A stretch of 64,000 nucleotides of DNA. Origin: Allosalinactinospora lopnorensis (GTDB taxonomy: Bacteria; Actinomycetota; Actinomycetes; Streptosporangiales; Streptosporangiaceae). Below the pieces are notes generated by a model that was not told the origin of the DNA, searched no databases, and saw only the letters and a list, made by a program, of their open reading frames with translations. The DNA is taken from the NCBI RefSeq assembly GCF_000981225.1, contig NZ_LAJC01000009.1, positions 1 through 64,000 on the forward strand. The letters are read 5' to 3'. Both the position numbers and the translations under genes were made by a program. Positions within the stretch are counted from its first letter, which is position 1, and every line of letters starts with the position of its first letter. Positions 1-64,000 of this stretch are shown piece by piece.

Positions 1-23
1 GGGCCGGGGGCGCGCCCCGGCCC
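1..23. terminator. GC-rich hairpin at the window edge
   Basis: A perfect 9-bp inverted repeat (GGGCCGGGG, positions 1-9, with CCCCGGCCC, 15-23) encloses a 5-nt loop. It has the shape of an actinomycete terminator without a U-tract. It probably ends a gene lying left of the window, which cannot be seen. Confidence 0.45.
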
Positions 24-411
24 GGGGCGGCGTCGACCACGCGTATGTCCCCGGACGGCCTCTCTAATCCTTTCGCGGGTATGTCGCGAGGATTCACCCG
101 AATTCGTGTGAGTTAACACACGCTTAAAATTTGCTGCGAAAGCCCTATCTTGTGGGGTTGGGGGACCGGGTGTTCTCCGGGCGGCGCCCCCGTTGGCGCC
201 TTGGCGTGTACCCCCGGTAGCTGTCCTGAATCCCCTGGTGAGTAAGGCGTGCGTGGCGGTCCCGCGGGCGGCGGTCTGAACCCCCGTTTTGGCCACGTAA
301 GGTGACGACCGGCGCTAAATGAACGAGTCGTACCCTCTGAAACAGGCATGAAACATCCGTCATGATCGCACGAAACACGCTGCTCAGGAACGTTCGCTAT
401 GTTCCATCGAC
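24..411 (+). promoter_or_regulatory. Upstream region of the ectoine operon
   Basis: No convincing gene is seen in this 390-base gap. It is more AT-rich than its surroundings near 60-130. Two short inverted repeats could be operators: GTGTG (106-110) with CACAC (117-121), and GGAAC (387-391) with GTTCC (401-405), the second ending just before the ectA start. No clear -35/-10 pair was assigned. The region must carry the ectA promoter because no upstream gene reads into it within the window. Confidence 0.35.
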
Positions 412-990
412 GTGCCTCATCAACAAACCGAACCTGAAACTCCCGACCGGTCTGGCGCCGCGCGTAACCCCTCAGTAGTCGCGGGCAGTCCGGGCAGCGG
501 CGACGCGCGCTTGGCGTCGCCGTCGCTCGATGATGGACGGCACCTGTGGCGCCTCGCGGGCGAGGCGGGACTCGACGTCAACTCTCCCTACGCCTACCTG
601 TTGTGGTGCAGGGACTTCGCGAAGACGAGCGTCGTCGCCCACGATGACCAACACGAGCTGCGCGGATTCGTCATCGGCTACGTGCGGCCGGACCGGCCCG
701 ACACCTACTTCCTCTGGCAGGTGGCGGTCGACCCGTCCTTCCAGGGGCGGCGTCTGGCCCGCCGGATGCTGGACCACATCGGTGAGCGCATCGCCTCCCG
801 CGGAATCGCTCATCTGGAGGCTACGGTCACCCCGGACAACACGGCTTCCAGGGCGCTGTTCGCCTCCTTCGCCCGTGACCGCGGCGCACCACTGGAGTGG
901 ACGCCGCTGTTCGAACACGAGCACTTTCCACGGGAGGGCTCCGAGGGCCACGAGCCCGAGGAGCTCGTCCGGATCGGCCCGCTGTCCTGA
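412..990 (+). CDS. ectA: L-2,4-diaminobutyrate N-gamma-acetyltransferase EctA
   Basis: EctA acetylates L-2,4-diaminobutyrate with acetyl-CoA to give N-gamma-acetyl-diaminobutyrate, the second step of ectoine synthesis in the cytoplasm. The 192-residue product is a single GNAT domain; the strand WQVAVDPSFQGRRLARRMLD (about residues 103-122) carries the acetyl-CoA-binding Q-G-R-R-L-A loop. A disordered, Pro/Ser-rich N-terminal tail of about 35 residues precedes the fold. The GTG at 412 is used; its ribosome site is weak. ectB, ectC and ectD follow on the same strand, which fixes the assignment among GNAT proteins. Confidence 0.93.
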   Translation: MPHQQTEPETPDRSGAARNPSVVAGSPGSGDARLASPSLDDGRHLWRLAGEAGLDVNSPYAYLLWCRDFAKTSVVAHDDQHELRGFVIGYVRPDRPDTYFLWQVAVDPSFQGRRLARRMLDHIGERIASRGIAHLEATVTPDNTASRALFASFARDRGAPLEWTPLFEHEHFPREGSEGHEPEELVRIGPLS

Positions 991-1093
991 CCTGCAACGA
1001 CCCGCAACGCCCCGACCGCACACCCGATCCTGACCACCCCGTCGTCAAAGCCACGAGCCCACGAACCTGGGGAAAGGAACCAAGGAACACACG

Positions 1094-2359
1094 ATGGAGA
1101 TCTTCGACCGCCTCGAATCGGAAGTCCGCAGCTATTGCCGCAGTTGGCCGGTCGTCTTCAACGAGGCGCGGGGCAGCTATATCTACGACGAATCGGGGCG
1201 TCCTTACCTCGACTTCTTCGCGGGTGCCGGTTCCCTCAACTACGGACACAACCATCCGAAACTGAAATCCGAACTCATCGAGTACCTCATGAGCGACTCG
1301 ATCGTGCACAGCCTGGACGCCTACAGCACCGCCAAACGGGAGTTCCTGCGGACGTTCGACGAGACCGTCCTCCGCCCGCGCGGCCTCAACTACAAGGTCC
1401 AGTTCCCCGGTCCCGCCGGGAACAACGCGGTCGAGGCCGCGCTGAAACTCGCCCGGAAGTACACCGGCCGCGAGACCATCATCAGCTTCACCAAGGGCTT
1501 CCACGGCATGACGCTGGGCGCGCTCGCCGTTACCGGCAACTCGATGAAGCGCGGCGGGGCCGGGGTGCCGCTGAGCCACGCCGCGACCATGCCGTTCGAC
1601 AACTACATGGACGGCCAGACCCCGGACTTCCTCTGGCTGCGCAGTCTGCTGGAGGACAGCGGCAGCGGCCTGGACAAGCCTGCCGCGGTCATCGTGGAGA
1701 CCGTGCAGGGCGAGGGCGGGATCAACGTGGCCAGCGCGGAGTGGCTGCGCGGTCTCGCCGAACTCTGCGAGGAGTACGAGCTCCTGCTGATCGTGGACGA
1801 CATCCAGATGGGGTGCGGTCGCACCGGACCGTTCTTCAGCTTCGAAGAGGCCGGGATCAGACCGGACATCGTCACGCTGTCGAAGTCGATCAGCGGGTAC
1901 GGGATCCCGATGGCCCTCACACTCCTCAAGGAGGAGCTGGACGTCTGGGAGCCCGGTGAGCACAACGGGACCTTCCGCGGCCCCAACCCCGCCTTCGTCA
2001 CCGGCACCGCCGCGCTCGACACCTTCTGGCGCGACGACGAGCTGCAGAAGGGAACCCTGGCCAAGGGCAGGCTCATCGAAACCCGGCTGAGCGCCATAGC
2101 CGAGGAGCACCCCGGCACCGGCGCGCACGTCCGCGGCCGGGGAATGGCCCGCGGGCTCGCCTTCGAGGACGAGACGATCGCGAGCCTGGTCAGCAAGGAG
2201 GCGTTCGACCGCGGGCTGCTCATCGAGACCTCCGGTCCCGAGGACGAGGTCGCCAAGCTGCTTCCGCCGCTCACCACCACGGAGGAGGAGCTGGAGCGCG
2301 GCCTCGACATCATCGCCGAGGCGGCTCGCGCTGCGGTCAAGGTCACCCAGTCAGCCTGA
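1094..2359 (+). CDS. ectB: Diaminobutyrate-2-oxoglutarate transaminase EctB
   Basis: EctB transfers an amino group from glutamate to L-aspartate-beta-semialdehyde, giving L-2,4-diaminobutyrate, the first committed step of ectoine synthesis. The 421 residues match the usual length of this class III PLP aminotransferase. Visible hallmarks are the glycine-rich FAGAGSLNYGHNHP near residue 40, GPAGNNAVEAALKLAR near 108, the IVDDIQMGCGRTG segment (aspartate for the PLP nitrogen) and LSKSISGYG, whose lysine should bind PLP. The ATG at 1094 follows GGGGAAAGGAACCAAGGA. It lies 103 bases behind ectA in the same operon. Confidence 0.95.
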   Translation: MEIFDRLESEVRSYCRSWPVVFNEARGSYIYDESGRPYLDFFAGAGSLNYGHNHPKLKSELIEYLMSDSIVHSLDAYSTAKREFLRTFDETVLRPRGLNYKVQFPGPAGNNAVEAALKLARKYTGRETIISFTKGFHGMTLGALAVTGNSMKRGGAGVPLSHAATMPFDNYMDGQTPDFLWLRSLLEDSGSGLDKPAAVIVETVQGEGGINVASAEWLRGLAELCEEYELLLIVDDIQMGCGRTGPFFSFEEAGIRPDIVTLSKSISGYGIPMALTLLKEELDVWEPGEHNGTFRGPNPAFVTGTAALDTFWRDDELQKGTLAKGRLIETRLSAIAEEHPGTGAHVRGRGMARGLAFEDETIASLVSKEAFDRGLLIETSGPEDEVAKLLPPLTTTEEELERGLDIIAEAARAAVKVTQSA

Positions 2360-2392
2360 TACACAGGGGTTGCATAATCAGGAACACCTGGC

Positions 2393-2421
2393 GCGGGTCC
2401 CGGAGGCACTCCGGGGCCCGC
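2393..2421 (+). promoter_or_regulatory. Intercistronic hairpin between ectB and ectC
   Basis: GCGGGTCCCGGAG (2393-2405) pairs with CTCCGGGGCCCGC (2409-2421) around a GCA loop: 13 pairs with one G-U. There is no T-run and ectC follows 40 bases later. It may act as a partial terminator, attenuator or mRNA end-stabiliser that changes the EctC:EctAB ratio. The function is inference; the structure is read directly. Confidence 0.5.
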
Positions 2422-2461
2422 CGTTCCGCAGGAGCACCACCGACAGGCAGAGGAGTACACC

Positions 2462-2878
2462 GTGATCGTTCGCAGCCTGGACGAGGTCGACGGCACCGAC
2501 CGCGACATCCAGACCGAGAACTGGCGCAGCCGGCGGATCATCCTGGCCAAGGAAGGCGTCGGCTTCTCGTTCCATGAGACCGTGCTGTACGCGGGCACCG
2601 AGACCCGCATGTGGTACGCCAACCACGTTGAACTGGTCCACTGCATCGAAGGCGAGGCGGAGCTGGTCAACGAGGAGACCGGTGAGACCCACCTGATCAC
2701 CCCCGGGACGCTTTACCTCCTCGACGGGCACGAGCACCACATCGTCCGCCCGAAGACCGACTTCCGCGTGCTGTGCGTCTTCAACCCTCCGGTGACCGGG
2801 CGCGAGGTGCACGACGAGAACGGCGTGTACCCGCTGCTGACCGATGAGGACGACGCGGCGGCGACGCCCGCCAAGTGA
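2462..2878 (+). CDS. ectC: L-ectoine synthase EctC
   Basis: EctC closes N-gamma-acetyl-diaminobutyrate into the cyclic osmolyte ectoine with loss of water. The 138-residue product is a one-domain cupin of the expected size, beginning MIVRSLDEV as is common in the family. The metal-binding cupin face is seen in [16 protein letters not shown] and [18 protein letters not shown]; the Glu, Tyr and His that hold iron in characterised EctC proteins fall in these two segments. GTG at 2462 is preceded by GAGGAG at a normal distance. A hairpin separates it from ectB, and ectD follows. Confidence 0.95.
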
Positions 2879-3041
2879 CCATCTGCGGGCGGGGCGCGGA
2901 ACGCCGTGCCCCGCACGTCGCGTTTACCGGAAGGCGGCGTTTGCCGCGCTTTTCCGCACTTTGCACGAAGAGACCGGCGAGCCGTACGAGGAGCCGCCGG
3001 GCACCGACCGAGAAGGGAGCGAATCCCCCAGGGGTATGGCC

Positions 3042-3953
3042 ATGAGTGTGTTGACGAGCGATTTCGAGCAGCCGACCATGGACGACTACCCGACCCGCAA
3101 GGACACCACTCCGGCACTGCTGTACCGCAGGGACGCGACGGTCTGGGGTGAGGCCGACGGCGGCCCCATCGACCAGGCCGGCCTCGACCAGTACGACGAT
3201 CGGGGCTACCTGCAGATCGGGTCCCTCATCAGCACCGAGGAGCTGGAGAAGTACCGCGCCGAGCTGCGGCGCCTCACCGAGGACCCGGAACTGAAGAACG
3301 ACGAGCGCGTCGTCGTCGAGCGGTCGTCCGACGAAGTGCGCTCCGTCTTCGAGGTCCACAAGGTCAGCGAGGTCTTCGCCGACCTGGTGCGCGACCCGCG
3401 CGTCGTCGGCCGGGCCCGCCAGATCCTGGGCTCCGACGTCTACGTGCACCAGAGCCGCGTCAACTACAAGCCCGGTTTCGGCGGCGGAGACTTCTTCTGG
3501 CACTCGGACTTCGAAACCTGGCACGCCGAGGACGGGATGCCCCGGATGCGTGCGGTGAGCATCTCCATCGCCCTCACCGACAACTACGTACACAATGGCG
3601 CCCTGATGATCATGCCCGGCTCGCACACGACCTTCGTGTCGTGCGTCGGGGAGACGCCCGAGGAGCACTACCGGGCGTCGCTGAGGCACCAGGAGATCGG
3701 GACACCCGACCAGAGCAGCCTGTCGATCCTGGCCGGGAAGCACGGCATCGACGTGCTGACCGGGCCCGCCGGCGGCGCCACGATGTTCGACTCCAACTGC
3801 ATGCACGGCTCCGGCGGCAACATCACGCCGTTCCCGCGGTCGAACGTCTTCATCGTGTTCAACAGTGTCGAGAACACCTGTGTGGAGCCCTACGCCGCTC
3901 CCGCGCGGCGCCCCACGTTCATCGCGTCGCGCGACTTCACCCCGGTGCGATAG
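3042..3953 (+). CDS. ectD: Ectoine 5-hydroxylase EctD
   Basis: EctD is an Fe(II)/2-oxoglutarate dioxygenase that converts ectoine to 5-hydroxyectoine. The EctD signature FFWHSDFETWHAEDGMP lies at about residues 151-167; His154, Asp156 and His255 are the predicted iron triad, with the spacing expected for the family. About 303 residues is normal. The ATG at 3042 is chosen because AGGGG (3030-3034) sits 7 bases ahead; the ATG at 3036 is possible and adds two residues. It is the last gene of the ect operon, before the hairpin at 4187-4221. Confidence 0.94.
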   Translation: MSVLTSDFEQPTMDDYPTRKDTTPALLYRRDATVWGEADGGPIDQAGLDQYDDRGYLQIGSLISTEELEKYRAELRRLTEDPELKNDERVVVERSSDEVRSVFEVHKVSEVFADLVRDPRVVGRARQILGSDVYVHQSRVNYKPGFGGGDFFWHSDFETWHAEDGMPRMRAVSISIALTDNYVHNGALMIMPGSHTTFVSCVGETPEEHYRASLRHQEIGTPDQSSLSILAGKHGIDVLTGPAGGATMFDSNCMHGSGGNITPFPRSNVFIVFNSVENTCVEPYAAPARRPTFIASRDFTPVR

Positions 3954-4186
3954 GGCGGCGCGGATCCCGGAATCCGTTTCCTGATCGTTATTTTTCGGAC
4001 TCGAACGTAACCAGTGGGTAACGCCCCGTTTCGCCGATCGTTGGCGACCGGACATGGCGGGCAATCACCGGACATGGTGTTCGTTCCGCATACAGCCGGG
4101 GCCGCTCACGCGACCTGGAACGGCGCGCATGAAGAGCATATGACCCGGGGTATCACTCTGAACACAACGAATATCCCCGCACTGCA

Positions 4187-4221
4187 CACGGCGCTCCCTC
4201 CGTCGCGGAGGGAGCGCCGTG
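4187..4221 (+). terminator. Strong hairpin terminator between ectD and ehuB
   Basis: A perfect 16-bp stem (4187-4202 with 4206-4221) closes on a TCG loop. It is the typical actinomycete terminator without a U-tract. It separates the synthesis operon from the transporter operon, whose first start codon is 22 bases downstream, so ehuB should need its own promoter in 3954-4186 or readthrough. Confidence 0.8.
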
Positions 4222-4242
4222 CTGGTTCGTCGAGGAGTACCG

Positions 4243-5145
4243 ATGACGAGAATCAGAGGCGGCGGCATGGACCGGCGCCGGTTCCTGACCGGGGTGGGGG
4301 GTGTCGGCCTGGCTGTGGTGGCGGGGCCCACGCTGTTGGGCGCGTGTTCGCGTGTCGGAACCGGAAACACGATGGACCGCATCCGGGAGCAGGGCTACAT
4401 CAGCGTCGGGTTCGCCAACGAAGCCCCGTACGGCTACACCGACGTCGAAACCGGTGAGCTGACCGGACAGGCCCCCGAGCTGGCCAGGGCCATCTTCGGT
4501 GAACTGGGCATCGACGCGCTCCGGGGGGTCCCCGTCCAGTTCGACGGCCTGATCCCGGGGCTGCTCGGCGGCCAGTTCGACATGGTCGCCGCCGGCATGG
4601 CGATCACACCAGAGCGCTGCCAGGAGGTCGCGTTCACCAACCCGGACTACCTGGCCAGGACGGCCTTCCTGGTTCCCGAGGGAAACCCCGAGGGGATCGA
4701 GAGTTTCGGAGCGTTCGTGGAGAACCAGGACCTGACCCTGGGGGTCATGAACGCCACCGTTGAGCAGCAGACCGCGGAGGACGCGGGCGTTCCCGGCGAT
4801 CAGGTCCAGACCGCGGCCGACCCCTCCAGCCTTTTCGAACTGCTGGAGACCGGCCGGATCGACGCGGTCTCCCTGACCGCGATCTCGCTGCGCTGGATGC
4901 TCGACGTCCGCGGGGGGCCGTTCGAGGTGACCGAGGCGTTCTTCCCCGTGATCGACGGCGAGGAGCAGGTCGGAGGCGGCGGGTTCGCCGTTCGCCAGGA
5001 GGACGGTGACCTGCGTGAAGCCTTCAACACGCAGTTGGAGGAGTTCAAGGAGAGCGGGCGGCTCCTGGAGATCATCGAACCGTTCGGGTTCTCCGCCGAT
5101 GAGCTTCCCGGTGATCTGACGGCCGCTGATCTGTGCGAAGCCTGA
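4243..5145 (+). CDS. ehuB: Ectoine/hydroxyectoine ABC transporter, substrate-binding lipoprotein EhuB
   Basis: This is the extracytoplasmic solute-binding protein of an ectoine importer (SBP family 3). The N-terminus has a twin-arginine-like DRRRFLTG followed by a hydrophobic stretch and a lipobox ending LLGAC, so it is probably a Tat-exported lipoprotein anchored outside the membrane. The mature domain starts with MDRIREQGYISVGFANEAPY, the usual beginning of polar amino-acid binding proteins. The ATG at 4243 has GAGGAG six bases ahead; a GTG further up lies inside the terminator stem and was refused. Position next to ectABCD and before two permeases and an ATPase supports ectoine as substrate. 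Confidence 0.9.
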   Translation: MTRIRGGGMDRRRFLTGVGGVGLAVVAGPTLLGACSRVGTGNTMDRIREQGYISVGFANEAPYGYTDVETGELTGQAPELARAIFGELGIDALRGVPVQFDGLIPGLLGGQFDMVAAGMAITPERCQEVAFTNPDYLARTAFLVPEGNPEGIESFGAFVENQDLTLGVMNATVEQQTAEDAGVPGDQVQTAADPSSLFELLETGRIDAVSLTAISLRWMLDVRGGPFEVTEAFFPVIDGEEQVGGGGFAVRQEDGDLREAFNTQLEEFKESGRLLEIIEPFGFSADELPGDLTAADLCEA

Positions 5146-5161
5146 GCTCTGGGGAGTCTCG

Positions 5162-5884
5162 ATGACATTCTTCACCGACTCGCTGCCGATATATCTCAAC
5201 GGCGCGTGGTACACGCTGATGATCACCGTCGGCGGCTGCGCGCTCGCGTTCGTGATCTCGATGATCTTCGGGATCCTCGGTACGATGCGCAGCCTCGTGG
5301 CGCGCGCGATCGCCACCGTCTACGTCGAGATCTTCCGCGGGGTCGCGGCCCTGGTCCTGATGTTCTGGCTGTTCTACGCGATGCCGCTGCTCATCGGGTA
5401 CCGGCTGGAGCCGGTGGTCGCCGCGATCCTGGCGCTGGGCCTCAACGTCGGAGCCTATGGCGCGGAGAACGTGCGCGGCGCCATCAACGCCGTGCCGCGC
5501 GCGCAGTACGAGGCCACCGTCGCGCTCAACTTCGAACCGCTGCAGCGCATGCGTCTGGTGATCCTGCCCCAGGCGTGGGCGCAGATGCTGCCGACGTTCG
5601 GCAACCTGGTCATCGAGCTGATGAAGGGCAGCGCCGTCGTCTCGCTGATCGCGGTGTCGGACCTGACGTTCGTGGCCCAGCAGATGCGCACCTTCACCGG
5701 CGAGACGCTGCTGGCGTTCCTCGCCGCCCTGATCATGTACTTCATCCTCGCCCAGATCTTCCTGTTCCTCACGCGCATGGCGGAGCGGCGGGCGAACCGG
5801 CGCCTGGGCCGCCTCCCGGACAGGCCCGCGAAGAAGAGGGCGATTCCCAGCATGGCCGGCGTGGCGAGAGGCGGTGAGTCGTGA
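5162..5884 (+). CDS. ehuC: Ectoine ABC transporter permease EhuC
   Basis: The 240-residue protein is a membrane-spanning permease of the polar amino-acid ABC transporter type with about five hydrophobic segments. The cytoplasmic EAA-like loop is seen as GAINAVPRAQYEATVALNFEP, followed by the conserved LPQAWAQMLPTFGNLVIELM region that contacts the ATPase. Its C-terminal tail is basic. It should pair with EhuD as a heterodimer. It starts 17 bases after ehuB and its TGA overlaps the ehuD ATG, so translation is likely coupled. Confidence 0.9.
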   Translation: MTFFTDSLPIYLNGAWYTLMITVGGCALAFVISMIFGILGTMRSLVARAIATVYVEIFRGVAALVLMFWLFYAMPLLIGYRLEPVVAAILALGLNVGAYGAENVRGAINAVPRAQYEATVALNFEPLQRMRLVILPQAWAQMLPTFGNLVIELMKGSAVVSLIAVSDLTFVAQQMRTFTGETLLAFLAALIMYFILAQIFLFLTRMAERRANRRLGRLPDRPAKKRAIPSMAGVARGGES

Positions 5885-6531
5885 TGGACTGGGACTTCAT
5901 CGTCGAGGCGATGCCCGCCCTGCTGGCCGGGCTGCGCTACACCGTCCTGGCGACGGTCATGGGGTACGCGCTGGCGCTCGTGCTCGGGCTGGTGGTGGCC
6001 ATGGTCCGGAAGGGGGCGCCGCCGACGGTCGCCAAGACGGTCTTCTGGATCATGGAGTTCATCCGCTGCACCCCGCTCCTCGTGCAGCTGTTCTTCGTGT
6101 TCTACGTGCTGCCATCGGCCGGCATCGCACTCACTCCACTGACAGCAGGCGTCATCGCGCTCGGCGTGCACTACGCGGCCTATACCGCGGAGGTGTACCG
6201 CTCGGGACTCGACGGGGTGCCGAAGGGGCAGTGGGAGGCGGCCAGGGCACTGAGCCTGCCCGGCGTCCGTACCTGGACCTCGGTGATCCTGCCGCAGGCC
6301 ATCCGCCGGGTCATTCCGGCTCTGGGCAACTACCTGATCGCGATGTTCAAGGACACGCCCCTGCTGTTCGCCATAACCGTGCCCGAGCTGCTGTTCGAGG
6401 CCAACCGGCTCGGCGGCGAGAACTTCAAGTACCTCGAAACGATCTCCGCGGTCGGTGTGCTCTTCATCGTCGTGAGCGTGCTCTCCGCGATTGGTATCCG
6501 ATTCCTGGAGCGACGCTATGCCGCAGTCTGA
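5884..6531 (+). CDS. ehuD: Ectoine ABC transporter permease EhuD
   Basis: This second permease (215 residues) has the same fold as EhuC: five or so hydrophobic helices and the EAA loop [20 protein letters not shown] followed by [20 protein letters not shown]. The stop of ehuC and the ATG here share one base (TGATG); a GTG three bases earlier is an alternative start. It ends 14 bases inside ehuA. Paired permeases of different sequence are typical for ectoine uptake systems. Confidence 0.9.
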
Positions 6532-7372
6532 GCAGAACATTCAGGACACGATCCGTCCCGATGCCTCCCCGGACGTCCCCGGGCCGGGGGACGCGGTCCA
6601 ACAGCCGCTGATCAGGTTCGAGAAGGTCGTCAAGCAGTACGGTGACAACGTTGTGCTGCGCGAGCTCGATTTCACCGTGCAGCCGGGGCAGCGCGTGACG
6701 CTCATCGGTCCCAGCGGGTCGGGGAAGACGACGATCCTCCGGCTGCTGATGACCCTGGAGCAGATCGACGGCGGTGTCATCTGGGTCAACGGCGATCCGC
6801 TGAGCCACATGTACAAGGGCGACCATCTGGTGCCGGCCAACGAGAAGTACCAGCGGGCCGTGCGCAAGAAGATCGGGATGGTCTTCCAGCAGTTCAACCT
6901 GTTCCCGAACATGACCGTGCGGCGGAACATCACCGAGGCGCCCATCCACAGCCTGGGGGTCCCCAGGGGGGAGGCCGACGAGAGGGCCGCCGAACTGCTG
7001 GACATGGTCGGGCTCAAGGAGAGGATCGACGAGCACCCGACCCGCCTCTCCGGAGGCCAGCAGCAGCGGGTCGCGATCGCCCGGGCGCTGGCCATGCGCC
7101 CGGAGATCCTGCTGCTGGACGAGGTGACCTCGGCCCTCGACCCGGAACTGGTCGCGGGGGTGCTCGACGTCCTCCGGGAGATCGCGCGGACGACCGACAT
7201 CACCATGCTGGCGGTCACCCACGAGATGGGGTTCGCCAGGGACGTGTCGCACCGCGTGCTCATGTTCGACCACGGGCGGATCCTGGAGGACGGCCCGCCC
7301 GACCAGATCTTCGGTGAACCGCGTGAGGAGCGTACGAAGTCGTTCCTGCACGCCGTGCTGGAATCCGGGTGA
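6518..7372 (+). CDS. ehuA: Ectoine ABC transporter ATPase EhuA
   Basis: The ATPase that powers import. All ABC motifs are present: Walker [10 protein letters not shown] near residue 63, Q-loop [13 protein letters not shown], signature [15 protein letters not shown], Walker [16 protein letters not shown] and the H-loop TVTHEMG-like [11 protein letters not shown]. The first 25 or so residues are a polar extension before the core. The ATG at 6518 has CTGGAG seven bases ahead and overlaps ehuD by 14 bases; a TTG at 6491 would be an earlier start. A long hairpin follows, closing the ehu operon. No ectoine-degradation (eut) genes are in the window, so uptake for osmoprotection or recapture is the likelier role. 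Confidence 0.92.
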
Positions 7373-7377
7373 ACCCG

Positions 7378-7439
7378 GGCCGGTGATGGCGGAGGCGGCC
7401 CGCAACGGCCGCTCCGGGCCGCCTCCGCCATCACCGGCC
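7378..7439 (+). terminator. Long hairpin terminator after ehuA
   Basis: A perfect 25-bp inverted repeat (7378-7402 with 7415-7439) surrounds a 12-nt loop, five bases after the ehuA stop. It is one of the strongest stems in the window and probably also insulates the next gene. Confidence 0.85.
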
Positions 7440-7460
7440 GCGCCGTGCGACCCTGACCCC

Positions 7461-7937
7461 ATGGCACGACTGCTGATCGTTCACCACACGCCTTCGCCGT
7501 CGGCCCAGTCGATGCTGGAGTCGGTTCTGGAGGGGGCCCGCAACGAGGACATCGAGGGGGTCGAGGTCGCAACACGGCCGGCGCTGGGCGCGGCGGCTCC
7601 GGACGTGCTCGCCGCGGACGCCGTCATCCTCGGTACCCCCGCGAACATCGGATACATGTCCGGTGCCCTGAAGCATTTCTTCGACACGGTCTACTACCCG
7701 TGCCTGACCGACACCACGGGCCTGCCGTACGCCCTGTACGTGCACGGGAACAGCGACACCACCGGCGCGGTGCGCGCCGTCGAGTCCATCGCCAAGGGTA
7801 TGGGGTGGGAACGCCACCGCCCGCCGGTCACGGCCGTCGGGGAGATCGGCCGTGCCGAGGGCGAGGCCTGCTGGGAGTTGGGGGCGGTGACCGCGCTGGC
7901 CGCGTTGGAGCAGGCCGAGCGCGCGGGTAAAGGATAA
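7461..7937 (+). CDS. Flavodoxin-fold NAD(P)H:FMN reductase-like protein
   Basis: The 158-residue product is a single flavodoxin-like domain. It starts with the FMN-phosphate loop RLLIVHHTPSPSAQSMLESV, has a second flavin loop LGTPANIGYMSGALKHFFDT, and a third segment LPYALYVHGNSDTTGAVRAV. This arrangement is typical of flavin reductase/quinone reductase relatives. The substrate cannot be told. The gene stands alone between the ehu terminator and the CPBP genes. Confidence 0.75.
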   Translation: MARLLIVHHTPSPSAQSMLESVLEGARNEDIEGVEVATRPALGAAAPDVLAADAVILGTPANIGYMSGALKHFFDTVYYPCLTDTTGLPYALYVHGNSDTTGAVRAVESIAKGMGWERHRPPVTAVGEIGRAEGEACWELGAVTALAALEQAERAGKG

Positions 7938-8023
7938 CGACATACCGTAGTTATTGAGTCACAACTGGTTTCTCCCGGGTCAGACTGGAGTTTCCGAATC
8001 CAGGGGAGAAATCGGGGACGAGC

Positions 8024-8935
8024 GTGTTCAGATGGGTGCTTTGGGGAAGCCTTGCCGCCTATGCGGTGGCTCTGGTGGCCGCGCTGCTGGCCCATCCGGC
8101 ACTGCCGGTCGAGGTGGCGTGGCACGGGGCGAACCCGCTGTGGACGGTGTGGCTTCCCGCGATCACCGGGATCGTTCTGACCCGGGCCATCGTCACACGT
8201 CGCCGGCGGCGGAAGCTGGACGAGCGGACCCGGAACGCTCTGGAGGAGCATCCGATCAGAGCCGAACTGTGCTGGCTGCTCCTCTTCCTGCTGTGTTTCG
8301 TCAGCGGGACGGTCGCTCTGCCGCGTCTGCTCGGCGCGGCGTTCCCGCCCGACGTGTATGTCACGGTCGTCCCCGCACTCCGGGTGCTCTTCCTCCTCGT
8401 GCTGCCGATCCTCTTCGTGGACCGGGCGGGTAGCACGCTGAGCGGGAACGCCCCAGCCATGTCCGCGCTGGTGATGCGGGTGACCGAGAGTTGGCGCTGG
8501 CTCGGCGCCCTTCCCGTCCTGGTCTGCATCGGCCTGGTGGGACTGGGGCTGCGCGGCGAGCCGTTCCCCCCGCCCGGCGTTTTCCTGTTCGTCATGCTGC
8601 TCGCCTTCGTCGCGATCACCGTGCCCGAGGAGGTCTTCTTCCGCGGCATGGTGCAGACCCGACTGGAGAGGGCGGTCGGACGCTGGGGCGGGATCACCGT
8701 GACCTCGCTGCTGTTCGCCCTGACCTACGCGGCCATGGACGGCTACGGCGAGATCACCGCCCTCTCCGCGGAAGGGGCCCTGCACCGGCTGGGATGCGCG
8801 CTGCTGATCTACGGCGTGATCGGCGTGCTGCTGGGCTACGTGTGGTCGCACTACCGCAACATCTGGTTGAGCGTCCTGCTGCGCGGGGGGATGCTTACGC
8901 TGGTCATTGCCCCCACTGTGCGCATAGTTGGGTAA
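8024..8935 (+). CDS. CPBP-family intramembrane protein (putative protease)
   Basis: A 303-residue polytopic membrane protein with about eight hydrophobic segments. The CPBP/Abi signature is present as PEEVFFRGMVQTRLE near residue 204, giving the paired glutamates and arginine of motif 1. Later FALTYAAMDG and WSHYRNIWLSVLLRG stand at motifs 2 and 3, with the motif-2 histidine not obvious. Family members include CAAX-processing and bacteriocin-immunity type proteases; the substrate here is unknown. GTG at 8024 is the start. A divergent paralogue follows in tandem. Confidence 0.75.
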   Translation: MFRWVLWGSLAAYAVALVAALLAHPALPVEVAWHGANPLWTVWLPAITGIVLTRAIVTRRRRRKLDERTRNALEEHPIRAELCWLLLFLLCFVSGTVALPRLLGAAFPPDVYVTVVPALRVLFLLVLPILFVDRAGSTLSGNAPAMSALVMRVTESWRWLGALPVLVCIGLVGLGLRGEPFPPPGVFLFVMLLAFVAITVPEEVFFRGMVQTRLERAVGRWGGITVTSLLFALTYAAMDGYGEITALSAEGALHRLGCALLIYGVIGVLLGYVWSHYRNIWLSVLLRGGMLTLVIAPTVRIVG

Positions 8936-9086
8936 ACCCGCCCAAAGGTCAGCTTGCTCTTTCCGCTGGGTAAAGTGGTATGAAAGCTTCCCGCAGCAGG
9001 TAGGGTCACGGCAGCCCCCCGAGCCGGAGAGTCAGGTCGCGGGAACCGACGGTCCGGGACGCCTTCCCGGGCGCGGAAGGGGGGAC

Positions 9087-10007
9087 ATGTTCGGCACGGC
9101 CGTTCGGCGCAGGGTGCTCTGCGCGGGGGCCGTGGTCTTCGCCGCGGTCGTGCTCCTGCTCTTCGGAACCGGAGAGACCCGCGTCCTCACCACCGGGGAT
9201 CACATGCCGGGCGAGGCCTGGACGCTCTGGATGCCGGTGGCCCTGGGCATGCTGCTCATCCGGTGGATCCCCCCGTGGGTTCCGGAGCGGGAGATGGCCG
9301 AGCGGCTGCACGCCACCATGAAAGGGCGCGCGCCGGGTCCGGAGACGGTGGTCCTGGTGGCGTGCCTGGCCGGTTTCCTGGTATCGAAGCTGCTGCTGGA
9401 CCCGGTCTTCGGTGCGATGGATCCCGGACTGGCGCCGTTGTCGTACCACACCTCGAAGTTCCTCTTCCTGCTCTTCGTCCCGCTGATGTTGATCGGCGCT
9501 TCCGGGGTCATGCGGAACTCGCAGGACTTCACCCTGCCGAAGCTGGCCGTCCGGGTCTTCGAGCCGTGGCGCTGGGCCGGCCTGGTCCCCGTCGTCGGCT
9601 ACCTCGTGTTCGTACTGATCCCCTGGGCCGAGCACCCGCCCGAAATGGGGTCGGTACCCGAGCACTACGACGTTCTGGCCGCCCTGGCGATCGGCTACAT
9701 CGCCACCGCCCTGCTGGAGGTGGTCTTCTTCCAGGGGTTCCTGCAGACCCGGCTGGAAGTGCTGTTCGGGCGCTGGCCGGCCATTGTGCTGGTGGCCCTG
9801 GTCTACGCGCTGACGAGCCTCGTGGGCGCCACCTTCCCCAGCGGGGTGCTGAACGCGGTAGCGTCCGCGATCGCCGTGCAGGGGGCCGCCGCGCTGCTCT
9901 ACGGCTACCTGTGGTCCCGCTACCGTAATATCTGGCTCAACTTCCTGCTGCAGTTCGGTGTCGTCACGCTCATCGTGCTCCCGGTGGCCGCAGTGCTGTG
10001 GTCGTAG
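9087..10007 (+). CDS. CPBP-like membrane protein with degraded active site
   Basis: A 306-residue membrane protein that aligns by eye with the gene before it over its whole length, for example near the end: WSRYRNIWLNFLLQFG against WSHYRNIWLSVLLRGG. The catalytic motif PEEVFFRG has become LEVVFFQG, so one glutamate and the arginine are lost, while QTRLEVLFGRW around it is kept. It may be a non-catalytic (pseudoprotease) partner. ATG at 9087 follows GGAAGGGGGG. Confidence 0.72.
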   Translation: MFGTAVRRRVLCAGAVVFAAVVLLLFGTGETRVLTTGDHMPGEAWTLWMPVALGMLLIRWIPPWVPEREMAERLHATMKGRAPGPETVVLVACLAGFLVSKLLLDPVFGAMDPGLAPLSYHTSKFLFLLFVPLMLIGASGVMRNSQDFTLPKLAVRVFEPWRWAGLVPVVGYLVFVLIPWAEHPPEMGSVPEHYDVLAALAIGYIATALLEVVFFQGFLQTRLEVLFGRWPAIVLVALVYALTSLVGATFPSGVLNAVASAIAVQGAAALLYGYLWSRYRNIWLNFLLQFGVVTLIVLPVAAVLWS

Positions 10008-10189
10008 CCCTTCCGGGAAGGGGCCGTCTCCGCCCGCGCGCCGGCGGAAACGTCACGTCTCCGGAATATCCGGAAAACCGGGTGGTCCGTCGAGGCCGGA
10101 AGGGTATGGAATCGGACTACACATCGCTGTAAGGGCACGGTCGCCGTGTGGCCCTTGCTGGTTCATGTGGATGGGGGACCCTGCGAGCC

Positions 10190-12289
10190 GTGAGTGTGGA
10201 ACCGGTGCATATAGGGCAGAGCGCTGAGAGCGCCGACCGTCTTCCGGCCGATCGGTTCATGGACCGGGAGGAAGGATGGCTGCGTTTCAACCAGCGTGTG
10301 CTCGAACTCGCCGAGGACACCGACATCCCGCTCCTGGAACGGGCCCGGTTCCTCGCCATCTTCTCCAGCAACCTCGACGAGTTCTTCATGGTCCGGGTGG
10401 CCGGACTGAAACGTCGCCTGGCGACCGGGCTGTCCGTGGCCTCCCCGAGCGGGCACCATCCTCGCGACCTCCTGGAACGCATCGCCGAGGTCACCCACGA
10501 ACTGATGCTGCGGCACGCCGGATGCTTCGACCGTTCAGTGGCGCCGGCGCTGGTCGAGGCCGGGATCCGGATCGTGCGCTGGGACGGGCTCGACGAAACC
10601 GAGCGCCACCGCATGCGGCGGTTCTTCCAGCGCGCCGTCTATCCCGTACTCACCCCGTTCGCGGTGGATCCGGCGCACCCGTTCCCCTACATCTCCGGGC
10701 GTTCCCTCAACCTCGCGGTCACCGTCCGCGATCCGCAGTCCGGGCGGCGCATGTTCGCCCGGATCAAGGTGCCTTCCGTGCTGCCGCGGTTCATCGAGCT
10801 CGGCGATGACCGCTTCGTTCCGGTGGAGGACGTCATCGCCGGCCATCTCCAGCAGCTCTTCGAGGGCATGGAGGTGCTGGAGCACCATGCCTTCCGGGTC
10901 ACCCGCAACGCCGACCTGGAGGTCGACGAGGACGAGACCGACGACCTCATCCAGTCGCTGGAGAACGAGCTGCTGCGCCGCCGCTTCGGCCCGCTCGTGC
11001 GGCTGGAGGTGGAGCAGACGATCTCTGACGCGGTGCTGGAGATCCTGCGCGAGGAGCTCGGCGCCGAGCGTGGGGAGATCTACCGGGTCCCCGGGCCGCT
11101 CAACCTGGCGGGCCTGAACCAGATCGCCGACCTGGACCGGCCGGAGCTGAAGTTCGCGCCGATGGTGCCGGTGGAGCCGCGCGCGCTGCAGGGGGAGCAG
11201 AGCCTCTTCGAGGCGATCCGCGAGCGCGAGCTGCTGGTGCACCACCCCTACGAGTCGTTCGCGGCGACCACCGAGCGGTTCCTGGAGCTCGCGGCGGCGG
11301 ATCCCCGGGTCGTGGCAGTCAAGCAGACGCTCTACCGCACCAGCGGCGACTCCCCGATCGTGGAGTCCCTGATCGAGGCGGCCCGGGCGGGCAAGGAGGT
11401 CGTGGTACTCGTCGAGGTCAAGGCGCGCTTCGACGAGCAGAACAACATCCAGTGGGCGCGCAAGCTGGAAGAGGCCGGCTGCCACGTCGTCTACGGCCTG
11501 GTCGGCCTGAAGACCCACTGCAAACTCGCCCTGATCGTGCGGCGGGACGAGGACGGCACGCTGCGCCGCTACGGCCATATCGGTACCGGCAACTACAACC
11601 CCTCCACGGCCGGGGTCTACGAGGACTTCGGCCTGTTCAGCGCCGACCCCGAGGTCGGGGAGGACCTCAGTGACCTGTTCAACCACCTCACCGGCTTCTC
11701 CCGGAAGAAGCGGTACCGCCGGCTGCTCGTGGCGCCGGGCGGGCTGCGCGAGGCGCTCATGTCGCTGATCCGGAAGGAGATGGAGAACGCGGCCCGGTCC
11801 GAACCGGCGCGCATCCGGATCAAGATCAACTCCCTGGTGGACGAGGACATCATCGACGCGCTGTACGAGGCGTCGCGGGCCGGCGTCCCCATCGACCTGT
11901 GGGTGCGCGGCAGTTGCGTGCTGCGCCCGGGAGTGCCGGGACTCTCCGAGACGATCCGGGTGCGCAGTATCCTTGGGCGGTTCCTGGAACACTCCCGGAT
12001 CTTCGTCTTTGAGAACGGGGGAGAGCCGCACGTGTGGCTGGGCAGCGCCGATCTCATGCCGCGCAACCTGGACCGCCGGGTCGAGGCGCTCGTCGGGGTG
12101 GCCGACCCCGACCACCGGGTGCGCCTGGTCCGGCTGATGGATCTGGCCATGGCCGACAACACGGCCTCCTGGCGGCTCGCCCCGGACGGAACGTGGAGCC
12201 GTGTCACGCACGGCGCCGGAGGAGAGCCGTTGCCGGACCTGCAGACCACCCTGCGCGGGGACCGCCATCTCCGAGTCGTCGATGCCTGA
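10190..12289 (+). CDS. ppk1: Polyphosphate kinase 1
   Basis: PPK1 reversibly moves the gamma-phosphate of ATP onto the end of an inorganic polyphosphate chain. The 699 residues cover the four PPK1 domains: the N-terminal helical part ([16 protein letters not shown]), the head domain, and two phospholipase-D-like C-terminal domains. The autophosphorylated histidine is expected in [31 protein letters not shown] and [19 protein letters not shown] are other family blocks. GTG at 10190 is preferred with GGGGGA upstream; GTG at 10148 is possible. The last codons overlap mutT1, a ppk-mutT1 pair also known from mycobacteria. Confidence 0.93.
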
Positions 12290-13262
12290 GTACGGCAGCG
12301 GGGAGATTTCCGTCACCAGCGCCTTCCCGCCCCGCGACACGGCGCCGGGCGGCTACATGGAACCCATCCGAGCGGCGGGGGCCGTGCTGTGGCGGGACAC
12401 CGGCGCAGAGGAGAACGAGGTCGCGCTCATCCACCGGCCCGACCGCGGCGACTGGACGCTGCCCAAAGGCAAGGTGAAGAACGGGGAGCACCTGCTCACC
12501 GCGGCGGTACGCGAGGTCACCGAGGAGACCGGGTTGCGGCCGGTGCTGGGGCGGCGCATACCGCCGCAGCGCTACCTCCGGAGCGGCTGGCCCAAACAGG
12601 TGGAATGGTGGGCGGCCACCCCGCTGGGGGCCTCCTCCTTCGCTCCCAACGACGAGGTCGACGTCATGGAGTGGGTGCCGCTGTCCGAGGCGCGCACGCG
12701 GCTCAACTACCAGCACGACGTCCAGGTACTGGACAACTTCGCCTGCGGCCCGCTGGATACGTTCCCGGTGATTCTGCTCCGGCACGCCTCCGCGGGCGAG
12801 AAACGCAACTGGGACGACAACGACCTGCTCCGCCCGCTCGATGAGGTCGGCCGCGCCGACGCCCTGGAGGTCGCCGATCTCCTCGCCGCCTACGGCGCTC
12901 CCCGTGCGGTCACCTCCGCGGCCGCGCGCTGCACCGAAACCGTGCTGCCGTACTCGGTGGCCCACAACGTCGAAGTCCGCACCGAGCGCGCGTTCACCGC
13001 GCAGCCGGTGAGCCGGTCGCGGACCACGTTCGACCGCCTCGGCGCGCACGCCGCGTTCGCCCGCCTGCTGGACGAGGGGGAGCCCACTGTGGTGTGCACG
13101 CATGGGGAACTCGTCGCCGAGCTGATGACCGCCGCGCTGGAGCGGCTGGGCGCGCCGGTCTCGCAGCAGCTTCCACTGCGCAAGGGCGCGTTCTGGGTGA
13201 TGCACGTTTCGGTGGCCGACCGCACCCTGGCGGCCATCGAGCGCCACCTGGTCCGGGGGTAG
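12282..13262 (+). CDS. mutT1: MutT1-type Nudix hydrolase with histidine phosphatase domain
   Basis: A two-domain protein of about 326 residues. The N-terminal Nudix domain has the full box [20 protein letters not shown] (plus TGL); the C-terminal half starts [14 protein letters not shown], the R-H catalytic loop of the histidine phosphatase superfamily. Mycobacterial MutT1 with this layout removes 8-oxo-guanine nucleotides and splits dinucleoside polyphosphates. The ATG at 12282 overlaps the ppk1 stop by 8 bases; an ATG at 12357 just before the Nudix domain is the alternative. Transcription with ppk1 links it to phosphate and nucleotide housekeeping. Confidence 0.85.
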
Positions 13263-13298
13263 GGCGCCGGTGCGGCCGCGGCCTGAGATGATGCGCGC

Positions 13299-13733
13299 AT
13301 GGCCAAGAACCAGGTTGCGCGCAGCGTCGTGATCGACGCCCCGGCGGAGCGGATCTTCGGCATCATCGCCGCCCCGCACCGCCACCCCGACTTCGACGGC
13401 TCCGGATCCGTGCACGGGCTGATCGAGGGCCCGGAGCGTCTCGGCCCCGGGGACCGGTTCGGGATGCGCATGCGGATAGGCCTGCCGTATCGCATGAGCA
13501 ACCGCGTAGTGGAGTTCGAGGAGAACCGGGTGCTCGCGTGGCGGCATTTCGGCAGGCACCGCTGGCGCTGGGAGCTGCAGCCGTTGGCCGACGGCGCTAC
13601 GCGGGTGACCGAGACCTTCGACTACTCCTATGCGGTCCCGTTCCTCTACCGGCTGGCCGGATGGCCGGCCCGCAACGCCCGGGCCATCGAGGAGACCCTG
13701 GTCCGCCTCAAGGCGCTGGCCGAGGACCGGTAG
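13299..13733 (+). CDS. SRPBCC-family protein
   Basis: A 144-residue single-domain START/polyketide-cyclase-like protein. It starts VARSVVIDAPAERIFGIIA, the usual first strand and helix of the family, and later has VVEFEENRVLAWRH and TRVTETFDYS. Such proteins bind hydrophobic ligands; this one has no clear ligand or partner. It lies 36 bases after mutT1 and just before a strong terminator, so it is probably the last gene of the ppk1 unit. Confidence 0.7.
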   Translation: MAKNQVARSVVIDAPAERIFGIIAAPHRHPDFDGSGSVHGLIEGPERLGPGDRFGMRMRIGLPYRMSNRVVEFEENRVLAWRHFGRHRWRWELQPLADGATRVTETFDYSYAVPFLYRLAGWPARNARAIEETLVRLKALAEDR

Positions 13734-13739
13734 CCGGGA

Positions 13740-13782
13740 CCGGTCCGTCCGCGCGTCCCCCTCCTATGCGCGGACGGACCGG
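13740..13782 (+). terminator. Hairpin terminator after the SRPBCC gene
   Basis: CCGGTCCGTCCGCGC (13740-13754) is the exact complement of 13768-13782, with a 13-nt loop. A 15-bp perfect stem starts 7 bases after the stop codon. Confidence 0.8.
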
Positions 13783-14170
13783 GTGAGCACCGGGGCGCGA
13801 GACGGGCGGCGGTCCCCGCCCGGTCTCGTTCGCCGGTGCGCGCGGGGCGGGCCGGGTCGTGGTGGCCCGCGGCGCGGTGCGCAGGTGTTCGTGGAGGTGT
13901 ATTTTCCGAACGCAGTTAGATAACTACTGCTAGTAATTATTGTACCGTGGGTCACTGCTGGCCACTGCCGATTTCGACGAACAGATGAGCACGAGGTGAA
14001 CGGTCTCGGTCCGGCCGGCCCGGCGAATCCCCGGCCCGCGCCGGTGCGCGTACTTTTGCGTCTCCGCGGGTGTGCCAGCACTACCCGCCGCTGTTGTGCT
14101 GCCGCCATAGCGGGTGTGACGTCCGAAGCCTAGGTTTGAGGAGAGGGGAGACGAACGAGAGTAGGCGGGA
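13783..14170 (+). promoter_or_regulatory. Gap before the two-component operon
   Basis: No gene is supported in this 388-base stretch. A notable AT-rich patch around 13900-13950 stands out from the GC-rich flanks and is the best place for a promoter of the downstream sensor kinase operon. No specific -10/-35 was assigned. Confidence 0.3.
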
Positions 14171-15541
14171 ATGGCGGGCACCCTCATCGTCAAGGCCAGG
14201 GCCCGGGCGGTCGGCGTCGGGGCGGAGATCGCCGCCGAGCGGCCGTGGCGGGAGCGGCTGGTCGCACTGTTCCACCTGCTCACCTCGTTCGCCCTCTCGC
14301 TCGGGTACCTGGTTCCGGCCGCCATGCTGATCGGCTCCGCGGTATGGCTGGGAACGGTGGTCGCGGTCCCGCTGTCGGAGGGCCCGGCCCTCCCGCCCGG
14401 CCACTTCCTCGCCGGCGCCGTCCTGTTCCTGGTGCTCTTCCCGGCCGCCGCCACGCTTCTGGCCCGGCTGGCCTGCCACATCCAGCGCAGCCGGCTGGAG
14501 AACGTCTTCGGCGTCGTCGAGACCCGCGCTCCCGACCCCACGGCGCCGAGTACCGGCCCGGCCCGGCTGGCCGGCTACGTCTTCGGTAGGGAGGCGTGGT
14601 CCGCGCTGCTCTACAGCACCGTCGCCGCGGTCCAGGGGATCTTCTCCGGCGGGCTTATCCTCGGCCTGATCGGGTTCGGCATCGGCGGCGCCGTCGGCTC
14701 CCTGATCGGGCTCGGCTACGCCGCGGCCGAGGGGGCGCTCTACGAGGCGCTGAACACGAGCCCGGCGCCGCTCGCCTGGATCGTCCTCGGCCCGGTCGCC
14801 GGTGTGCTGGGGATCTGGCTGGTCCTGCCCCTGGTCCGGCTGGAGGTCGTGGTGACCCGGCGACTGCTGTTCGACGCCCCCGAGGCGCGGGTCCGGCGCC
14901 GCCTGGTCCAGTTGCGGGACAGCCGGTCGCGGATGGTCGACGCCGCCGAGGCCGAGCGCCGCCGGATCGAACGCGACCTGCACGACGGCGCCCAGCAGCG
15001 CCTGCTCTCGGTGACCATGACGCTGAGCCGGGCGCGGGCGAAGTTCGAGCGCGACCCGGCCGCCGCCCGCGCGCTCCTGGAGGAGGCGCACTCCGAGGCC
15101 CGGGCGGTCATGGCCGAGCTGCGCGAGGTCGCACGAGGGCTGCACCCCGGGGTCCTCACCGACCACGGCCTGGAGGCGGCGCTGCCGGTCGCCGCGGGCC
15201 GCTGCCCGCTGCCGGTCCGCCTCGATGTGGACCTGGCGGAGCGGCCCTCGCGCCGGGCCGAGGGGGTCGCCTACTACGTGACGTGCGAAGCGCTCAGCAA
15301 TGTCGCCAAACACGCCGATGCCCGAAGCGTCACCGTGCGCGCCGAGCGGGTCGCGGGCACCGGCGGGGACCTGCTGCGGCTCACCGTGACCGACGACGGC
15401 GCGGGCGGCGCCGACCCCGAGACCGGTACCGGCCTCTACGGCCTCTGGGACCGGGTCGACGCGGTGGACGGCGAGCTGCGGCTGTACAGCCCCGAAGGCG
15501 GGGGGACCGTCCTCACCGCCGACATCCCCTGGGAGGCCTGA
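14171..15541 (+). CDS. Two-component sensor histidine kinase (HisKA_3 type)
   Basis: The 456-residue protein has a membrane-embedded N-terminal sensor half with about five hydrophobic helices (roughly residues 30-235), no large outer domain, then a dimerisation helix with ERRRIERDLHDGAQQRL (phospho-acceptor His near residue 271) and a HATPase end with NVAKHADA and GTGLYGLWDRV. This is the NarL/DesK-type kinase layout. It is followed 2 bases later by its response regulator and then by a DUF4097 protein, a set in which the kinase may sense envelope state. The signal is not known. Confidence 0.88.
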   Translation: MAGTLIVKARARAVGVGAEIAAERPWRERLVALFHLLTSFALSLGYLVPAAMLIGSAVWLGTVVAVPLSEGPALPPGHFLAGAVLFLVLFPAAATLLARLACHIQRSRLENVFGVVETRAPDPTAPSTGPARLAGYVFGREAWSALLYSTVAAVQGIFSGGLILGLIGFGIGGAVGSLIGLGYAAAEGALYEALNTSPAPLAWIVLGPVAGVLGIWLVLPLVRLEVVVTRRLLFDAPEARVRRRLVQLRDSRSRMVDAAEAERRRIERDLHDGAQQRLLSVTMTLSRARAKFERDPAAARALLEEAHSEARAVMAELREVARGLHPGVLTDHGLEAALPVAAGRCPLPVRLDVDLAERPSRRAEGVAYYVTCEALSNVAKHADARSVTVRAERVAGTGGDLLRLTVTDDGAGGADPETGTGLYGLWDRVDAVDGELRLYSPEGGGTVLTADIPWEA

Positions 15542-15543
15542 CC

Positions 15544-16266
15544 GTGCGGATCATCATCGCCGAGGACTCGGTTCTGCTGCGCAGCGGGATATCGAAGCTG
15601 CTCGAGGACGAGGGCATCGAGATCGTGGCGCACGCCGACGACGCCGACGAGCTGCTCGCGGCCGTCGCCGAGCACGACGGGGTCGACCTGTGCATCGTGG
15701 ACATCCGCATGCCCCCTGGCTACTCCGAGGAGGGGATGCACGCCGCGATCCGGATCCGGCGCGAGTACCCGGACGTGGCCGTTCTGCTGCTGTCCCAGCA
15801 CGTGGTCGGCAGGTATGCGGCGGAGCTGCTCGGCGGCGGCTCCGCCAAGGTCGGGTACCTGCTGAAGGACCGCGTCGCCGATGTGGACGAGTTCCTGGAG
15901 ACGCTGCGCCGGGTCGCCGCCGGCGGGGCGGCCATCGACCCCGAGGTCGTCTCCCAGCTGCTGAGCCGCAAGCACGACAGCGCGCTCGACCTCCTCAGCC
16001 CGCGCGAGAACGAGGTCCTGGGCGTGATGGCGGAGGGAGCGAACAACGTGGGGATCGCGGAGCGCCTGTTCATCACCGAGCGCGCGGTCGAGAAGCACAT
16101 CCGCGCGATCTTCAGCAAGCTCGGCCTGGGACGGCACGAGCACGACCACCGCCGGGTGCTGGCGGTCCTGGAGTACCTGCGCGGTACCGGGCCGAACGCG
16201 GCCGGAGCCGGCTCAGTGACGGGGACGACGACGGGGGCCAATCACCCCGGAGAGGAAAGGGCATGA
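15544..16266 (+). CDS. LuxR/NarL-family response regulator
   Basis: A 240-residue regulator. The receiver domain begins VRIIIAEDSVLLRSGI and carries the phospho-acceptor in LCIVDIRMPP (Asp53). The C-terminal helix-turn-helix is LSPRENEVLGVMAEGANN followed by GIAERLFITERAVEKHIRAI. A Gly/Thr-rich tail of about 25 residues ends the protein. GTG at 15544 follows the kinase stop directly and the stop overlaps the next ATG (ATGA), so kinase, regulator and DUF4097 gene form one operon. Confidence 0.9.
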   Translation: MRIIIAEDSVLLRSGISKLLEDEGIEIVAHADDADELLAAVAEHDGVDLCIVDIRMPPGYSEEGMHAAIRIRREYPDVAVLLLSQHVVGRYAAELLGGGSAKVGYLLKDRVADVDEFLETLRRVAAGGAAIDPEVVSQLLSRKHDSALDLLSPRENEVLGVMAEGANNVGIAERLFITERAVEKHIRAIFSKLGLGRHEHDHRRVLAVLEYLRGTGPNAAGAGSVTGTTTGANHPGEERA

Positions 16267-17255
16267 CGTTCAGTGGCAGGGGCCTCTACGCCTCATCGAG
16301 CAAGGAACCGCGCCAGCGGCACTTCGGCTGGCTGGTCATCGGGGTCTGCGTCGCGATCGCGGCGCTGGTCGTCGGCGGGCTGAGCGCCGTGGGCGGGGTG
16401 GCCACCAGCTCCGAGTCCCGCGGCGACACGTTCGACGGGGCCGAACGGCTCGTGGTGGACAACCAGACATCGGGGGGGACCCGGATCACGGGCACCGACG
16501 GGGACACGGTCACCGTCGAGCGCACGTTGCGCGGCAACCCGCTGCACTCCGTCGAGGAGGACGTCCGGCTGGACGGCGACAGCACGGTGAACGCCGAGGC
16601 CAGGTGCACCGGAATGCTGATCTTCGGTGGCTTCGGCGGCTGCAGCGCGGACTACGAGATCGGCGTTCCGGAGGGCACCGAGATCACGGTGGAGACCGCC
16701 TCCGGCGCGGTGGGCGTCCGGGCCGTCGAGGGCGGGGCACCGCTGTCGGTGTCCACCAAGTCGGGGCAGGTGGAGACCACGGACGTGACCGCCGACACGT
16801 CGGTACGGACCTCATCAGGAGCCATACGGCTCCACGGGGCCGAGGGCGACATGGATCTGGAGTCCACCTCCGGAGCGATCCAGGCGAGCGGATCCGGAGA
16901 GAACATCAAGGCCACCGCGACATCCGGAAGCGTCGGTCTCAACGGGATCAGCGCCACCGACCTCACGGTCGAGACCACGTCGGGCGCGGTGCGGGTCGAC
17001 GGCGGATTCGGCACCGCCGACTTCGCCGCCACGTCCGGTTCCCTGGACGTCAACGCCGCCGAACCGTTCCAGCGCATCACGGCCGACACCACCTCCGGCG
17101 CGATCGACCTGCGGGTACCCGGCGGTTCCTACGACGTGATGGGCAGCTCCACCAGCGGCAGCCGCGACATCGCGGTCGACCGGGACAGTGGAGCCGAAGC
17201 GGAGATCGACGCCAGCACGACCAGCGGCTCCCTCAGCATCACACCGACCGGCTAA
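16263..17255 (+). CDS. Membrane-anchored DUF4097 repeat protein
   Basis: The 330-residue product has one membrane helix at about residues 22-48, then an outer domain of repeated short beta turns with the theme T-x-S-G-A/S (for example VETASGAVGV, VRTSSGAIRL, VETTSGAVRV, ADTTSGAIDL, ASTTSGSLSI). This is the DUF4097 adhesin-like fold, a right-handed beta stack. It shares four bases with the response regulator, so it is probably the target or the feedback partner of the two-component pair. Function is unknown. Confidence 0.78.
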   Translation: MTFSGRGLYASSSKEPRQRHFGWLVIGVCVAIAALVVGGLSAVGGVATSSESRGDTFDGAERLVVDNQTSGGTRITGTDGDTVTVERTLRGNPLHSVEEDVRLDGDSTVNAEARCTGMLIFGGFGGCSADYEIGVPEGTEITVETASGAVGVRAVEGGAPLSVSTKSGQVETTDVTADTSVRTSSGAIRLHGAEGDMDLESTSGAIQASGSGENIKATATSGSVGLNGISATDLTVETTSGAVRVDGGFGTADFAATSGSLDVNAAEPFQRITADTTSGAIDLRVPGGSYDVMGSSTSGSRDIAVDRDSGAEAEIDASTTSGSLSITPTG

Positions 17256-17290
17256 CTCCGCGCGGGCGGTGCGCCGCCCGGGCTCCTCCC

Positions 17291-17324
17291 TGAGGGCATC
17301 CGGCACGCGTGTCGGGTGCCCTCA
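17291..17324 (+). terminator. Hairpin after the DUF4097 operon
   Basis: TGAGGGCATCCGGCACG (17291-17307) is followed immediately by its near-complement CGTGTCGGGTGCCCTCA (17308-17324), with two G-U pairs. The innermost bases must open to form a loop. It lies 36 bases after the operon stop. Confidence 0.7.
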
Positions 17325-17388
17325 CGCATGGCCTACGCTTCGCCTAGCGTTGCTGATCGGAAAGGGAAGCGGTGGCCGTGACTCCGCT

Positions 17389-17512
17389 CCCCCGCCTGAA
17401 GGAGGGGGCTTCCAGCCCGAAGGCTACGGTCCAGCCCGAACCGGTCCCTTGCGGGACGAAGAGAAAGTACCACAGGTCAGGGAAGCGATTCCCCACCGGC
17501 TGAAGCCGGCGG
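17389..17512 (+). mobile_element. Possible relic of an IS200/IS605-type element end
   Basis: Two imperfect hairpins with the same TGAA tetraloop lie about 100 bases apart: CCCCCGCC-TGAA-GGAGGGGG (17389-17408) and CCACCGGC-TGAA-GCCGGCGG (17493-17512), each an 8-bp stem with a single internal mismatch. A smaller stem GTCCC/GGGAC (17444-17457) lies between. Hairpins of this look occur next to tnpB genes of IS200/IS605 elements and their guide RNAs. No transposase or tnpB is present, so it would be a non-coding remnant or a MITE-like piece. The assignment is pattern-based and tentative. Confidence 0.35.
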
Positions 17513-17531
17513 TCCCCTCGCTAGGAGACGG

Positions 17532-18242
17532 ATGGAAGGAACCACACTCACAGAGGTCTGGCAGGACGTTCTCACGATCCAGCCGGCACCTCCGCAGTGG
17601 CTGATCATCGGGGCCGGAGTGGGTGCCCTGCTCGTAGTGCTCACCCGCGATCCGTGGCGCCTCGCCCGCAACGTGGTGACCATCGCCCACGAGGGGGGCC
17701 ACGCCCTGGTCGCCCTCCTCAGCGGCAGGCAGCTCACGGGCATCCGGCTGCACTCCGACACCTCCGGAGTCACCGTCTCGCGGGGCAAGCCCACCGGGAT
17801 CGGGATGATCCTCACCGTGTTCGCCGGCTACGTGGCGCCGTCGCTGGTGGGACTCGCCGGGATCCTGCTGCTGCTCGGAAACCGGATCACCGCGCTGCTG
17901 TGGATCAGCATCCTGCTGCTGGCCGCGATGCTGCTGCTGATCCGCAACGTCTACGGCGTCGTGTCCGTTGTCGGTACCGGCACGCTGGTCTTCCTGGTCT
18001 CCTGGTTCACCCCAGCCGAGGTGCAGGCCGGCTTCGCCTACCTGTTCACCTGGTTCATGCTCCTCGCCGGCGTGCGGCCGGTGTTCGAGATGCAGGCGCA
18101 GCGCCGGCGGCAGCCCACACCGCAGTCCGACGCCGACCAGCTCCACCGGCTGACCGGGCTGCCCGCAGCCTTCTGGGTGTTCGTCTTCTTCCTGGTGAAC
18201 GCGTCCGTACTGGCGCTGGGGATATGGCTACTGCTGGTCTGA
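17532..18242 (+). CDS. M50-like membrane metallopeptidase
   Basis: A 236-residue membrane protein with five or more hydrophobic helices. The zinc motif appears as IAHEGGHALVALLSG (His-Glu-x-x-His near residue 53). This is the M50B-like domain group common in actinomycetes, where the second metal ligand in a later helix is hard to place by eye. The substrate is unknown; such proteins may cut membrane-bound regulators. The ATG at 17532 follows CTAGGAGACGG. It is convergent with the STAS gene, with a shared hairpin between. Confidence 0.72.
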   Translation: MEGTTLTEVWQDVLTIQPAPPQWLIIGAGVGALLVVLTRDPWRLARNVVTIAHEGGHALVALLSGRQLTGIRLHSDTSGVTVSRGKPTGIGMILTVFAGYVAPSLVGLAGILLLLGNRITALLWISILLLAAMLLLIRNVYGVVSVVGTGTLVFLVSWFTPAEVQAGFAYLFTWFMLLAGVRPVFEMQAQRRRQPTPQSDADQLHRLTGLPAAFWVFVFFLVNASVLALGIWLLLV

Positions 18243-18252
18243 ACGGCCCTGT

Positions 18253-18287
18253 GAGGGCGCCGTGCACGGAAAGCGTGCGGTGCCCTC
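18253..18287. terminator. Bidirectional hairpin between convergent genes
   Basis: GAGGGCGCCG (18253-18262) pairs with CGGTGCCCTC (18278-18287), with one G-U. It lies between the end of the M50-like gene and the end of the STAS gene and can serve both strands. Confidence 0.65.
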
Positions 18288-18308
18288 GCTCACCGGCGGC
18301 CGTCCGAC

Positions 18309-18674
18309 TCAGTTCGCGCTGGGGGTCTCCAGGGGCGCGGCGAGCGCCGACTCGACCGTCGGGAAGACCGGGATCCGGGTGTCGATTCCGGTGACACGCA
18401 GGATCTGGGCCAGCCGCTCGGTGACGCAGGCGATGAAGAGCGTCCCCCGGCGTTCCCTGGCGGCCTTGTAGGACTGGATGAGAACCCGCAGTCCACTGGA
18501 GTCGATGAAGTCCAGCCGGGTGCAGTCCAGAACGACGCGTTGCCGCGGCCACTCTGCCAGGGAGTGTAGAACAGCCTGGTGGAACTGCTCCTCTGTGGCC
18601 ATGTCGATCTCTCCGACGAGGACGAGGACCACACCCCCGTCGTCGTTGCGGACGGTGATTTTCAGCGCGGGCAT
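18309..18674 (-). CDS. STAS-domain anti-sigma-factor antagonist
   Basis: The 121-residue protein is a single STAS domain. VVLDCTRLDFIDSSGLRVL carries the serine that partner kinases phosphorylate in SpoIIAA/RsbV-type antagonists. It should release a sigma factor by binding an anti-sigma kinase when unphosphorylated. The ATG at 18674 is chosen because GGAG stands just ahead; a longer reading frame upstream has no ribosome site. No anti-sigma gene is beside it. Confidence 0.85.
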   Translation of the reverse strand: MPALKITVRNDDGGVVLVLVGEIDMATEEQFHQAVLHSLAEWPRQRVVLDCTRLDFIDSSGLRVLIQSYKAARERRGTLFIACVTERLAQILRVTGIDTRIPVFPTVESALAAPLETPSAN

Positions 18675-19140
18675 ACTCGCTCCGGGGTGAGACGGCGCTC
18701 TCAAAGCCCGACCCGGTAGCACATCGATTCGCGCGTCTCCTGGTCGGGAGCGGGCGTCGGACACGCCCGTCGACGCGCAGGTGATCGCGCCGTTAGGGCG
18801 GAAGTGCTGATTCATCGGTAGCTATACCCCTCATGCCGACATCGAGGGCGTGTCAGGCATCTGGATGGTGGTCGTCGTGCGCCCAGGGCTGCGACGTCGG
18901 CTCGGGCTGCTCCGACCGGGACTCCGGCTCACTTCGGTCGGGTGCGCCCTGGTGGACGGCCTGCGGACTGCAGGCGACGCGCCCGCTCATTGCTAGGACG
19001 CTTGATATCCGGCGTCCGCAGGACACTACCACATGACTGTGGCCTATTCGTGACTTCAGTGACGCGAGCGTGTGTTCAGGGGCCATGTCCGTTTCGGAAT
19101 CCTCCCGCTCGCGGGTGTCGCCTTCGTCTCACACATCAGG
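18675..19140. other. Gap with no recognised gene
   Basis: The 466 bases between the STAS start and the end of the large membrane-protein gene hold only short frames with poor composition and no ribosome sites. They should include the STAS promoter. Nothing else was recognised. Confidence 0.4.
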
Positions 19141-21431
19141 CTAGCCGCGGGGGAAGTCAGCGGGAGCCTCCTCCATGGAACCACTTCCCGTGGGAGTGGT
19201 CCCAGAGGATTCCGTGGCCGGTTCCGGCCCTTCCTGCTGCAGCACCCATATGCAGGCCGAAAGCGTCAGGGGGACCGCCACGGTGAGCGCGAGGGCCGGG
19301 ATGGCGATCCCGGAGTCGTTGAAGGCGAACCCGGCCACCGCCGTGACCAGCGACCCGGTGAGCCCGGCACGCAGCATCGGCGCGTACTCGTAGGCGCGCT
19401 GCAGCGTGCCCACCCGCCAGTTGGTGGGCTTGTTCAGCACCGCGAACAGGAAGAGCAGCGCACACGCCGACAGAAGGGTCAGCTGCCAGTTCCCCAGTGT
19501 GCCGAGCATCCCGCTCAGCTTGCGGGTGATCAACGTCATCGCCTCGCCGCCGAGGACCTCCCCGGCGAAGTACCCGAAGTGGGTGCGCTCGTTCGCCGGG
19601 CGCAGGTAGTCCAGGTACGACATCAGCGCGATGACGACGAACGCGATGCCGAGGACGGCGACCATGCGCGCCGCCGTCACCCGCCGGCTGGCGATCATCA
19701 GCACCGTCACCGCCAGCCCGGGGATGATCCCGAGCACACCGCCGAAGTCGGTGCCCAGGCCCGGCCAGCCGATGACGAACAGCGCGGAGACGCCGACCAC
19801 CAGCGCCGCGACCATGGCGCTGGTGCGCCGCCCTCTGGCCAGTAGCAGGTGTGCGATCCCCGCGACGGTCATGAGCATCCCGGTCGCGAACGTGGCGAAC
19901 GCGATGTTGCCCAGCCCGTAGAAGCGCCCGGCCACGATCGGCGTGTAGCCGGTGGGCGAGTTCATCTGCAGGTTGGCGCCGGTGCACATGTCGACGAAGA
20001 GGACCACGGTGGTGATGCCCGCGACAACGGTCATCGGACCGAGAATGGTGCGCCGCCACGGCCCGGCCATCGCCAGGGCGACCACGGCGGCGTCGGCCAG
20101 CAGCACACTGCACAGCAGGGCGAGCTGCGGAACGTTCGCCGACCACCACGGAAGCAGGTTGGCCAGGTAGCTGGAGACGGGGAACGCGGCGCCCCCCAGC
20201 GCCACGACCCGCGTCACCGACAGCACGTGCACGCGTTTTCGGAGGTTCCGGTGGCCGTAGCGGTGCAGCGCGTAGGCGGCGGCCGCGTAGATGAGCAGCT
20301 GTACGGCGACGAGGCCGCTGAAGAACCCGGGCGTGTGCGACTCCACGACCTTCGCGGCCGTGTTGAACTTCACCAGTTCCTCGACCGCCTCGCCGGTGGT
20401 GGGCGGGCGCTCCACCTGCGCCATCGTCCGGCCGACCATGCCGGGCTCGGTCTGCAGCGCAGACGTGCGCAGCAGCGTGGTGCTGACGTCGGTCAGCGCG
20501 ACCAGACCGTCGTGCCGGGTGGACTCCGACGTCAGGTAGCCGCCGTCGTAGTGGTCGCCGCCGGAGCCGGGACCGCGCAGCATTACGGCGTTCAGCTCGG
20601 AGGCGCCGGCCTCCACCGAGACGCCGGCCACCATCAGGACGGAGTCCTCCGGCAGCACCTCCAGCACGTCGCCGAGCTGGTCGTCGATCGCGGCGAGACG
20701 GTCGATCCGGTCGGTGTCCTCGATCGGGTCGGGCTCCGGCTCCTCCTCCTCGGGCTTCTCGTCCTCGTCGTCGATCTCGGCGTCGGGGTCCTCGGGCGGT
20801 TCGAGGTAGAGGTCGGCCAGGTCGTCGAGCTCGATGACGGACAGCCGGGCGGCCTCCAGGTCCCGGCTGTCCAGCTCGCCGACACCGCCGAGGTAGCGGT
20901 CGACGCGGCCCTTCTCATCGGCCGCGGCCAGCGCGGCACCGGGCCCGACGGCCAGCGTGGAACCGCCGGCGTCGTGGACGGCCTGGCCCAGCAGGCCGGT
21001 CCGGGCGGCGTAGGAGGAGGCGGCGTTGGCGTCGACGTGGTCGGTGAAATCGGGGACGACCGCGCCTCGCCATCGGGCTCGGGCGGGACGGGAAGTTCGC
21101 AGATGAAGTACTGCTGGCGCTCGCTGAAGGCGCGCTGGCCCGCTGATACGGTCAGCCAGCCGTCGACCGGGCAGGTGCGGGAGGTCGCCGCGCGGATCGA
21201 CATGTTGCCGATCGCGCTCTCCCCGGCGAGCTCCCACAGGCGCGGGGTGGTGTCGGGGTCGATCTCCTCCCACATGAGCCCGGGCACACCGACCAGGACC
21301 ACGGAGCCGGCCGGACGCTCGGGCGCGGGCGCGTCGGGCGAGGCGGCCGCGGGACCCGCCGTGACCACGATCAGCGCGAACAGGGCCGCCGCGGCGGCGA
21401 CGCCCCGCGACAGCACCCCCCGCAGCGCCAA
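19141..21431 (-). CDS. Large membrane protein with outer phosphatase-like domain (apparent frameshift)
   Basis: Reading from 21431 gives a signal sequence (GVAAAAALFALIVVTAGPAAA) then VVLVGVPGLMWEEIDPDTTPRLWELA, which looks like the start of an alkaline-phosphatase-superfamily fold. The frame breaks at about 21064: adding one base restores a continuous protein of about 760 residues that runs on as AVVPDFTDHVDANAASSYA. An acidic stretch (EEEEPEPDPIED) follows, then eight to ten membrane helices. It is a conserved type in actinomycetes without known role. The sequence shows the domain order; the enzymatic idea is inference, since metal ligands could not be confirmed. Confidence 0.7.
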
Positions 21432-21550
21432 CGCGCCAACCCCCCTTGAGCCTAGACCGCCTGAACCGGCTCCATCTGCTCACCCTAACCACCGCACGTC
21501 CGCGTACGAGGGAGACGCACGGGAGCCCGCGGCGTGCGTGGGCAGGGCCG

Positions 21551-22201
21551 TTAGGCGCGCAGGCCGCTAAAGGCGACGGTGGCCACGGTGTCGGCGAGTT
21601 CGGGCGCGTCGATGCCGTGCCCGGGCCGGTACCATTCGGCGATCGAGTTGACCATGCCGAAGAGCAGGCGGACGGCCACGGCGGGGTCGATGTCGGGGCG
21701 GACGTCGCCCGCCGCCACGCCTTCGCGGACCAGGTCGCCGACGAAGTGGTCGAATTCGCGCCGCCGCTCTAGGGCGTGCTGTTCGACGTCGGTGTTCCCG
21801 CGGACCCGCAGCAGCAGCGTGACGTGCGGGAGCTGGTCGGCCAGGACGTGCACGCTGCGGCGCAGCACGTGTTCGAGGCGGTCGATAGCGGGGCCGCTGG
21901 TCGCCGCGGGTTCGCGGGTGACGGCGAACAGGGCGTCCAGGGCGCGGTCGAGCGACTGCCGCAGCAGTTCCGACTTCCCCGCGAAGTGGTGGTAGATGGC
22001 GGACTTGGTCACGCCGAGGGCCCGCGCGAGGTCCTCCATGCTGGTGCCGTCGTAGCCGCGCTCGTTGAACACCTGCACGGCCACGCGCAGCACGGATTCC
22101 GCGTCGTAGCCCGGGCGCCCGGCGCGCCGCCGGGCCGGGGCCGGTTCGTCGGATACGGGCGTACTGGGCACAGTCGTCGAATCTACCGGTGTCGGGTCCA
22201 T
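21551..22201 (-). CDS. paaR: TetR-family regulator, PaaR-like
   Basis: The 216-residue protein has a TetR DNA-binding domain at about residues 30-75 (VLRVAVQVFNERGYDGTSM, then GVTKSAIYHHFAGKSELL) after a Pro-rich tail. The ligand domain is all-helical and unremarkable. It lies 53 bases downstream of paaK on the same strand, and the divergent paaK-paaN gap holds a 22-base palindrome of PaaR type. PaaR repressors of actinobacteria respond to phenylacetyl-CoA. The name is inferred from place and palindrome, not from unique residues. Confidence 0.75.
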   Translation of the reverse strand: MDPTPVDSTTVPSTPVSDEPAPARRRAGRPGYDAESVLRVAVQVFNERGYDGTSMEDLARALGVTKSAIYHHFAGKSELLRQSLDRALDALFAVTREPAATSGPAIDRLEHVLRRSVHVLADQLPHVTLLLRVRGNTDVEQHALERRREFDHFVGDLVREGVAAGDVRPDIDPAVAVRLLFGMVNSIAEWYRPGHGIDAPELADTVATVAFSGLRA

Positions 22202-22254
22202 TCACGCCCCCGGATCGCTTCCCTTCCGCGCAACGGTGCGCAAGGCCACAGCCG

Positions 22255-23610
22255 CTACGCCGGGCGCTCGTCGACGATGCGCCTGATCTTGCCGACGGAG
22301 CGCTCCAGTGTTCCGGGCGCCGTCACCTCGACGGTGCCGCTCACACCGGTGTGCTCCTTGACCGCCTCCCGCAGGCGCTCCCCGGCCTCCTCGACCGCCG
22401 TGGCCGTGGCCTCCGGCCGGTGCTCCACCCGGACGGTGAGCTCGTCGAGCCGCCCGGGCCTGCGCAGCACGAGCTGGAAGTGCGGGGACAGCGCCGCGAT
22501 GCGCAGCACCTGCTCCTCCACCTGGGTGGGGAAGAGGTTCGCTCCGCGGATGACGACCATGTCGTCGCTGCGTCCGCTCACCTTGGCCATCCGGCGGAAC
22601 GCGGGCCGGGCCGTGCCGGGCAGCAGCCGCGACAGGTCGCGGGTGCGGTACCGGACGACCGGCAGCGCCTCCTTGGTCAGCGAGGTGAAGACGAGCTCGC
22701 CTTCGGTGCCCTCGGGAAGGACGCCGCCGTCGACCGGGTCCACGATCTCGGGCAGGAAATGGTCCTCGAACACGTGCAGGCCGTCCTTGGCCTCGACGCA
22801 CTCGTTTGCCACGCCCGGCCCCATGACCTCGGAGATCCCGTAGATGTCGACGGCGTGCAGGTCGAATGTCCCCTCGATCTCGGCGCGCATCGCCTCGGTC
22901 CACGGCTCCGCCCCGAGGATCGCGGTGCGCAAGGAGGTGTCCCGAGGGTCGAAGCCCTGGGCGCGGAACTCGTCGGCGATGGCGAGCAGGTAGGACGGCG
23001 TCACCATGATCGTCTCGGGCCGCAGGTCCCGGATCAGTTGCACCTGCCGCGCCGTCTGGCCGCCGGACACGGGGATGACGGTGCAGCCGAGCCGCTCGGC
23101 CCCGTAGTGAGCGCCGAGCCCGCCGGTGAACAGGCCGTACCCGTAGGCCACGTGCACCTTTTCGCCGGGCCGCCCTCCGGAGGCGCGGATGCAGCGGGCG
23201 ACCAGGTCGGACCAGATGTCCAGGTCGCCGCGCGTGTAACCGGCGACGGTGGCGTGGCCGGTGGTGCCGCTGGAGGCGTGCAGGCGCAGGACGCGGTCCA
23301 TGGGGACCGCCATGGCCCCGTACGGGTAGGCGTCGCGGAGGTCCTGCTTGGTGGTGAAGGGGAAGCGGGCCAGGTCGGCCAGTTCGGTGAGGTCCTCCGG
23401 AACGACTCCCGCCGCCTCGCATTTGCGCCGGTAGAACGGCTGGTGCTCGTAGGCCTGCCGGAGGGTCCACCTGAGCCTGCGGAGCTGGTGCTCCTCCAGC
23501 GTGTCGCGCGAGGCGCGTTCCATGGGATCCAGGTCGTCGGGCGCGGGGGCCCGGCCCAGCCGCCGCGGGGTGCGCACGCGCCCGTGGCGGGGGGAAGCCT
23601 GTTCGGTCAC
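22255..23610 (-). CDS. paaK: Phenylacetate-CoA ligase PaaK
   Basis: PaaK activates phenylacetate with ATP and CoA to phenylacetyl-CoA, the entry step of aerobic phenylacetate breakdown. The 451-residue enzyme has the adenylation loop LHASSGTTGHATVAGYT, then YGISEVMGPGVANEC and the C-terminal motif GRSDDMVVIRGANLFPTQVE, all typical of PaaK. GTG at 23610 is the start. It shares a strand with the TetR gene and is divergent from paaN, with the operator between. Confidence 0.94.
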   Translation of the reverse strand: MTEQASPRHGRVRTPRRLGRAPAPDDLDPMERASRDTLEEHQLRRLRWTLRQAYEHQPFYRRKCEAAGVVPEDLTELADLARFPFTTKQDLRDAYPYGAMAVPMDRVLRLHASSGTTGHATVAGYTRGDLDIWSDLVARCIRASGGRPGEKVHVAYGYGLFTGGLGAHYGAERLGCTVIPVSGGQTARQVQLIRDLRPETIMVTPSYLLAIADEFRAQGFDPRDTSLRTAILGAEPWTEAMRAEIEGTFDLHAVDIYGISEVMGPGVANECVEAKDGLHVFEDHFLPEIVDPVDGGVLPEGTEGELVFTSLTKEALPVVRYRTRDLSRLLPGTARPAFRRMAKVSGRSDDMVVIRGANLFPTQVEEQVLRIAALSPHFQLVLRRPGRLDELTVRVEHRPEATATAVEEAGERLREAVKEHTGVSGTVEVTAPGTLERSVGKIRRIVDERPA

Positions 23611-23659
23611 CGCTCGTCCTTCCGTCGCTCTCCCGCCCGCCCGACACTGCCCCTTGCGT

Positions 23660-23681
23660 ACTGAACGAACGGTCGGTTAGT
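23660..23681. promoter_or_regulatory. PaaR-type operator between paaK and paaN
   Basis: Read on the minus strand this 22-base site begins ACTAACCGACCG and ends TTCGTTCAGT. As I recall it, the consensus for the corynebacterial PaaR is ACT-n-ACCG-nn-CG-nn-CGGT-n-AGT; 15 of its 16 fixed bases match. It lies 50 bases from paaK and 82 bases from paaN and could control both directions. Confidence 0.7.
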
Positions 23682-23763
23682 AATACCTCAAGAGAAGCAC
23701 CACCGGCGGGCCACCTGTCAAGAGGGCCGGCACCCGCACAGCACACGTTGGGAGAACGGACCC

Positions 23764-25446
23764 GTGGCCACAGTCAGCGCGGACCCCGCGGAGCTCTTCG
23801 AACGGCACCGAGACACCCTGGAACAGGCGGTCACGGCGATCCACGAGCGGCACTGCTGGACGCCCTACCCCGAATCGCCCAGACCGAAGGTCTACGGGGA
23901 GGAGGCGGCGCCCGCGGGCGAGGCCGCGTTCCAGGGCTACCTCGGCCAGGACTTCCCGCTCGACCAGCCGGGCGGGAAGGACCGCGTCGTCACCGAGCGC
24001 TCGCCCTACGGGATCACGCTCGGCGTGGGCTACCCGCACGTCGACCCCGACACCCTGGTCGCCGCGGCCCGGGACGCGCTGCCGTCCTGGCGCGACGCCG
24101 GCCCCCGGGCGCGCGCCGGCGTGTGCCTGGAAGCGCTGCACCGGCTGAACCGGCGCAGTTTCGAGATGGCCCACGCGGTGCAGCACACCAGTGGCCAGGC
24201 GTTCGTCATGGCGTTCCAGGCCGGCGGGCCGGAGGCCCAGGCGCGCGGCCTGGAGGCACTGGCCTACGGCTACGACACGACCACCCGCTACGCCGGCTCC
24301 GTGCGCTGGGAGAAACCGCAGCGCAAGGGGGACCCGCTGGTGATGGAGAAGAGCTTCCACGCCGCGCCCCGCGGGGTGGCGCTGCTCATCGGCTGCAACA
24401 CCTTCCCCACCTGGAACGCCTACCCGGGGCTGTTCGCCAGCCTGGTCACCGGCAACCCGGTGATCGCCAAACCGCACCCGCGCGCCGTCCTGCCCATGGC
24501 CATCACCGTCTCGGTACTCCGTGAGGTCCTGGCCGAGGCCGGGCTCGACCCCAACACCGTGCTGCTCGCCGCAGAACGGAATGACGAAGGGCTCGCCGCG
24601 ACACTGGCCACCCGGCCCGAGGTGCGGATCGTGGACTTCACCGGCTCCACCGGGTTCGGCGACTGGCTGGAGAACAACGCGCGCCAGGCGTTCGTCAGCA
24701 CCGAGAAGGCCGGGGTGAACGCCGTCGTCGTGGACTCCACCGACGCCTACCGGCAGATGCTCGGCAACCTTGCCTTCTCGCTCTCGCTGTACAGCGGGCA
24801 GATGTGCACGACACCGCAGAACATCTTCCTGCCCGGCGGCGGGATCGACACCGACGAGGGGCACAAGAGCGCCGAGCAGGTGGGCGCGGACCTCGCGGCG
24901 GCGGTGTCCAAGCTGCTGGGCGAGCCCAAGCGGGCCACCGGCGTCCTCGGCGCGATCGCCAACGACGGCGTGCTGCGCCGCATCGAGGAGGCGGGCGGGC
25001 TCGGCGAGGTCGTCCTGGAGTCCACCGAGGTGGCACACCCGGAGTTCACCGAGGCCGCCGTGCGCACCCCCCTCATCGTCAAGCTCGGCGCCGACCGCCG
25101 CGACGTGTACGGCCGCGAACACTTCGGCCCGATCTCCTTCCTCGTCAGCACCGGGGACACCGACGAGGCGGTGCGGCTGATGCGCGAGACGATCACCGAA
25201 GGCGGGGCCCTGACGGCGGCGGTGTACTCCACCCGGGAGGACGTCCTCGACGCGGCCGAACGGGCCGCGCTCGACGCGGGCGTGAACATCTCGGCCAACC
25301 TGACCGGCCAGGTCTTCGTCAACCAGTCGGCCGCCTTCAGCGACTACCACGGCAGCGGCGCCAACCCGGCCGCCACCGCCGCCCTCACCGACCCCGGCTA
25401 CGTCGCCGGCCGATTCCACTTCGTCCAGTCCCGCCGCCCGGCCTGA
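23764..25446 (+). CDS. paaN: Phenylacetic acid degradation aldehyde dehydrogenase PaaN
   Basis: The 560-residue protein is an aldehyde-dehydrogenase-fold enzyme of the PaaN group, which stands in for the dehydrogenase half of PaaZ and oxidises the ring-opened semialdehyde of the phenylacetyl-CoA route. Family traits seen are LLIGCNTFPTWNAYPGLFAS, the cofactor turn FTGSTGFGDWLE and SLYSGQMCTTPQNIFLP, whose cysteine is the likely nucleophile. No hydratase domain is fused. GTG at 23764 has GGGAG ten bases ahead. The PaaR-type operator lies upstream. Confidence 0.9.
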   Translation: MATVSADPAELFERHRDTLEQAVTAIHERHCWTPYPESPRPKVYGEEAAPAGEAAFQGYLGQDFPLDQPGGKDRVVTERSPYGITLGVGYPHVDPDTLVAAARDALPSWRDAGPRARAGVCLEALHRLNRRSFEMAHAVQHTSGQAFVMAFQAGGPEAQARGLEALAYGYDTTTRYAGSVRWEKPQRKGDPLVMEKSFHAAPRGVALLIGCNTFPTWNAYPGLFASLVTGNPVIAKPHPRAVLPMAITVSVLREVLAEAGLDPNTVLLAAERNDEGLAATLATRPEVRIVDFTGSTGFGDWLENNARQAFVSTEKAGVNAVVVDSTDAYRQMLGNLAFSLSLYSGQMCTTPQNIFLPGGGIDTDEGHKSAEQVGADLAAAVSKLLGEPKRATGVLGAIANDGVLRRIEEAGGLGEVVLESTEVAHPEFTEAAVRTPLIVKLGADRRDVYGREHFGPISFLVSTGDTDEAVRLMRETITEGGALTAAVYSTREDVLDAAERAALDAGVNISANLTGQVFVNQSAAFSDYHGSGANPAATAALTDPGYVAGRFHFVQSRRPA

Positions 25447-25457
25447 CCTCTCCTCGA

Positions 25458-25510
25458 ATCCTGGCCGGGTCGGCGCCTCCCGGCGAGGACGGTGCCGACG
25501 CGGCCAGGAT
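25458..25510. terminator. Bidirectional terminator between paaN and the kinase gene
   Basis: A 20-bp stem (25458-25477 with 25491-25510) with one mismatch and one G-U encloses a 13-nt loop. It sits exactly between two convergent stop codons. Confidence 0.8.
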
Positions 25511-27021
25511 CAGCCCAGCAGCCGCCGCACCCTTTTGGTGAGGGGGTGGTCGGGGCCCAGGACGCGCGCGGCGTCGTCATGAAGGTCGCGCAGGTGGCTC
25601 CAGGCGTTGTCGAGCTCGCCGAGAGCCGCATGGCCGCGGGCGATCCCAAAGCGGACCTCAAGGGCCTCCTCCGTGTCCTCCTCGCCGAGCGCGCGGTAGC
25701 CGTCCAGCAGGTCGAGCAGCACCTCGATGGCCTCGGAATGCCGGTCCAGGTCGACCAGGCAGCCGGCCAGGCCATCCCGGCAGTCGAGGACGTCGGCGCT
25801 TCCCTCCCCGTGGTGCTCGATGAGCAGCGGGAGGAGCCGCCGGTACTCCCGCTCGGCCTGGTCGAAGCGGCGGGCGTAAAACCAGGCGTCGGCCCGCAGG
25901 TACATGAACAGCAGCCGGACGTCACCGGGCAGCTCTTCCGCGTTGGCGAGCGCGTCGGAGAGGAGGTCACCGGCCTGGGTAAACCGCTGTTCGCCCACGA
26001 GGTGGTCCACCTCGGCGCGCACCTGCTCCGGGTCGATCGGCCCGGTCGGCTGCGGCGCGGGGAAGGGAGGCGTGGCCGTTCCCGCCTTTTCACCGGCGCG
26101 GGAACGGGGTGCGAACGGGTACCGGAACGGGCGGGTCGGGTCGTGCTCCCCACTCGTGTCAAGGGTTCCCGCCGGCCGCGGCGCCGGAAGGAAGGGGGCC
26201 AGCCGGGTGAGGACCTCGTCGGCGTGGGCCGGGCGGTCGGCCGGCTCCTTGCTGAGGAGGTCGGCCAGGAGGGCGGCGAGCGGTGCGGGCACGTTGTCGC
26301 GGAACTCGCTCGGTGAGGGCGGGGCGGTGTTCACGTGCTGGTACAGCAGCGCCTCGGGGAGGGAACCGGTGAACGGGGGGCGGCCGGTGAGCATCTCGAA
26401 CAGCAGGCAGCCCAGCGCGTACAGGTCGGTGCGTGCGGTGACGTCCTTGCCGGTGCACAGCTCGGGGGCTACGTAGGGCGCGCTGCCGAGCGCCTTGTGG
26501 CTGCGGGTGAGCCGGGAGACGCTCGGATCGAGCAGGATCGCTATACCGAAGTCGAGAAGCTTGACGGTGCCGTCAGGGCCCACCATGATGTTGGCGGGTT
26601 TGATGTCGCGGTGCACCAGGAAGCCGGAGTGCGCGGCGGTGAGAACGGAGGCGAGCTGCGCCCCGATGGCGGCCGCGCTCTCCACGGGCAGCGGACCCCG
26701 CTGCGCGAGGAAATCACCGAGGTCCCGCCCCTCCACGAGCTGCATGACGAGGTACAGCTCCCCGTCCTCGGTTCCGGCGTCGTAGACGGCCGGAACGCCC
26801 GGGTGCTCGACCCGGGCGGTCATCCTCGTCTCCCGCAGGAAGCGCTCGACCAGCACGTCGGCCTCCGTGCCGGAGACACTCAGGTGCTGCCTGCTCATGA
26901 GTTTCACGGCGATCCGCCGGTCGAGCCGGCGGTCGTAGCCGCGGAGCACCACGCCCATGCCGCCCTGGCCGATCGGCGCGGTCAGCTCGTAGCGGTCGGC
27001 GATGACGCGCTGCTGGAACAT
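25510..27021 (-). CDS. Serine/threonine protein kinase with TPR-like C-terminus
   Basis: The 503-residue protein starts with a complete Hanks-type kinase domain: glycine loop GQGGMGVVLRG, VHRDIKPANIMVG (catalytic Asp near 139), LLDFGIAI and SAPYVAPELC. A Pro/Thr-rich linker of about 50 residues follows, then helical repeats resembling TPRs (QAEREYRRLLPLL, EAIEVLLDLLDGY, GHAALGELDNAWSHL). No membrane helix is seen, so it is cytoplasmic. The ATG at 27021 lies 33 bases behind the hsdR stop on the same strand, so it is very likely co-transcribed with the restriction subunit. A TTG at 27033 is an alternative start. Confidence 0.88.
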   Translation of the reverse strand: MFQQRVIADRYELTAPIGQGGMGVVLRGYDRRLDRRIAVKLMSRQHLSVSGTEADVLVERFLRETRMTARVEHPGVPAVYDAGTEDGELYLVMQLVEGRDLGDFLAQRGPLPVESAAAIGAQLASVLTAAHSGFLVHRDIKPANIMVGPDGTVKLLDFGIAILLDPSVSRLTRSHKALGSAPYVAPELCTGKDVTARTDLYALGCLLFEMLTGRPPFTGSLPEALLYQHVNTAPPSPSEFRDNVPAPLAALLADLLSKEPADRPAHADEVLTRLAPFLPAPRPAGTLDTSGEHDPTRPFRYPFAPRSRAGEKAGTATPPFPAPQPTGPIDPEQVRAEVDHLVGEQRFTQAGDLLSDALANAEELPGDVRLLFMYLRADAWFYARRFDQAEREYRRLLPLLIEHHGEGSADVLDCRDGLAGCLVDLDRHSEAIEVLLDLLDGYRALGEEDTEEALEVRFGIARGHAALGELDNAWSHLRDLHDDAARVLGPDHPLTKRVRRLLG

Positions 27022-27054
27022 CGGAGGGCCCAATCAAGCCGGGGGAGGGGCGGG

Positions 27055-30000
27055 TCAGGCGGCGTCGCGGCGCAGCCGCCGGTAGGCGCGTCCGCGGGCC
27101 CTGCGCACGAACTCCTCCCGGAATTCGTCGTTGTCGCTGAACATTCGGAGGAACGCGGTCCTGTTCTCGGCGCTCTCGTACACCTTGTCCTCGAAGGCGG
27201 TGTCGAAGACCAGGCCGAAGTCCTCCTCACTGTTGGCGTCGGCGGCGTTGGCCATCCCGGGTTTTTCCTCCACGAGGGCGTTGATGGGGTCGCCCATGTC
27301 CCCCGGCTGTATGTTCCCGCCGTACTTCTTGTTGAGCTCGTCGATGAGGTCCTGCAGGGAGCCCATTTCCGGCTCTTGCGCGGTGCCGCTCCCGCCTTCG
27401 GCGAAACCGGGCAGCACCTGCTCGCCCTCGGCGGTCAGACGCTCGTCGTGCACGCCGGTACGGGTGAGCCGGAACCGCTCGATGTAGGTCCCCGACAGGT
27501 CGACGTCGGACTCCTCCTTGCGGTCGGGCAGCCGGTTCAGCAGCAGCTTGCCGTACTGGAACAGCCGCTCCAGCCCGGCGTCGGTGAACGGCACTATCTG
27601 GGCGAGGAACGCGTACATCCGGACGAAGTCCCGCAGGGCACCGCGGAAGGACTCCGCGGTCTCGGGGTCCTCCTCCTGCAGCCGGACGAACCGTTTCAGG
27701 GCGGGATCGGTGTGCCGGTTCATCTCCGTGTGCAGGTGCTGCCATTCGCGGCCCTCGGCGCGGGAGCGGTCGGCGGCGGCGAACGCCTCGGCGAAGTCGG
27801 CGAGCTCGTGCTCGACCAGGAGTTGGTGCTCCATGACCTCGCGCTCGGCCGCGTAGAGCAGGTTGGGGTCGGTGGGGGTGGTCAGGGTGGTCTCGTAGTA
27901 CGGCTGGAAGGACTTGCGGATCTCCTCGGCATCGTTGGCGAAGTCGAGGACGAACAGGTCGTCTTGGCTCTTGGCCGGGTGGGTGCGGTTCAGCCGGGAC
28001 AGGGTCTGCACCGCCTGCACGCCGGTGAGCTTGCGGTCCACGAACATCGTGGTGAGCAGCGGCTGGTCGAAGCCGGTCTGGTACTTGTCGGCCACGACGA
28101 GGATGCGGTGCTCGGGTTTGCCGTTCGCCGGGGCGTCCGGGTCGTCGGCGCGCGTGTAGCCGAACCGGTCCGGCAGCTCCCTTTCGCCGAACCCGTTGAT
28201 CCTGGTCTCGGTGACCCGGTCGTCAGGGTTGCCGCCGACCTCCAGCTCCCCGGAGAACGCGACGAGCGCCCCGCAGTCGCCGTAGCCCAGCGTCTCCGCG
28301 TACTCGGTGATGGCCCGGTGGAGCTTCACGGCGTGGTTGCGCGACCCGGTCACGACCATCGCCTTGGCGCGGCCGCCCATGCGGCGCCGGGTGTCCCGGT
28401 GCACGTGCTCCACGATGACCTCGGCGCGCTGCTGCATGCTCTCCGGACTGAGCAGAGCGAACCGCACCAGCGCCGAACGGGCCTTCTTGGTGTCCACCTC
28501 GTGGTCGGCGGCGTCGGGCCCGGCCAGCCGGAAGTAGTTGGCGTAGGTGATGTAGTTGCCGAGCACGTCGAGGATGAAGCCCTCCTCGATGGCCTGGCGC
28601 ATCGAGTAGATGTGGAACGCCTCGGGGGTGCCGGTGACCGGGTCGGGGGTGCCGAACAGCTCCAGGGTCTTGTGTTTCGGGGTGGCGGTGAACGCGAAGA
28701 ACGACAGCTCCGGGTGGCGGCCGCGCGCCAGCGCCGAGGCGGTCAGCGGGTCGCCGTCGGCGTCGATGTCGTCGCTGCCGAGCTTGCGCAGCGCCCGCTT
28801 CATCGCCGAGGCCGAGTCGCCGGACTGAGAGGAGTGCGCCTCGTCGGCGACGATCGCGTACCGGTTCCCGCGCAGCGACGTGACCTGCTCCAGCACGTAG
28901 GGGAAGGTCTGCAGGGTCACGATGACGATCTTCGTGGTGGCGTCGGCGAGCGCCGCCGCGAGCTGGCCGGACTTGCTGCCGTCGGTCGTGGTGATGCGCT
29001 TGACCACGCCGGGAGTGTGGTCGAACTGGTAGATGGTGTCGCCGAGCTGCTTGTCCAGCACCGACCGGTCGGTGACCACGATGGTCTTGTCGAACACCAG
29101 ATGGTCGGGGCCCAGCACGGCGCCGGGGGCGAGGCCCGCGGGGTCGGGCACCGTGTGCAGGGTGGACAGCCGGTGCGCCAGCCAGGCGATGGTGTTGGAC
29201 TTGCCGGACCCGGCGGAGTGCTGGATCAGGTAGTTGTGCCCGCTGCCGTGCCGGGCGACGTGGTCGGTGATCCGGTCCACGGCGTGCCACTGGTGGTAGC
29301 GCGGGAAGACGAGCCGCCGCTCGTGCGGTTGGGCCTTGCTGCCCTTCTCCGGCAGCTCCAGGTGCAGGAACCGGCGCAGCAGGTCCAGCCAGGTGTCGCG
29401 CTGCCAGATCTGTTCCCACAGGTAGCCGGTGGCGTACCCGGAGGGTCCCGCGGGCGGGTTGCCCCTGCCGCCGGAGACGCCGGGCCCGCCGGAGCCGGTG
29501 TTGAACGGCAGGAAGGCGGTGGCCTGCCCGTTCAACCGTGTGGTCAGGTGCACCTCGTCGGGGTCGACCGCGAAGTGCACCAGGGCGCGTTTGCGCAGCA
29601 GCGGTTCGCGGGGGTCGCGGTCGGTGCGGTACTGCCGCTTGGCGTGCTCCACGGTCTGCCCGGTGAGGGGGTTCTTCAGCTCGGCGGTGGCCACCGGCAC
29701 CCCGTTGCAGAACAGCACCAGGTCGAGGGACTTCTCCGGGGTCTTCGCGGAGTAGTGCAGTTGCCGGGTGACGCTGAGGACGGTGGCGTCGTACTCGGCG
29801 AGGGCGTCGGCGGCGCCCGCGCCGGCCGGTTTGAAGAACGCGAGCCGCACCTGCACCCCGCGGTCCTTGACCGGGTGCCGCAGCACGTCGAGCGCCCCGC
29901 GCCGGTCGATCTCGCGGGCGACGTGCTCGGCGAAGCGCCGCCGGAACTCCGCGGTGTCGCCGCCGTAGAGCTCGGTGAGCCGCTCGCACTCCTCGGGCTG

Positions 30001-30159
30001 GGTGCGCCCGAGGAACTCGAACAGCCGCCGGGTGTCGAGCGCGAGCCGCCGGTCGTAGTCCTTCTGGAGCCCTTCCACCCATCCGCCGGCCCCGGTGAGC
30101 GAATCGACGATGACCGTCTCGAACGCCGCTTCGTGGTGCGCGGGCTTCGGCGAGGGCAT
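27055..30159 (-). CDS. hsdR: Type I restriction enzyme R subunit HsdR
   Basis: The 1034-residue motor-nuclease subunit. The N-terminal nuclease core is LDLVLFCNGVPVATAELKNP (the D...E-x-K pattern); the helicase part has Walker A HSAGSGKS near residue 314, the DEAH box near 440, and TATPKHK; the last third is the helical C-domain. The frame is intact. ATG at 30159 has AAGGAG nine bases ahead. The cognate hsdM-hsdS lie 5 kb away on the same strand, separated by unrelated genes, and the kinase gene follows closely. It cuts DNA that lacks the pattern made by its methylase. Confidence 0.94.
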   Translation of the reverse strand: MPSPKPAHHEAAFETVIVDSLTGAGGWVEGLQKDYDRRLALDTRRLFEFLGRTQPEECERLTELYGGDTAEFRRRFAEHVAREIDRRGALDVLRHPVKDRGVQVRLAFFKPAGAGAADALAEYDATVLSVTRQLHYSAKTPEKSLDLVLFCNGVPVATAELKNPLTGQTVEHAKRQYRTDRDPREPLLRKRALVHFAVDPDEVHLTTRLNGQATAFLPFNTGSGGPGVSGGRGNPPAGPSGYATGYLWEQIWQRDTWLDLLRRFLHLELPEKGSKAQPHERRLVFPRYHQWHAVDRITDHVARHGSGHNYLIQHSAGSGKSNTIAWLAHRLSTLHTVPDPAGLAPGAVLGPDHLVFDKTIVVTDRSVLDKQLGDTIYQFDHTPGVVKRITTTDGSKSGQLAAALADATTKIVIVTLQTFPYVLEQVTSLRGNRYAIVADEAHSSQSGDSASAMKRALRKLGSDDIDADGDPLTASALARGRHPELSFFAFTATPKHKTLELFGTPDPVTGTPEAFHIYSMRQAIEEGFILDVLGNYITYANYFRLAGPDAADHEVDTKKARSALVRFALLSPESMQQRAEVIVEHVHRDTRRRMGGRAKAMVVTGSRNHAVKLHRAITEYAETLGYGDCGALVAFSGELEVGGNPDDRVTETRINGFGERELPDRFGYTRADDPDAPANGKPEHRILVVADKYQTGFDQPLLTTMFVDRKLTGVQAVQTLSRLNRTHPAKSQDDLFVLDFANDAEEIRKSFQPYYETTLTTPTDPNLLYAAEREVMEHQLLVEHELADFAEAFAAADRSRAEGREWQHLHTEMNRHTDPALKRFVRLQEEDPETAESFRGALRDFVRMYAFLAQIVPFTDAGLERLFQYGKLLLNRLPDRKEESDVDLSGTYIERFRLTRTGVHDERLTAEGEQVLPGFAEGGSGTAQEPEMGSLQDLIDELNKKYGGNIQPGDMGDPINALVEEKPGMANAADANSEEDFGLVFDTAFEDKVYESAENRTAFLRMFSDNDEFREEFVRRARGRAYRRLRRDAA

Positions 30160-30255
30160 GGGGGCGACTCCTTCGGCGCGCGAGGCTCCTTCCGACGCCC
30201 CAGTATGGTCGAGATCACCGACCCTCGGCGGCGAAACGGGGTGAACCGGGCATAC

Positions 30256-30303
30256 ATCCGCCTGGTCGGATTCCGCCATTCGTGGGGCCTGGGCTGTCCA
30301 GCG
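30256..30303 (+). repeat. Upstream copy of a duplicated control region
   Basis: This stretch, containing GGATTCCGCCATTCGT, recurs at 31301-31348 with only a few changes in its first 35 bases. Each copy lies about 90-140 bases ahead of one copy of the two-gene DUF6879 module, so the duplication took control sequence as well as genes. It also lies in the divergent gap to hsdR. Confidence 0.6.
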
Positions 30304-30394
30304 GTCAGGCGGCCAGCCGGGCGGTCGCGCTGTGTAACGATCTACGGGGCGGGCATGGTTGTTGGCCCGAGTAGTTCCACCCCGAGGAGTCCCC

Positions 30395-30664
30395 ATGGAG
30401 CGTCCCTGGGACGTGAACCCGGCAGCGCGGTTCAAGCGGCGGCTGGGCAAGACCGCCGCCGAGCTGGGCGACAGCCGGATCGGAAAGGACTGCCCTGAAT
30501 TCTGGGAACTCGATGACGGCGATGTGGCGATCATCGGACGCGACGCCACCCGGCTGCTCGCCGACCGGATACCCCCGCAGGTGAGCATGGCACCGGACGA
30601 ACGCATCGTGGTCGTCCCGGGAAACCAGTTCCGATCCACCGTCGCGGACGTTGTCGATGAGTGA
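30395..30664 (+). CDS. Small conserved protein, partner of a DUF6879 gene (copy 1)
   Basis: An 89-residue acidic protein that I do not recognise. It has a fixed core: KTAAELGDSR, DCPEFWELDDGDVAIIGRD and ERIVVVPG, a compact alpha-beta look without membrane helix. ATG at 30395 has GAGGAG five bases ahead. Its last 8 bases overlap the start of the DUF6879 gene, so the two are translated together. A paralogue with about 52 of 89 residues the same lies 1 kb downstream in the same setting. Confidence 0.7.
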   Translation: MERPWDVNPAARFKRRLGKTAAELGDSRIGKDCPEFWELDDGDVAIIGRDATRLLADRIPPQVSMAPDERIVVVPGNQFRSTVADVVDE

Positions 30665-31289
30665 GCAGATCTTCCACCGGATCCGCCAGGCGCGGGGGCG
30701 GGTACTCGACCGGCCCACCTACCACGCGGACAGCGACCAGGAGCAGGCGCGGCTTACCGGCGGCGTGATCTGGAAACTCGAACGCTCCCAAGTGTTCAAC
30801 GAGGTCGGAGACCCCGCATGGGAGGCCATGCTGGCCGGTGACTGGGCGCGGGTCATGGAGATCTTCGAAAGCGAGCGCGAGGCGATCAGCCAAGAGTTGC
30901 GCGACAACGCCGAGCAGGGACTGGAGTTCCGCCGGCTGCGGATCGTGGAAAGCCCGCCGACGCCGTACCTGCGTTGGGAGTCGCACAGCCACCGGATCTT
31001 CGTGGAGTGCGGCCACCCGATCCGGGCTCTGGACGCCGCGGAGGTGGCCCATCTCGAAACGGTGGGCCCGCTGCCCGAACTGATGGTGTACGGGGATCGC
31101 GTGCTGTACCAGGTGCGCTACGACGAGGCGTGGACCCCCATCGGAGCCAAACGCGTCGACGATCCCGAACTCGTGTCCGGGGCGGTGGAGGCGATCGCCC
31201 GCCTGTGGCGGTACGGCGAGCCGTTCCCGGACTACTTCGAGCGTGAGATCGCCGGACTTCCCGCTCCTACGGTCTTCCACCCGGGGTGA
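30657..31289 (+). CDS. DUF6879-family protein (copy 1)
   Basis: The 210-residue product carries the DUF6879 hallmarks WKLERSQVFNEVGDPAWEAM, LRRLRIVESPPTPYLRWE, HSHRIFVECG and LPELMVYGDRVLYQVRYDE. These proteins are frequent in actinomycetes, often beside XRE/DUF397 regulators; their role is unknown. The start overlaps the small partner gene by 8 bases (ATGAGTGA). A paralogue follows. A link with the neighbouring restriction genes is only positional. Confidence 0.75.
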   Translation: MSEQIFHRIRQARGRVLDRPTYHADSDQEQARLTGGVIWKLERSQVFNEVGDPAWEAMLAGDWARVMEIFESEREAISQELRDNAEQGLEFRRLRIVESPPTPYLRWESHSHRIFVECGHPIRALDAAEVAHLETVGPLPELMVYGDRVLYQVRYDEAWTPIGAKRVDDPELVSGAVEAIARLWRYGEPFPDYFEREIAGLPAPTVFHPG

Positions 31290-31300
31290 GCCGATCGGTT

Positions 31301-31348
31301 ATCCGCGTGGCCGGATTCCGCCATACGTAGGGTGTTGAGTGTCCAACG
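31301..31348 (+). repeat. Downstream copy of the duplicated control region
   Basis: Second copy of the sequence at 30256-30303 (core GGATTCCGCCATACGT). It follows the first DUF6879 gene by 12 bases and precedes the second module. Confidence 0.6.
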
Positions 31349-31400
31349 CGCCGGGGCGGGAACGTACCCTTATCCCGCCCCTGAACACGGGAGGATCCCA

Positions 31401-31670
31401 GTGGAACGTCTGTGGGACGTGAAGCCCGACGCCCAGTTCAAGCAGCGTCTCGGAAAGACAGCCGCCGAACTGGAAAAGAGCCGCACTAATGATGACTGCC
31501 CGGAGATCTGGGAACTCGACAACGGTGATGTGGCGATCGTGGGGCGCGACGTCACGGAGCGCTTCAGCGACCGCCTTCCGGCCGGGCTGAGCATAGGTGC
31601 TGACGAGCGATTGGTGGTTATTCCCGGGGAGATGCTGCGAGCCGCGAAGCCGGACATCGCTGATGTTTGA
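31401..31670 (+). CDS. Small conserved protein, partner of a DUF6879 gene (copy 2)
   Basis: An 89-residue paralogue of the product of 30395-30664, keeping KTAAEL, DCPEIWELDNGDVAI, GRD and DERLVVIPG. Starts with GTG at 31401 behind GGGAGGAT. It overlaps the next gene by 8 bases (ATGTTTGA), just like copy 1. Differences lie mainly in the C-terminal third. Function unknown. Confidence 0.7.
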   Translation: MERLWDVKPDAQFKQRLGKTAAELEKSRTNDDCPEIWELDNGDVAIVGRDVTERFSDRLPAGLSIGADERLVVIPGEMLRAAKPDIADV

Positions 31671-32280
31671 CACCATACGCGCGGCTGAGGGCGCGGTTAT
31701 GGACCGCCGCGCCTACCACGCGGACGCCGCCGCCCTGCGCGCGAGCCCGGCCATGACCGGTGATGTCTGGAAGCTGGAGCGGTCGCAGGTTTTCTCCGAG
31801 TCGGGAGATCCGGCCTGGGAGGCGTTCCGCTCCGGTGACTGGGACCGGGTCCTGGAGATCTTCGAAGGCGAACGCGAGGACATTCGCGCGGAACGACAGG
31901 ACTACGAGCGGTTGGGGCTGCGGCTGCGGCGGCTGCGCATCGTCGAGCTTCCGCCCACGCCCTACCTGCTGTGGGAGGCGCACAGCCACCGAATATTCGT
32001 CGAGTGCGGCTTCGAGATCCGCGTGATCGACGCCGGGCACATCCGCCACTTCGAAAGTGAGTACCCGCTTCCGGAACTCATGGTGTACGGCGGGCAGGCT
32101 CTCTACCACATCCGTTACGACGAGAACGGGGTTCCGGCCGGGGCGAAGCGGATCGATGATCCCGCGCTGGCGCACGCCGCCGCGCGAACCGTGTCAGAGT
32201 TGTATGGGCAGGCAGAAGCGTTTGTGGACTTCTTCGAACGGGAGATCGCACCAAGAGCACCGGTCTACACCGCAACCTGA
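31663..32280 (+). CDS. DUF6879-family protein (copy 2)
   Basis: A 205-residue paralogue of the product of 30657-31289: WKLERSQVFSESGDPAWEAF, LRRLRIVELPPTPYLLWE, HSHRIFVECGFEIRVID and LPELMVYGGQALYHIRYDE. The N- and C-terminal ends differ from copy 1. The following membrane-protein gene may begin inside its last 77 bases. Confidence 0.75.
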   Translation: MFDTIRAAEGAVMDRRAYHADAAALRASPAMTGDVWKLERSQVFSESGDPAWEAFRSGDWDRVLEIFEGEREDIRAERQDYERLGLRLRRLRIVELPPTPYLLWEAHSHRIFVECGFEIRVIDAGHIRHFESEYPLPELMVYGGQALYHIRYDENGVPAGAKRIDDPALAHAAARTVSELYGQAEAFVDFFEREIAPRAPVYTAT

Positions 32281-33112
32281 ACCGGGGCGGCGAACACCCA
32301 GGCCGCCCTCCACTGCCGAGCGCGGAAGTACCCGGCCGCTGACCGTTGCTACGATTCTGCTGCTCATCGTGGTGGCGGTCGTGCTCGTCGGCGTCTCCCC
32401 ACTGGGGCTGCGGGTCTTCGACGGTGCCGACGGGGAGTGGGAGCGGCTGAGCCTCATCGGGCAGACCTATGGCGCGGTCTCCGCGCTGATCGCGGTTCTG
32501 GCGCTGGTCGGCGTGGCGGTGACACTTGTCTTCCAGGCGCGGGAGACCAGGAGGGCGATCGAGGAAACCCGGCGCCAGGCCATGAGTGAACTGCTGCGGA
32601 TGGCCATGGACGATCCCGACCTCGACGAGTGCTGGGGACCGGTCCCCGACGGGGAAGACCCCAAGACGCGCAAGCAGCAGCTCTACACGAACATGATCAT
32701 CTCGCAGTGGGCCAGCGCTTTCGAGATCGGTGCGCTTCCAGAGGAGCGGTTGCGCGCGGTGGCCCGCGAGATGTTCCAAGGCGCGGTCGGCTACGCCTAC
32801 TGGACACGGGCGCGCGACATGTCCTCTATGACCGAGGGAACCCGGCGGGAACGGCGGTTCGTGGCGATCCTCGACGAGGAGTACCAGAAGGCCGAGCCCG
32901 CCGAGCCCGCGCGGCGTGAGGACGAGGAGGGCAGGGAGCGCACCCGCCACGGTGTGGGGCGTCTGCTGCTCGCTTTCGCTGCGGGCACGGCAGCGGTCGG
33001 GGCCGCCGCCGGGGTCGTTCGGCGCCTGCGCCGGGACACCCCTCCCTCGTCGATCTTGAGCATTCCGTTCCTTCGTGCGTTCGTGAAGAAACGCTTCCCT
33101 CAAGAGCCCTGA
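32204..33112 (+). CDS. DUF6082-like membrane protein
   Basis: The clear part starts near 32340: two hydrophobic segments (VATILLLIVVAVVLVGVSPL; AVSALIAVLALVGVAVTLVF), then a cytoplasmic domain with RRQAMSELLRMAMDDPDL and QLYTNMIISQWASAFEIG, which resembles DUF6082 proteins, and a basic tail with a further hydrophobic stretch (LLLAFAAGTAAVGAAAGVV). The start is unsure: ATG 32204 overlaps the previous gene and adds 45 odd residues; GTG 32369 would cut the first helix. Function unknown. Confidence 0.6.
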   Translation: MGRQKRLWTSSNGRSHQEHRSTPQPEPGRRTPRPPSTAERGSTRPLTVATILLLIVVAVVLVGVSPLGLRVFDGADGEWERLSLIGQTYGAVSALIAVLALVGVAVTLVFQARETRRAIEETRRQAMSELLRMAMDDPDLDECWGPVPDGEDPKTRKQQLYTNMIISQWASAFEIGALPEERLRAVAREMFQGAVGYAYWTRARDMSSMTEGTRRERRFVAILDEEYQKAEPAEPARREDEEGRERTRHGVGRLLLAFAAGTAAVGAAAGVVRRLRRDTPPSSILSIPFLRAFVKKRFPQEP

Positions 33113-33126
33113 GGGAGGGGAAGAGG

Positions 33127-33396
33127 TTACAGGTGGGCTCGCCGCACCGCCGAGAGAAACGCCGACCACTCGGCCCCGGGGAAGGACAGGTGCCCCGCGC
33201 GGGGACGCTTGGAATCCCGCACGGCGACGGAGGAGGGGAGCTGGGCGTACTCGACGCAATTGGCGTTCGATCCGCTGTGGGAGGACACGTGCCAGGCGGT
33301 GCTGGAGCATTCGAGGCAGTCTGCGTTCGACCCGCTGTAGGAGCTCTTACGCCAGGTTGCCGCTGAGAGTCGAGCGCTCATGGGGGACGCCTTCAT
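33127..33396 (-). CDS. DUF397 protein with doubled motif
   Basis: An 89-residue DUF397 protein, the small partner of WhiJ-type regulators. The family motif W-x-x-S-S-Y-S-G-S-N-A-x-C-x-E appears twice in a row: TWRKSSYSGSNADCLE and AWHVSSHSGSNANCVE, before the usual VAVRDSKRP and FPGAEWSAFL. ATG at 33396 overlaps the XRE stop (ATGA); an ATG at 33381 is possible. It is thought to bind or modulate the partner repressor. Confidence 0.85.
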   Translation of the reverse strand: MKASPMSARLSAATWRKSSYSGSNADCLECSSTAWHVSSHSGSNANCVEYAQLPSSVAVRDSKRPRAGHLSFPGAEWSAFLSAVRRAHL

Positions 33397-34241
33397 TCGT
33401 GATCGAGTTCCTTTGCAATGGCCGCAACAGTATCCACGGACTCCTGCTGCGTCAGCGCGACTGACTTCAGCCTATCGGCCTCGCTTCGGAAGAAGGCGAC
33501 CTGTTCCGGCTTCTCCAGGAAAAGCCCGGAGATCTTGTGGTCCAGGTAGACCACGGGCCCGTCCTTGGCGAAGTCGAACAGGGCGAAGGCGCCGTCCAGG
33601 CCGGTGTGCGCGCCTACGGAGTAGCGCAACACCCACAGGTTCACGTTGGGACGCTCGGTGGCCTCGATGAGGTGCCGGAGTTGACGTGCCATGGTCTTCG
33701 GGCTGCCGACGATTCGCCGGAGCGCGCACTCGTCCAAGATCACGTCGAAGGCCGGTGGCTTCTCCCGGCTGAGGATCGCCTGCCGGCTCATCCGCGCGGC
33801 CACCCGGATCTCGGCGTCCTCCTCTGAGACACCGCACGCCTTCATAACCACCCGGGTGTAGTCCGGTGTCTGCAACAGGCCGGGGATAAGTAGCGGCTGG
33901 AAGTTGAGGATGCTGGTCGCGGCGGGCTCGATCTGGATGAGGGTCCTCGATTCTTGGGACAGCGGCCCCTGGACCTCCCACAGGTTCGGCTCGTCGGCCC
34001 GCTCGGTCTTGGCCAGCAGGCGCTCGCGTTCCTCACCGGTGACGCCGTAGATGACCAGAAGCGAGGCCACGTCCTCGGTGGTGATGCCCTGCTTGCCGGT
34101 TTCGATCCGGGACAGCCGGGAGGGCTGCCAGCCGAGCTGTGTTGCGACGTGGCGGAGGCTGAGATGCCGCGTGTTGCGCAACGATCGCAACTCCGCGCCC
34201 AAGCCGCGACCGGCGATGGTGCTCTGACGTGCTTGGGGCAT
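33393..34241 (-). CDS. XRE-family regulator of the WhiJ type (DUF5753)
   Basis: The 282-residue protein has an N-terminal helix-turn-helix (LGAELRSLRNTRHLSLRHVA, then GWQPSRLSRIETGKQGI) and a C-terminal DUF5753 domain with IPGLLQTPDYTRVVM and a Leu/Asp-rich end. Such regulators act with DUF397 proteins in WhiJ/abaA-like clusters that affect development and antibiotic production in Streptomyces. It overlaps the DUF397 gene by four bases and is divergent from a small gene plus an ATPase gene, the classic arrangement. Confidence 0.88.
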   Translation of the reverse strand: MPQARQSTIAGRGLGAELRSLRNTRHLSLRHVATQLGWQPSRLSRIETGKQGITTEDVASLLVIYGVTGEERERLLAKTERADEPNLWEVQGPLSQESRTLIQIEPAATSILNFQPLLIPGLLQTPDYTRVVMKACGVSEEDAEIRVAARMSRQAILSREKPPAFDVILDECALRRIVGSPKTMARQLRHLIEATERPNVNLWVLRYSVGAHTGLDGAFALFDFAKDGPVVYLDHKISGLFLEKPEQVAFFRSEADRLKSVALTQQESVDTVAAIAKELDHE

Positions 34242-34362
34242 GTTCTCCTCCGCGATCGGATTCCAGGTCTGGCTAGGCGGCTGGCGCGATGATCCGCACT
34301 GGACGTGAATGTGTTGTCCGTGTCCTCAGTTTTTCTGTGGAAAGCGTGCCATGTTGCCGGTA

Positions 34363-34403
34363 TGTTGAGCTAATGTTGCGAATAGCTTAGCAACACCTCA
34401 ACA
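34363..34403. promoter_or_regulatory. Nested palindrome in the XRE divergent gap
   Basis: TGTTGAG (34363-34369) pairs with CTCAACA (34397-34403), and within it TGTTGC (34374-34379) pairs with GCAACA (34390-34395). The site is AT-richer than its surroundings and lies 15 bases before the start at 34419, on top of its likely promoter. A further TGTTGC occurs at 34352-34357. It is a good candidate operator for the WhiJ-type regulator. Confidence 0.55.
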
Positions 34404-34418
34404 GTGAAGGGGAACAGT

Positions 34419-34781
34419 ATGCCCATGTCTTCGCATAACCGGCCTATAGGTGCTGTGCGCCGTTCGCTGCTGGCTCGGCTGCAGCAGGAGGTGCACAGGT
34501 TCGGCAGGTCGGCGCTGGTGGCGCTGGCCGGCTCGGATCACCCGGTGCTCTACACCGTCGGGCCTGACGGTCGTCGGGTCGCGGTGGTGGCGCTGTGGCT
34601 CGGGGACTCCTGGTGGTTCGTCTGGAGCCACAGCAGCCAGGTCCGCGCCGACTGTGTGGGTGAGGCCGCCGCTGCCCTGGCCGGGCACGGCCCGGCGGGC
34701 AACGCGGGAAACGTCCGTGCCCGCGTGCGTGGTGAGCGGTCCACCCACGTCGCTTCGGGCGCCCTGGCGGGGGTGGCGTGA
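34419..34781 (+). CDS. Conserved small protein of a WhiJ/abaA-like cluster
   Basis: A 120-residue protein of unknown function. It has LQQEVHRFGRSALVAL and VAVVALWLGDSWWFVWSHSS, followed by an Ala/Arg-rich end. Its stop shares one base with the ATG of the ATPase gene (TGATG). Similar small genes stand ahead of HATPase genes in WhiJ-like clusters. ATG at 34419 has GAAGGGGAA upstream. Confidence 0.65.
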   Translation: MPMSSHNRPIGAVRRSLLARLQQEVHRFGRSALVALAGSDHPVLYTVGPDGRRVAVVALWLGDSWWFVWSHSSQVRADCVGEAAAALAGHGPAGNAGNVRARVRGERSTHVASGALAGVA

Positions 34782-35248
34782 TGGAGGCCGCTTCCCTGTT
34801 CACGCTCAGTGCCTACCGGTCCTTTCCCGGGCTGGCCGAGCAGTGCCGCGAGGCTCGCATCTGGGTCCGGGCCCTGGTGCGGGATTTTTACGACGTGGCC
34901 GATGCCGTGGAAGTGGTGGCCAGCGAGTTCTTCAGCAACGCCCTGCGCCACACCGCCTCCGGCCGACCCGAGGGCGAGGTGGACGTGGGCCTGGTCGGCC
35001 TGATCACCGGCACCATCCACCTGGAGGTGATCGACCAGGGTGAGGCCACCACCACAGCCGAACTCCAGCCGTTTGATCCGCTGCGCCCCGGCGGCTGCGG
35101 CCTGGTCCTGGCCGAAGCCCTCTCCTGTACCTGGGGCCGCGCTCCCACCGACGTTGATCCGTGCTTTGGCGTTCGCACCCCCGCCCCCGACCACTACACC
35201 GGCCCGATGGTCACCTGGGCCCACTTCCACACCGCTACCCGACCCTGA
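34781..35248 (+). CDS. RsbW-like ATP-binding protein (HATPase_c_2)
   Basis: A 155-residue protein with a GHKL ATPase fold: EVVASEFFSNALRHTASG is the N-box and the GGCGLVLAEALS stretch is the glycine lid. This is the small anti-sigma-kinase type often paired with XRE/DUF397 regulators. The G1 box reads EVIDQGEATT, with a less typical D-x-G. The partner is unknown. It is coupled to the preceding gene and convergent with hsdS. Confidence 0.8.
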   Translation: MEAASLFTLSAYRSFPGLAEQCREARIWVRALVRDFYDVADAVEVVASEFFSNALRHTASGRPEGEVDVGLVGLITGTIHLEVIDQGEATTTAELQPFDPLRPGGCGLVLAEALSCTWGRAPTDVDPCFGVRTPAPDHYTGPMVTWAHFHTATRP

Positions 35249-35299
35249 CTCTCGAATCCGCTTCGTCTGGCACGGCGGCCGTCGATCCACGCCCAGCCG

Positions 35300-36631
35300 T
35301 CACCCCACGGCCGCCCGCCCCGCCGTCGTCACATCCATCTGCCCAGTGACAGCCGCAGTGATGAGCGCCTGCCGCCGCTCAGCAAGGAGAGAGATTTGCC
35401 GCTCGATCCCGTCTTTGGCCTCTCTGGTGCTCCCTAGGGACTTGTGAACGATGGCGATCAGCTCCCGCTGTCGAGAGAGTTTGGGGAGTGGAATGGGAAA
35501 CGCGAGAACTTTGGTGCTATTAGTCGAAGCGAGATTGGTGCTGCGCACACCGGTGCTTTCAAAGTAGCAACGTCCGTGCAAGGACTGTGTAAGGAGTGCC
35601 AGGTACTCAGGATCGAGGCGATTCTTGTCTGGGCGCAGCGCGAATATGTGGTTCTGGTGCAGTGCGCCGGGGATTTCTCCACGCCAAACTGTGCCGCGCC
35701 CCAACTTATCGATGTCACCTCCTTCTGTCATCAGGACATCGCCCGGTCGCAATGCGGAACGGGCGGCAACTGGGAGTGGAACGGTGATCTCCGATACGGA
35801 AGACAGATCTACGTGGTCTGCCTGTACATTAGCGACACGCAAGTAGGGGCGAGTGACGCTCTTATCGTCGATCTCCCTGGTCCCGTCGAGTGTAACGCCA
35901 CCTTGGATTCTGCATACATATCCGAGTCGGACTAATGGAGTGGAAGAGTCTAGCTTTGGGAGCCATCTCCACGGATAATCGCCAAGTGGCGAGGCGAGGA
36001 TGCCTGGGAAGAAGCGTTCCGATACTTCTGCGGATGCGCGCTCGGTTAGCGCGCTGAACTGCTGTTCGCGGAGGAAAATAAGGCGATCGATTCGCCCTGT
36101 CTCGGCGTCGAGGAAGTCAGATATACGCCACTGCTCATCCAGCGGTGGCATAATTCCAGGGGAGTTGGAGAGACCATCATTGCTCAGCTCAATTTGGTTT
36201 GTAGAGCCAACTACAAGGTTTGAATTCATGTAGTCAGAGAAGAGGGAACTGCCAAGGTAGTAAAACGCGAACCGTTCATCCCATGCGCTTCTATCGACGC
36301 GTGCGACTGTGACATGCGTATCCGCTATGCATGGTTTATTGTCTGGGCATCCTGTGAAGCGTCCAACGCGGCCGAGTGTTCCACGGCCGGTTGAGTTTAT
36401 GAGTATATCGCCGTGTTGAATATGCCCTTTAAGGTTACGTGGGTCACCCGGGTAGTCATGAAATCGAGTGCGTTCCCAGTCTAGCCCTGTTAATTGGTTT
36501 GATGCTTGGCTCACGACCCGAATAGGTCCATGATCTACGTAAGCAGGTACGGACCCCCTTCGGAGAGTTGTTGTTAGGTGCTTAAGAGGTGACCATCGCC
36601 ATCCGGACGGAAGCGGGACGTCTTCCAACAT
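35300..36631 (-). CDS. hsdS: Type I restriction specificity subunit HsdS
   Basis: The 443-residue subunit reads the DNA target for HsdM and HsdR. Two target-recognition domains can be seen, each ending in a helical spacer: first LPSGWRWSPLKHL to PPLDEQWRISDFLDAETGRI, then YVCRIQGGVTLDG to LPKLSRQRELIAIVHKSL. The base composition is clearly lower in GC (about 50-55% in sampled lines) than the rest of the window, in line with frequent exchange of specificity genes. ATG at 36631 shares a base with the hsdM stop (TGATG). Confidence 0.9.
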   Translation of the reverse strand: MLEDVPLPSGWRWSPLKHLTTTLRRGSVPAYVDHGPIRVVSQASNQLTGLDWERTRFHDYPGDPRNLKGHIQHGDILINSTGRGTLGRVGRFTGCPDNKPCIADTHVTVARVDRSAWDERFAFYYLGSSLFSDYMNSNLVVGSTNQIELSNDGLSNSPGIMPPLDEQWRISDFLDAETGRIDRLIFLREQQFSALTERASAEVSERFFPGILASPLGDYPWRWLPKLDSSTPLVRLGYVCRIQGGVTLDGTREIDDKSVTRPYLRVANVQADHVDLSSVSEITVPLPVAARSALRPGDVLMTEGGDIDKLGRGTVWRGEIPGALHQNHIFALRPDKNRLDPEYLALLTQSLHGRCYFESTGVRSTNLASTNSTKVLAFPIPLPKLSRQRELIAIVHKSLGSTREAKDGIERQISLLAERRQALITAAVTGQMDVTTAGRAAVG

Positions 36632-38621
36632 CACTCCGTCACCTCCCCCAACAACCTCTGGATCTCGGCCTCAAGCTCCTTCAACTCCGCGTCAATCTCC
36701 TCCAACGGCCTTGGCGGAGTGTACTCATAAAAATGCCTGGTGAAGGGGATCTCATATCCCACCTTGGTCTTGGTCTCGTCGATCCAGGCGTCGGGGACGT
36801 GTGGCAGGACCTCGCGCTCCAAGTAGGCGTGGATGTCCTCGTCCAGCGGGACGTTCTCGTAGTCGCGGAGGTCCGGGTCCGGAAGGACGTTTCCTTTCTT
36901 GTCCTTCTGCGGTTCGCCTTCGGGGTCGCTGACGCTGACCGCGTTCCATACCTGCTTGGTGACGGGGGTCGGGATGCCGGTGAGGCCCGCGTCGGCGTAG
37001 GCGGCCTTCAGCTTGGCGTCGAAGTCGGCCTTGCCGTAGGTCGGCTCCCGGCCCGCCAGGGGGCGCAGGGCGGTGAGGATCTTGTCCCGCAGGTCGGTGT
37101 CCTTGGCGAGGGTCTTGTTGGCCTCCAGCTCGGCCAGCGTCTCCTCGGTGACCTCGAAGCGCAGCCGCAGCGGGCGTTCGACGGTGATCCGCCGGTAGCC
37201 GAAGTCGCTCGGCTGGAACACCTTCACCCGGGGATCCGACTCGGCCTCGGACAGGGCGTTCACGTACAGCTTCGTCAGTTCCGCGATCCGGTCGTCCGGG
37301 ATGTACTTGCGTTTGTCGCCGAGGCTCTTGCGCATCTTCTCCCACTCGCCGCGGGCGTCCAGCAGGATCACCCTGCCTTGTGGGCCGGGTCCTTCTTGTT
37401 CGACAGGATCCAGAAGTAGGTGGAGATCCCCGTGTTGTAGAAGAGCTGGTCCGGCAGGGCGACGATGCCCTCAAGCCAGTCGTTCTCCAGGATCCATCGG
37501 CGGATGTCGGACTCGCCCGACCCCGCGCCGCCCGTGAACAGCGGGGAGCCATTGAACACGATGGCCACACGCGCGCCTTCCTTCTCGGGTGGGCGCATGT
37601 GGTGGATCATGTGCTGCAGGAACAGCAGCGAGCCGTCGTTGATCCGGGGCAGCCCGGCGCCGAACCGGCCCCGGTAGCCCTTGTTCTCGTGCTCGGCCTC
37701 GACCTCGCCGCGGGCCTGCCTCCACTCCACCCCGAACGGCGGGTTGGCCAGCAGGTAGCTGAACGACCATGAGGCGTGCCGGTCGTCGGTGAAGGAGTTG
37801 CCGAGTTTGATGTTGTCGGCCTGCTCGCCCTTGATCAGCATGTCCGAGCGGCTGATCGCGTAGGACTCCGGGTTGACCTCCTGGCCGAACAGCTTCACGG
37901 TCGCGTCCGGGTTGTGCTCGGTGATGAAGTCCTCGGCGGCGGTGAGCATGCCCCCGGTCCCGCACGCCGGGTCCAGCACGGTGAAGACCTTGTTCTCTCT
38001 GAGGAGATCGGCCTTGTCCGGCGACAGCAGCAGCTTCACCATCAGGTTGATGACCTCGCGCGGGGTGAAGTGCTCACCGGCGGTCTCGTTGGAGATCTCG
38101 GAGAACCTGCGGATCAGCTCCTCGAACAGGTAGCCCATCTGGTGGTTGGACACCCGCTCCGGGTTCAGGTCCACCTCGGCGAACTTGCCCGCCACCAGGT
38201 ACAGCAGCTTCGACTTCTCCAGCCGGGCGATCTGGTTCAAAAAGTCGTAGTTTTCGAAGATGTCCGCGGCCGTCGAGGAGAAACCGCCGATATAGGTGCG
38301 CAGGTTCTTCGCCATGACGTGCTGGTCGGTCTCGGCTTCTACGATCTTCTCCAAGCTCAGGTTCGACTCGTTGAAGAAGCTCAGCCCCTGCGACCTGGCG
38401 AACGACAGGAGTTGGCGTTCCCGGTTCTCGAAGCCATTGGCCTTGAGCTCGTCGCGTTTTTCGATGATGGCGGCCTTGTGCGGCTCCAGCACGCACTCCA
38501 GCCGCCGCAGCACGGTGAACGGCAGCACCACCCTGCCGTACTCCGACTGCTTGTAGCTGCCGCGGAGCAGGTCGGCCACCGACCAGAGGAAACCGGCGAG
38601 CCGCTGGTGTTCAGAACTCAT
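36631..38621 (-). CDS. hsdM: Type I methylase subunit HsdM (apparent frameshift)
   Basis: The N-terminal 417 residues hold the HsdM helical domain and the N6-adenine methylase core: LDPACGTGGMLTAAEDF (SAM-binding motif I) and LLANPPFGVEW (catalytic NPPF). The frame stops at about 37369 after FWILSNKKDPAHKAG. With one G added near 37376 the protein continues KGRVILLDARGEWEKMRKSL for about 245 residues, giving a normal HsdM of about 660. A run AAGG[G]CAGGG at the break fits loss of one G. The downstream part alone starts with a plausible ATG. As written, methylation by this system would be lost while hsdR stays intact, which favours a sequence error or a switch rather than a stable mutation. 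Confidence 0.85.
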
Positions 38622-38714
38622 AGGGGGTTTTCCTTACCAAGAACGAAGAGGGGTCAGGGAAAGTCTGCGACGCGGCTACGACAGGCGCGACCGGTTCGGC
38701 CGAGCCGGCGCCGC

Positions 38715-40776
38715 TTATCTGTCGGGGATGTCGTCCGGCTCGTCCGCGACCGGGCGGAGGGCGCCGTGGACCAGGCCGTCGACCATCGTGCGCCGCGCGT
38801 CGTCACCCGCCCGGTACAGCCGGTCGAGGGTGGCGCGGAACTCCTCCAAGTGGCGGAAGGCCGCACCGATCCGCTGTTGGTCGGGCAGCGGCAGGCGCGG
38901 CAGCTCCACCCGCCGGACGTCGACGAGGGAGGAACGGTGCAGCGAAGAGGAGCGCCGCGCCACCTCGGAGCCGCTGAACACGATGGCCAGGAACCACGGG
39001 TCGAGTGTCTCGGTGTCCGGGCGTACGACCACTACGTTGCCCGCGACGGGAGTGCCCGCCTCGGTGTCGCCGACCACCCGGGCGGCCGGGCGGGGGATGG
39101 GCGCGCGCGGCACCAGGACGTCACCGGCCCGGACCCACACCGTGTCCACGCCCTCCGGTACCCGTTGCGATGGCGGCCCCCCGGACAACACGTCCGCCAC
39201 CGTGAACGCGAGAAGGGCTTCCGGCCCGGCGGCGTCCTCCTCCCCGCGGCGGTGAAACGGTGTCCAGAGCAGTTCGACCTGCCCGCGGCGCACCAGGTCG
39301 TGAACGGTCACCGTGGCCCTTGAGCCCGGCGGCGTCTCGGCGACCTCCGGCAGCAGCTCGGAGAGCCGCCCGGCGAGCGCGGCCAGGGTCTCCCGGGCCT
39401 CACCGAGCCCGGAGACGTCGGGGGCGGCGGGGGTGAGGTGCCGGGCCGGGGTGAGGTCCACGTCCTCGCCGAGAAGGTCGACCACCGGAACCGTCCGCCA
39501 GTGCCCCGACTCCTCCCCCGTGCCCGATCGCCCGGCCGCGAACGGCTCGTAGGCCTCCAGCACCGCCTCGCGCACCTCCGGCCAGGCGGGTTCGGCGACC
39601 GCCGCGGCGGCGTCCACCATCAGCACATCGGAGGGCGCGGCCTCCCCCTCGGCGGGGCGCCGCAGCACCCACAGCGTGAGGGGGATGCCCATCGGGGGTG
39701 CCAGGCCCGGCGGGCAGGGCGATCACCGCGCGCAGCGCGCCCCGGCGCAGCAGCTCCGCCCGGATCCGGCGGCCGGAGCGCCGCGAGGCCACCCCCGGCG
39801 GGAGGACCATGACGACCGCGCCGCCGGGCCGGGCGCGGGCGAGCGCGTGCTGCACCCAGGCGAGCTCCGAGTCCCCTTTCGCCGGGAGTCCGTACTCCCA
39901 GCGGGCGTCGAACTCCAACTCCTCAACACCCCAGTCCCGCTGGTTGAACGGCGGGTTCACCAGCACGGCGTCGGCGTGCAGGTCGGGGAAGGCGTCCTCG
40001 CGCAGCGAGTCGCCCGCGCGGATGTCGGGTTCGGCCCCGGCCAGCGCCAGCCGCACCCCGCCGAGCCGCGCCGGCCCCGCGTTCAGCTCCTGCCCGACTG
40101 GCCGCACGCCCTGCCCGCGCAGGAGCGCGGTCCGCAGCAGGGTGGCCGCGCCGCACGCCGGGTCGAACACGGTGCCGCCGGGGCGGCCCGCGAGCTCCAC
40201 CATCAGCTCGGCGAGTTCCTCGGGGGTGGCCGTGAACTGGCGGGTGACCGAGGTGAGGAAGCGCCCGTAGAGCCGTTCGAACGTCTCCTGCGGGCCGCCC
40301 TCCTCGCGGGCCAGTTCGGCGATCCCGTCCAGCGTCGCCCGGAACGTGTGAACAGGGGGGAGCGCCGGGGGCCCGGTGTCGGGAACGGCTGTGAACACCG
40401 CCCGGATACGGTCGTCCAGCTCGGCGTCCGCCATGCCCGCCGTGCCGCTCGCCGATGCCGCGACCAGCAGGGCCGCACCCGCGAACGCCACCGCGTCGGC
40501 GGTGTCGAGCCGCCCCCGCGCGGCGTCCATGAGCTGCCACACCGACTCCACGCTCGGCGCCTGGGTGAGCTTGCCCTGCCGCTCCAGCCAGCCGCGCACC
40601 TCACGCAGGTCGAACGAGGGGCTGGTGTCCGTGCCGCCCACCGGTTCCGGGAAGTCGCCGTGCCTGCGCCGCCAGTTGCTCACCGCGGCGCGCCCCACCC
40701 CGGCCAGGCGGGCGATCTCGGCTGCGCTGACGGTCGCGGCGTCGCCGTCGTTGGTGTCCGGCACCGACCTTGCCAT
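38715..40776 (-). CDS. N-6 DNA methylase with HTH start and HsdS-like tail (apparent frameshift)
   Basis: The start (VSAAEIARLAGVGRAAVSNW) is a helix-turn-helix that reads like MerR or LacI. A type I-like adenine methylase follows with VFDPACGAATLLRTA and LVNPPFNQRDWG. At about 39701-39708 the frame shifts; removing one C restores ALPAGLAPPMGIPLTLWVLR and a C-terminal half that looks like an HsdS target domain with a LPLPDQQRIGAAFRHLEEF spacer. The whole would be about 685 residues, a methylase-specificity fusion without its own nuclease. It is divergent from the TIGR04141 gene. Such orphan methylases are frequent in actinomycetes. Confidence 0.78.
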
Positions 40777-40852
40777 GGCGTTGACCTTATCGCAGCCGCA
40801 TATGCAAGGGAACGCTCGTACACAGAAATTTGCTTGTTGACTACGTTCACAG

Positions 40853-40899
40853 CCGTCATTTACATTGACGGAGTCGCCATGAAGATCTGATGTGGCGAC
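40853..40899. promoter_or_regulatory. Two inverted repeats in the methylase/TIGR04141 divergent gap
   Basis: CCGTCA (40853-40858) pairs with TGACGG (40866-40871), and GTCGCCA (40873-40879) with TGGCGAC (40893-40899). They sit side by side in the 166-base gap between divergent starts, in a locally AT-rich patch. They could be operators for the helix-turn-helix of the methylase; that is inference. Confidence 0.45.
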
Positions 40900-40942
40900 G
40901 CGTTCACGACACGTATCCCGTTACTTCCCCCGGGAGATCGCA

Positions 40943-42643
40943 ATGACCCGAACGGCACTTTCCAGCCCGGAGCCGTCCCGATCCGCCCCCCGCGTCCGCG
41001 AGGTCACGCTGTACCGGCTGACCGATGTGAAAGCGAACGAGCACAGCATGCGCGCGGTCTTCGACGAGGCCGGAACCGCCCGCCGGCAGCTCCACCTCAG
41101 GACGACCCGCATCAACGGCATGCCCGCGGTGGTGCTGTACGGGATGCGCGGCGGCGAGCGCCCGCCCGACTGGCAGGCTGACGCGGTCCGGACCACCGCG
41201 GTCGACCTGGACCTGCGCAAGACCTCCCCGGTCGCCGCCGTCATCGTCGCGGTGGACGATGCCGTCTACGCGTTCAGCTACGGGGGCGGCCACCACCTCA
41301 TCCCGAGAGACCTCAGGGACCCGGAGTTCGGGCGCACGTTCGCCGCCTGCGCACTCGACCCGGCGACGGTGGCCACGGTCAACACCCGCGACATGGACAC
41401 CGTGAACCGGTACGGCAGCATCCACATACCGCGCGGCCAGGCGGTGCGCACCTTCGGGCTCCGGCACGAAAGGGAGCTGGTGAACCGGCTCAAAGCCAGG
41501 TGCGGGCTGAGCGAGCTCACGGCCGCGCGCGGCGGTGAGAAGGCGCGTTTCGCCGAATGCGGGGACGGCATCCGCACCCATCTCGGTGTCGACCAGGCCG
41601 ACCTCGTCAACGACATCCGTTTCATCGCCGCGACCGTGGAGGAGCGCTACGTGCAGGAGGAGATGCGGTTCCTGGAGGACCGCAAGGAGGTCCGCTCCCA
41701 CGAGAAGACCGAGGTGCTCTGGTCGCTGGTCGAGGACGGCCTGCGCGACCCGGACTCCATCGGACTGGCGATCGCCCCGCCGCTGGACGTCTTCGATCAG
41801 CTCGACGAGGCGCGCTCATTCCAGGTCCGCATCGGGGTGACGTGCGCGCCGCGTACCGAATTCCGGGTGGAGGACCTGGTGGCGCGGCTGCGCCACCTGA
41901 GGAAGGGAACGCTCGCCCAGGCGCTCAAGAAGGGGTGGATCCGGCTGTTCGAGGACAGCAACGGCCAGCGGGAGCTCGCTCACCACCGCAACCTGTGCCA
42001 CTGGATCGAGGCCACGGTGTCGCCGGGCAGCGAGATGTACGTGCTGCGGGACGGGCGCTGGTACGAGTACGGCCCCCGCTACCTGGAGGAGGTGCGCCGC
42101 GAGGTCGCGGACCTCCTCGCGAAGGGGGCGTCGGTGGACCTCCCCGACTGGCCGGAGGTGCTCCCGTACCGGCGCGCAAAGGAGTCGCCCGAAGCGGCGT
42201 ACAACCGGCACGTCGGCGATACGCAGCCCGGATACCTCCGCCTGGACAAGAACCTCGCCCGCACCGAGGTCCACTTCGGCAACGGAGTGGAGCTGTGCGA
42301 CCTCCTCGGGCCGGGAAACGAGCTGGTCCACGTCAAGCAGGCGTCCTCGGCCGCGGGCCTGAGCCACCTGTTCAACCAGGCAAAATCCGCCGTGGAGAGC
42401 CTGCACTACGAGAAGCGGGCCCGCGAGTGGTTCACCGGGATCGTGGCCCGCATGAACCCCGAACGCGACCTCACCGGTTTCCAGCCGAAGACCGTCGTGT
42501 TCGGCATCCGGCTGGCCAGGCACTCCAAGGTCACAATCGAGAACCTCTACCCGCTGGCGCAGGTCGAGCTGTACCGCACCGCCGTGGCGCTGCGCCGGTG
42601 CGGAATCAACGTCGAGGTCGCCGCCATCAGGCACGGCGGCTGA
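40943..42643 (+). CDS. TIGR04141/DUF6119 sporadically distributed protein
   Basis: The 566-residue protein begins with VREVTLYRLTDVKANEHSM, has the middle block IRTHLGVDQADLVNDIRFI and ends with the typical C-terminal block ELVHVKQASSAAGLSHLFNQ, after which come a few helices and a small beta end with VVFGIRLARHS. This matches the family named for its patchy distribution, here without membrane parts. Its role is not known; patchy occurrence and neighbours suggest phage defence, which is inference. ATG at 40943 has GGGAG six bases ahead; a GTG at 40892 would add 17 residues and overlap an inverted repeat. Confidence 0.75.
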   Translation: MTRTALSSPEPSRSAPRVREVTLYRLTDVKANEHSMRAVFDEAGTARRQLHLRTTRINGMPAVVLYGMRGGERPPDWQADAVRTTAVDLDLRKTSPVAAVIVAVDDAVYAFSYGGGHHLIPRDLRDPEFGRTFAACALDPATVATVNTRDMDTVNRYGSIHIPRGQAVRTFGLRHERELVNRLKARCGLSELTAARGGEKARFAECGDGIRTHLGVDQADLVNDIRFIAATVEERYVQEEMRFLEDRKEVRSHEKTEVLWSLVEDGLRDPDSIGLAIAPPLDVFDQLDEARSFQVRIGVTCAPRTEFRVEDLVARLRHLRKGTLAQALKKGWIRLFEDSNGQRELAHHRNLCHWIEATVSPGSEMYVLRDGRWYEYGPRYLEEVRREVADLLAKGASVDLPDWPEVLPYRRAKESPEAAYNRHVGDTQPGYLRLDKNLARTEVHFGNGVELCDLLGPGNELVHVKQASSAAGLSHLFNQAKSAVESLHYEKRAREWFTGIVARMNPERDLTGFQPKTVVFGIRLARHSKVTIENLYPLAQVELYRTAVALRRCGINVEVAAIRHGG

Positions 42644-42759
42644 CTGGGGGCGCGGGCTCCATACCCCGCGCCCTGCCGTCCCCACCCCCGCGGACGCCGT
42701 CCGCTCTGTTCAGGCTGTCCGGAACCGCTGAACAGCCCCGCACAAAAAGGAGAGAACCC

Positions 42760-43395
42760 ATGGCCGAGCCCGCATTCCCCCAGTATCCGCCGCCGCAGCC
42801 GCGGAAGAAGCGCGGCTGCCTCTGGGCGGCCCTGATCGCCGCCGGCGCCTTCCTCCTCTTCGGGTTCGCCGGCTGTGTCGCCCTCGTCGCCGGCGTGGAC
42901 GGGGAGGGCGCCGACCCCGGTTCCGGCGGCTCAGAGGAGGCCGGCGGCGCCGGCGCGGAGGGCGGCGAGGACGACGAGGTCGGCGAGGAGGAAGAGGCCG
43001 CCGGGATCGGCGACACGGTGAAGGACGGCGAACTCGCGTTCACCGTCACCGATGTGGAGACCGGCGTGGAGAGCATCGGCGACGAGTTCGTCCGGGAGAC
43101 CCCGCAGGGGCAGTACGTCATCGTCAGCCTGACCGTGCAGAACACCGGAACGGAATCCGAGACGTTCGACGGCTTCGAGCAGAAGCTGGTCGACAGCGAC
43201 GGTTCCGAGCACAGCCACGAGGACGTGGCCGAGCTCTACCTTGAGGACGCCGATTCGTTCTTCGAGAACGTCAACCCCGGCAACGAGCTCGAAGCGAAGC
43301 TCGTCTTCGACGTCCCGGAAAGTGCCGAGCCCGCCTCGATCGAGCTGCGCGGATCGGTATTCAGCAGCGGCGGCGCCACGGTGAACCTGGGCTGA
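42760..43395 (+). CDS. Secreted or membrane-anchored DUF4352-like protein
   Basis: A 211-residue protein with a Pro-rich, basic start (PPPQPRKKRGC), one hydrophobic segment (LWAALIAAGAFLLFGFAGCV), an acidic Gly/Glu linker of about 40 residues and an outer beta domain with YVIVSLTVQNTGTESETFDG, the telokin-like DUF4352 pattern. The cysteine in AGCVALVAG is not in a clear lipobox. The ATG at 42760 follows AAGGAGAG. The function is unknown, and its place after the TIGR04141 gene could be chance. Confidence 0.72.
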   Translation: MAEPAFPQYPPPQPRKKRGCLWAALIAAGAFLLFGFAGCVALVAGVDGEGADPGSGGSEEAGGAGAEGGEDDEVGEEEEAAGIGDTVKDGELAFTVTDVETGVESIGDEFVRETPQGQYVIVSLTVQNTGTESETFDGFEQKLVDSDGSEHSHEDVAELYLEDADSFFENVNPGNELEAKLVFDVPESAEPASIELRGSVFSSGGATVNLG

Positions 43396-43423
43396 GCTGG
43401 GCTAACCCCACCGGTCCGCAGGA

Positions 43424-43459
43424 GAATCGGGCCCTCCAGGCTCCGGGAGGGCCCGATTC
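43424..43459. terminator. Bidirectional terminator
   Basis: GAATCGGGCCCTCC (43424-43437) is the exact complement of 43446-43459 with an 8-nt loop. It lies between the convergent DUF4352 and MEDS genes and marks the right end of the accessory block. Confidence 0.82.
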
Positions 43460-43484
43460 GCTCGGGATCGGTGCCGGGCGCGGG

Positions 43485-44450
43485 TCAGATCCGGATCCGC
43501 AGCCGGACGGTGGTGCCCGACGCGCCGGCCCGCACCTGCACGATGTCGCACAGCATCCGGACCCCCCACAGCCCGAACCCGCTGTCCGAGGCCGACTCCG
43601 GCGGCGTGTAGCTCATGATGCCGTCCGGGTGCCAGTGGCCGGAGTTGGTGACCTCGCACACTAGGTCGCCGCTGTCGCTCCACATGCGCAGCTCTATGGG
43701 CGGCAGGCCGTGGCGGATGGCGTTGGTCGCCACCTCGGTCACCGAGACCAGGAGACTGTGCAGCAGATCGGGCGGCAGCCCGTGGCGCCGGGCGTGCTCG
43801 GCGGCGAAGCCTCGCACGGCCTGCAGGTCCGTCGCCGTGACCCGCATGGATACCGCCGACCGCGGCGGAGGAGGCAGCGGTTCCCGGTCGCACAGGGCGC
43901 TGAAGGTGCCGGGAGCCATGTACTCGTCGCTCTTCACCAGGTCCCGGCCGTCGAAGAGCTCCGGGTGGGTCTGGCGTGCCTGGTCGATCACCTCGGGCGG
44001 CGCGGTCGCACTGTTGTAGGTGCAGATGCCCCGGGCGCCCGACCGGGCGAAGGCCACGTTGACCAGGGACTCGTAGCGGTACCACTCCACGAGCTCCAGG
44101 GGCGTGCTCCCATCCCACCAGACGGATTCGGCGACCAGCCGGATTCTGCGCGACCCCTGCGCCTTGATGAAGGCGTCGTAGGCGGTGAGCGCCCGCACCG
44201 GATGCCGGTACCAGTTGCTCGCGTCCGCGAACTGCACCATCGCGGCGTCCCGCCCGAGGGACTCCCGCAGCGCCTCATTGTTCTCCCGGGTGTTGACGAC
44301 GGCGACGACGTCGTCCGCCTCGAAGCCCTGGTGCAGGAAGGGGACGGTCACCTCCAGGAACTCGTCCAGGTTCTGGTAGACGAGCCCCTTGTGCTCAAGC
44401 GCGCGGTCGTCGCTGCTCGACTCCTGCGCTGTCGTGCCGTTGGCATTCAT
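43485..44450 (-). CDS. MEDS-domain anti-sigma-type ATPase
   Basis: The 321-residue protein couples a MEDS sensory domain (LVYQNLDEFLEVTVPFLHQG to ICTYNSATAPPEVI) with a C-terminal GHKL ATPase domain (SVTEVATNAIRHG, then GFGLWGVRMLCDIV). Such proteins act as switchable anti-sigma kinases in actinomycetes. ATG at 44450 overlaps the stop of the STAS gene by four bases, so the two are expressed together and probably bind each other. Confidence 0.85.
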   Translation of the reverse strand: MNANGTTAQESSSDDRALEHKGLVYQNLDEFLEVTVPFLHQGFEADDVVAVVNTRENNEALRESLGRDAAMVQFADASNWYRHPVRALTAYDAFIKAQGSRRIRLVAESVWWDGSTPLELVEWYRYESLVNVAFARSGARGICTYNSATAPPEVIDQARQTHPELFDGRDLVKSDEYMAPGTFSALCDREPLPPPPRSAVSMRVTATDLQAVRGFAAEHARRHGLPPDLLHSLLVSVTEVATNAIRHGLPPIELRMWSDSGDLVCEVTNSGHWHPDGIMSYTPPESASDSGFGLWGVRMLCDIVQVRAGASGTTVRLRIRI

Positions 44451-44791
44451 GAGAACCCCTCCTCGCCGTGGACGAGCCCGGGCAGCCGCTCCCACCCGAT
44501 CGTCTCGATGAGCTGCCGTATGTCGGGCGAGAGGTTGTGCAGCACGAACCGGACCCCACCACCGTTACCCGCCGCGTGCGTTGTGAGCAGGTTCAGCGCA
44601 CCGAGGTCGATGAAGCGGAGCCCGGCGAGGTCGAAGTGGATCTCGCCGCTGTCGGCCGTCATCGACGAGAGCGCGTCGGCGAGCAGCTCATGCCGCGTGA
44701 GGTCGAGTTCCCCCTCAAGACGGAGTGTCGGAGGATCATCGGTCCGGACAATCCGCAGAATTTCGCCGTCGAGTTCGGGCTTGACTTCCAT
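44447..44791 (-). CDS. STAS-domain protein lacking the usual serine
   Basis: A 114-residue STAS domain. The phosphorylation loop, which is normally I-D-S-S-G, reads RFIDLGALNLL here, so the serine that would be phosphorylated is missing. It may be a constitutive antagonist or work by plain binding. ATG at 44791 follows GAGG. It leads the MEDS gene in a two-gene operon. Confidence 0.8.
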   Translation of the reverse strand: MEVKPELDGEILRIVRTDDPPTLRLEGELDLTRHELLADALSSMTADSGEIHFDLAGLRFIDLGALNLLTTHAAGNGGGVRFVLHNLSPDIRQLIETIGWERLPGLVHGEEGFS

Positions 44792-44911
44792 GAGGACCTC
44801 GCGGGTGTTCCTATGGACGGACAAGGCTGGTTTCAGCCTCGCACACCAATTGCCAGCGTATGGCGTTTATCAGGGGATTCGTGTGGTCGGGCCGAAAATC
44901 CGCGGAGGCTG

Positions 44912-45337
44912 TCACAGCCGGGTGCGCCCGGCCGGCGCACCGGCCGCTCCCGGTTCGCCGGACAACGGCTCCAGGCACCACGCCTCCGGTTCCGTCGGCG
45001 GATTGAGCCGCAGCAACCCCTGCGAGGGGGACGCGAGTCCGGGCCGCCAGGCGATCATCCCGTTCGCCCGGTACTCGGCCCAGGCGACGGGCGTGCGGGC
45101 ACCCCAGTGCGAGGATCCCTCGAAACTCAGCGATACCCGACTGAGCTGCCCCCACGCATACACCTCGGAGTTGGCGACGGCTCCCAGAGCCGCCTCGATG
45201 CAGGCGCGTGCGGTGGCCTCGGATCTGCAGGCGCCGCAGGGACCCCCGTCCCACACACCGTGCGAGGCCTGGTAGGTGTCCCACCAGTACACGGTCGGCT
45301 GTTTACCGGAATGGGGCTGTTCATCCGCGTCGTTCAT
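44912..45337 (-). CDS. Hypothetical protein
   Basis: A 141-residue protein that I do not recognise. It is Trp- and Cys-containing (VYWWDTYQASHGVWDGGPCG, then SEATARACIEAALGAVANS), and the end is Pro/Gly/Ala-rich. No membrane helix or signal sequence is seen. ATG at 45337 has AGGGAG ahead, which supports it as a real gene. It lies 121 bases upstream of the STAS-MEDS pair on the same strand. Confidence 0.55.
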   Translation of the reverse strand: MNDADEQPHSGKQPTVYWWDTYQASHGVWDGGPCGACRSEATARACIEAALGAVANSEVYAWGQLSRVSLSFEGSSHWGARTPVAWAEYRANGMIAWRPGLASPSQGLLRLNPPTEPEAWCLEPLSGEPGAAGAPAGRTRL

Positions 45338-45435
45338 TCGGACTCCCTGAAGCACTGCGCGTTGGGCGGTGATGACCACAGCATGCGGCGGGAGACCCTA
45401 GCGGCGGTCGACTGGCGGTATAGCCGCAGGTCAGA

Positions 45436-48215
45436 TCAGGGGCTGCGGGGTCGGGGCTCCGGGCCGACGTGCAGCCTGACGCAGGTGGGGAAGAGCGCGC
45501 TCCAGGTGTATCCGCGCCATTTCGCCGCCGCGCCGGGCCGGGTCCACACCGGCAGCGCCTGCGTCATGTGCTCCCAGGCCTCCTCGAAGCACCCCTGTTC
45601 CATACGGACGACGCCGGTCTCGTAGAGCGCGAACCCCTCCAGGTCGGCGTCGCCGATCCGGCGAGCGTGCTCCAGGCTCTCGCCGAAGCAGTCGAGGGCT
45701 TCCTCGGTGCGGCCGAGGCCCCGGTAACTCCGGCCGAGATTGCCCAGGCCAACCACTTCGGCCTTCCGGTCGCCGGTCGCGCGCGCGTTGGCGAGCTGGC
45801 CCTTCTGCGTCCGGACGGACTCCTCGTAGTGCCCCTGCTCCGTCAGGGCGTCCGCGAGGTTGCACAGGGAACGCTGCTCGCCTTCGCGGTCGCCGGTCGC
45901 GCGCCAGATCGCGAGCGCGGAGTCCAGGCACGCCCGCATCTCGCCGTACTCGCGGCGCAGCCAGTGCACCGCGGACAGGTGGTCGAGCGCCCACGCCTCG
46001 CCGGTGCGGTCGCCGAGCCGGCGGGCGGTGCTCAGCGCCGCCCCGTTGACGGCCCGCAGGTCCTGTATGTGCGCGCGCGGGTAGAGGAACCACTGCAGCG
46101 CGCGCGCCAACCGCACGGAAAGGCGGGCGGGAGCGGGGCACTCGGCCCACGCGGCGGCCCCCGTGACGGCCGCGACGAGGTTCGCCCGCTCGGTCTCCAG
46201 CCATGCCTCGGCTTCGCGGTGGGTGGTGAGGGGGATGGAGCCGCCGGGCGCCGTGTCGCCGGGAGGGTGGATATCAGGGTTGAGCAGCGGCAGTGCGCGC
46301 AGCGTGGTGTCGAGATAGCAGCGCAGCACGCGTTCCAGCGCCGCGCTGCACTCGGCCTTTTCCTGGTGCGCCTGTTCCCGGGCGAACAGGCGCACCAGGT
46401 CGTGCATCCGGTACCGGTCCGGGTGCGGGGCGTGCAGCAGATGCGCGTCCGTCAGGCGCTCCAGCGCGTCCGCGGTCCGCTCGGCGGGAAGGTCGAGCAG
46501 CGCCGCGGCCACCGGCGGGCTGACGTCCTCTCCGGGCAGCACCCCGAACAGCCGGAGTGCGCGCGCCGCGTGCTGGTCGACGCCGTGCCCGCTGTGGCGC
46601 AGGCTGTCGTAGCCGGCGTGGAAACTCGCCCGGACGGCGAGGTCGCCCACCTGGAGCTCGTCCAGCCGGGTGCGCGTGTCGACCAGCCGGTCCACGAGGG
46701 AGCGCAGGGGCCAGCGCGGGCGTGCGGCCAGCCGCGCGCCGACGATTCGCAGCGCGAGCGGAAGACCACCGCAGATCCGGATGATCTCGTCGACGGCGTC
46801 CGGCTCGGCCGCGGTCCGCTCGCGGCCGACGAGCCGGTCCAGCAGGATGCGCGCCTGGTCGCGCGGAAGCTCTCCCAGGCGCAGGTGGTCGGCGCCTTCG
46901 AGCGTGGTGAGCATCTCGCGGCTGGTGATCAGCACACCGCACCCGGTACCGGCGGGCAGCAGCGGGCGGACCTGTTCCACGCTGGCCGCGTTGTCGAGGA
47001 CGACGAGCAGCCGGCGGTCGGCGGTGAGGGAGCGGAACATGGCCGCCGCCTCGTCGGTGTCCGCCGGTACCGCTGTGCCGTCCACTCCCAGCGCGCTGAG
47101 GAACCGGCCGAGCACCGCCGCGGGCGCCAGCGGGGTCACCCCCGCGGCGGAGCCCCGCAGGTCGACGTAGAGCTGGCCGTCCGGGAACCGGTCGGCGAAC
47201 CGGTGGGCGGTCTGGATCGCCAGGGACGACTTGCCCACGCCGCCGATGCCGTCGATCGCCGAGATCACCATGGAGGTGTCCCGCCCGCTGTCGAGGAGCG
47301 TCTCTATGACGGAGGCTTCGCTGCCGCGGCCGATGAAGGTGGTGCTCGCGGGGGGAAGCTGCCGGGGTATGAGAGCGGGGGCGGGCGCGGGCGGCCTCGG
47401 CCGCCGCTCCGGGGGAGCCTCCGGGGCGAGCAGCGCGGTGTCGGCGGTGAGGAGCTGCTGGTGCAGCCGCTGCAGCGACGGTCCCGGCTCCACTCCGAGC
47501 TCCTCGGTCAGGCGGCACCGCAGATCCCGGTAGGTCGCCAGCGCGTCGGCCCGCCGCCCGGCACGGTAGAGCGCCACCATGAACTGCCCCCGCGGGCCTT
47601 CGCGCAGCGGGTGCGCGTTCACCAGCCTTCCACCTCGCTCAGCACGGCGTCGTGCCGACCGCACCGCAGCTCCGCCTCGATGCGGGCCTCGATCGCGTTC
47701 GAGTGGCACTCCTCCAGTCGCGTCGTCTCCGTCTCCACCGCGAGGCTCGGCGGAACGCTGGCGAAGGGCGGGCCGTGCCAGAGTTCCAGTGCCTCGCTCA
47801 GCCAGCGGGCGGCCGCCTTCGGTTCGCCCTGGTCCAGATCACGCCTGCCCTGTTCGACCAGGTGCTCGAACAGGCCGGCGTCGGTCTCGCAGGGGTGCCC
47901 CGCCAACCGGTACCCCTGCGCCCGGTACCCGTGGACATGGGTCTTCAGCAACTGTCCGGACTCGTCCGAGAGCAGGCGCCGCAGTTGGGACACATAGCCC
48001 TGGAGCAGTTTCCCCGCGCTCCGCGGCGGGGTCTCCCCCCACAGCTCCTCAAGGAGCCGGTCCGTGGAGACCACCTGGTTCACGTGGCACAGCAGCACTG
48101 CCAGCAGTGTCCGCCACTTCGCCGGGCCGGGCGCGACCCACTGGTGGCCGTTCCACACTTCCAACGACCCCAGGATCCGGTATCGAACGCTCGTGCCCTC
48201 CGCGGCCGTCATCAT
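45436..48215 (-). CDS. AfsR/SARP-type regulator with NB-ARC and TPRs (apparent frameshift)
   Basis: The N-terminal 200 residues hold an OmpR-like winged helix (ILGSLEVWNGHQWVAPGPAK) and most of a bacterial transcriptional activator domain. The frame stops at about 47619; adding one base near 47628 restores LSEVERLVNAHPLREGPRGQ, then an NB-ARC ATPase (GIGGVGKSSLAIQTAHRF, LLVVLDNAASVEQVRPLLPA) and C-terminal TPRs. The whole is about 925 residues. AfsR-like proteins activate secondary-metabolism genes; no such cluster is in the window. ATG at 48215 has GAGG five bases ahead. It is divergent from paaA. Confidence 0.82.
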
Positions 48216-48301
48216 GTCCACCTCGAAGCCGTTACGGAGTAGCCATACGTTACCTCGCGTTCTGTCCGGATTGGGGCCTTCGTCGGGTCGTCGAAGAGCG
48301 G

Positions 48302-48368
48302 GCGGTTGTGTGGCATCGACCGGCGGCGCCGCCGGCGAACGAGCGGTCGTGTGGCATTGACCGGCGGT
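48302..48368 (+). repeat. Direct repeat upstream of paaA
   Basis: A 26-base unit beginning GCGGTTGTGTGGCATCGACC (48302-48327) returns at 48343-48368 as GCGGTCGTGTGGCATTGACC with three differences in 26 bases. The two start 41 bases apart, about four helical turns. They lie in the divergent gap between the AfsR-like gene and paaA and could bind a tandem activator. Confidence 0.55.
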
Positions 48369-48385
48369 CGGCCGCCGCAGTATTT

Positions 48386-48407
48386 TCTAACTGAACGTTC
48401 GGTAGGG
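48386..48407. promoter_or_regulatory. Probable PaaR-type operator upstream of paaA
   Basis: The site reads TCTAACTGAACG then TTCGGTAGGG. Against the PaaR consensus as I recall it, 12 of 16 fixed bases agree, with the centre best kept. It lies 40 bases before the paaA ATG. Its likeness to the site at 23660-23681 (shared CTGAACG and CGGT elements) suggests control by the same TetR protein. Confidence 0.55.
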
Positions 48408-48446
48408 ATCTGCCGCCGCTGGCGGCGGTGCCGGGGAGGACCAGGG

Positions 48447-49426
48447 ATGACCAGCGCCGAGAATCCGCTGCGCACGGAACCGGAGGGGGAGCGCGCGTGG
48501 TTCGACGCGATGATCGCCGCCGACGAGCGGACCGAACCCCGCGACTGGATGCCCGATGACTACCGCACGACCCTGATACGCCAGATCGCGCAGCACGCGC
48601 ACTCCGAGATCATCGGTATGCAGCCCGAGGCCAACTGGATCACCCGGCTCCCAGCCTCAAGCGCAAGGCCGTCCTCATCGCCAAGGTGCAGGACGAAGCG
48701 GGGCACGGGCTCTACCTGTACAGCGCGGCGGAGACGCTCGGTGCCGACCGCGCCGAGCTGCTGGACCTGCTGCACCAGGGCCGGCAGAGGTATTCGTCGA
48801 TCTTCAATTACCCCACGCTGAACTGGGCCGACGTCGGTGCGATCGGCTGGCTGGTGGACGGGGCCGCCATAACCAACCAGGTCCCCCTGTGCCGCTGCTC
48901 CTACGGCCCCTACGCCCGCGCCATGGTGCGCATCTGCAAGGAGGAGAGCTTCCACCAGCGCCAGGGGTTCGAGATCCTGCACGTGCTCGCGCACGGTACG
49001 AGCGCCCAGCGCGCCATGGCGCAGAACGCGGTGGACCGCTGGTACTGGCCCTCGCTGATGATGTTCGGCCCGCCCGACGCGGAGTCCGCGCACTCCGAAC
49101 AGTCCATGGCCTACAAGATCAAGCGCTTCTCCAACGACGACCTGCGCCAGCGCTTCGTCGACATGATCGTGCCCCAGGCCGACGCGCTCGGGCTCACCCT
49201 GCCAGACCCCGACCTGCGGTGGAACGCCGAACGCGGCCACTACGACTTCGGCCCGATCGACTGGGCGGAGTTCAAGCAGGTCCTCAAGGGCAACGGGCCG
49301 TGCAACCGGCAGCGGCTGGCCCACCGCAGGGCCGCGCACGCCGAAGGCGCCTGGGTCCGCGAGGCCGCCCGGGCGCACGCCGCGAAGCGGGCGGCGCGCG
49401 AGGAGCGCGAAGGGAGCGCGGCATGA
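48447..49426 (+). CDS. paaA: Phenylacetyl-CoA epoxidase subunit PaaA (apparent frameshift)
   Basis: PaaA is the catalytic di-iron subunit of the oxygenase that epoxidises the ring of phenylacetyl-CoA. The reading frame breaks at about 48647; restoring one G gives [20 protein letters not shown] and a normal protein of about 326 residues. Di-iron ligands are expected in [14 protein letters not shown] and [16 protein letters not shown], both present. ATG at 48447 has GGGGAGGA. It overlaps paaB by four bases and heads paaABCDE. Confidence 0.9.
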
Positions 49427-49716
49427 GCGAGCGGATGGACGACTGGCCGCTGTGGGAGGTGTTCGTGCGTGCCCGCCGCGGCCTCTCCCACGTGCATGTG
49501 GGCAGCCTGCACGCCGCCGACGCCGAACACGCCCTGCGCAACGCCCGCGACCTCTACACCCGGCGCCAGGAGGGCGTGAGCGTGTGGGTCGTTCCGGCGG
49601 CGCGGATCACCGCGTCGGCGCCGGAGGAGAAGGGCGCCTTCTTCGACCCGGCGGACGACAAGGTGTACCGGCACCCGACGTTCTACACCGTCCCCGAAGG
49701 GGTCGAGCATCTGTGA
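49423..49716 (+). CDS. paaB: Phenylacetyl-CoA epoxidase subunit PaaB
   Basis: The 97-residue PaaB is needed for a working epoxidase complex and links the PaaAC heterodimers. Typical motifs are [20 protein letters not shown], then [20 protein letters not shown] and a conserved end with [21 protein letters not shown] overlaps the paaA stop (ATGA). The length matches the family. Confidence 0.93.
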
Positions 49717-49729
49717 GCGGGGGATAGGG

Positions 49730-50539
49730 ATGCGAGACGAGACGGGATCCCCGGCCGCGGCCGTCGACACCGCGGTGGCGGCGTACGCGCTGCGGCTGGG
49801 CGACGACGCGCTCATCGCGAGCCACCGGCTCGCCGAGCTGGTGGCCCGCGCCCCGCAGCTCGAAGAGGACGTCGCGCTCTCCAACATCTCCCTCGACCTG
49901 CTGGGCCAGGCCCGCTCGCTGCTGAGCTACGCGGGGCGCACGGAGGAGCAGCTCACCGGGGTACTGCGCACCGAGGACGATCTGGCCTACCTGCGCGACG
50001 AGGCCCAGTTCGTCAACTGCCGGCTGGTGGAGCTGCCCAACACTGACTTCGCGTACACCGTCGTCCGCCAGATGCTGTTCTCGGGCTACGCCTTCGAGCT
50101 GTACTCGGCGCTCACACGGTCGGCCGACGAGACGTTCGCGGGTATCGCGGGCAAGGCGGTCAAGGAGGTCTCCTACCACCGCGACCACGCAGCGCAGTGG
50201 GCGGTCCGGCTCGGTGACGGGACCGGCGAGAGCAGCGGGCGCATGGCGTCGGCCCTGGAGGCGGCGTGGCCCTATGTCGACGAACTGTTCGCCGGCGACG
50301 ACGTCACCCGGATCATCGCCGGAGCCGGGATCGGCCCCGACCCGGCCGATCTCCGCCCGGCCTGGGACGCGTTCGTGGACGGGGCGCTCGCCGAGGCCGA
50401 GCTGCGGCGCCCCCAGGTCCCGGCGGTCACCGGCCTCGCCGGCATGGGCGGCCGCGACGGCGTGCACACCGAGGCGTTCGGTTACCTGCTCGCCGAGATG
50501 CAGCACCTGCACCGGTCCCACCCGGGAGCGGCGTGGTGA
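49730..50539 (+). CDS. paaC: Phenylacetyl-CoA epoxidase subunit PaaC
   Basis: PaaC is the structural partner of PaaA, with the same ferritin-like fold but reduced iron-binding. The 269-residue product has LEEDVALSNISLDLLGQARS and YLRDEAQFVNCRLVELPNTD, then KEVSYHRDHAAQWAVRLGDG, all family blocks. The ATG is 13 bases after paaB. It ends with TGGTGA, where the paaD GTG overlaps. Confidence 0.93.
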   Translation: MRDETGSPAAAVDTAVAAYALRLGDDALIASHRLAELVARAPQLEEDVALSNISLDLLGQARSLLSYAGRTEEQLTGVLRTEDDLAYLRDEAQFVNCRLVELPNTDFAYTVVRQMLFSGYAFELYSALTRSADETFAGIAGKAVKEVSYHRDHAAQWAVRLGDGTGESSGRMASALEAAWPYVDELFAGDDVTRIIAGAGIGPDPADLRPAWDAFVDGALAEAELRRPQVPAVTGLAGMGGRDGVHTEAFGYLLAEMQHLHRSHPGAAW

Positions 50540-51045
50540 CGCGGCAGGCGGGGCCGCTGCAGGTCGAGGAGATCCGGGAGCTCGTCGCCGGGGTGCCCGA
50601 TCCCGAGATGCCCATGGTGAACCTGGCGGACCTGGGCATCCTCCGGGACGTGGGCCGCGACGACGCGGGGGCGGTCACGGTCACGATCACCCCCACCTAC
50701 TCGGGGTGCCCGGCGCTGGACACGATCCGCGACGACATCCGCGCGCGGCTCGCCGAGCACGGGGAGACCCGCGTCGCCGTGCGGACCGAGCTCTCCCCGG
50801 CGTGGTCGACCGACCGGATCAGCGCCGAGGGGCGGCGCAAGCTGGCCGCGCACGGTATCGCGCCGCCGCCGGAGCGGGCACCCCGGCCCGGCGCGGGACA
50901 CACGTTCGTCCCGTTGTCCGTGCGCTGCCCGAACTGCGGAGCGCTGGAGACCCGGGAGCTGAGCCCGTTCGGGTCCACCGCGTGCAAGGCGCTCTACGTC
51001 TGCACCGCCTGCAGGGAGCCGTTCGACCGCGTCAAGCCGCTATGA
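50536..51045 (+). CDS. paaD: Phenylacetate degradation protein PaaD (iron-sulfur assembly type)
   Basis: The 169-residue PaaD has an N-terminal MIP18/DUF59 domain (GVPDPEMPMVNLADLGILRD, then TPTYSGCPALDTIRDDI) and a C-terminal zinc-ribbon-like CPNCGALETRELSPFGSTAC plus CTAC. It is thought to help insert metal clusters in the epoxidase system. GTG at 50536 overlaps paaC by four bases. Confidence 0.92.
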   Translation: MTRQAGPLQVEEIRELVAGVPDPEMPMVNLADLGILRDVGRDDAGAVTVTITPTYSGCPALDTIRDDIRARLAEHGETRVAVRTELSPAWSTDRISAEGRRKLAAHGIAPPPERAPRPGAGHTFVPLSVRCPNCGALETRELSPFGSTACKALYVCTACREPFDRVKPL

Positions 51046-51061
51046 GAGCAGCAGGGGAGCC

Positions 51062-52174
51062 ATGCGCGCACAGACCCAGGACCGCCCCGCCCCGCCGCGG
51101 CGCCGCGGCGCCCACCGGTTCCACCGGCTGGCCGTGGCGGCCGTGGACCGCCTCACCGACGACGCGGTGGCGGTGACGTTCCAGGTTCCCGAGGAGCTGG
51201 CAGAGGACTTCCGCTTCGTCCAGGGCCAGCACCTGACGATCCGCTGGCGCGCGGCAGGCGAGCAGATCCGGCGGAACTACTCCATCTGCTCAGCGGCGCC
51301 CGACGGGTCGCTGCGAATCGCCGTCAAACGCCTGGAAGGCGGTACGTTCTCCGGTCACGCCAACGAGTCGCTGCGGCCCGGTGACGTTCTCGACGTCATG
51401 CCGCCGCTCGGAGGGTTCCACGTCCCGCTGGAACCGCAACGGGCGCGCGCGCACGTCGCGGTCGCGGCGGGCAGCGGGATCACCCCGGTTCTGTCCCTGG
51501 TCCTGACCACGCTGGCGGCCGAGCCGGACAGCTCCTTCACGCTGGTCTACGGCAACCGCACCACGCGCGACGTGATGTTCCTGGAGGAGCTGCAGGACGT
51601 CAAGGACCGCTACCCGGAGCGGTTCCAACTGCTCAACGTACTCAGCCGGGAGTCCACCGAGGCTCCCGTGTGCAGCGGCCGGATCGACGCCGCGAAACTC
51701 GATGTGCTCTTCTCCGCCCTCGTCCCGCCGGCGGGGGTCGACCAGTGGTACCTGTGCGGTCCGTTCGACCTGGTGCAGACGGTGCGCACGGCGCTGGCGG
51801 AGCGGGGGGTACCGGCGGACCGCGTGCACTTCGAGTTGTTCCACACCGGGGACACCGAGCCGCCGCGCCGCCGGCCGGAGGGCAGCGGCGCGGAACGCGT
51901 CGGCCGCGTGGTGTTCACCCTGGACGGGCGGACCAGCAGTGCCGACATCGGCGCGGACGAGACGGTGCTCGGCGCGGCACTGCGGGTGCGCGGCGACGCG
52001 CCCTACGCCTGCCGCGGCGGTGTGTGCGGAACCTGCCGGGCCAGAGTGTGCGACGGGGAGGTGGACCTGGCGCGCAACTACGCGCTGGAGGCCGACGAGA
52101 TCGCGGCCGGCTACGTGCTCACCTGCCAGTCCCGCCCCGTCACCCCGGAGGTCGTCGTCGACTACGACGCCTGA
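51062..52174 (+). CDS. paaE: Phenylacetyl-CoA epoxidase reductase PaaE
   Basis: PaaE passes electrons from NADPH to PaaA. The 370-residue protein has a FAD domain (IRRNYSICSAAPDGSLRIAV), an NAD-binding domain (AAGSGITPVLSLVLTTLA) and a C-terminal plant-type [2Fe-2S] domain with CRGGVCGTCRARVC and a last cysteine in VLTCQSRP. ATG at 51062 has AGGGGAG ahead. It closes the paaABCDE operon. Confidence 0.94.
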   Translation: MRAQTQDRPAPPRRRGAHRFHRLAVAAVDRLTDDAVAVTFQVPEELAEDFRFVQGQHLTIRWRAAGEQIRRNYSICSAAPDGSLRIAVKRLEGGTFSGHANESLRPGDVLDVMPPLGGFHVPLEPQRARAHVAVAAGSGITPVLSLVLTTLAAEPDSSFTLVYGNRTTRDVMFLEELQDVKDRYPERFQLLNVLSRESTEAPVCSGRIDAAKLDVLFSALVPPAGVDQWYLCGPFDLVQTVRTALAERGVPADRVHFELFHTGDTEPPRRRPEGSGAERVGRVVFTLDGRTSSADIGADETVLGAALRVRGDAPYACRGGVCGTCRARVCDGEVDLARNYALEADEIAAGYVLTCQSRPVTPEVVVDYDA

Positions 52175-52340
52175 TCCGCCGTCCACACTGGGAAGACCTC
52201 CGTGGCGCGCTGGCGGTGTTCCGGGGTGGACTGGAATAAGGGGGCTCCCCCCAGTGCCGGGCCGCCTCCGTCTTCGATGCGGGCCGGCCCGTCGGTCGTG
52301 CCCCTTCTCCGCGAGCGGTGCGGCGGCCGCGGACGGTTCC

Positions 52341-52936
52341 TCACTCCCAGTCGATGCGGGTCTGGGCGTCGGGGTCGTAGCCGCGGTAGCGGCCTCCGTG
52401 CCTGCGCGTCGGGTAGCCGTTCAGCGCGTCGCGGTACCCGCTGCTGTAGCCGGTGCGGGGGTAGCTCACGTCGTCGTAGGCGGGAAGTTCGGTGGACCGC
52501 TGGGAAGGGCGCATGAGGCGCCCGCGCCGGTGCTGCTGAGCAGAGTGAGTATGGCGACACCAGCGACCAGGTTGATGAGGGCCGTCGCGACCTGGCTCTC
52601 CAGCGCGGCCTGCTGGGTGAGCGGGCTCACCGTGGCGACGATGGTGGCCAGGCCCACGATCCAGCCGAAGAACGCCAGCGGGCGGGGCGCACCCACCATC
52701 AGCAGGTGCAGCAGTCCGGTGGCGAGCAGGGCCGCGGTCGCGGCCATCGCCGCGTAGACGCCGGTCCCGGCGTCACCGAAATAGCCGGCCTCTTCGGGCG
52801 CGAGCACCGGAATCCGCAGGACGCCCCGGGCGACGAGCACCCCGGCCAGGATGATGAGCCCGGCGACCACGGCCGTGGCCAGTCCCCCTGACCATAACCG
52901 GGCGACGTTGAGCTGCTGGTCCCCATATTCGTTCAT
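52341..52936 (-). CDS. DUF6069-like membrane protein (apparent frameshift)
   Basis: From the ATG at 52936 (behind GGGGGGAA) the protein has four membrane helices (AVVAGLIILAGVLVARGVL; YAAMAATAALLATGLLHLL; FFGWIVGLATIVATVSPL; ALINLVAGVAILTLLSS), matching DUF6069. The frame ends early at 52466; adding one base near 52517 joins a polar tail RPSQRSTELPAYDDVSYPRT to GYDPDAQTRIDWE, ending at 52341. That gives about 198 residues. The function is unknown. Confidence 0.65.
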
Positions 52937-53085
52937 GCCGTTCCCCCCGATACGGCCGAACACGGTCGTAGCCGACATACCCGCAGGTCATTCCCGATAA
53001 TCTCACGGCCGAATTAGCACGGTGATGCGGCCCTTCGGCGTACCCCCGCGAGCGTGCGTCGCCTGCTTTCCGGACCGGAGGGCTC

Positions 53086-54409
53086 TTAAACATTCGGTGC
53101 GGCCGGGCGGACCGCTTCGGCGATGTCGGAAGCCAGAGGCGGCATATCGTCGACGGTCAGTGCCGAAACCGTGACCCGGATGCCGGGACCGGAGCTCATG
53201 CGGAACCGGGCCCCCGGCGTTGTGGCCCAGCCGCGGGCGAGGAGCCGGGTGACGGTGCCCGCTTCGTCGGTGACCGGAACCCATACGTTCATACCGGAGC
53301 GCCCATGCGCGGTCGTGCCATGGCGTGCCAACTCCGAGACGAGGGCGCCGCGGCGCTCGGCGTAGCGGCGGCCGACCCGCTCCGGGGACACCTGCCCGCG
53401 CCGCTGGAGCTCCACGAACGTCTCCTGCAGCACTCTGCTGACCCAACCCGGCCCCGACTGCTGCTGGGCACGGACCCGGTCGACGGTGACCACGTCCCCG
53501 GCGAGCATGGCCAGGCGCAGGTCGGGGCCGTGGCTCTTGGCGACGGAACGTATGACCGTCCACCGTTCCGTGGCCCCGCGGACACTGTGGAAAGGAGCGT
53601 CCGCGAACCCGAAGCCGTAGTCGTCCTCGACGGTCAGGACGTTCGGGTACCCGGACAGGACCGACCTCAGCCGCGCTGCGCGCTCGCTCCCGAACGCCGC
53701 TCCGGTGGGGTTCTGCGCCCGGTTGGTGAGGATGACCGCCCGCGCCCCGGAGCGCAGAGCGGCGGCCAGATCGCCGGGGAGCGGGCCCGCGCCGTCGAGC
53801 CCGAGCGGGATCCGTTTCAGCCCGAGCGTGGCGGCCAGCGCGTACTCGCTCGGCCAGCCGGGATCCTCCAGCGCGATGGAGTCGCCGGGACGCAGGTACG
53901 AGCGCAGCACGCGGTCGATTCCGTCGAGAGCGCCGGAGGTGATGGTCATCGATTCGGCGGGCACGGCATCGGCGGCGAAGATCTCCCGCGCCACATCCGC
54001 TGTCTCGGCGGTGACCGGCGGCTCCCCGTACATCGGGTGCCGGCCGTCGCGCCGCGCGGCCACAGCGGACAGCGCCGCGGTGAGGTCGGGCAGCAGCCGG
54101 GGGATCGGGGTTGCCGCTCGCGGCGTCGCGCGCTCCGGGTGGCAGGGCACCGGGGTCGGTCTCCCGCGGGACGCCCGGTGGCCGGGTCCTGATCCGCGTG
54201 CCGCGGCGTCCGGCGGCCTCGACCAGCCCGCGGTCGCGGAGCAGGCGGTAGGCCGCGGCGACGGTGTTCGGGTTGACCCCCAGATCACCGGCGAGGTCGC
54301 GGATCGGGGGGAGGGCGGCACCGGCACCGAACTCACCGTGGACGACCGCGCGTTCGACGCTGTCGGCGATCTCGTACGAGCCGCGTCCGGTGATGGCCAT
54401 GGGCCGCAT
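53086..54409 (-). CDS. MocR-type GntR/aminotransferase regulator (apparent frameshift)
   Basis: The start (RGSYEIADSVERAVVHGEFG, then GVNPNTVAAAYRLLRDRGLV) is a GntR winged helix. A PLP aminotransferase-like domain follows with ARDAASGNPDP-RLLPDLTAAL, where the frame shifts at a run of five G (54099-54103 on the plus strand); one base less restores it. Later MTITSGALDGIDRVLRSYL, EDPGWPSEYALAA and VAKSHGPDLRLAMLAGD (likely PLP lysine) are in frame. The protein would be about 440 residues. MocR proteins control vitamin B6, GABA or taurine genes; the target here is unknown, but it is divergent from the betaine synthase gene. ATG at 54400 is an alternative start. Confidence 0.8.
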
Positions 54410-54836
54410 TATCCAGCAGCGCGGCCGATCGGCGATACACGGCATGCCCGGCGCGGCAGGGCGGGAAACGGTACGGGCGGGGCCCGCGACACGCGCGGGG
54501 CAGGGGGTAGGAGAGAGAATTATAGCGGAGTGGTGAATCCAGAAGATTAGCCGGGGGGTGTTTTTCTTGTGGTGCGCAATCCGCAATGTGTTGCGCTATG
54601 CGGTTCAAATCGGGTGATGAAAATCTCCACCGAGAAGGTTAGGGGTGAAATCTTGGCAGAACATACAAGGGGTGTCGATAGGTTACCCAGTGAATTTTTT
54701 GCGCTGTGACCTGCTAATACGTGCTGCGCACGGCTGTGCGCACTTGAAATTAGGTGGGGTACATGCTTTTCAATGGGGATACGCGAAGTTTCACCCTCGG
54801 CGTCGTGTGCTGTCTGCGAGAGAGGGTGTTTCGAGT
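54410..54836 (+). promoter_or_regulatory. AT-rich divergent gap upstream of the betaine synthase
   Basis: A 427-base gap between the MocR gene and the fused methyltransferase gene, clearly more AT-rich than the surroundings. One hairpin stands out: TGCGCAC (54725-54731) with GTGCGCA (54736-54742), GGCT loop. No known riboswitch could be fitted. The long leader could hold osmotically controlled promoters; this is inference. Confidence 0.4.
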
Positions 54837-56490
<1,654 letters not shown>

Positions 56491-56517
56491 TGAACCTTCA
56501 GTAACGGGTACCCCCCG

Positions 56518-56556
56518 ATGATCCGGCCCCGCGGGACACCCGCGGGGCCGGATCAT
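56518..56556. terminator. Strong hairpin terminator after the betaine synthase
   Basis: A perfect 18-bp stem (56518-56535 with 56539-56556) closes on ACA. It lies between the fused methyltransferase and the convergent MarR-GNAT gene and can stop both. Confidence 0.85.
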
Positions 56557-56588
56557 TGCGTGGGGCGGGGTCCGGCTCCCGCCGGAGG

Positions 56589-57533
56589 CTAGAGGTCCCG
56601 TTCCCAGACCTCGCCGACCAGATCGCGGCCGAAACTGTGGTGCTTCTCGGAGCGGACCGGCCGGAAACCGGTGCGCCGGTAGATGTGCCGGGCGGCGTCC
56701 AGGCAGTTGTTGGTCCACAGTGTCATGCGTGCGTAGCCGGCGGAACGCGCGAAAGACAGGCACTCGTCCACCAGGCGCCTGCCGATCCCGTGGCCGCGCG
56801 CGGAGGGCTCGACGAGGAGCAGCCGGAGCTTGGCCACCGCCTCGCCCTCGCGTGTGCAGAACACGCTGCCGACCCGCTCCCCGTCGACCTCCGCGATCCA
56901 CGCGCTCTCCGTACGGGGGTCGTGCGAGCGGCCGTAGTCGGCGGCGATCCCGGCCACCAGGGCCTCGAAGGTCTGGTCCCATCCGTACTCCTCGGCGTAG
57001 AGCGCGCCGTGGCGCTCGACCACCCACCCCAGGTCGCCCGGCCGGAGCGGGCGCAGCACCACTGTCGAAGGGCGGCGCTCCCCGGGGTCCTCCATCAGGT
57101 GCCGGACGGTGGTCATCGCCGCGACCAGGCGGCGGCGCTCGCCCGCGGACAGGTGCCGGACCAGCGCGCGGATCTGGGCGCTGGAGCGATCGTCCAGTAT
57201 CGACGCGGCACGGCCGCCGGCGGCGGTCAGCGTTATCACCTGGCGGCGCCCGTCCTCGGGGGAGGGCGACCGCGTGAGCAGCCCGTTGTCCTCCAGCTTC
57301 GCGAGCACCCGGCTGAGCTGGCCGGCGTCCATGGCGAGCTCGCGGCGCAGTTCGGCCGCCTGGGCGTGTTCGCGGCGCAGCAGCTCGTAGAGGATCCGCA
57401 CTTCGGTCAGCGACCACGGCGAGTCGAGGAGCCCGGTGCGGAGTACCCCGACCCTGCGGGTGAAGAACCTGTTGAACGACCGCACGGCCGCGACATCCTC
57501 CGGCGGAACGTGCGCGGAGACCTGGGAATCCAT
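56589..57533 (-). CDS. MarR-GNAT fusion protein
   Basis: The 314-residue protein has an N-terminal MarR winged helix (WSLTEVRILYELLRREHAQA, then LAMDAGQLSRVLAKLEDNGL and SPEDGRRQVITLT) and a C-terminal GNAT acetyltransferase domain (AKLRLLLVEPSARGHGIGRR, then ARMTLWTNNCLDAARHIYRR). The Q/R-G-H-G-I-G acetyl-CoA loop is complete. The substrate is unknown. ATG at 57533 is preceded by a palindrome at 57550-57568, likely its own operator. Confidence 0.88.
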   Translation of the reverse strand: MDSQVSAHVPPEDVAAVRSFNRFFTRRVGVLRTGLLDSPWSLTEVRILYELLRREHAQAAELRRELAMDAGQLSRVLAKLEDNGLLTRSPSPEDGRRQVITLTAAGGRAASILDDRSSAQIRALVRHLSAGERRRLVAAMTTVRHLMEDPGERRPSTVVLRPLRPGDLGWVVERHGALYAEEYGWDQTFEALVAGIAADYGRSHDPRTESAWIAEVDGERVGSVFCTREGEAVAKLRLLLVEPSARGHGIGRRLVDECLSFARSAGYARMTLWTNNCLDAARHIYRRTGFRPVRSEKHHSFGRDLVGEVWERDL

Positions 57534-57549
57534 GACGACCTCACCGAAA

Positions 57550-57568
57550 TGATTGACTTTGACAATCA
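57550..57568. promoter_or_regulatory. Palindrome upstream of the MarR-GNAT gene
   Basis: TGATTG (57550-57555) and CAATCA (57563-57568) enclose 7 bases; the flanking A/T bases make the symmetry almost longer. It lies 17 bases before the start codon in an AT-rich patch. It is a plausible self-regulation site. Confidence 0.55.
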
Positions 57569-57690
57569 ATTTAGCTTGGGACGCCGGAAACCGGAAGGGG
57601 GCACCCGGCCCGCGTCCAGGAACGGGATACCGATCGGGAGGGGCGGATGGTGCGGGCAGGAGAACGCGGGTACCTCCGGCCGGCGGGCCT

Positions 57691-58407
57691 TTACGGGGCC
57701 ACGTGCGCCCGTTCCGCCGCGGCCGAACCGTCCGGGCGGAGTCCGGCGCCTTCGGAGCCGTCCCGGTGGAGCATGCGGCCCGCACCCGCGATGGCGACGA
57801 TGGCGGCCGCCATCTCCGCGCCCTCCTCCGACGCGTTCAGCAGTACGTAGAGCTCGGTGCCCGCGTCGGCGTATTTGACCAGCCCTGAGACGCCTTCCAG
57901 CACGACCGCTCCGAACACGTAGAGCAGCACGGCGAAGCGCAGAGGCGAACGCACATCCGCCGGCAGCCCGCGCGTCCAGAGCATGAGCGACACAGCGCCG
58001 CCCGCCGCGATGATCGAGCCGGGCACGAGCCACGCATAGGTCGGGACGTCCAGTGCCAGGGTCTCCAGGTGGTCATGCATCCAAGGCCCCAGACGTTCAT
58101 GAAGCTCAAGGGATTCGTCGATGGTCATCGCCAACGCGGCCAGGGCGCACACCGACCAGGGCAGCGCGGCGCGCGGCCCGGGGCCGCGCGCCTGTTCCCG
58201 GGCCACGAGCGCCGCCACGACGGCGACGCCGAGCAGCAGCGCGGCGTTCCACGCCGTGGGGATGTTGCGTTCCGCGCCGGTGTCGACGAGGGGAACGATA
58301 TGCGCTACCTCGGCGATGTAGGCGTGGTAGGCCTTCACCGCGAGATTGGCCGCGATGACCAGCACTGTGAGGCCCATCAACCACTGGATCAGCCGGTTCG
58401 GGATCAT
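57691..58407 (-). CDS. Hypothetical membrane protein
   Basis: A 238-residue protein with about six hydrophobic helices (LMGLTVLVIAANLAVKAYHA; ALLLGVAVVAALVAREQA; LPWSVCALAALAMTI; YAWLVPGSIIAAGGAVSLM; FAVLLYVFGAVVLEGVSGL; GAEMAAAIVAIAGAG). Acidic residues between helices (DESLELHERLG, ASEEGAEM) are notable. I do not recognise the family. It follows the LPXTG gene on the same strand after a terminator, so it is probably a separate unit. Confidence 0.6.
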   Translation of the reverse strand: MIPNRLIQWLMGLTVLVIAANLAVKAYHAYIAEVAHIVPLVDTGAERNIPTAWNAALLLGVAVVAALVAREQARGPGPRAALPWSVCALAALAMTIDESLELHERLGPWMHDHLETLALDVPTYAWLVPGSIIAAGGAVSLMLWTRGLPADVRSPLRFAVLLYVFGAVVLEGVSGLVKYADAGTELYVLLNASEEGAEMAAAIVAIAGAGRMLHRDGSEGAGLRPDGSAAAERAHVAP

Positions 58408-58439
58408 GCCGCCCCTCTCACCGTCGCGGAGTCGGGAGA

Positions 58440-58467
58440 GGGGCGGGCGCCGGTAGGCGCCCGCCCC
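58440..58467 (-). terminator. Hairpin after the LPXTG gene
   Basis: GGGGCGGGCGCC (58440-58451) is the exact complement of 58456-58467, with a GGTA loop. It lies 39 bases downstream of the LPXTG gene stop. A second stem (58409-58419 with 58436-58446) partly overlaps it. Confidence 0.72.
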
Positions 58468-58505
58468 GGTTTGATGTACGCCCCGGCGGGCCGACGCGTT
58501 CCGCG

Positions 58506-59369
58506 TCAGGACTCCTCGACGGATTCGTCCTGGCTCTTCCGCTTGCGGGCGAGGAACATGGCCGCACCGCCACCGCCGAGGGCGGTGGCAGCCGCCGCCA
58601 CCAGCCCGGCGAGTGCCGCACCGGTCACCGGGAGGTCGCTACTGGCCTCGTCCTTGCCGACCGCGCTCTCGTCGGCCTCCTCGGACTCACCTGCCGGCTC
58701 GGGCGAAGGAGACTCCTCGGATGCTTCCGCCTCCTCTTCGGACTCTTCCGGCGCCGCCTTCTCGGGCGGGGCCTGTTCGTCCGTCTCCTTCTCATCGTCG
58801 TCGGGCTTCTGGCCCTCCTCGGGAGCCTCCTCGGCGGGGGTGTCCGGTTCCGGGCTCTCCTCGTCGCAGTCGACCCAGAAGACCTTGTGCTTGGCCGCGC
58901 CCTTCTCTCCGTCGAAATTCCAGAAGAGTTTGTAGTGCCCGTCGGGCAGGGTGTGGTCCTCAGTGACCCCGTGGCCGTCCTCGTCGAGCGTCAGCTCGCC
59001 CTCCAGGACGACCGGGCGGTCCTGAGCGTCCTCCCCCGGAGGCCAGGCGCGGATCTTCCACCAGACCTCCTGCTCCCCGTCGAACTTGGAGCCGACTAGG
59101 TTGAACACGCAGACATGCGGCTCGTTGCGCATGTCCTCCGGAGAGGTCTCGGTGTCGTGGACCTTGACCGTCCCGTTGTCGCCGGGCGGGCCGTTCAGTT
59201 TCTCCTTCTCCTCCTTGAGGTCGGCCGGGCCGGCAGCGGGGGCGCTGAAACCGGCCGGGACCGGTGCGGCCGACGCGGCGGCGCCGGTGACGGCCAAAGG
59301 CGCCGCGGCGAGGAGCAGGGCTCCGCCGAGCAGGCGCGATACACGGGTGTGCCACGGATTGGGGTGCAA
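58506..59369 (-). CDS. LPXTG cell-wall-anchored surface protein
   Basis: The 287-residue protein has a signal peptide (LLGGALLLAAAPLAVTGAAA), an outer domain with CVFNLVGSKFDGEQEVWWKI and HYKLFWNFDGEKGAAKHKVF, a long Glu/Pro-rich stalk of about 90 residues, and the sortase signal LPVTG followed by a helix and RKRK. Sortase should link it to peptidoglycan. The TTG at 59369 is chosen because AGGGAG lies seven bases ahead; an ATG at 59402 has no ribosome site. The outer fold is unknown. Confidence 0.8.
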   Translation of the reverse strand: MHPNPWHTRVSRLLGGALLLAAAPLAVTGAAASAAPVPAGFSAPAAGPADLKEEKEKLNGPPGDNGTVKVHDTETSPEDMRNEPHVCVFNLVGSKFDGEQEVWWKIRAWPPGEDAQDRPVVLEGELTLDEDGHGVTEDHTLPDGHYKLFWNFDGEKGAAKHKVFWVDCDEESPEPDTPAEEAPEEGQKPDDDEKETDEQAPPEKAAPEESEEEAEASEESPSPEPAGESEEADESAVGKDEASSDLPVTGAALAGLVAAAATALGGGGAAMFLARKRKSQDESVEES

Positions 59370-59582
59370 GAGAGTGCTCCCTAAGGGGGAAATCAGGAAC
59401 ATGAATGAGGATGAGGGACGCGATTCCCGCGTTCTCGAAGAAAGCCTCAGTTGTATCAGCTTCCGCGACCCCTTGCGGTAACGGCCGGGTAACACGTCAT
59501 GGGGTTTTCCGGGGAGGCCGCTGAAGGGGCGTATTGCGGCACACTACCCACCCGCGCGGTGCGACGGGGGCCTTTTCCCGGT

Positions 59583-60539
59583 TCACTCTTCCTCCGGGGT
59601 GAACGCCGCCGTCCGCCGCAGTCCGGCGGCTCGCCCCTTCCCGGCGACCACCAGAGCCATCTTGCGCGAGGCCTCGTCGAGCATCTCGTCACCGAGCATC
59701 ACGGCTCCCTGGTGCCGCACCTTCGTGGCGTGCTCGTAGGCGTCCAGGATCAGTTCGGCGTGGTCGTAGTCCGCTTGGCTCGGCGTGTAGACCTCGTTGG
59801 CGGCGTCGACCTGGGCGGGGTGCAGGACCCACTTGCCGTCGAAGCCCAGCGCGGCCGTGCGCCCGGCCGAGCGGCGGAACGCCTCGACGTCCCGGATCTG
59901 CAGGTAGGGGCCGTCGATGGCCTGCAGGTCGTTGGCGCGGGCCGCCATCAGGATGCGCATCAGCACATAGTGATAGGCGTCCCCGGTGTCGTAGCCGGGC
60001 GGCTGCTCGCCGACCACCAGTGTCCTCATGTTGATCGAGGCCATGAAATCGGCCGGCCCGTAGACGAGGGTCTCCAGGCGGGGGGAGGCGGCCGCGATCT
60101 CGTCCACGGCGACCAGGCCGCGGGCGTCCTCGATCTGCGCCTCGATGCCGATACGGCCGCGCTCCAGACCCACGGCGCTCTCGATCTGGGTGAGCAGGAT
60201 GTCCAGCCATCGCACCTGGGCGGCTTCGGTGACCTTCGGCAGGACCAGGCAGTCCAGGTTCGCCCCCGCCCGCTCCACCACCGTGATCACGTCGCGGTAG
60301 GTCCATTCCGTGGTCAGGTCGTTAACCCGGACCGTGCGGATCCTGCCCTCCCAGCCGCCCTCGTTCAGCGCGGCGGCGACGGTGTCGCGGGCCCTCTCCT
60401 TCTCGGAAGGGGCGACCGCGTCCTCCAGGTCCAGGAAGAAGGCGTCCACCGGCAGGCCGCGCGCCTTCTCGACGAACCGCGGGTTCGACCCGGGAACCGC
60501 CAGAACCGACCGGCGCGATCGTGACGTCACCGCACTCAT
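59583..60539 (-). CDS. CitE-like HpcH/HpaI aldolase family lyase
   Basis: A 318-residue TIM-barrel protein. RSVLAVPGSNPRFVEKARGL, DAFFLDLEDAVAPSEKERAR, VLPKVTEAAQVRWLDIL, IGIEAQIEDARGLVAVDEIA and GFDGKWVLHPAQVDAANEVY are family blocks; the Glu and Asp that bind Mg2+ are in place. Relatives are beta subunits of citrate lyase, malyl-CoA or citramalyl-CoA lyase; without other citrate-lyase genes a CoA-ester lyase is likelier. ATG at 60539. Confidence 0.85.
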   Translation of the reverse strand: MSAVTSRSRRSVLAVPGSNPRFVEKARGLPVDAFFLDLEDAVAPSEKERARDTVAAALNEGGWEGRIRTVRVNDLTTEWTYRDVITVVERAGANLDCLVLPKVTEAAQVRWLDILLTQIESAVGLERGRIGIEAQIEDARGLVAVDEIAAASPRLETLVYGPADFMASINMRTLVVGEQPPGYDTGDAYHYVLMRILMAARANDLQAIDGPYLQIRDVEAFRRSAGRTAALGFDGKWVLHPAQVDAANEVYTPSQADYDHAELILDAYEHATKVRHQGAVMLGDEMLDEASRKMALVVAGKGRAAGLRRTAAFTPEEE

Positions 60540-60697
60540 GTCTCCTCCCCACGCTCGTCGGGTACCGCGGCGATCATCCTGCCAAACGCCGCGCGCTTCA
60601 CCTCACCCCGGCCGCGGTTGCGGCGTGGCAACGGGCCTGGCGGCGGTCGTAGGGTGCCTACCGGGACACCGGAACGCAGAGGAGTCGAAGACCAGCC

Positions 60698-63046
60698 ATG
60701 GACCGGTCGAACGCGGACGCCACGGCCCGCCCGGCCAGCGCGCACTGGGGGGCCTACCAGGTGCTGGTGGCCGGCGACCGGGTCGTGGGCGCGCGCCCCG
60801 ACCCGGACGACCCCGCCCCTTCCCCGATCATCGGCAACACGCCCGGGGCGCAGCACCACGCCACGCGCGTCGCGCTCCCCGCGGTGCGCCGCCGCTGGCT
60901 GGAGAACGGGCCGGGCCCCGACGACCGCCGCGGCGCCCCCGACGACGAGTACGTCGCCGTGGAGTGGGAGACGGTTCTGGACCTGCTCGCCCGCGAACTC
61001 GACCGGGTCCGCGGCGAGTACGGCAACGCCGCCATCTACGGCGGCTCCTACGGTTGGGCGAGCGCGGGGCGCTTCCACCACTCGCAGAGCCAGCTGCACC
61101 GCTTCCTGAACAGCATCGGCGGCTACACCCGCAGCAGGGACACCTACAGCCACGCCGCCGTCGAGGTGCTGGTTCCGCACGTCCTCGGTGACCGCGGCGC
61201 CCACGACCTGCTGGAGCGGCCTCCCGCATGGGAGGCCGTCGCCGAGCACACCGACCTGGTCGTGTCGTTCGGCGGGCTGCGCGTCTCCAACACGTGGAAC
61301 TCATCGGGCGGCCGCGCCGCGCAGACCGCCGAGCCGGCCATGCGGGCCGCGGCCAAGAACGGAGTGCGCTCCGTCTCCGTCAGCCCATTGCGCGACGACA
61401 CCCTCGGCGACATCGGCGCCGAATGGCTGCCCGCCGCACCCGGCAGCGACACGGCGATCCTGCTCGCCCTGATCCATGTGCTCTTCGACGAGGGGCTGGC
61501 GGACACCGGCTTCCTGGACCGCTACACCGTGGGTGCCGCGGCGCTGCGGCGCTACGTCCGGGGAGAGGCCGACGGCATCGCCAAGGACCCGGAATGGGCG
61601 GCGGAGCTGTGCGGTCTGCCCTCCGCGGCGCTGCGCGATCTGGCCCGGCGGATGGCGGCCGGGCGGACGCTGCTGAACGTCGGCTGGTCGGTGCAGCGCG
61701 CCCGGTACGGCGAGCAGCCGCTGTGGGCGGGGATCGCGCTGGCCGCCTGCCTCGGCCAGATCGGCCTGCCCGGCGGCGGCTTCGCCTCCGGCTACGGGTC
61801 GACCGGCCGCTACGGCGGCGGCGCCACCCCGGGCGGGCTGCCCAGGTTCCCGCGGGGCGGGAACCCGATCGACTCGTTCATCCCGGTGGCGCGCGTCGCC
61901 GACATGCTGCTGAACCCCGGACGGCCCTACGACTACAACGGGGAACGCCGGAACTACCCCGACATCAGGCTGGTCGCCTGGTCCGGCGGGAACCCCTTCC
62001 ACCACCACCAGGACCTGGCCCGGTTGAGCCGCGCGTTCGGCCGCCCCGACACCGTCCTCGCCGCCGAGACGCACTGGACCGCGACCGCGCGGCACGCCGA
62101 CATCGTGCTGCCGTCCACGACCGCCCTGGAACGCGACGACATCGCCGCCAGTCAAGGCGACCTGCGGTTGCGCAGCATGCCCCAGGCCGTGACCCCGCGC
62201 GGTCAGGCGCGCGACGAGTACGACACGTACGCGGCCCTGGCCCGGCGGCTGGGGGCGGAACGCGCGTTCACCGAGGGGCGGAGCTCCGGCGCGTGGCTGC
62301 GGCACATCTACGAGGAGTGGCGCGGCGGCCAGGACGCGGATCTGCCGGACTTCGACGGGTTCTGGGCGGCGGGCGCGGTGGACATCCCGGGGCGGGTGCG
62401 CGACCGCGCCCTCCTCGCGGAGTTCCGGCGGGACCCGGACGCCGCGCCGCTGCGAACCCCGAGCGGCCGGATCGAGCTGTTCTCCGAGACGATCGCCGGC
62501 TTCGGCTACGCCGACTGCCCGGGACACCCGGTCTGGCTGCCCCCGGAGGAGCGGCTCGGGTCGCAGCGTTCCCGCCGGTGGCCGCTGCTGCTCATCGCCA
62601 ACCAGCCCAGCGGGCGGCTGCACAGCCAGCAGGACATGGGGGCGCACAGCCGGTCCGAGAAGATCGGCGGCCGCGCCCCGCTCCGGTTGCACCCCGACGA
62701 CGCGAGGGCGCGCGGGCTCGTCCCGGGAGACCTCGTCCGGGTCCGCAACGACCGCGGTTCCTGCCTGGCCGGGCTGCGGGTCAGCGAGGAGCTGCGGCCG
62801 GGGGTGGCCCAGTTGTCCACCGGCGCCTGGTTCGACCCGTCAGCGGCCGACGCGACCTGCGCCCACGGCAACCCCAACGTGCTCACCGCGGACGTTGGCA
62901 CCTCCCGGCTCAGCCAGGGCTGCACCGGGCAGCACGTGCTCGTCGAGGTGGAGGGGTACCGGGGCGAGCCGCCCCCCGTCCGGGCGTTCGAGCCGCCGCG
63001 TATCAGCCCTGGCGGGACTCAGGGGACGCGGCCCAGACCGGCGTAG
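60698..63046 (+). CDS. BisC/TorA-like molybdopterin oxidoreductase
   Basis: The 782-residue enzyme belongs to the DMSO-reductase family, in the group of biotin sulfoxide and TMAO reductases. IYGGSYGWASAGRFHHSQSQ and SIGGYTRSRDTYSHAAVEV (Ser151 is the likely molybdenum ligand) are typical, as are LAWSGGNPFHHHQDL-like VAWSGGNPFHHHQDLARL and PLLLIANQPSGRLHSQQDMG. No twin-arginine signal is seen, so it is probably cytoplasmic and repairs oxidised biotin or methionine. It ends 28 bases inside the convergent methyltransferase gene. Confidence 0.85.
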   Translation: MDRSNADATARPASAHWGAYQVLVAGDRVVGARPDPDDPAPSPIIGNTPGAQHHATRVALPAVRRRWLENGPGPDDRRGAPDDEYVAVEWETVLDLLARELDRVRGEYGNAAIYGGSYGWASAGRFHHSQSQLHRFLNSIGGYTRSRDTYSHAAVEVLVPHVLGDRGAHDLLERPPAWEAVAEHTDLVVSFGGLRVSNTWNSSGGRAAQTAEPAMRAAAKNGVRSVSVSPLRDDTLGDIGAEWLPAAPGSDTAILLALIHVLFDEGLADTGFLDRYTVGAAALRRYVRGEADGIAKDPEWAAELCGLPSAALRDLARRMAAGRTLLNVGWSVQRARYGEQPLWAGIALAACLGQIGLPGGGFASGYGSTGRYGGGATPGGLPRFPRGGNPIDSFIPVARVADMLLNPGRPYDYNGERRNYPDIRLVAWSGGNPFHHHQDLARLSRAFGRPDTVLAAETHWTATARHADIVLPSTTALERDDIAASQGDLRLRSMPQAVTPRGQARDEYDTYAALARRLGAERAFTEGRSSGAWLRHIYEEWRGGQDADLPDFDGFWAAGAVDIPGRVRDRALLAEFRRDPDAAPLRTPSGRIELFSETIAGFGYADCPGHPVWLPPEERLGSQRSRRWPLLLIANQPSGRLHSQQDMGAHSRSEKIGGRAPLRLHPDDARARGLVPGDLVRVRNDRGSCLAGLRVSEELRPGVAQLSTGAWFDPSAADATCAHGNPNVLTADVGTSRLSQGCTGQHVLVEVEGYRGEPPPVRAFEPPRISPGGTQGTRPRPA

Positions 63047-63852
63047 ACGTCCAGGGGACGGGGGGAGCCGATGTCGGTGGAGTCCGGGCGCCACAGCGGG
63101 GTCGACACCACGCCGGGTTCCACGAGTTCGGTCCCGGCGAAGAGCTGCTCGAACTCTTGCGGAGTGCGGTTGCGGCGCGGGTTGGAACTGGTCTCGTTCC
63201 ACAGCCGTATGGTCTTGCTGTACGCCTCTCGCGTCTCGCTGCCGGCGACGTCGGCGCCGTCAGAGATGGCGATGTAGCTGCCGGAGGGCAGGGACTCCCG
63301 CAGCCGGGCCAGGATCGCGTGCGCCTCGTCGTTGTCGGGGATGTGGGCCATAATTCCCAGCAGCGTGAGCGCGATGGGCCGGCTGAAGTCCAGCGTCCGG
63401 GCGGCCTCCCGCAGGATGGTCTCCGGGTCGCGCAGGTCGGCGTCGACGTAGTCGGTGGCGCCCTCGGGCGTGCCGACCAGCAGGGCGCGGGCGTGCGCCA
63501 GGACGAGGGGGTCGTGGTCGACGTAGACGATCCTCGACTCCGGAGCGAGGGCCTGGGCGGCCTCGTGGGTGTTGTTGTAGGTGGGCAGCCCGGTGCCGAT
63601 GTCGAGGAACTGGCGTATCCCCGCCTCGCGGACGAGGTAGGTCACGGCGCGGACGAGGAACGCCCGCTGGGCGCGGGCGAGGTCCACGATGCCGGGGAAA
63701 AACGCCTGGATCTGGTCGCCGACCTCGCGGTCGATCGGATAGTAGTCCTTGCTGCCCAGCCAGTAGTTGTAGATCCGGGCCGAGTGCGGGACAGAGGTGT
63801 CGATCTCGGGCGGCCGCCGGCCCGGGCCGGCGGAAGAAGGAACGTCTGCCAT
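63019..63852 (-). CDS. SAM-dependent methyltransferase (DUF574 type)
   Basis: The 277-residue protein has the DUF574 pattern: PHSARIYNYWLGSKDYYPID, FLDIGTGLPTYNNTHEAAQ (SAM loop), IVYVDHDPLVLAHARALL and ALTLLGIMAHIPDNDEAHAI. These enzymes are abundant in actinomycetes; few have known substrates. ATG at 63852 is chosen; longer frames lack a start signal. No gene is seen in the remaining 63853-64000. Confidence 0.85.
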   Translation of the reverse strand: MADVPSSAGPGRRPPEIDTSVPHSARIYNYWLGSKDYYPIDREVGDQIQAFFPGIVDLARAQRAFLVRAVTYLVREAGIRQFLDIGTGLPTYNNTHEAAQALAPESRIVYVDHDPLVLAHARALLVGTPEGATDYVDADLRDPETILREAARTLDFSRPIALTLLGIMAHIPDNDEAHAILARLRESLPSGSYIAISDGADVAGSETREAYSKTIRLWNETSSNPRRNRTPQEFEQLFAGTELVEPGVVSTPLWRPDSTDIGSPRPLDVYAGLGRVP

Positions 63853-64000
63853 GGGAATCCTCCGGATCGTGAAGGTGCTGCGCTGTGAAGAGGTGTGAGG
63901 ATGCGAGGCCCTACCCGCCACTGGCGTGCCGGTCGGCCATCGCCGCATGGCCGGCGCCGCGTGGGGCGCTCTGGGAACCTGGTGGGCAGCCGGACGGGCG

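Follow-up and report, generated by a model that had tools for sequence, protein, structure and literature searches.

The hsdR gene of a type I restriction-modification (R-M) unit from Allosalinactinospora lopnorensis is followed by a gene for a Ser/Thr kinase with a TPR-like tail, and this pairing is not accidental: the two genes probably form one defence system, in which phosphorylation may switch cutting. It has long been asked how type I enzymes spare the chromosome of their own cell. HsdR of EcoKI is phosphorylated on threonine in E. coli, a modification that has so far been given neither a role nor a dedicated kinase (PMC3874165, PMC12707154). A type I clade that carries a kinase of its own, with hsdR relatives in 48 of the 299 genomes of the same family analysed here, makes phospho-control of restriction directly testable.

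The window, i.e. the whole stretch of DNA that was analysed, comprises 64,000 nucleotides. In it, the kinase ATG is located at 27021, 33 bp past the hsdR TGA (27055) on the same (minus) strand, and no terminator-like site was found between positions 25000 and 31000. This confirms what the first-pass annotation, made from the letters alone, had reported for the junction. The range it gave for the pair, 27021-30159, contains the whole of hsdR, but only the start codon of the kinase gene, which occupies 25510-27021. It had further proposed an operon shared by hsdR and the kinase; the pairing was borne out, whereas the extent had to be revised, since hsdS, hsdM, a second methyltransferase gene (M2) and a divergent DUF6119 gene also belong to the unit. 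The features are as follows:

25510..27021, minus strand: kinase (Pfam, alignments, AlphaFold model, Foldseek)
27022..27054, minus strand: intergenic gap between the hsdR stop and the kinase ATG, 33 bp, without a terminator-like site
27055..30159, minus strand: hsdR, 1034 aa (Pfam and invariant motifs)
35300..36634, minus strand: hsdS, specificity subunit (Pfam Methylase_S; PADLOC Specificity_I, 400 bits)
36631..38621, minus strand: hsdM (Pfam N6_Mtase and HsdM_N; PADLOC MTase_I, 629 bits)
38715..40776, minus strand: M2, with HTH, N6-adenine methyltransferase and specificity-like C-terminus (Pfam; PADLOC PDLC03037)
40943..42643, plus strand: DUF6119/TIGR04141 gene, divergent from M2 (Pfam, NCBIfam)

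The full unit is therefore ordered as DUF6119 (divergent), M2, hsdM, hsdS, hsdR and kinase. Among relatives, the gap between hsdR and the kinase measured 7-180 bp in 43 of 49 hsdR loci, and a T-run was present in only three of these 43; the two genes are presumably co-transcribed. With about 22 kinase hits over the 5.9 Mb of the source genome, we estimate that a kinase would be the next same-strand gene by chance in <1% of cases, compared with the 43 of 49 relatives in which it lies within 180 bp. The interval between hsdS and hsdR (30651-34241) contains a gene for an XRE/DUF5753 (Sco1979-type) regulator and two DUF6879 genes, which are unrelated to the unit and widespread in Streptomyces; comparable insertions between S and R were seen repeatedly in relatives.

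The kinase has 503 aa, with Pfam matches to Pkinase (residues 11-270, E 5e-48) and TPR_12 (377-443, E 5e-11). An AlphaFold model built from 24 relatives (mean pLDDT 84) predicts a PknB-like kinase at residues 1-277, a linker modelled as disordered, and nine helices in TPR-like pairs at 331-502; the nearest Foldseek neighbours of the model are PknB and PknA. Domain matches and predicted fold thus agree with the first-pass description of a Ser/Thr kinase with a TPR-like tail. The catalytic residues K40, E64, HRD 137-139 and DFG 157-159 are invariant in all aligned members, which rules out a degenerate kinase or pseudogene. Within the linker, the alignment revealed a conserved motif, DPTRPF..P, at residues 294-302; a DNA search for this motif within the window gave matches at chance level only. 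Evolution has been faster in the tail (34% mean identity) than in the kinase domain (53%), as would suit a sensor, whether the kinase switches the R-M complex or guards it (see below). Comparison of the tail with PDB sequences gave no match.

HsdR contains SWI2/SNF2, ResIII, HSDR_N and T1R_D3 domains according to Pfam. The nuclease residues D146, E160 and K162, the Walker A motif GSGKS (317-321) and the DEAH box (439-442) are invariant in the alignment. Against the NCBIfam hsdR model TIGR00348 the protein scored 153 bits, below the cut-off of 285, and we therefore regard it as a member of a divergent branch. Judged from the aligned sequences, both the kinase and HsdR are under strong purifying selection. 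The HsdR clade also has Ser/Thr residues of its own at positions 223, 408, 574, 703 and 731, as well as a clade-specific insert at about 668-683; these are indistinguishable from lineage markers, and we do not claim any of them as a phosphorylation site.

Conservation of the pair was counted in the 299 same-family genomes, a set in which the source genus is a singleton and in which kinase relatives were found in 110 genomes. We took 20 kb around each hsdR match, ignoring whether a kinase was present. A same-strand kinase was located downstream of hsdR in all 49 loci, within 180 bp in 43 of them and 1.6-7.6 kb away in the remaining six. A neighbourhood specific to this strain, which by the first-pass annotation would have refuted the link, is ruled out by these counts; clade-wide conservation gives strong support to the connection it had drawn between a type I nuclease and a kinase encoded beside it. 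Other genes separate M from R in 16 of the 49 loci, and in every one of these 16 R and the kinase stay together, indicating that R has a closer link to the kinase than to M. In the six loci with R and the kinase apart, M and R are together.

In a scan of named GTDB genomes, a kinase accompanied 24 of 26 hsdR loci (>=48% identity). One of the two exceptions lies too near a contig end; the other, L129 from S. gossypii, keeps the R-M genes and has no kinase within 10 kb. The kinase-linked genera include Streptomyces, Micromonospora, Actinoplanes, Nocardia, Nocardiopsis, Pseudonocardia, Frankia, Saccharomonospora and Glycomyces, among others, and an hsdR on a Streptomyces mirabilis megaplasmid (49.8%) also has the kinase. 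At lower identity the association was not seen: no kinase was present in the available flanks of HsdRs at 41-47% identity from other phyla, deep actinobacterial lineages and archaea, next to annotated hsdRs of Gordonia and Rhodococcus plasmids (39-45%), or downstream of the hsdR paralogue in the source genome itself (39%), with some kinase-less calls resting on just 1.5 kb of flank.

A tree of 160 HsdR sequences placed 77 kinase-linked proteins, L129 and one protein of unknown status on a single branch (clade A) with 100% local support; two of the 77, L103 and L104, were recruited through the kinase search and do not count as independent evidence. Of the 81 HsdRs outside this branch, 68, from many phyla, are without a kinase and 13 are untestable. 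Two changes, one gain and one loss, suffice to explain the distribution. Of the 78 tips of the clade that could be tested, which span long branches and no fewer than eight families, 77 have kept the kinase. As the association has a single origin, the tips are not independent of one another. Tips of different families intermingle within the clade, consistent with the cassette having spread horizontally. Patristic distances of the kinase and HsdR correlated with r=0.89 over 74 pairs (maximum after shuffling, 0.13), and the distances of the kinase domain, the TPR tail, R, M and M2 all correlated with one another at 0.83-0.94, from which we conclude that the cassette travels as one. The earlier statement that only position supports the link therefore no longer holds, given the single gain, the co-divergence, the retention of R with the kinase in 16 of 16 loci and the invariant catalytic residues.

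The kinase is not restricted to this HsdR. In a DISARM variant, a member of the kinase-TPR family is placed behind drmA-drmB-drmC in at least 25 of the 42 loci whose DrmB has >=60% identity; the DrmA/DrmB core is present in L101. Examples of this variant from Streptomycetaceae (L101, 3294-15992; L105; L322) carry the kinase-TPR gene, often M2, a UvrD-like helicase and a GmrSD_N protein. In a second type I family (type I B), whose HsdR is about 22% identical, the order is R, YgjP-like peptidase, M2 and kinase (loci L296, L298, L301, L318, L321, L324 and L325). Solo pairs of M2 and kinase also occur, often near a UvrD-like helicase, and such a pair may possibly represent a minimal defence unit; among L328-L331 the helicase is divergent in three of four loci, with no hsdR or drm gene in the stretch examined. 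Among 37 HSDR_N genes sampled without bias in 61 genomes of the order, this kinase family came after 18, of which 13 belong to the window's clade and five to the second type I family (of the other 19 genes, 16 had their flanks checked). M2 was found in the examined flanks of 47 of 77 kinase-linked loci, as opposed to one of 45 kinase-less loci, namely the kinase-loss locus L129, and the corresponding counts for a DUF6119 homologue were 22 of 77 and 0 of 45. Distances of M2 and the kinase correlated at 0.93-0.99 within contexts and 0.79 across contexts. By its distribution among these loci, the kinase is a portable module and not a partner of HsdR only. Outside hsdR and drm loci, in L106 and L107, M2 is followed by a kinase with a seemingly membrane-spanning tail and no TPR match.

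The R, M and S subunits place the system of the window among type I R-M systems, to which it adds a kinase and a further methyltransferase. Like EcoKI-like enzymes, it has HsdM, HsdS and an HsdR whose nuclease and motor motifs are intact; what the clade adds as constant parts are a dedicated kinase-TPR gene and M2, both missing from the kinase-less relatives outside it. The combination of an adenine methyltransferase and a Ser/Thr kinase in one Streptomyces anti-phage locus resembles Pgl (BREX type 2). However, PglW is a NERD-kinase protein of 1400-1600 aa, whereas the window's kinase has 503 aa with TPRs and no NERD domain, reached 64 bits against the PglW model NF033442 (cut-off 990), and is found with HsdR as the nuclease; no BREX family, including PglZ and PglY/BrxC, was among the PADLOC matches listed for the cassette proteins. 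HTH, methyltransferase, specificity protein and Ser/Thr kinase occur together also in MADS (Mad1-Mad8), and PADLOC gave partial matches of cassette proteins to mad1, mad2, mad5 and mad6. Scores were low (152 bits for the kinase against the MAD6 model NF047741, cut-off 460; 55 and 30 bits for the MAD2 model NF047738, cut-off 720), HsdR matched no mad model, and the gene order and the kinase tail differ. The DISARM variant (drmA-drmB-drmC-M2-kinase) has the kinase-TPR family, and often M2, in common with the window, but its effector is DrmABC instead of HsdR, and no DrmB match at E <= 1e-50 was found in the source genome. With curated cut-offs missed or core genes absent, membership in MADS, Pgl or DISARM was rejected. 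EcoprrI is similar in having an accessory gene within a type I operon, although PrrC is an anticodon nuclease and the accessory gene here encodes a kinase. PD-T4-6 and Stk2 are Hanks-type, PknB-like kinases as well, but they stand alone. The resemblance to abortive-infection kinases suggested in the first-pass annotation came down to generic matches: the best PADLOC hits, to the PD-T4-6 family, are strong (up to 308 bits) but cover the kinase domain only (residues 1-328) and probably reflect no specific relationship. A full-text literature search, in which subscription journals were largely missing, found no published hsdR-kinase operon.

That the kinase and the R-M genes constitute one functional system of some kind is, in our judgement, nearly certain. 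In the mechanism that we prefer, the HsdM/HsdS complex and M2 would mark self DNA, and HsdR would translocate and cleave unmarked DNA. The kinase, a stable member of the system, would phosphorylate one of the subunits and thereby shift the complex between resting and restricting states, with either an activating or a silencing effect. HsdR would be the leading candidate for the substrate and M2 or HsdM the alternatives, while the TPR tail could serve either as a sensor of the trigger or as the part by which the kinase binds the complex. We give even chances to phosphorylation of the operon's own products being the main function of the kinase. Related cases are known besides the threonine phosphorylation of EcoKI HsdR: Streptomyces Pgl requires the kinase activity of PglW, and the authors of that work modelled phosphorylation as a switch of a type I-like complex (PMC4365076), and the DndFGH restriction complex loses its activity when phosphorylated by a phage kinase (PMC12345140). 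Several observations speak against such a switch. The kinase family also occurs without this HsdR, in DISARM, with the second HsdR family and with solo M2, so HsdR is not the only possible substrate; the kinase is distant from hsdR in six loci; and L129 has none. We also counted against it that no conserved cognate phosphatase was seen, which leaves the reversibility of the switch unexplained.

The main rival, which we consider less likely, is that the kinase is a guard-type effector of abortive infection. The intact R-M complex would silence it, and it would be released, or activated by way of its TPR tail, once a phage blocks or evades restriction; it would then phosphorylate host proteins and stop growth, much like PrrC in EcoprrI or like Stk2. 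Precedents are PrrC, which a type I complex sequesters until an anti-restriction protein sets it free (PMC3874165), and abortive infection by the Stk2 kinase (PMC12926258). One kinase family at the end of several distinct restriction operons would suit an add-on effector, the faster evolution of the tail is what a sensor should show, and the best PADLOC matches are PD-T4-6 family kinases, although these span the generic kinase domain only. Retention of R with the kinase in nearly all members is, however, unusually strict for an add-on effector, and divergence of the kinase domain tracks that of HsdR (partial r 0.53, suggestive only). Still less probable, in our opinion, is that the kinase acts mainly on M2, the two forming a portable methylation-state switch for various nucleases, like PglX/PglW. 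Their joint recurrence in type I A (the window's family), type I B, DISARM and solo loci, their correlated distances and the lack of M2 in kinase-less loci other than the kinase-loss locus all point in this direction; yet certain kinase loci, such as the DISARM loci L099-L101, have no nearby M2, and in clade A the kinase adjoins HsdR, at the opposite end of the operon from M2. Finally, an unrelated kinase could have been located downstream of hsdR in the ancestor and merely inherited, given that the whole clade A association goes back to one origin. We regard such hitch-hiking as very improbable, because the kinase has persisted with an intact active site in all testable tips but one, R and the kinase stay together where M and R are broken apart, and the same kinase family was independently recruited to other restriction operons.

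A broader version of the switch mechanism is that M2 and kinase-TPR are a portable phospho-switch which actinomycetes have plugged onto two type I families and DISARM, where phosphorylation would license cutting or cell shutdown, beyond methylation state alone; we put this forward tentatively, as possible rather than probable. The presence of the kinase in DISARM and in solo methyltransferase pairs suggests a joint regulatory or effector layer across methylation-based defences. In current catalogues such kinases and methyltransferases are entered separately, and only as generic ones.

In the assembly analysed, hsdM is split into two ORFs by a 1-bp deletion near 37378 and M2 by a 1-bp insertion near 39705, whereas each is a single ORF in relatives. 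Both indels are located in G/C runs and are absent from two close, 90%-identical relatives, and other kinase genes of the same assembly are likewise split. An assembly error is more likely, on this pattern, than real inactivation, and truly split genes were rejected as the less favoured, though not disproven, reading. Sequencing error is also the simpler explanation because broken hsdM and M2 together with intact HsdR would hardly be viable unless HsdR were silenced. For the DUF6119 protein, the predicted fold gave no PDB match better than E 0.01; the DUF6119/TIGR04141 protein has a conserved motif, E-x-CDLL...VK.
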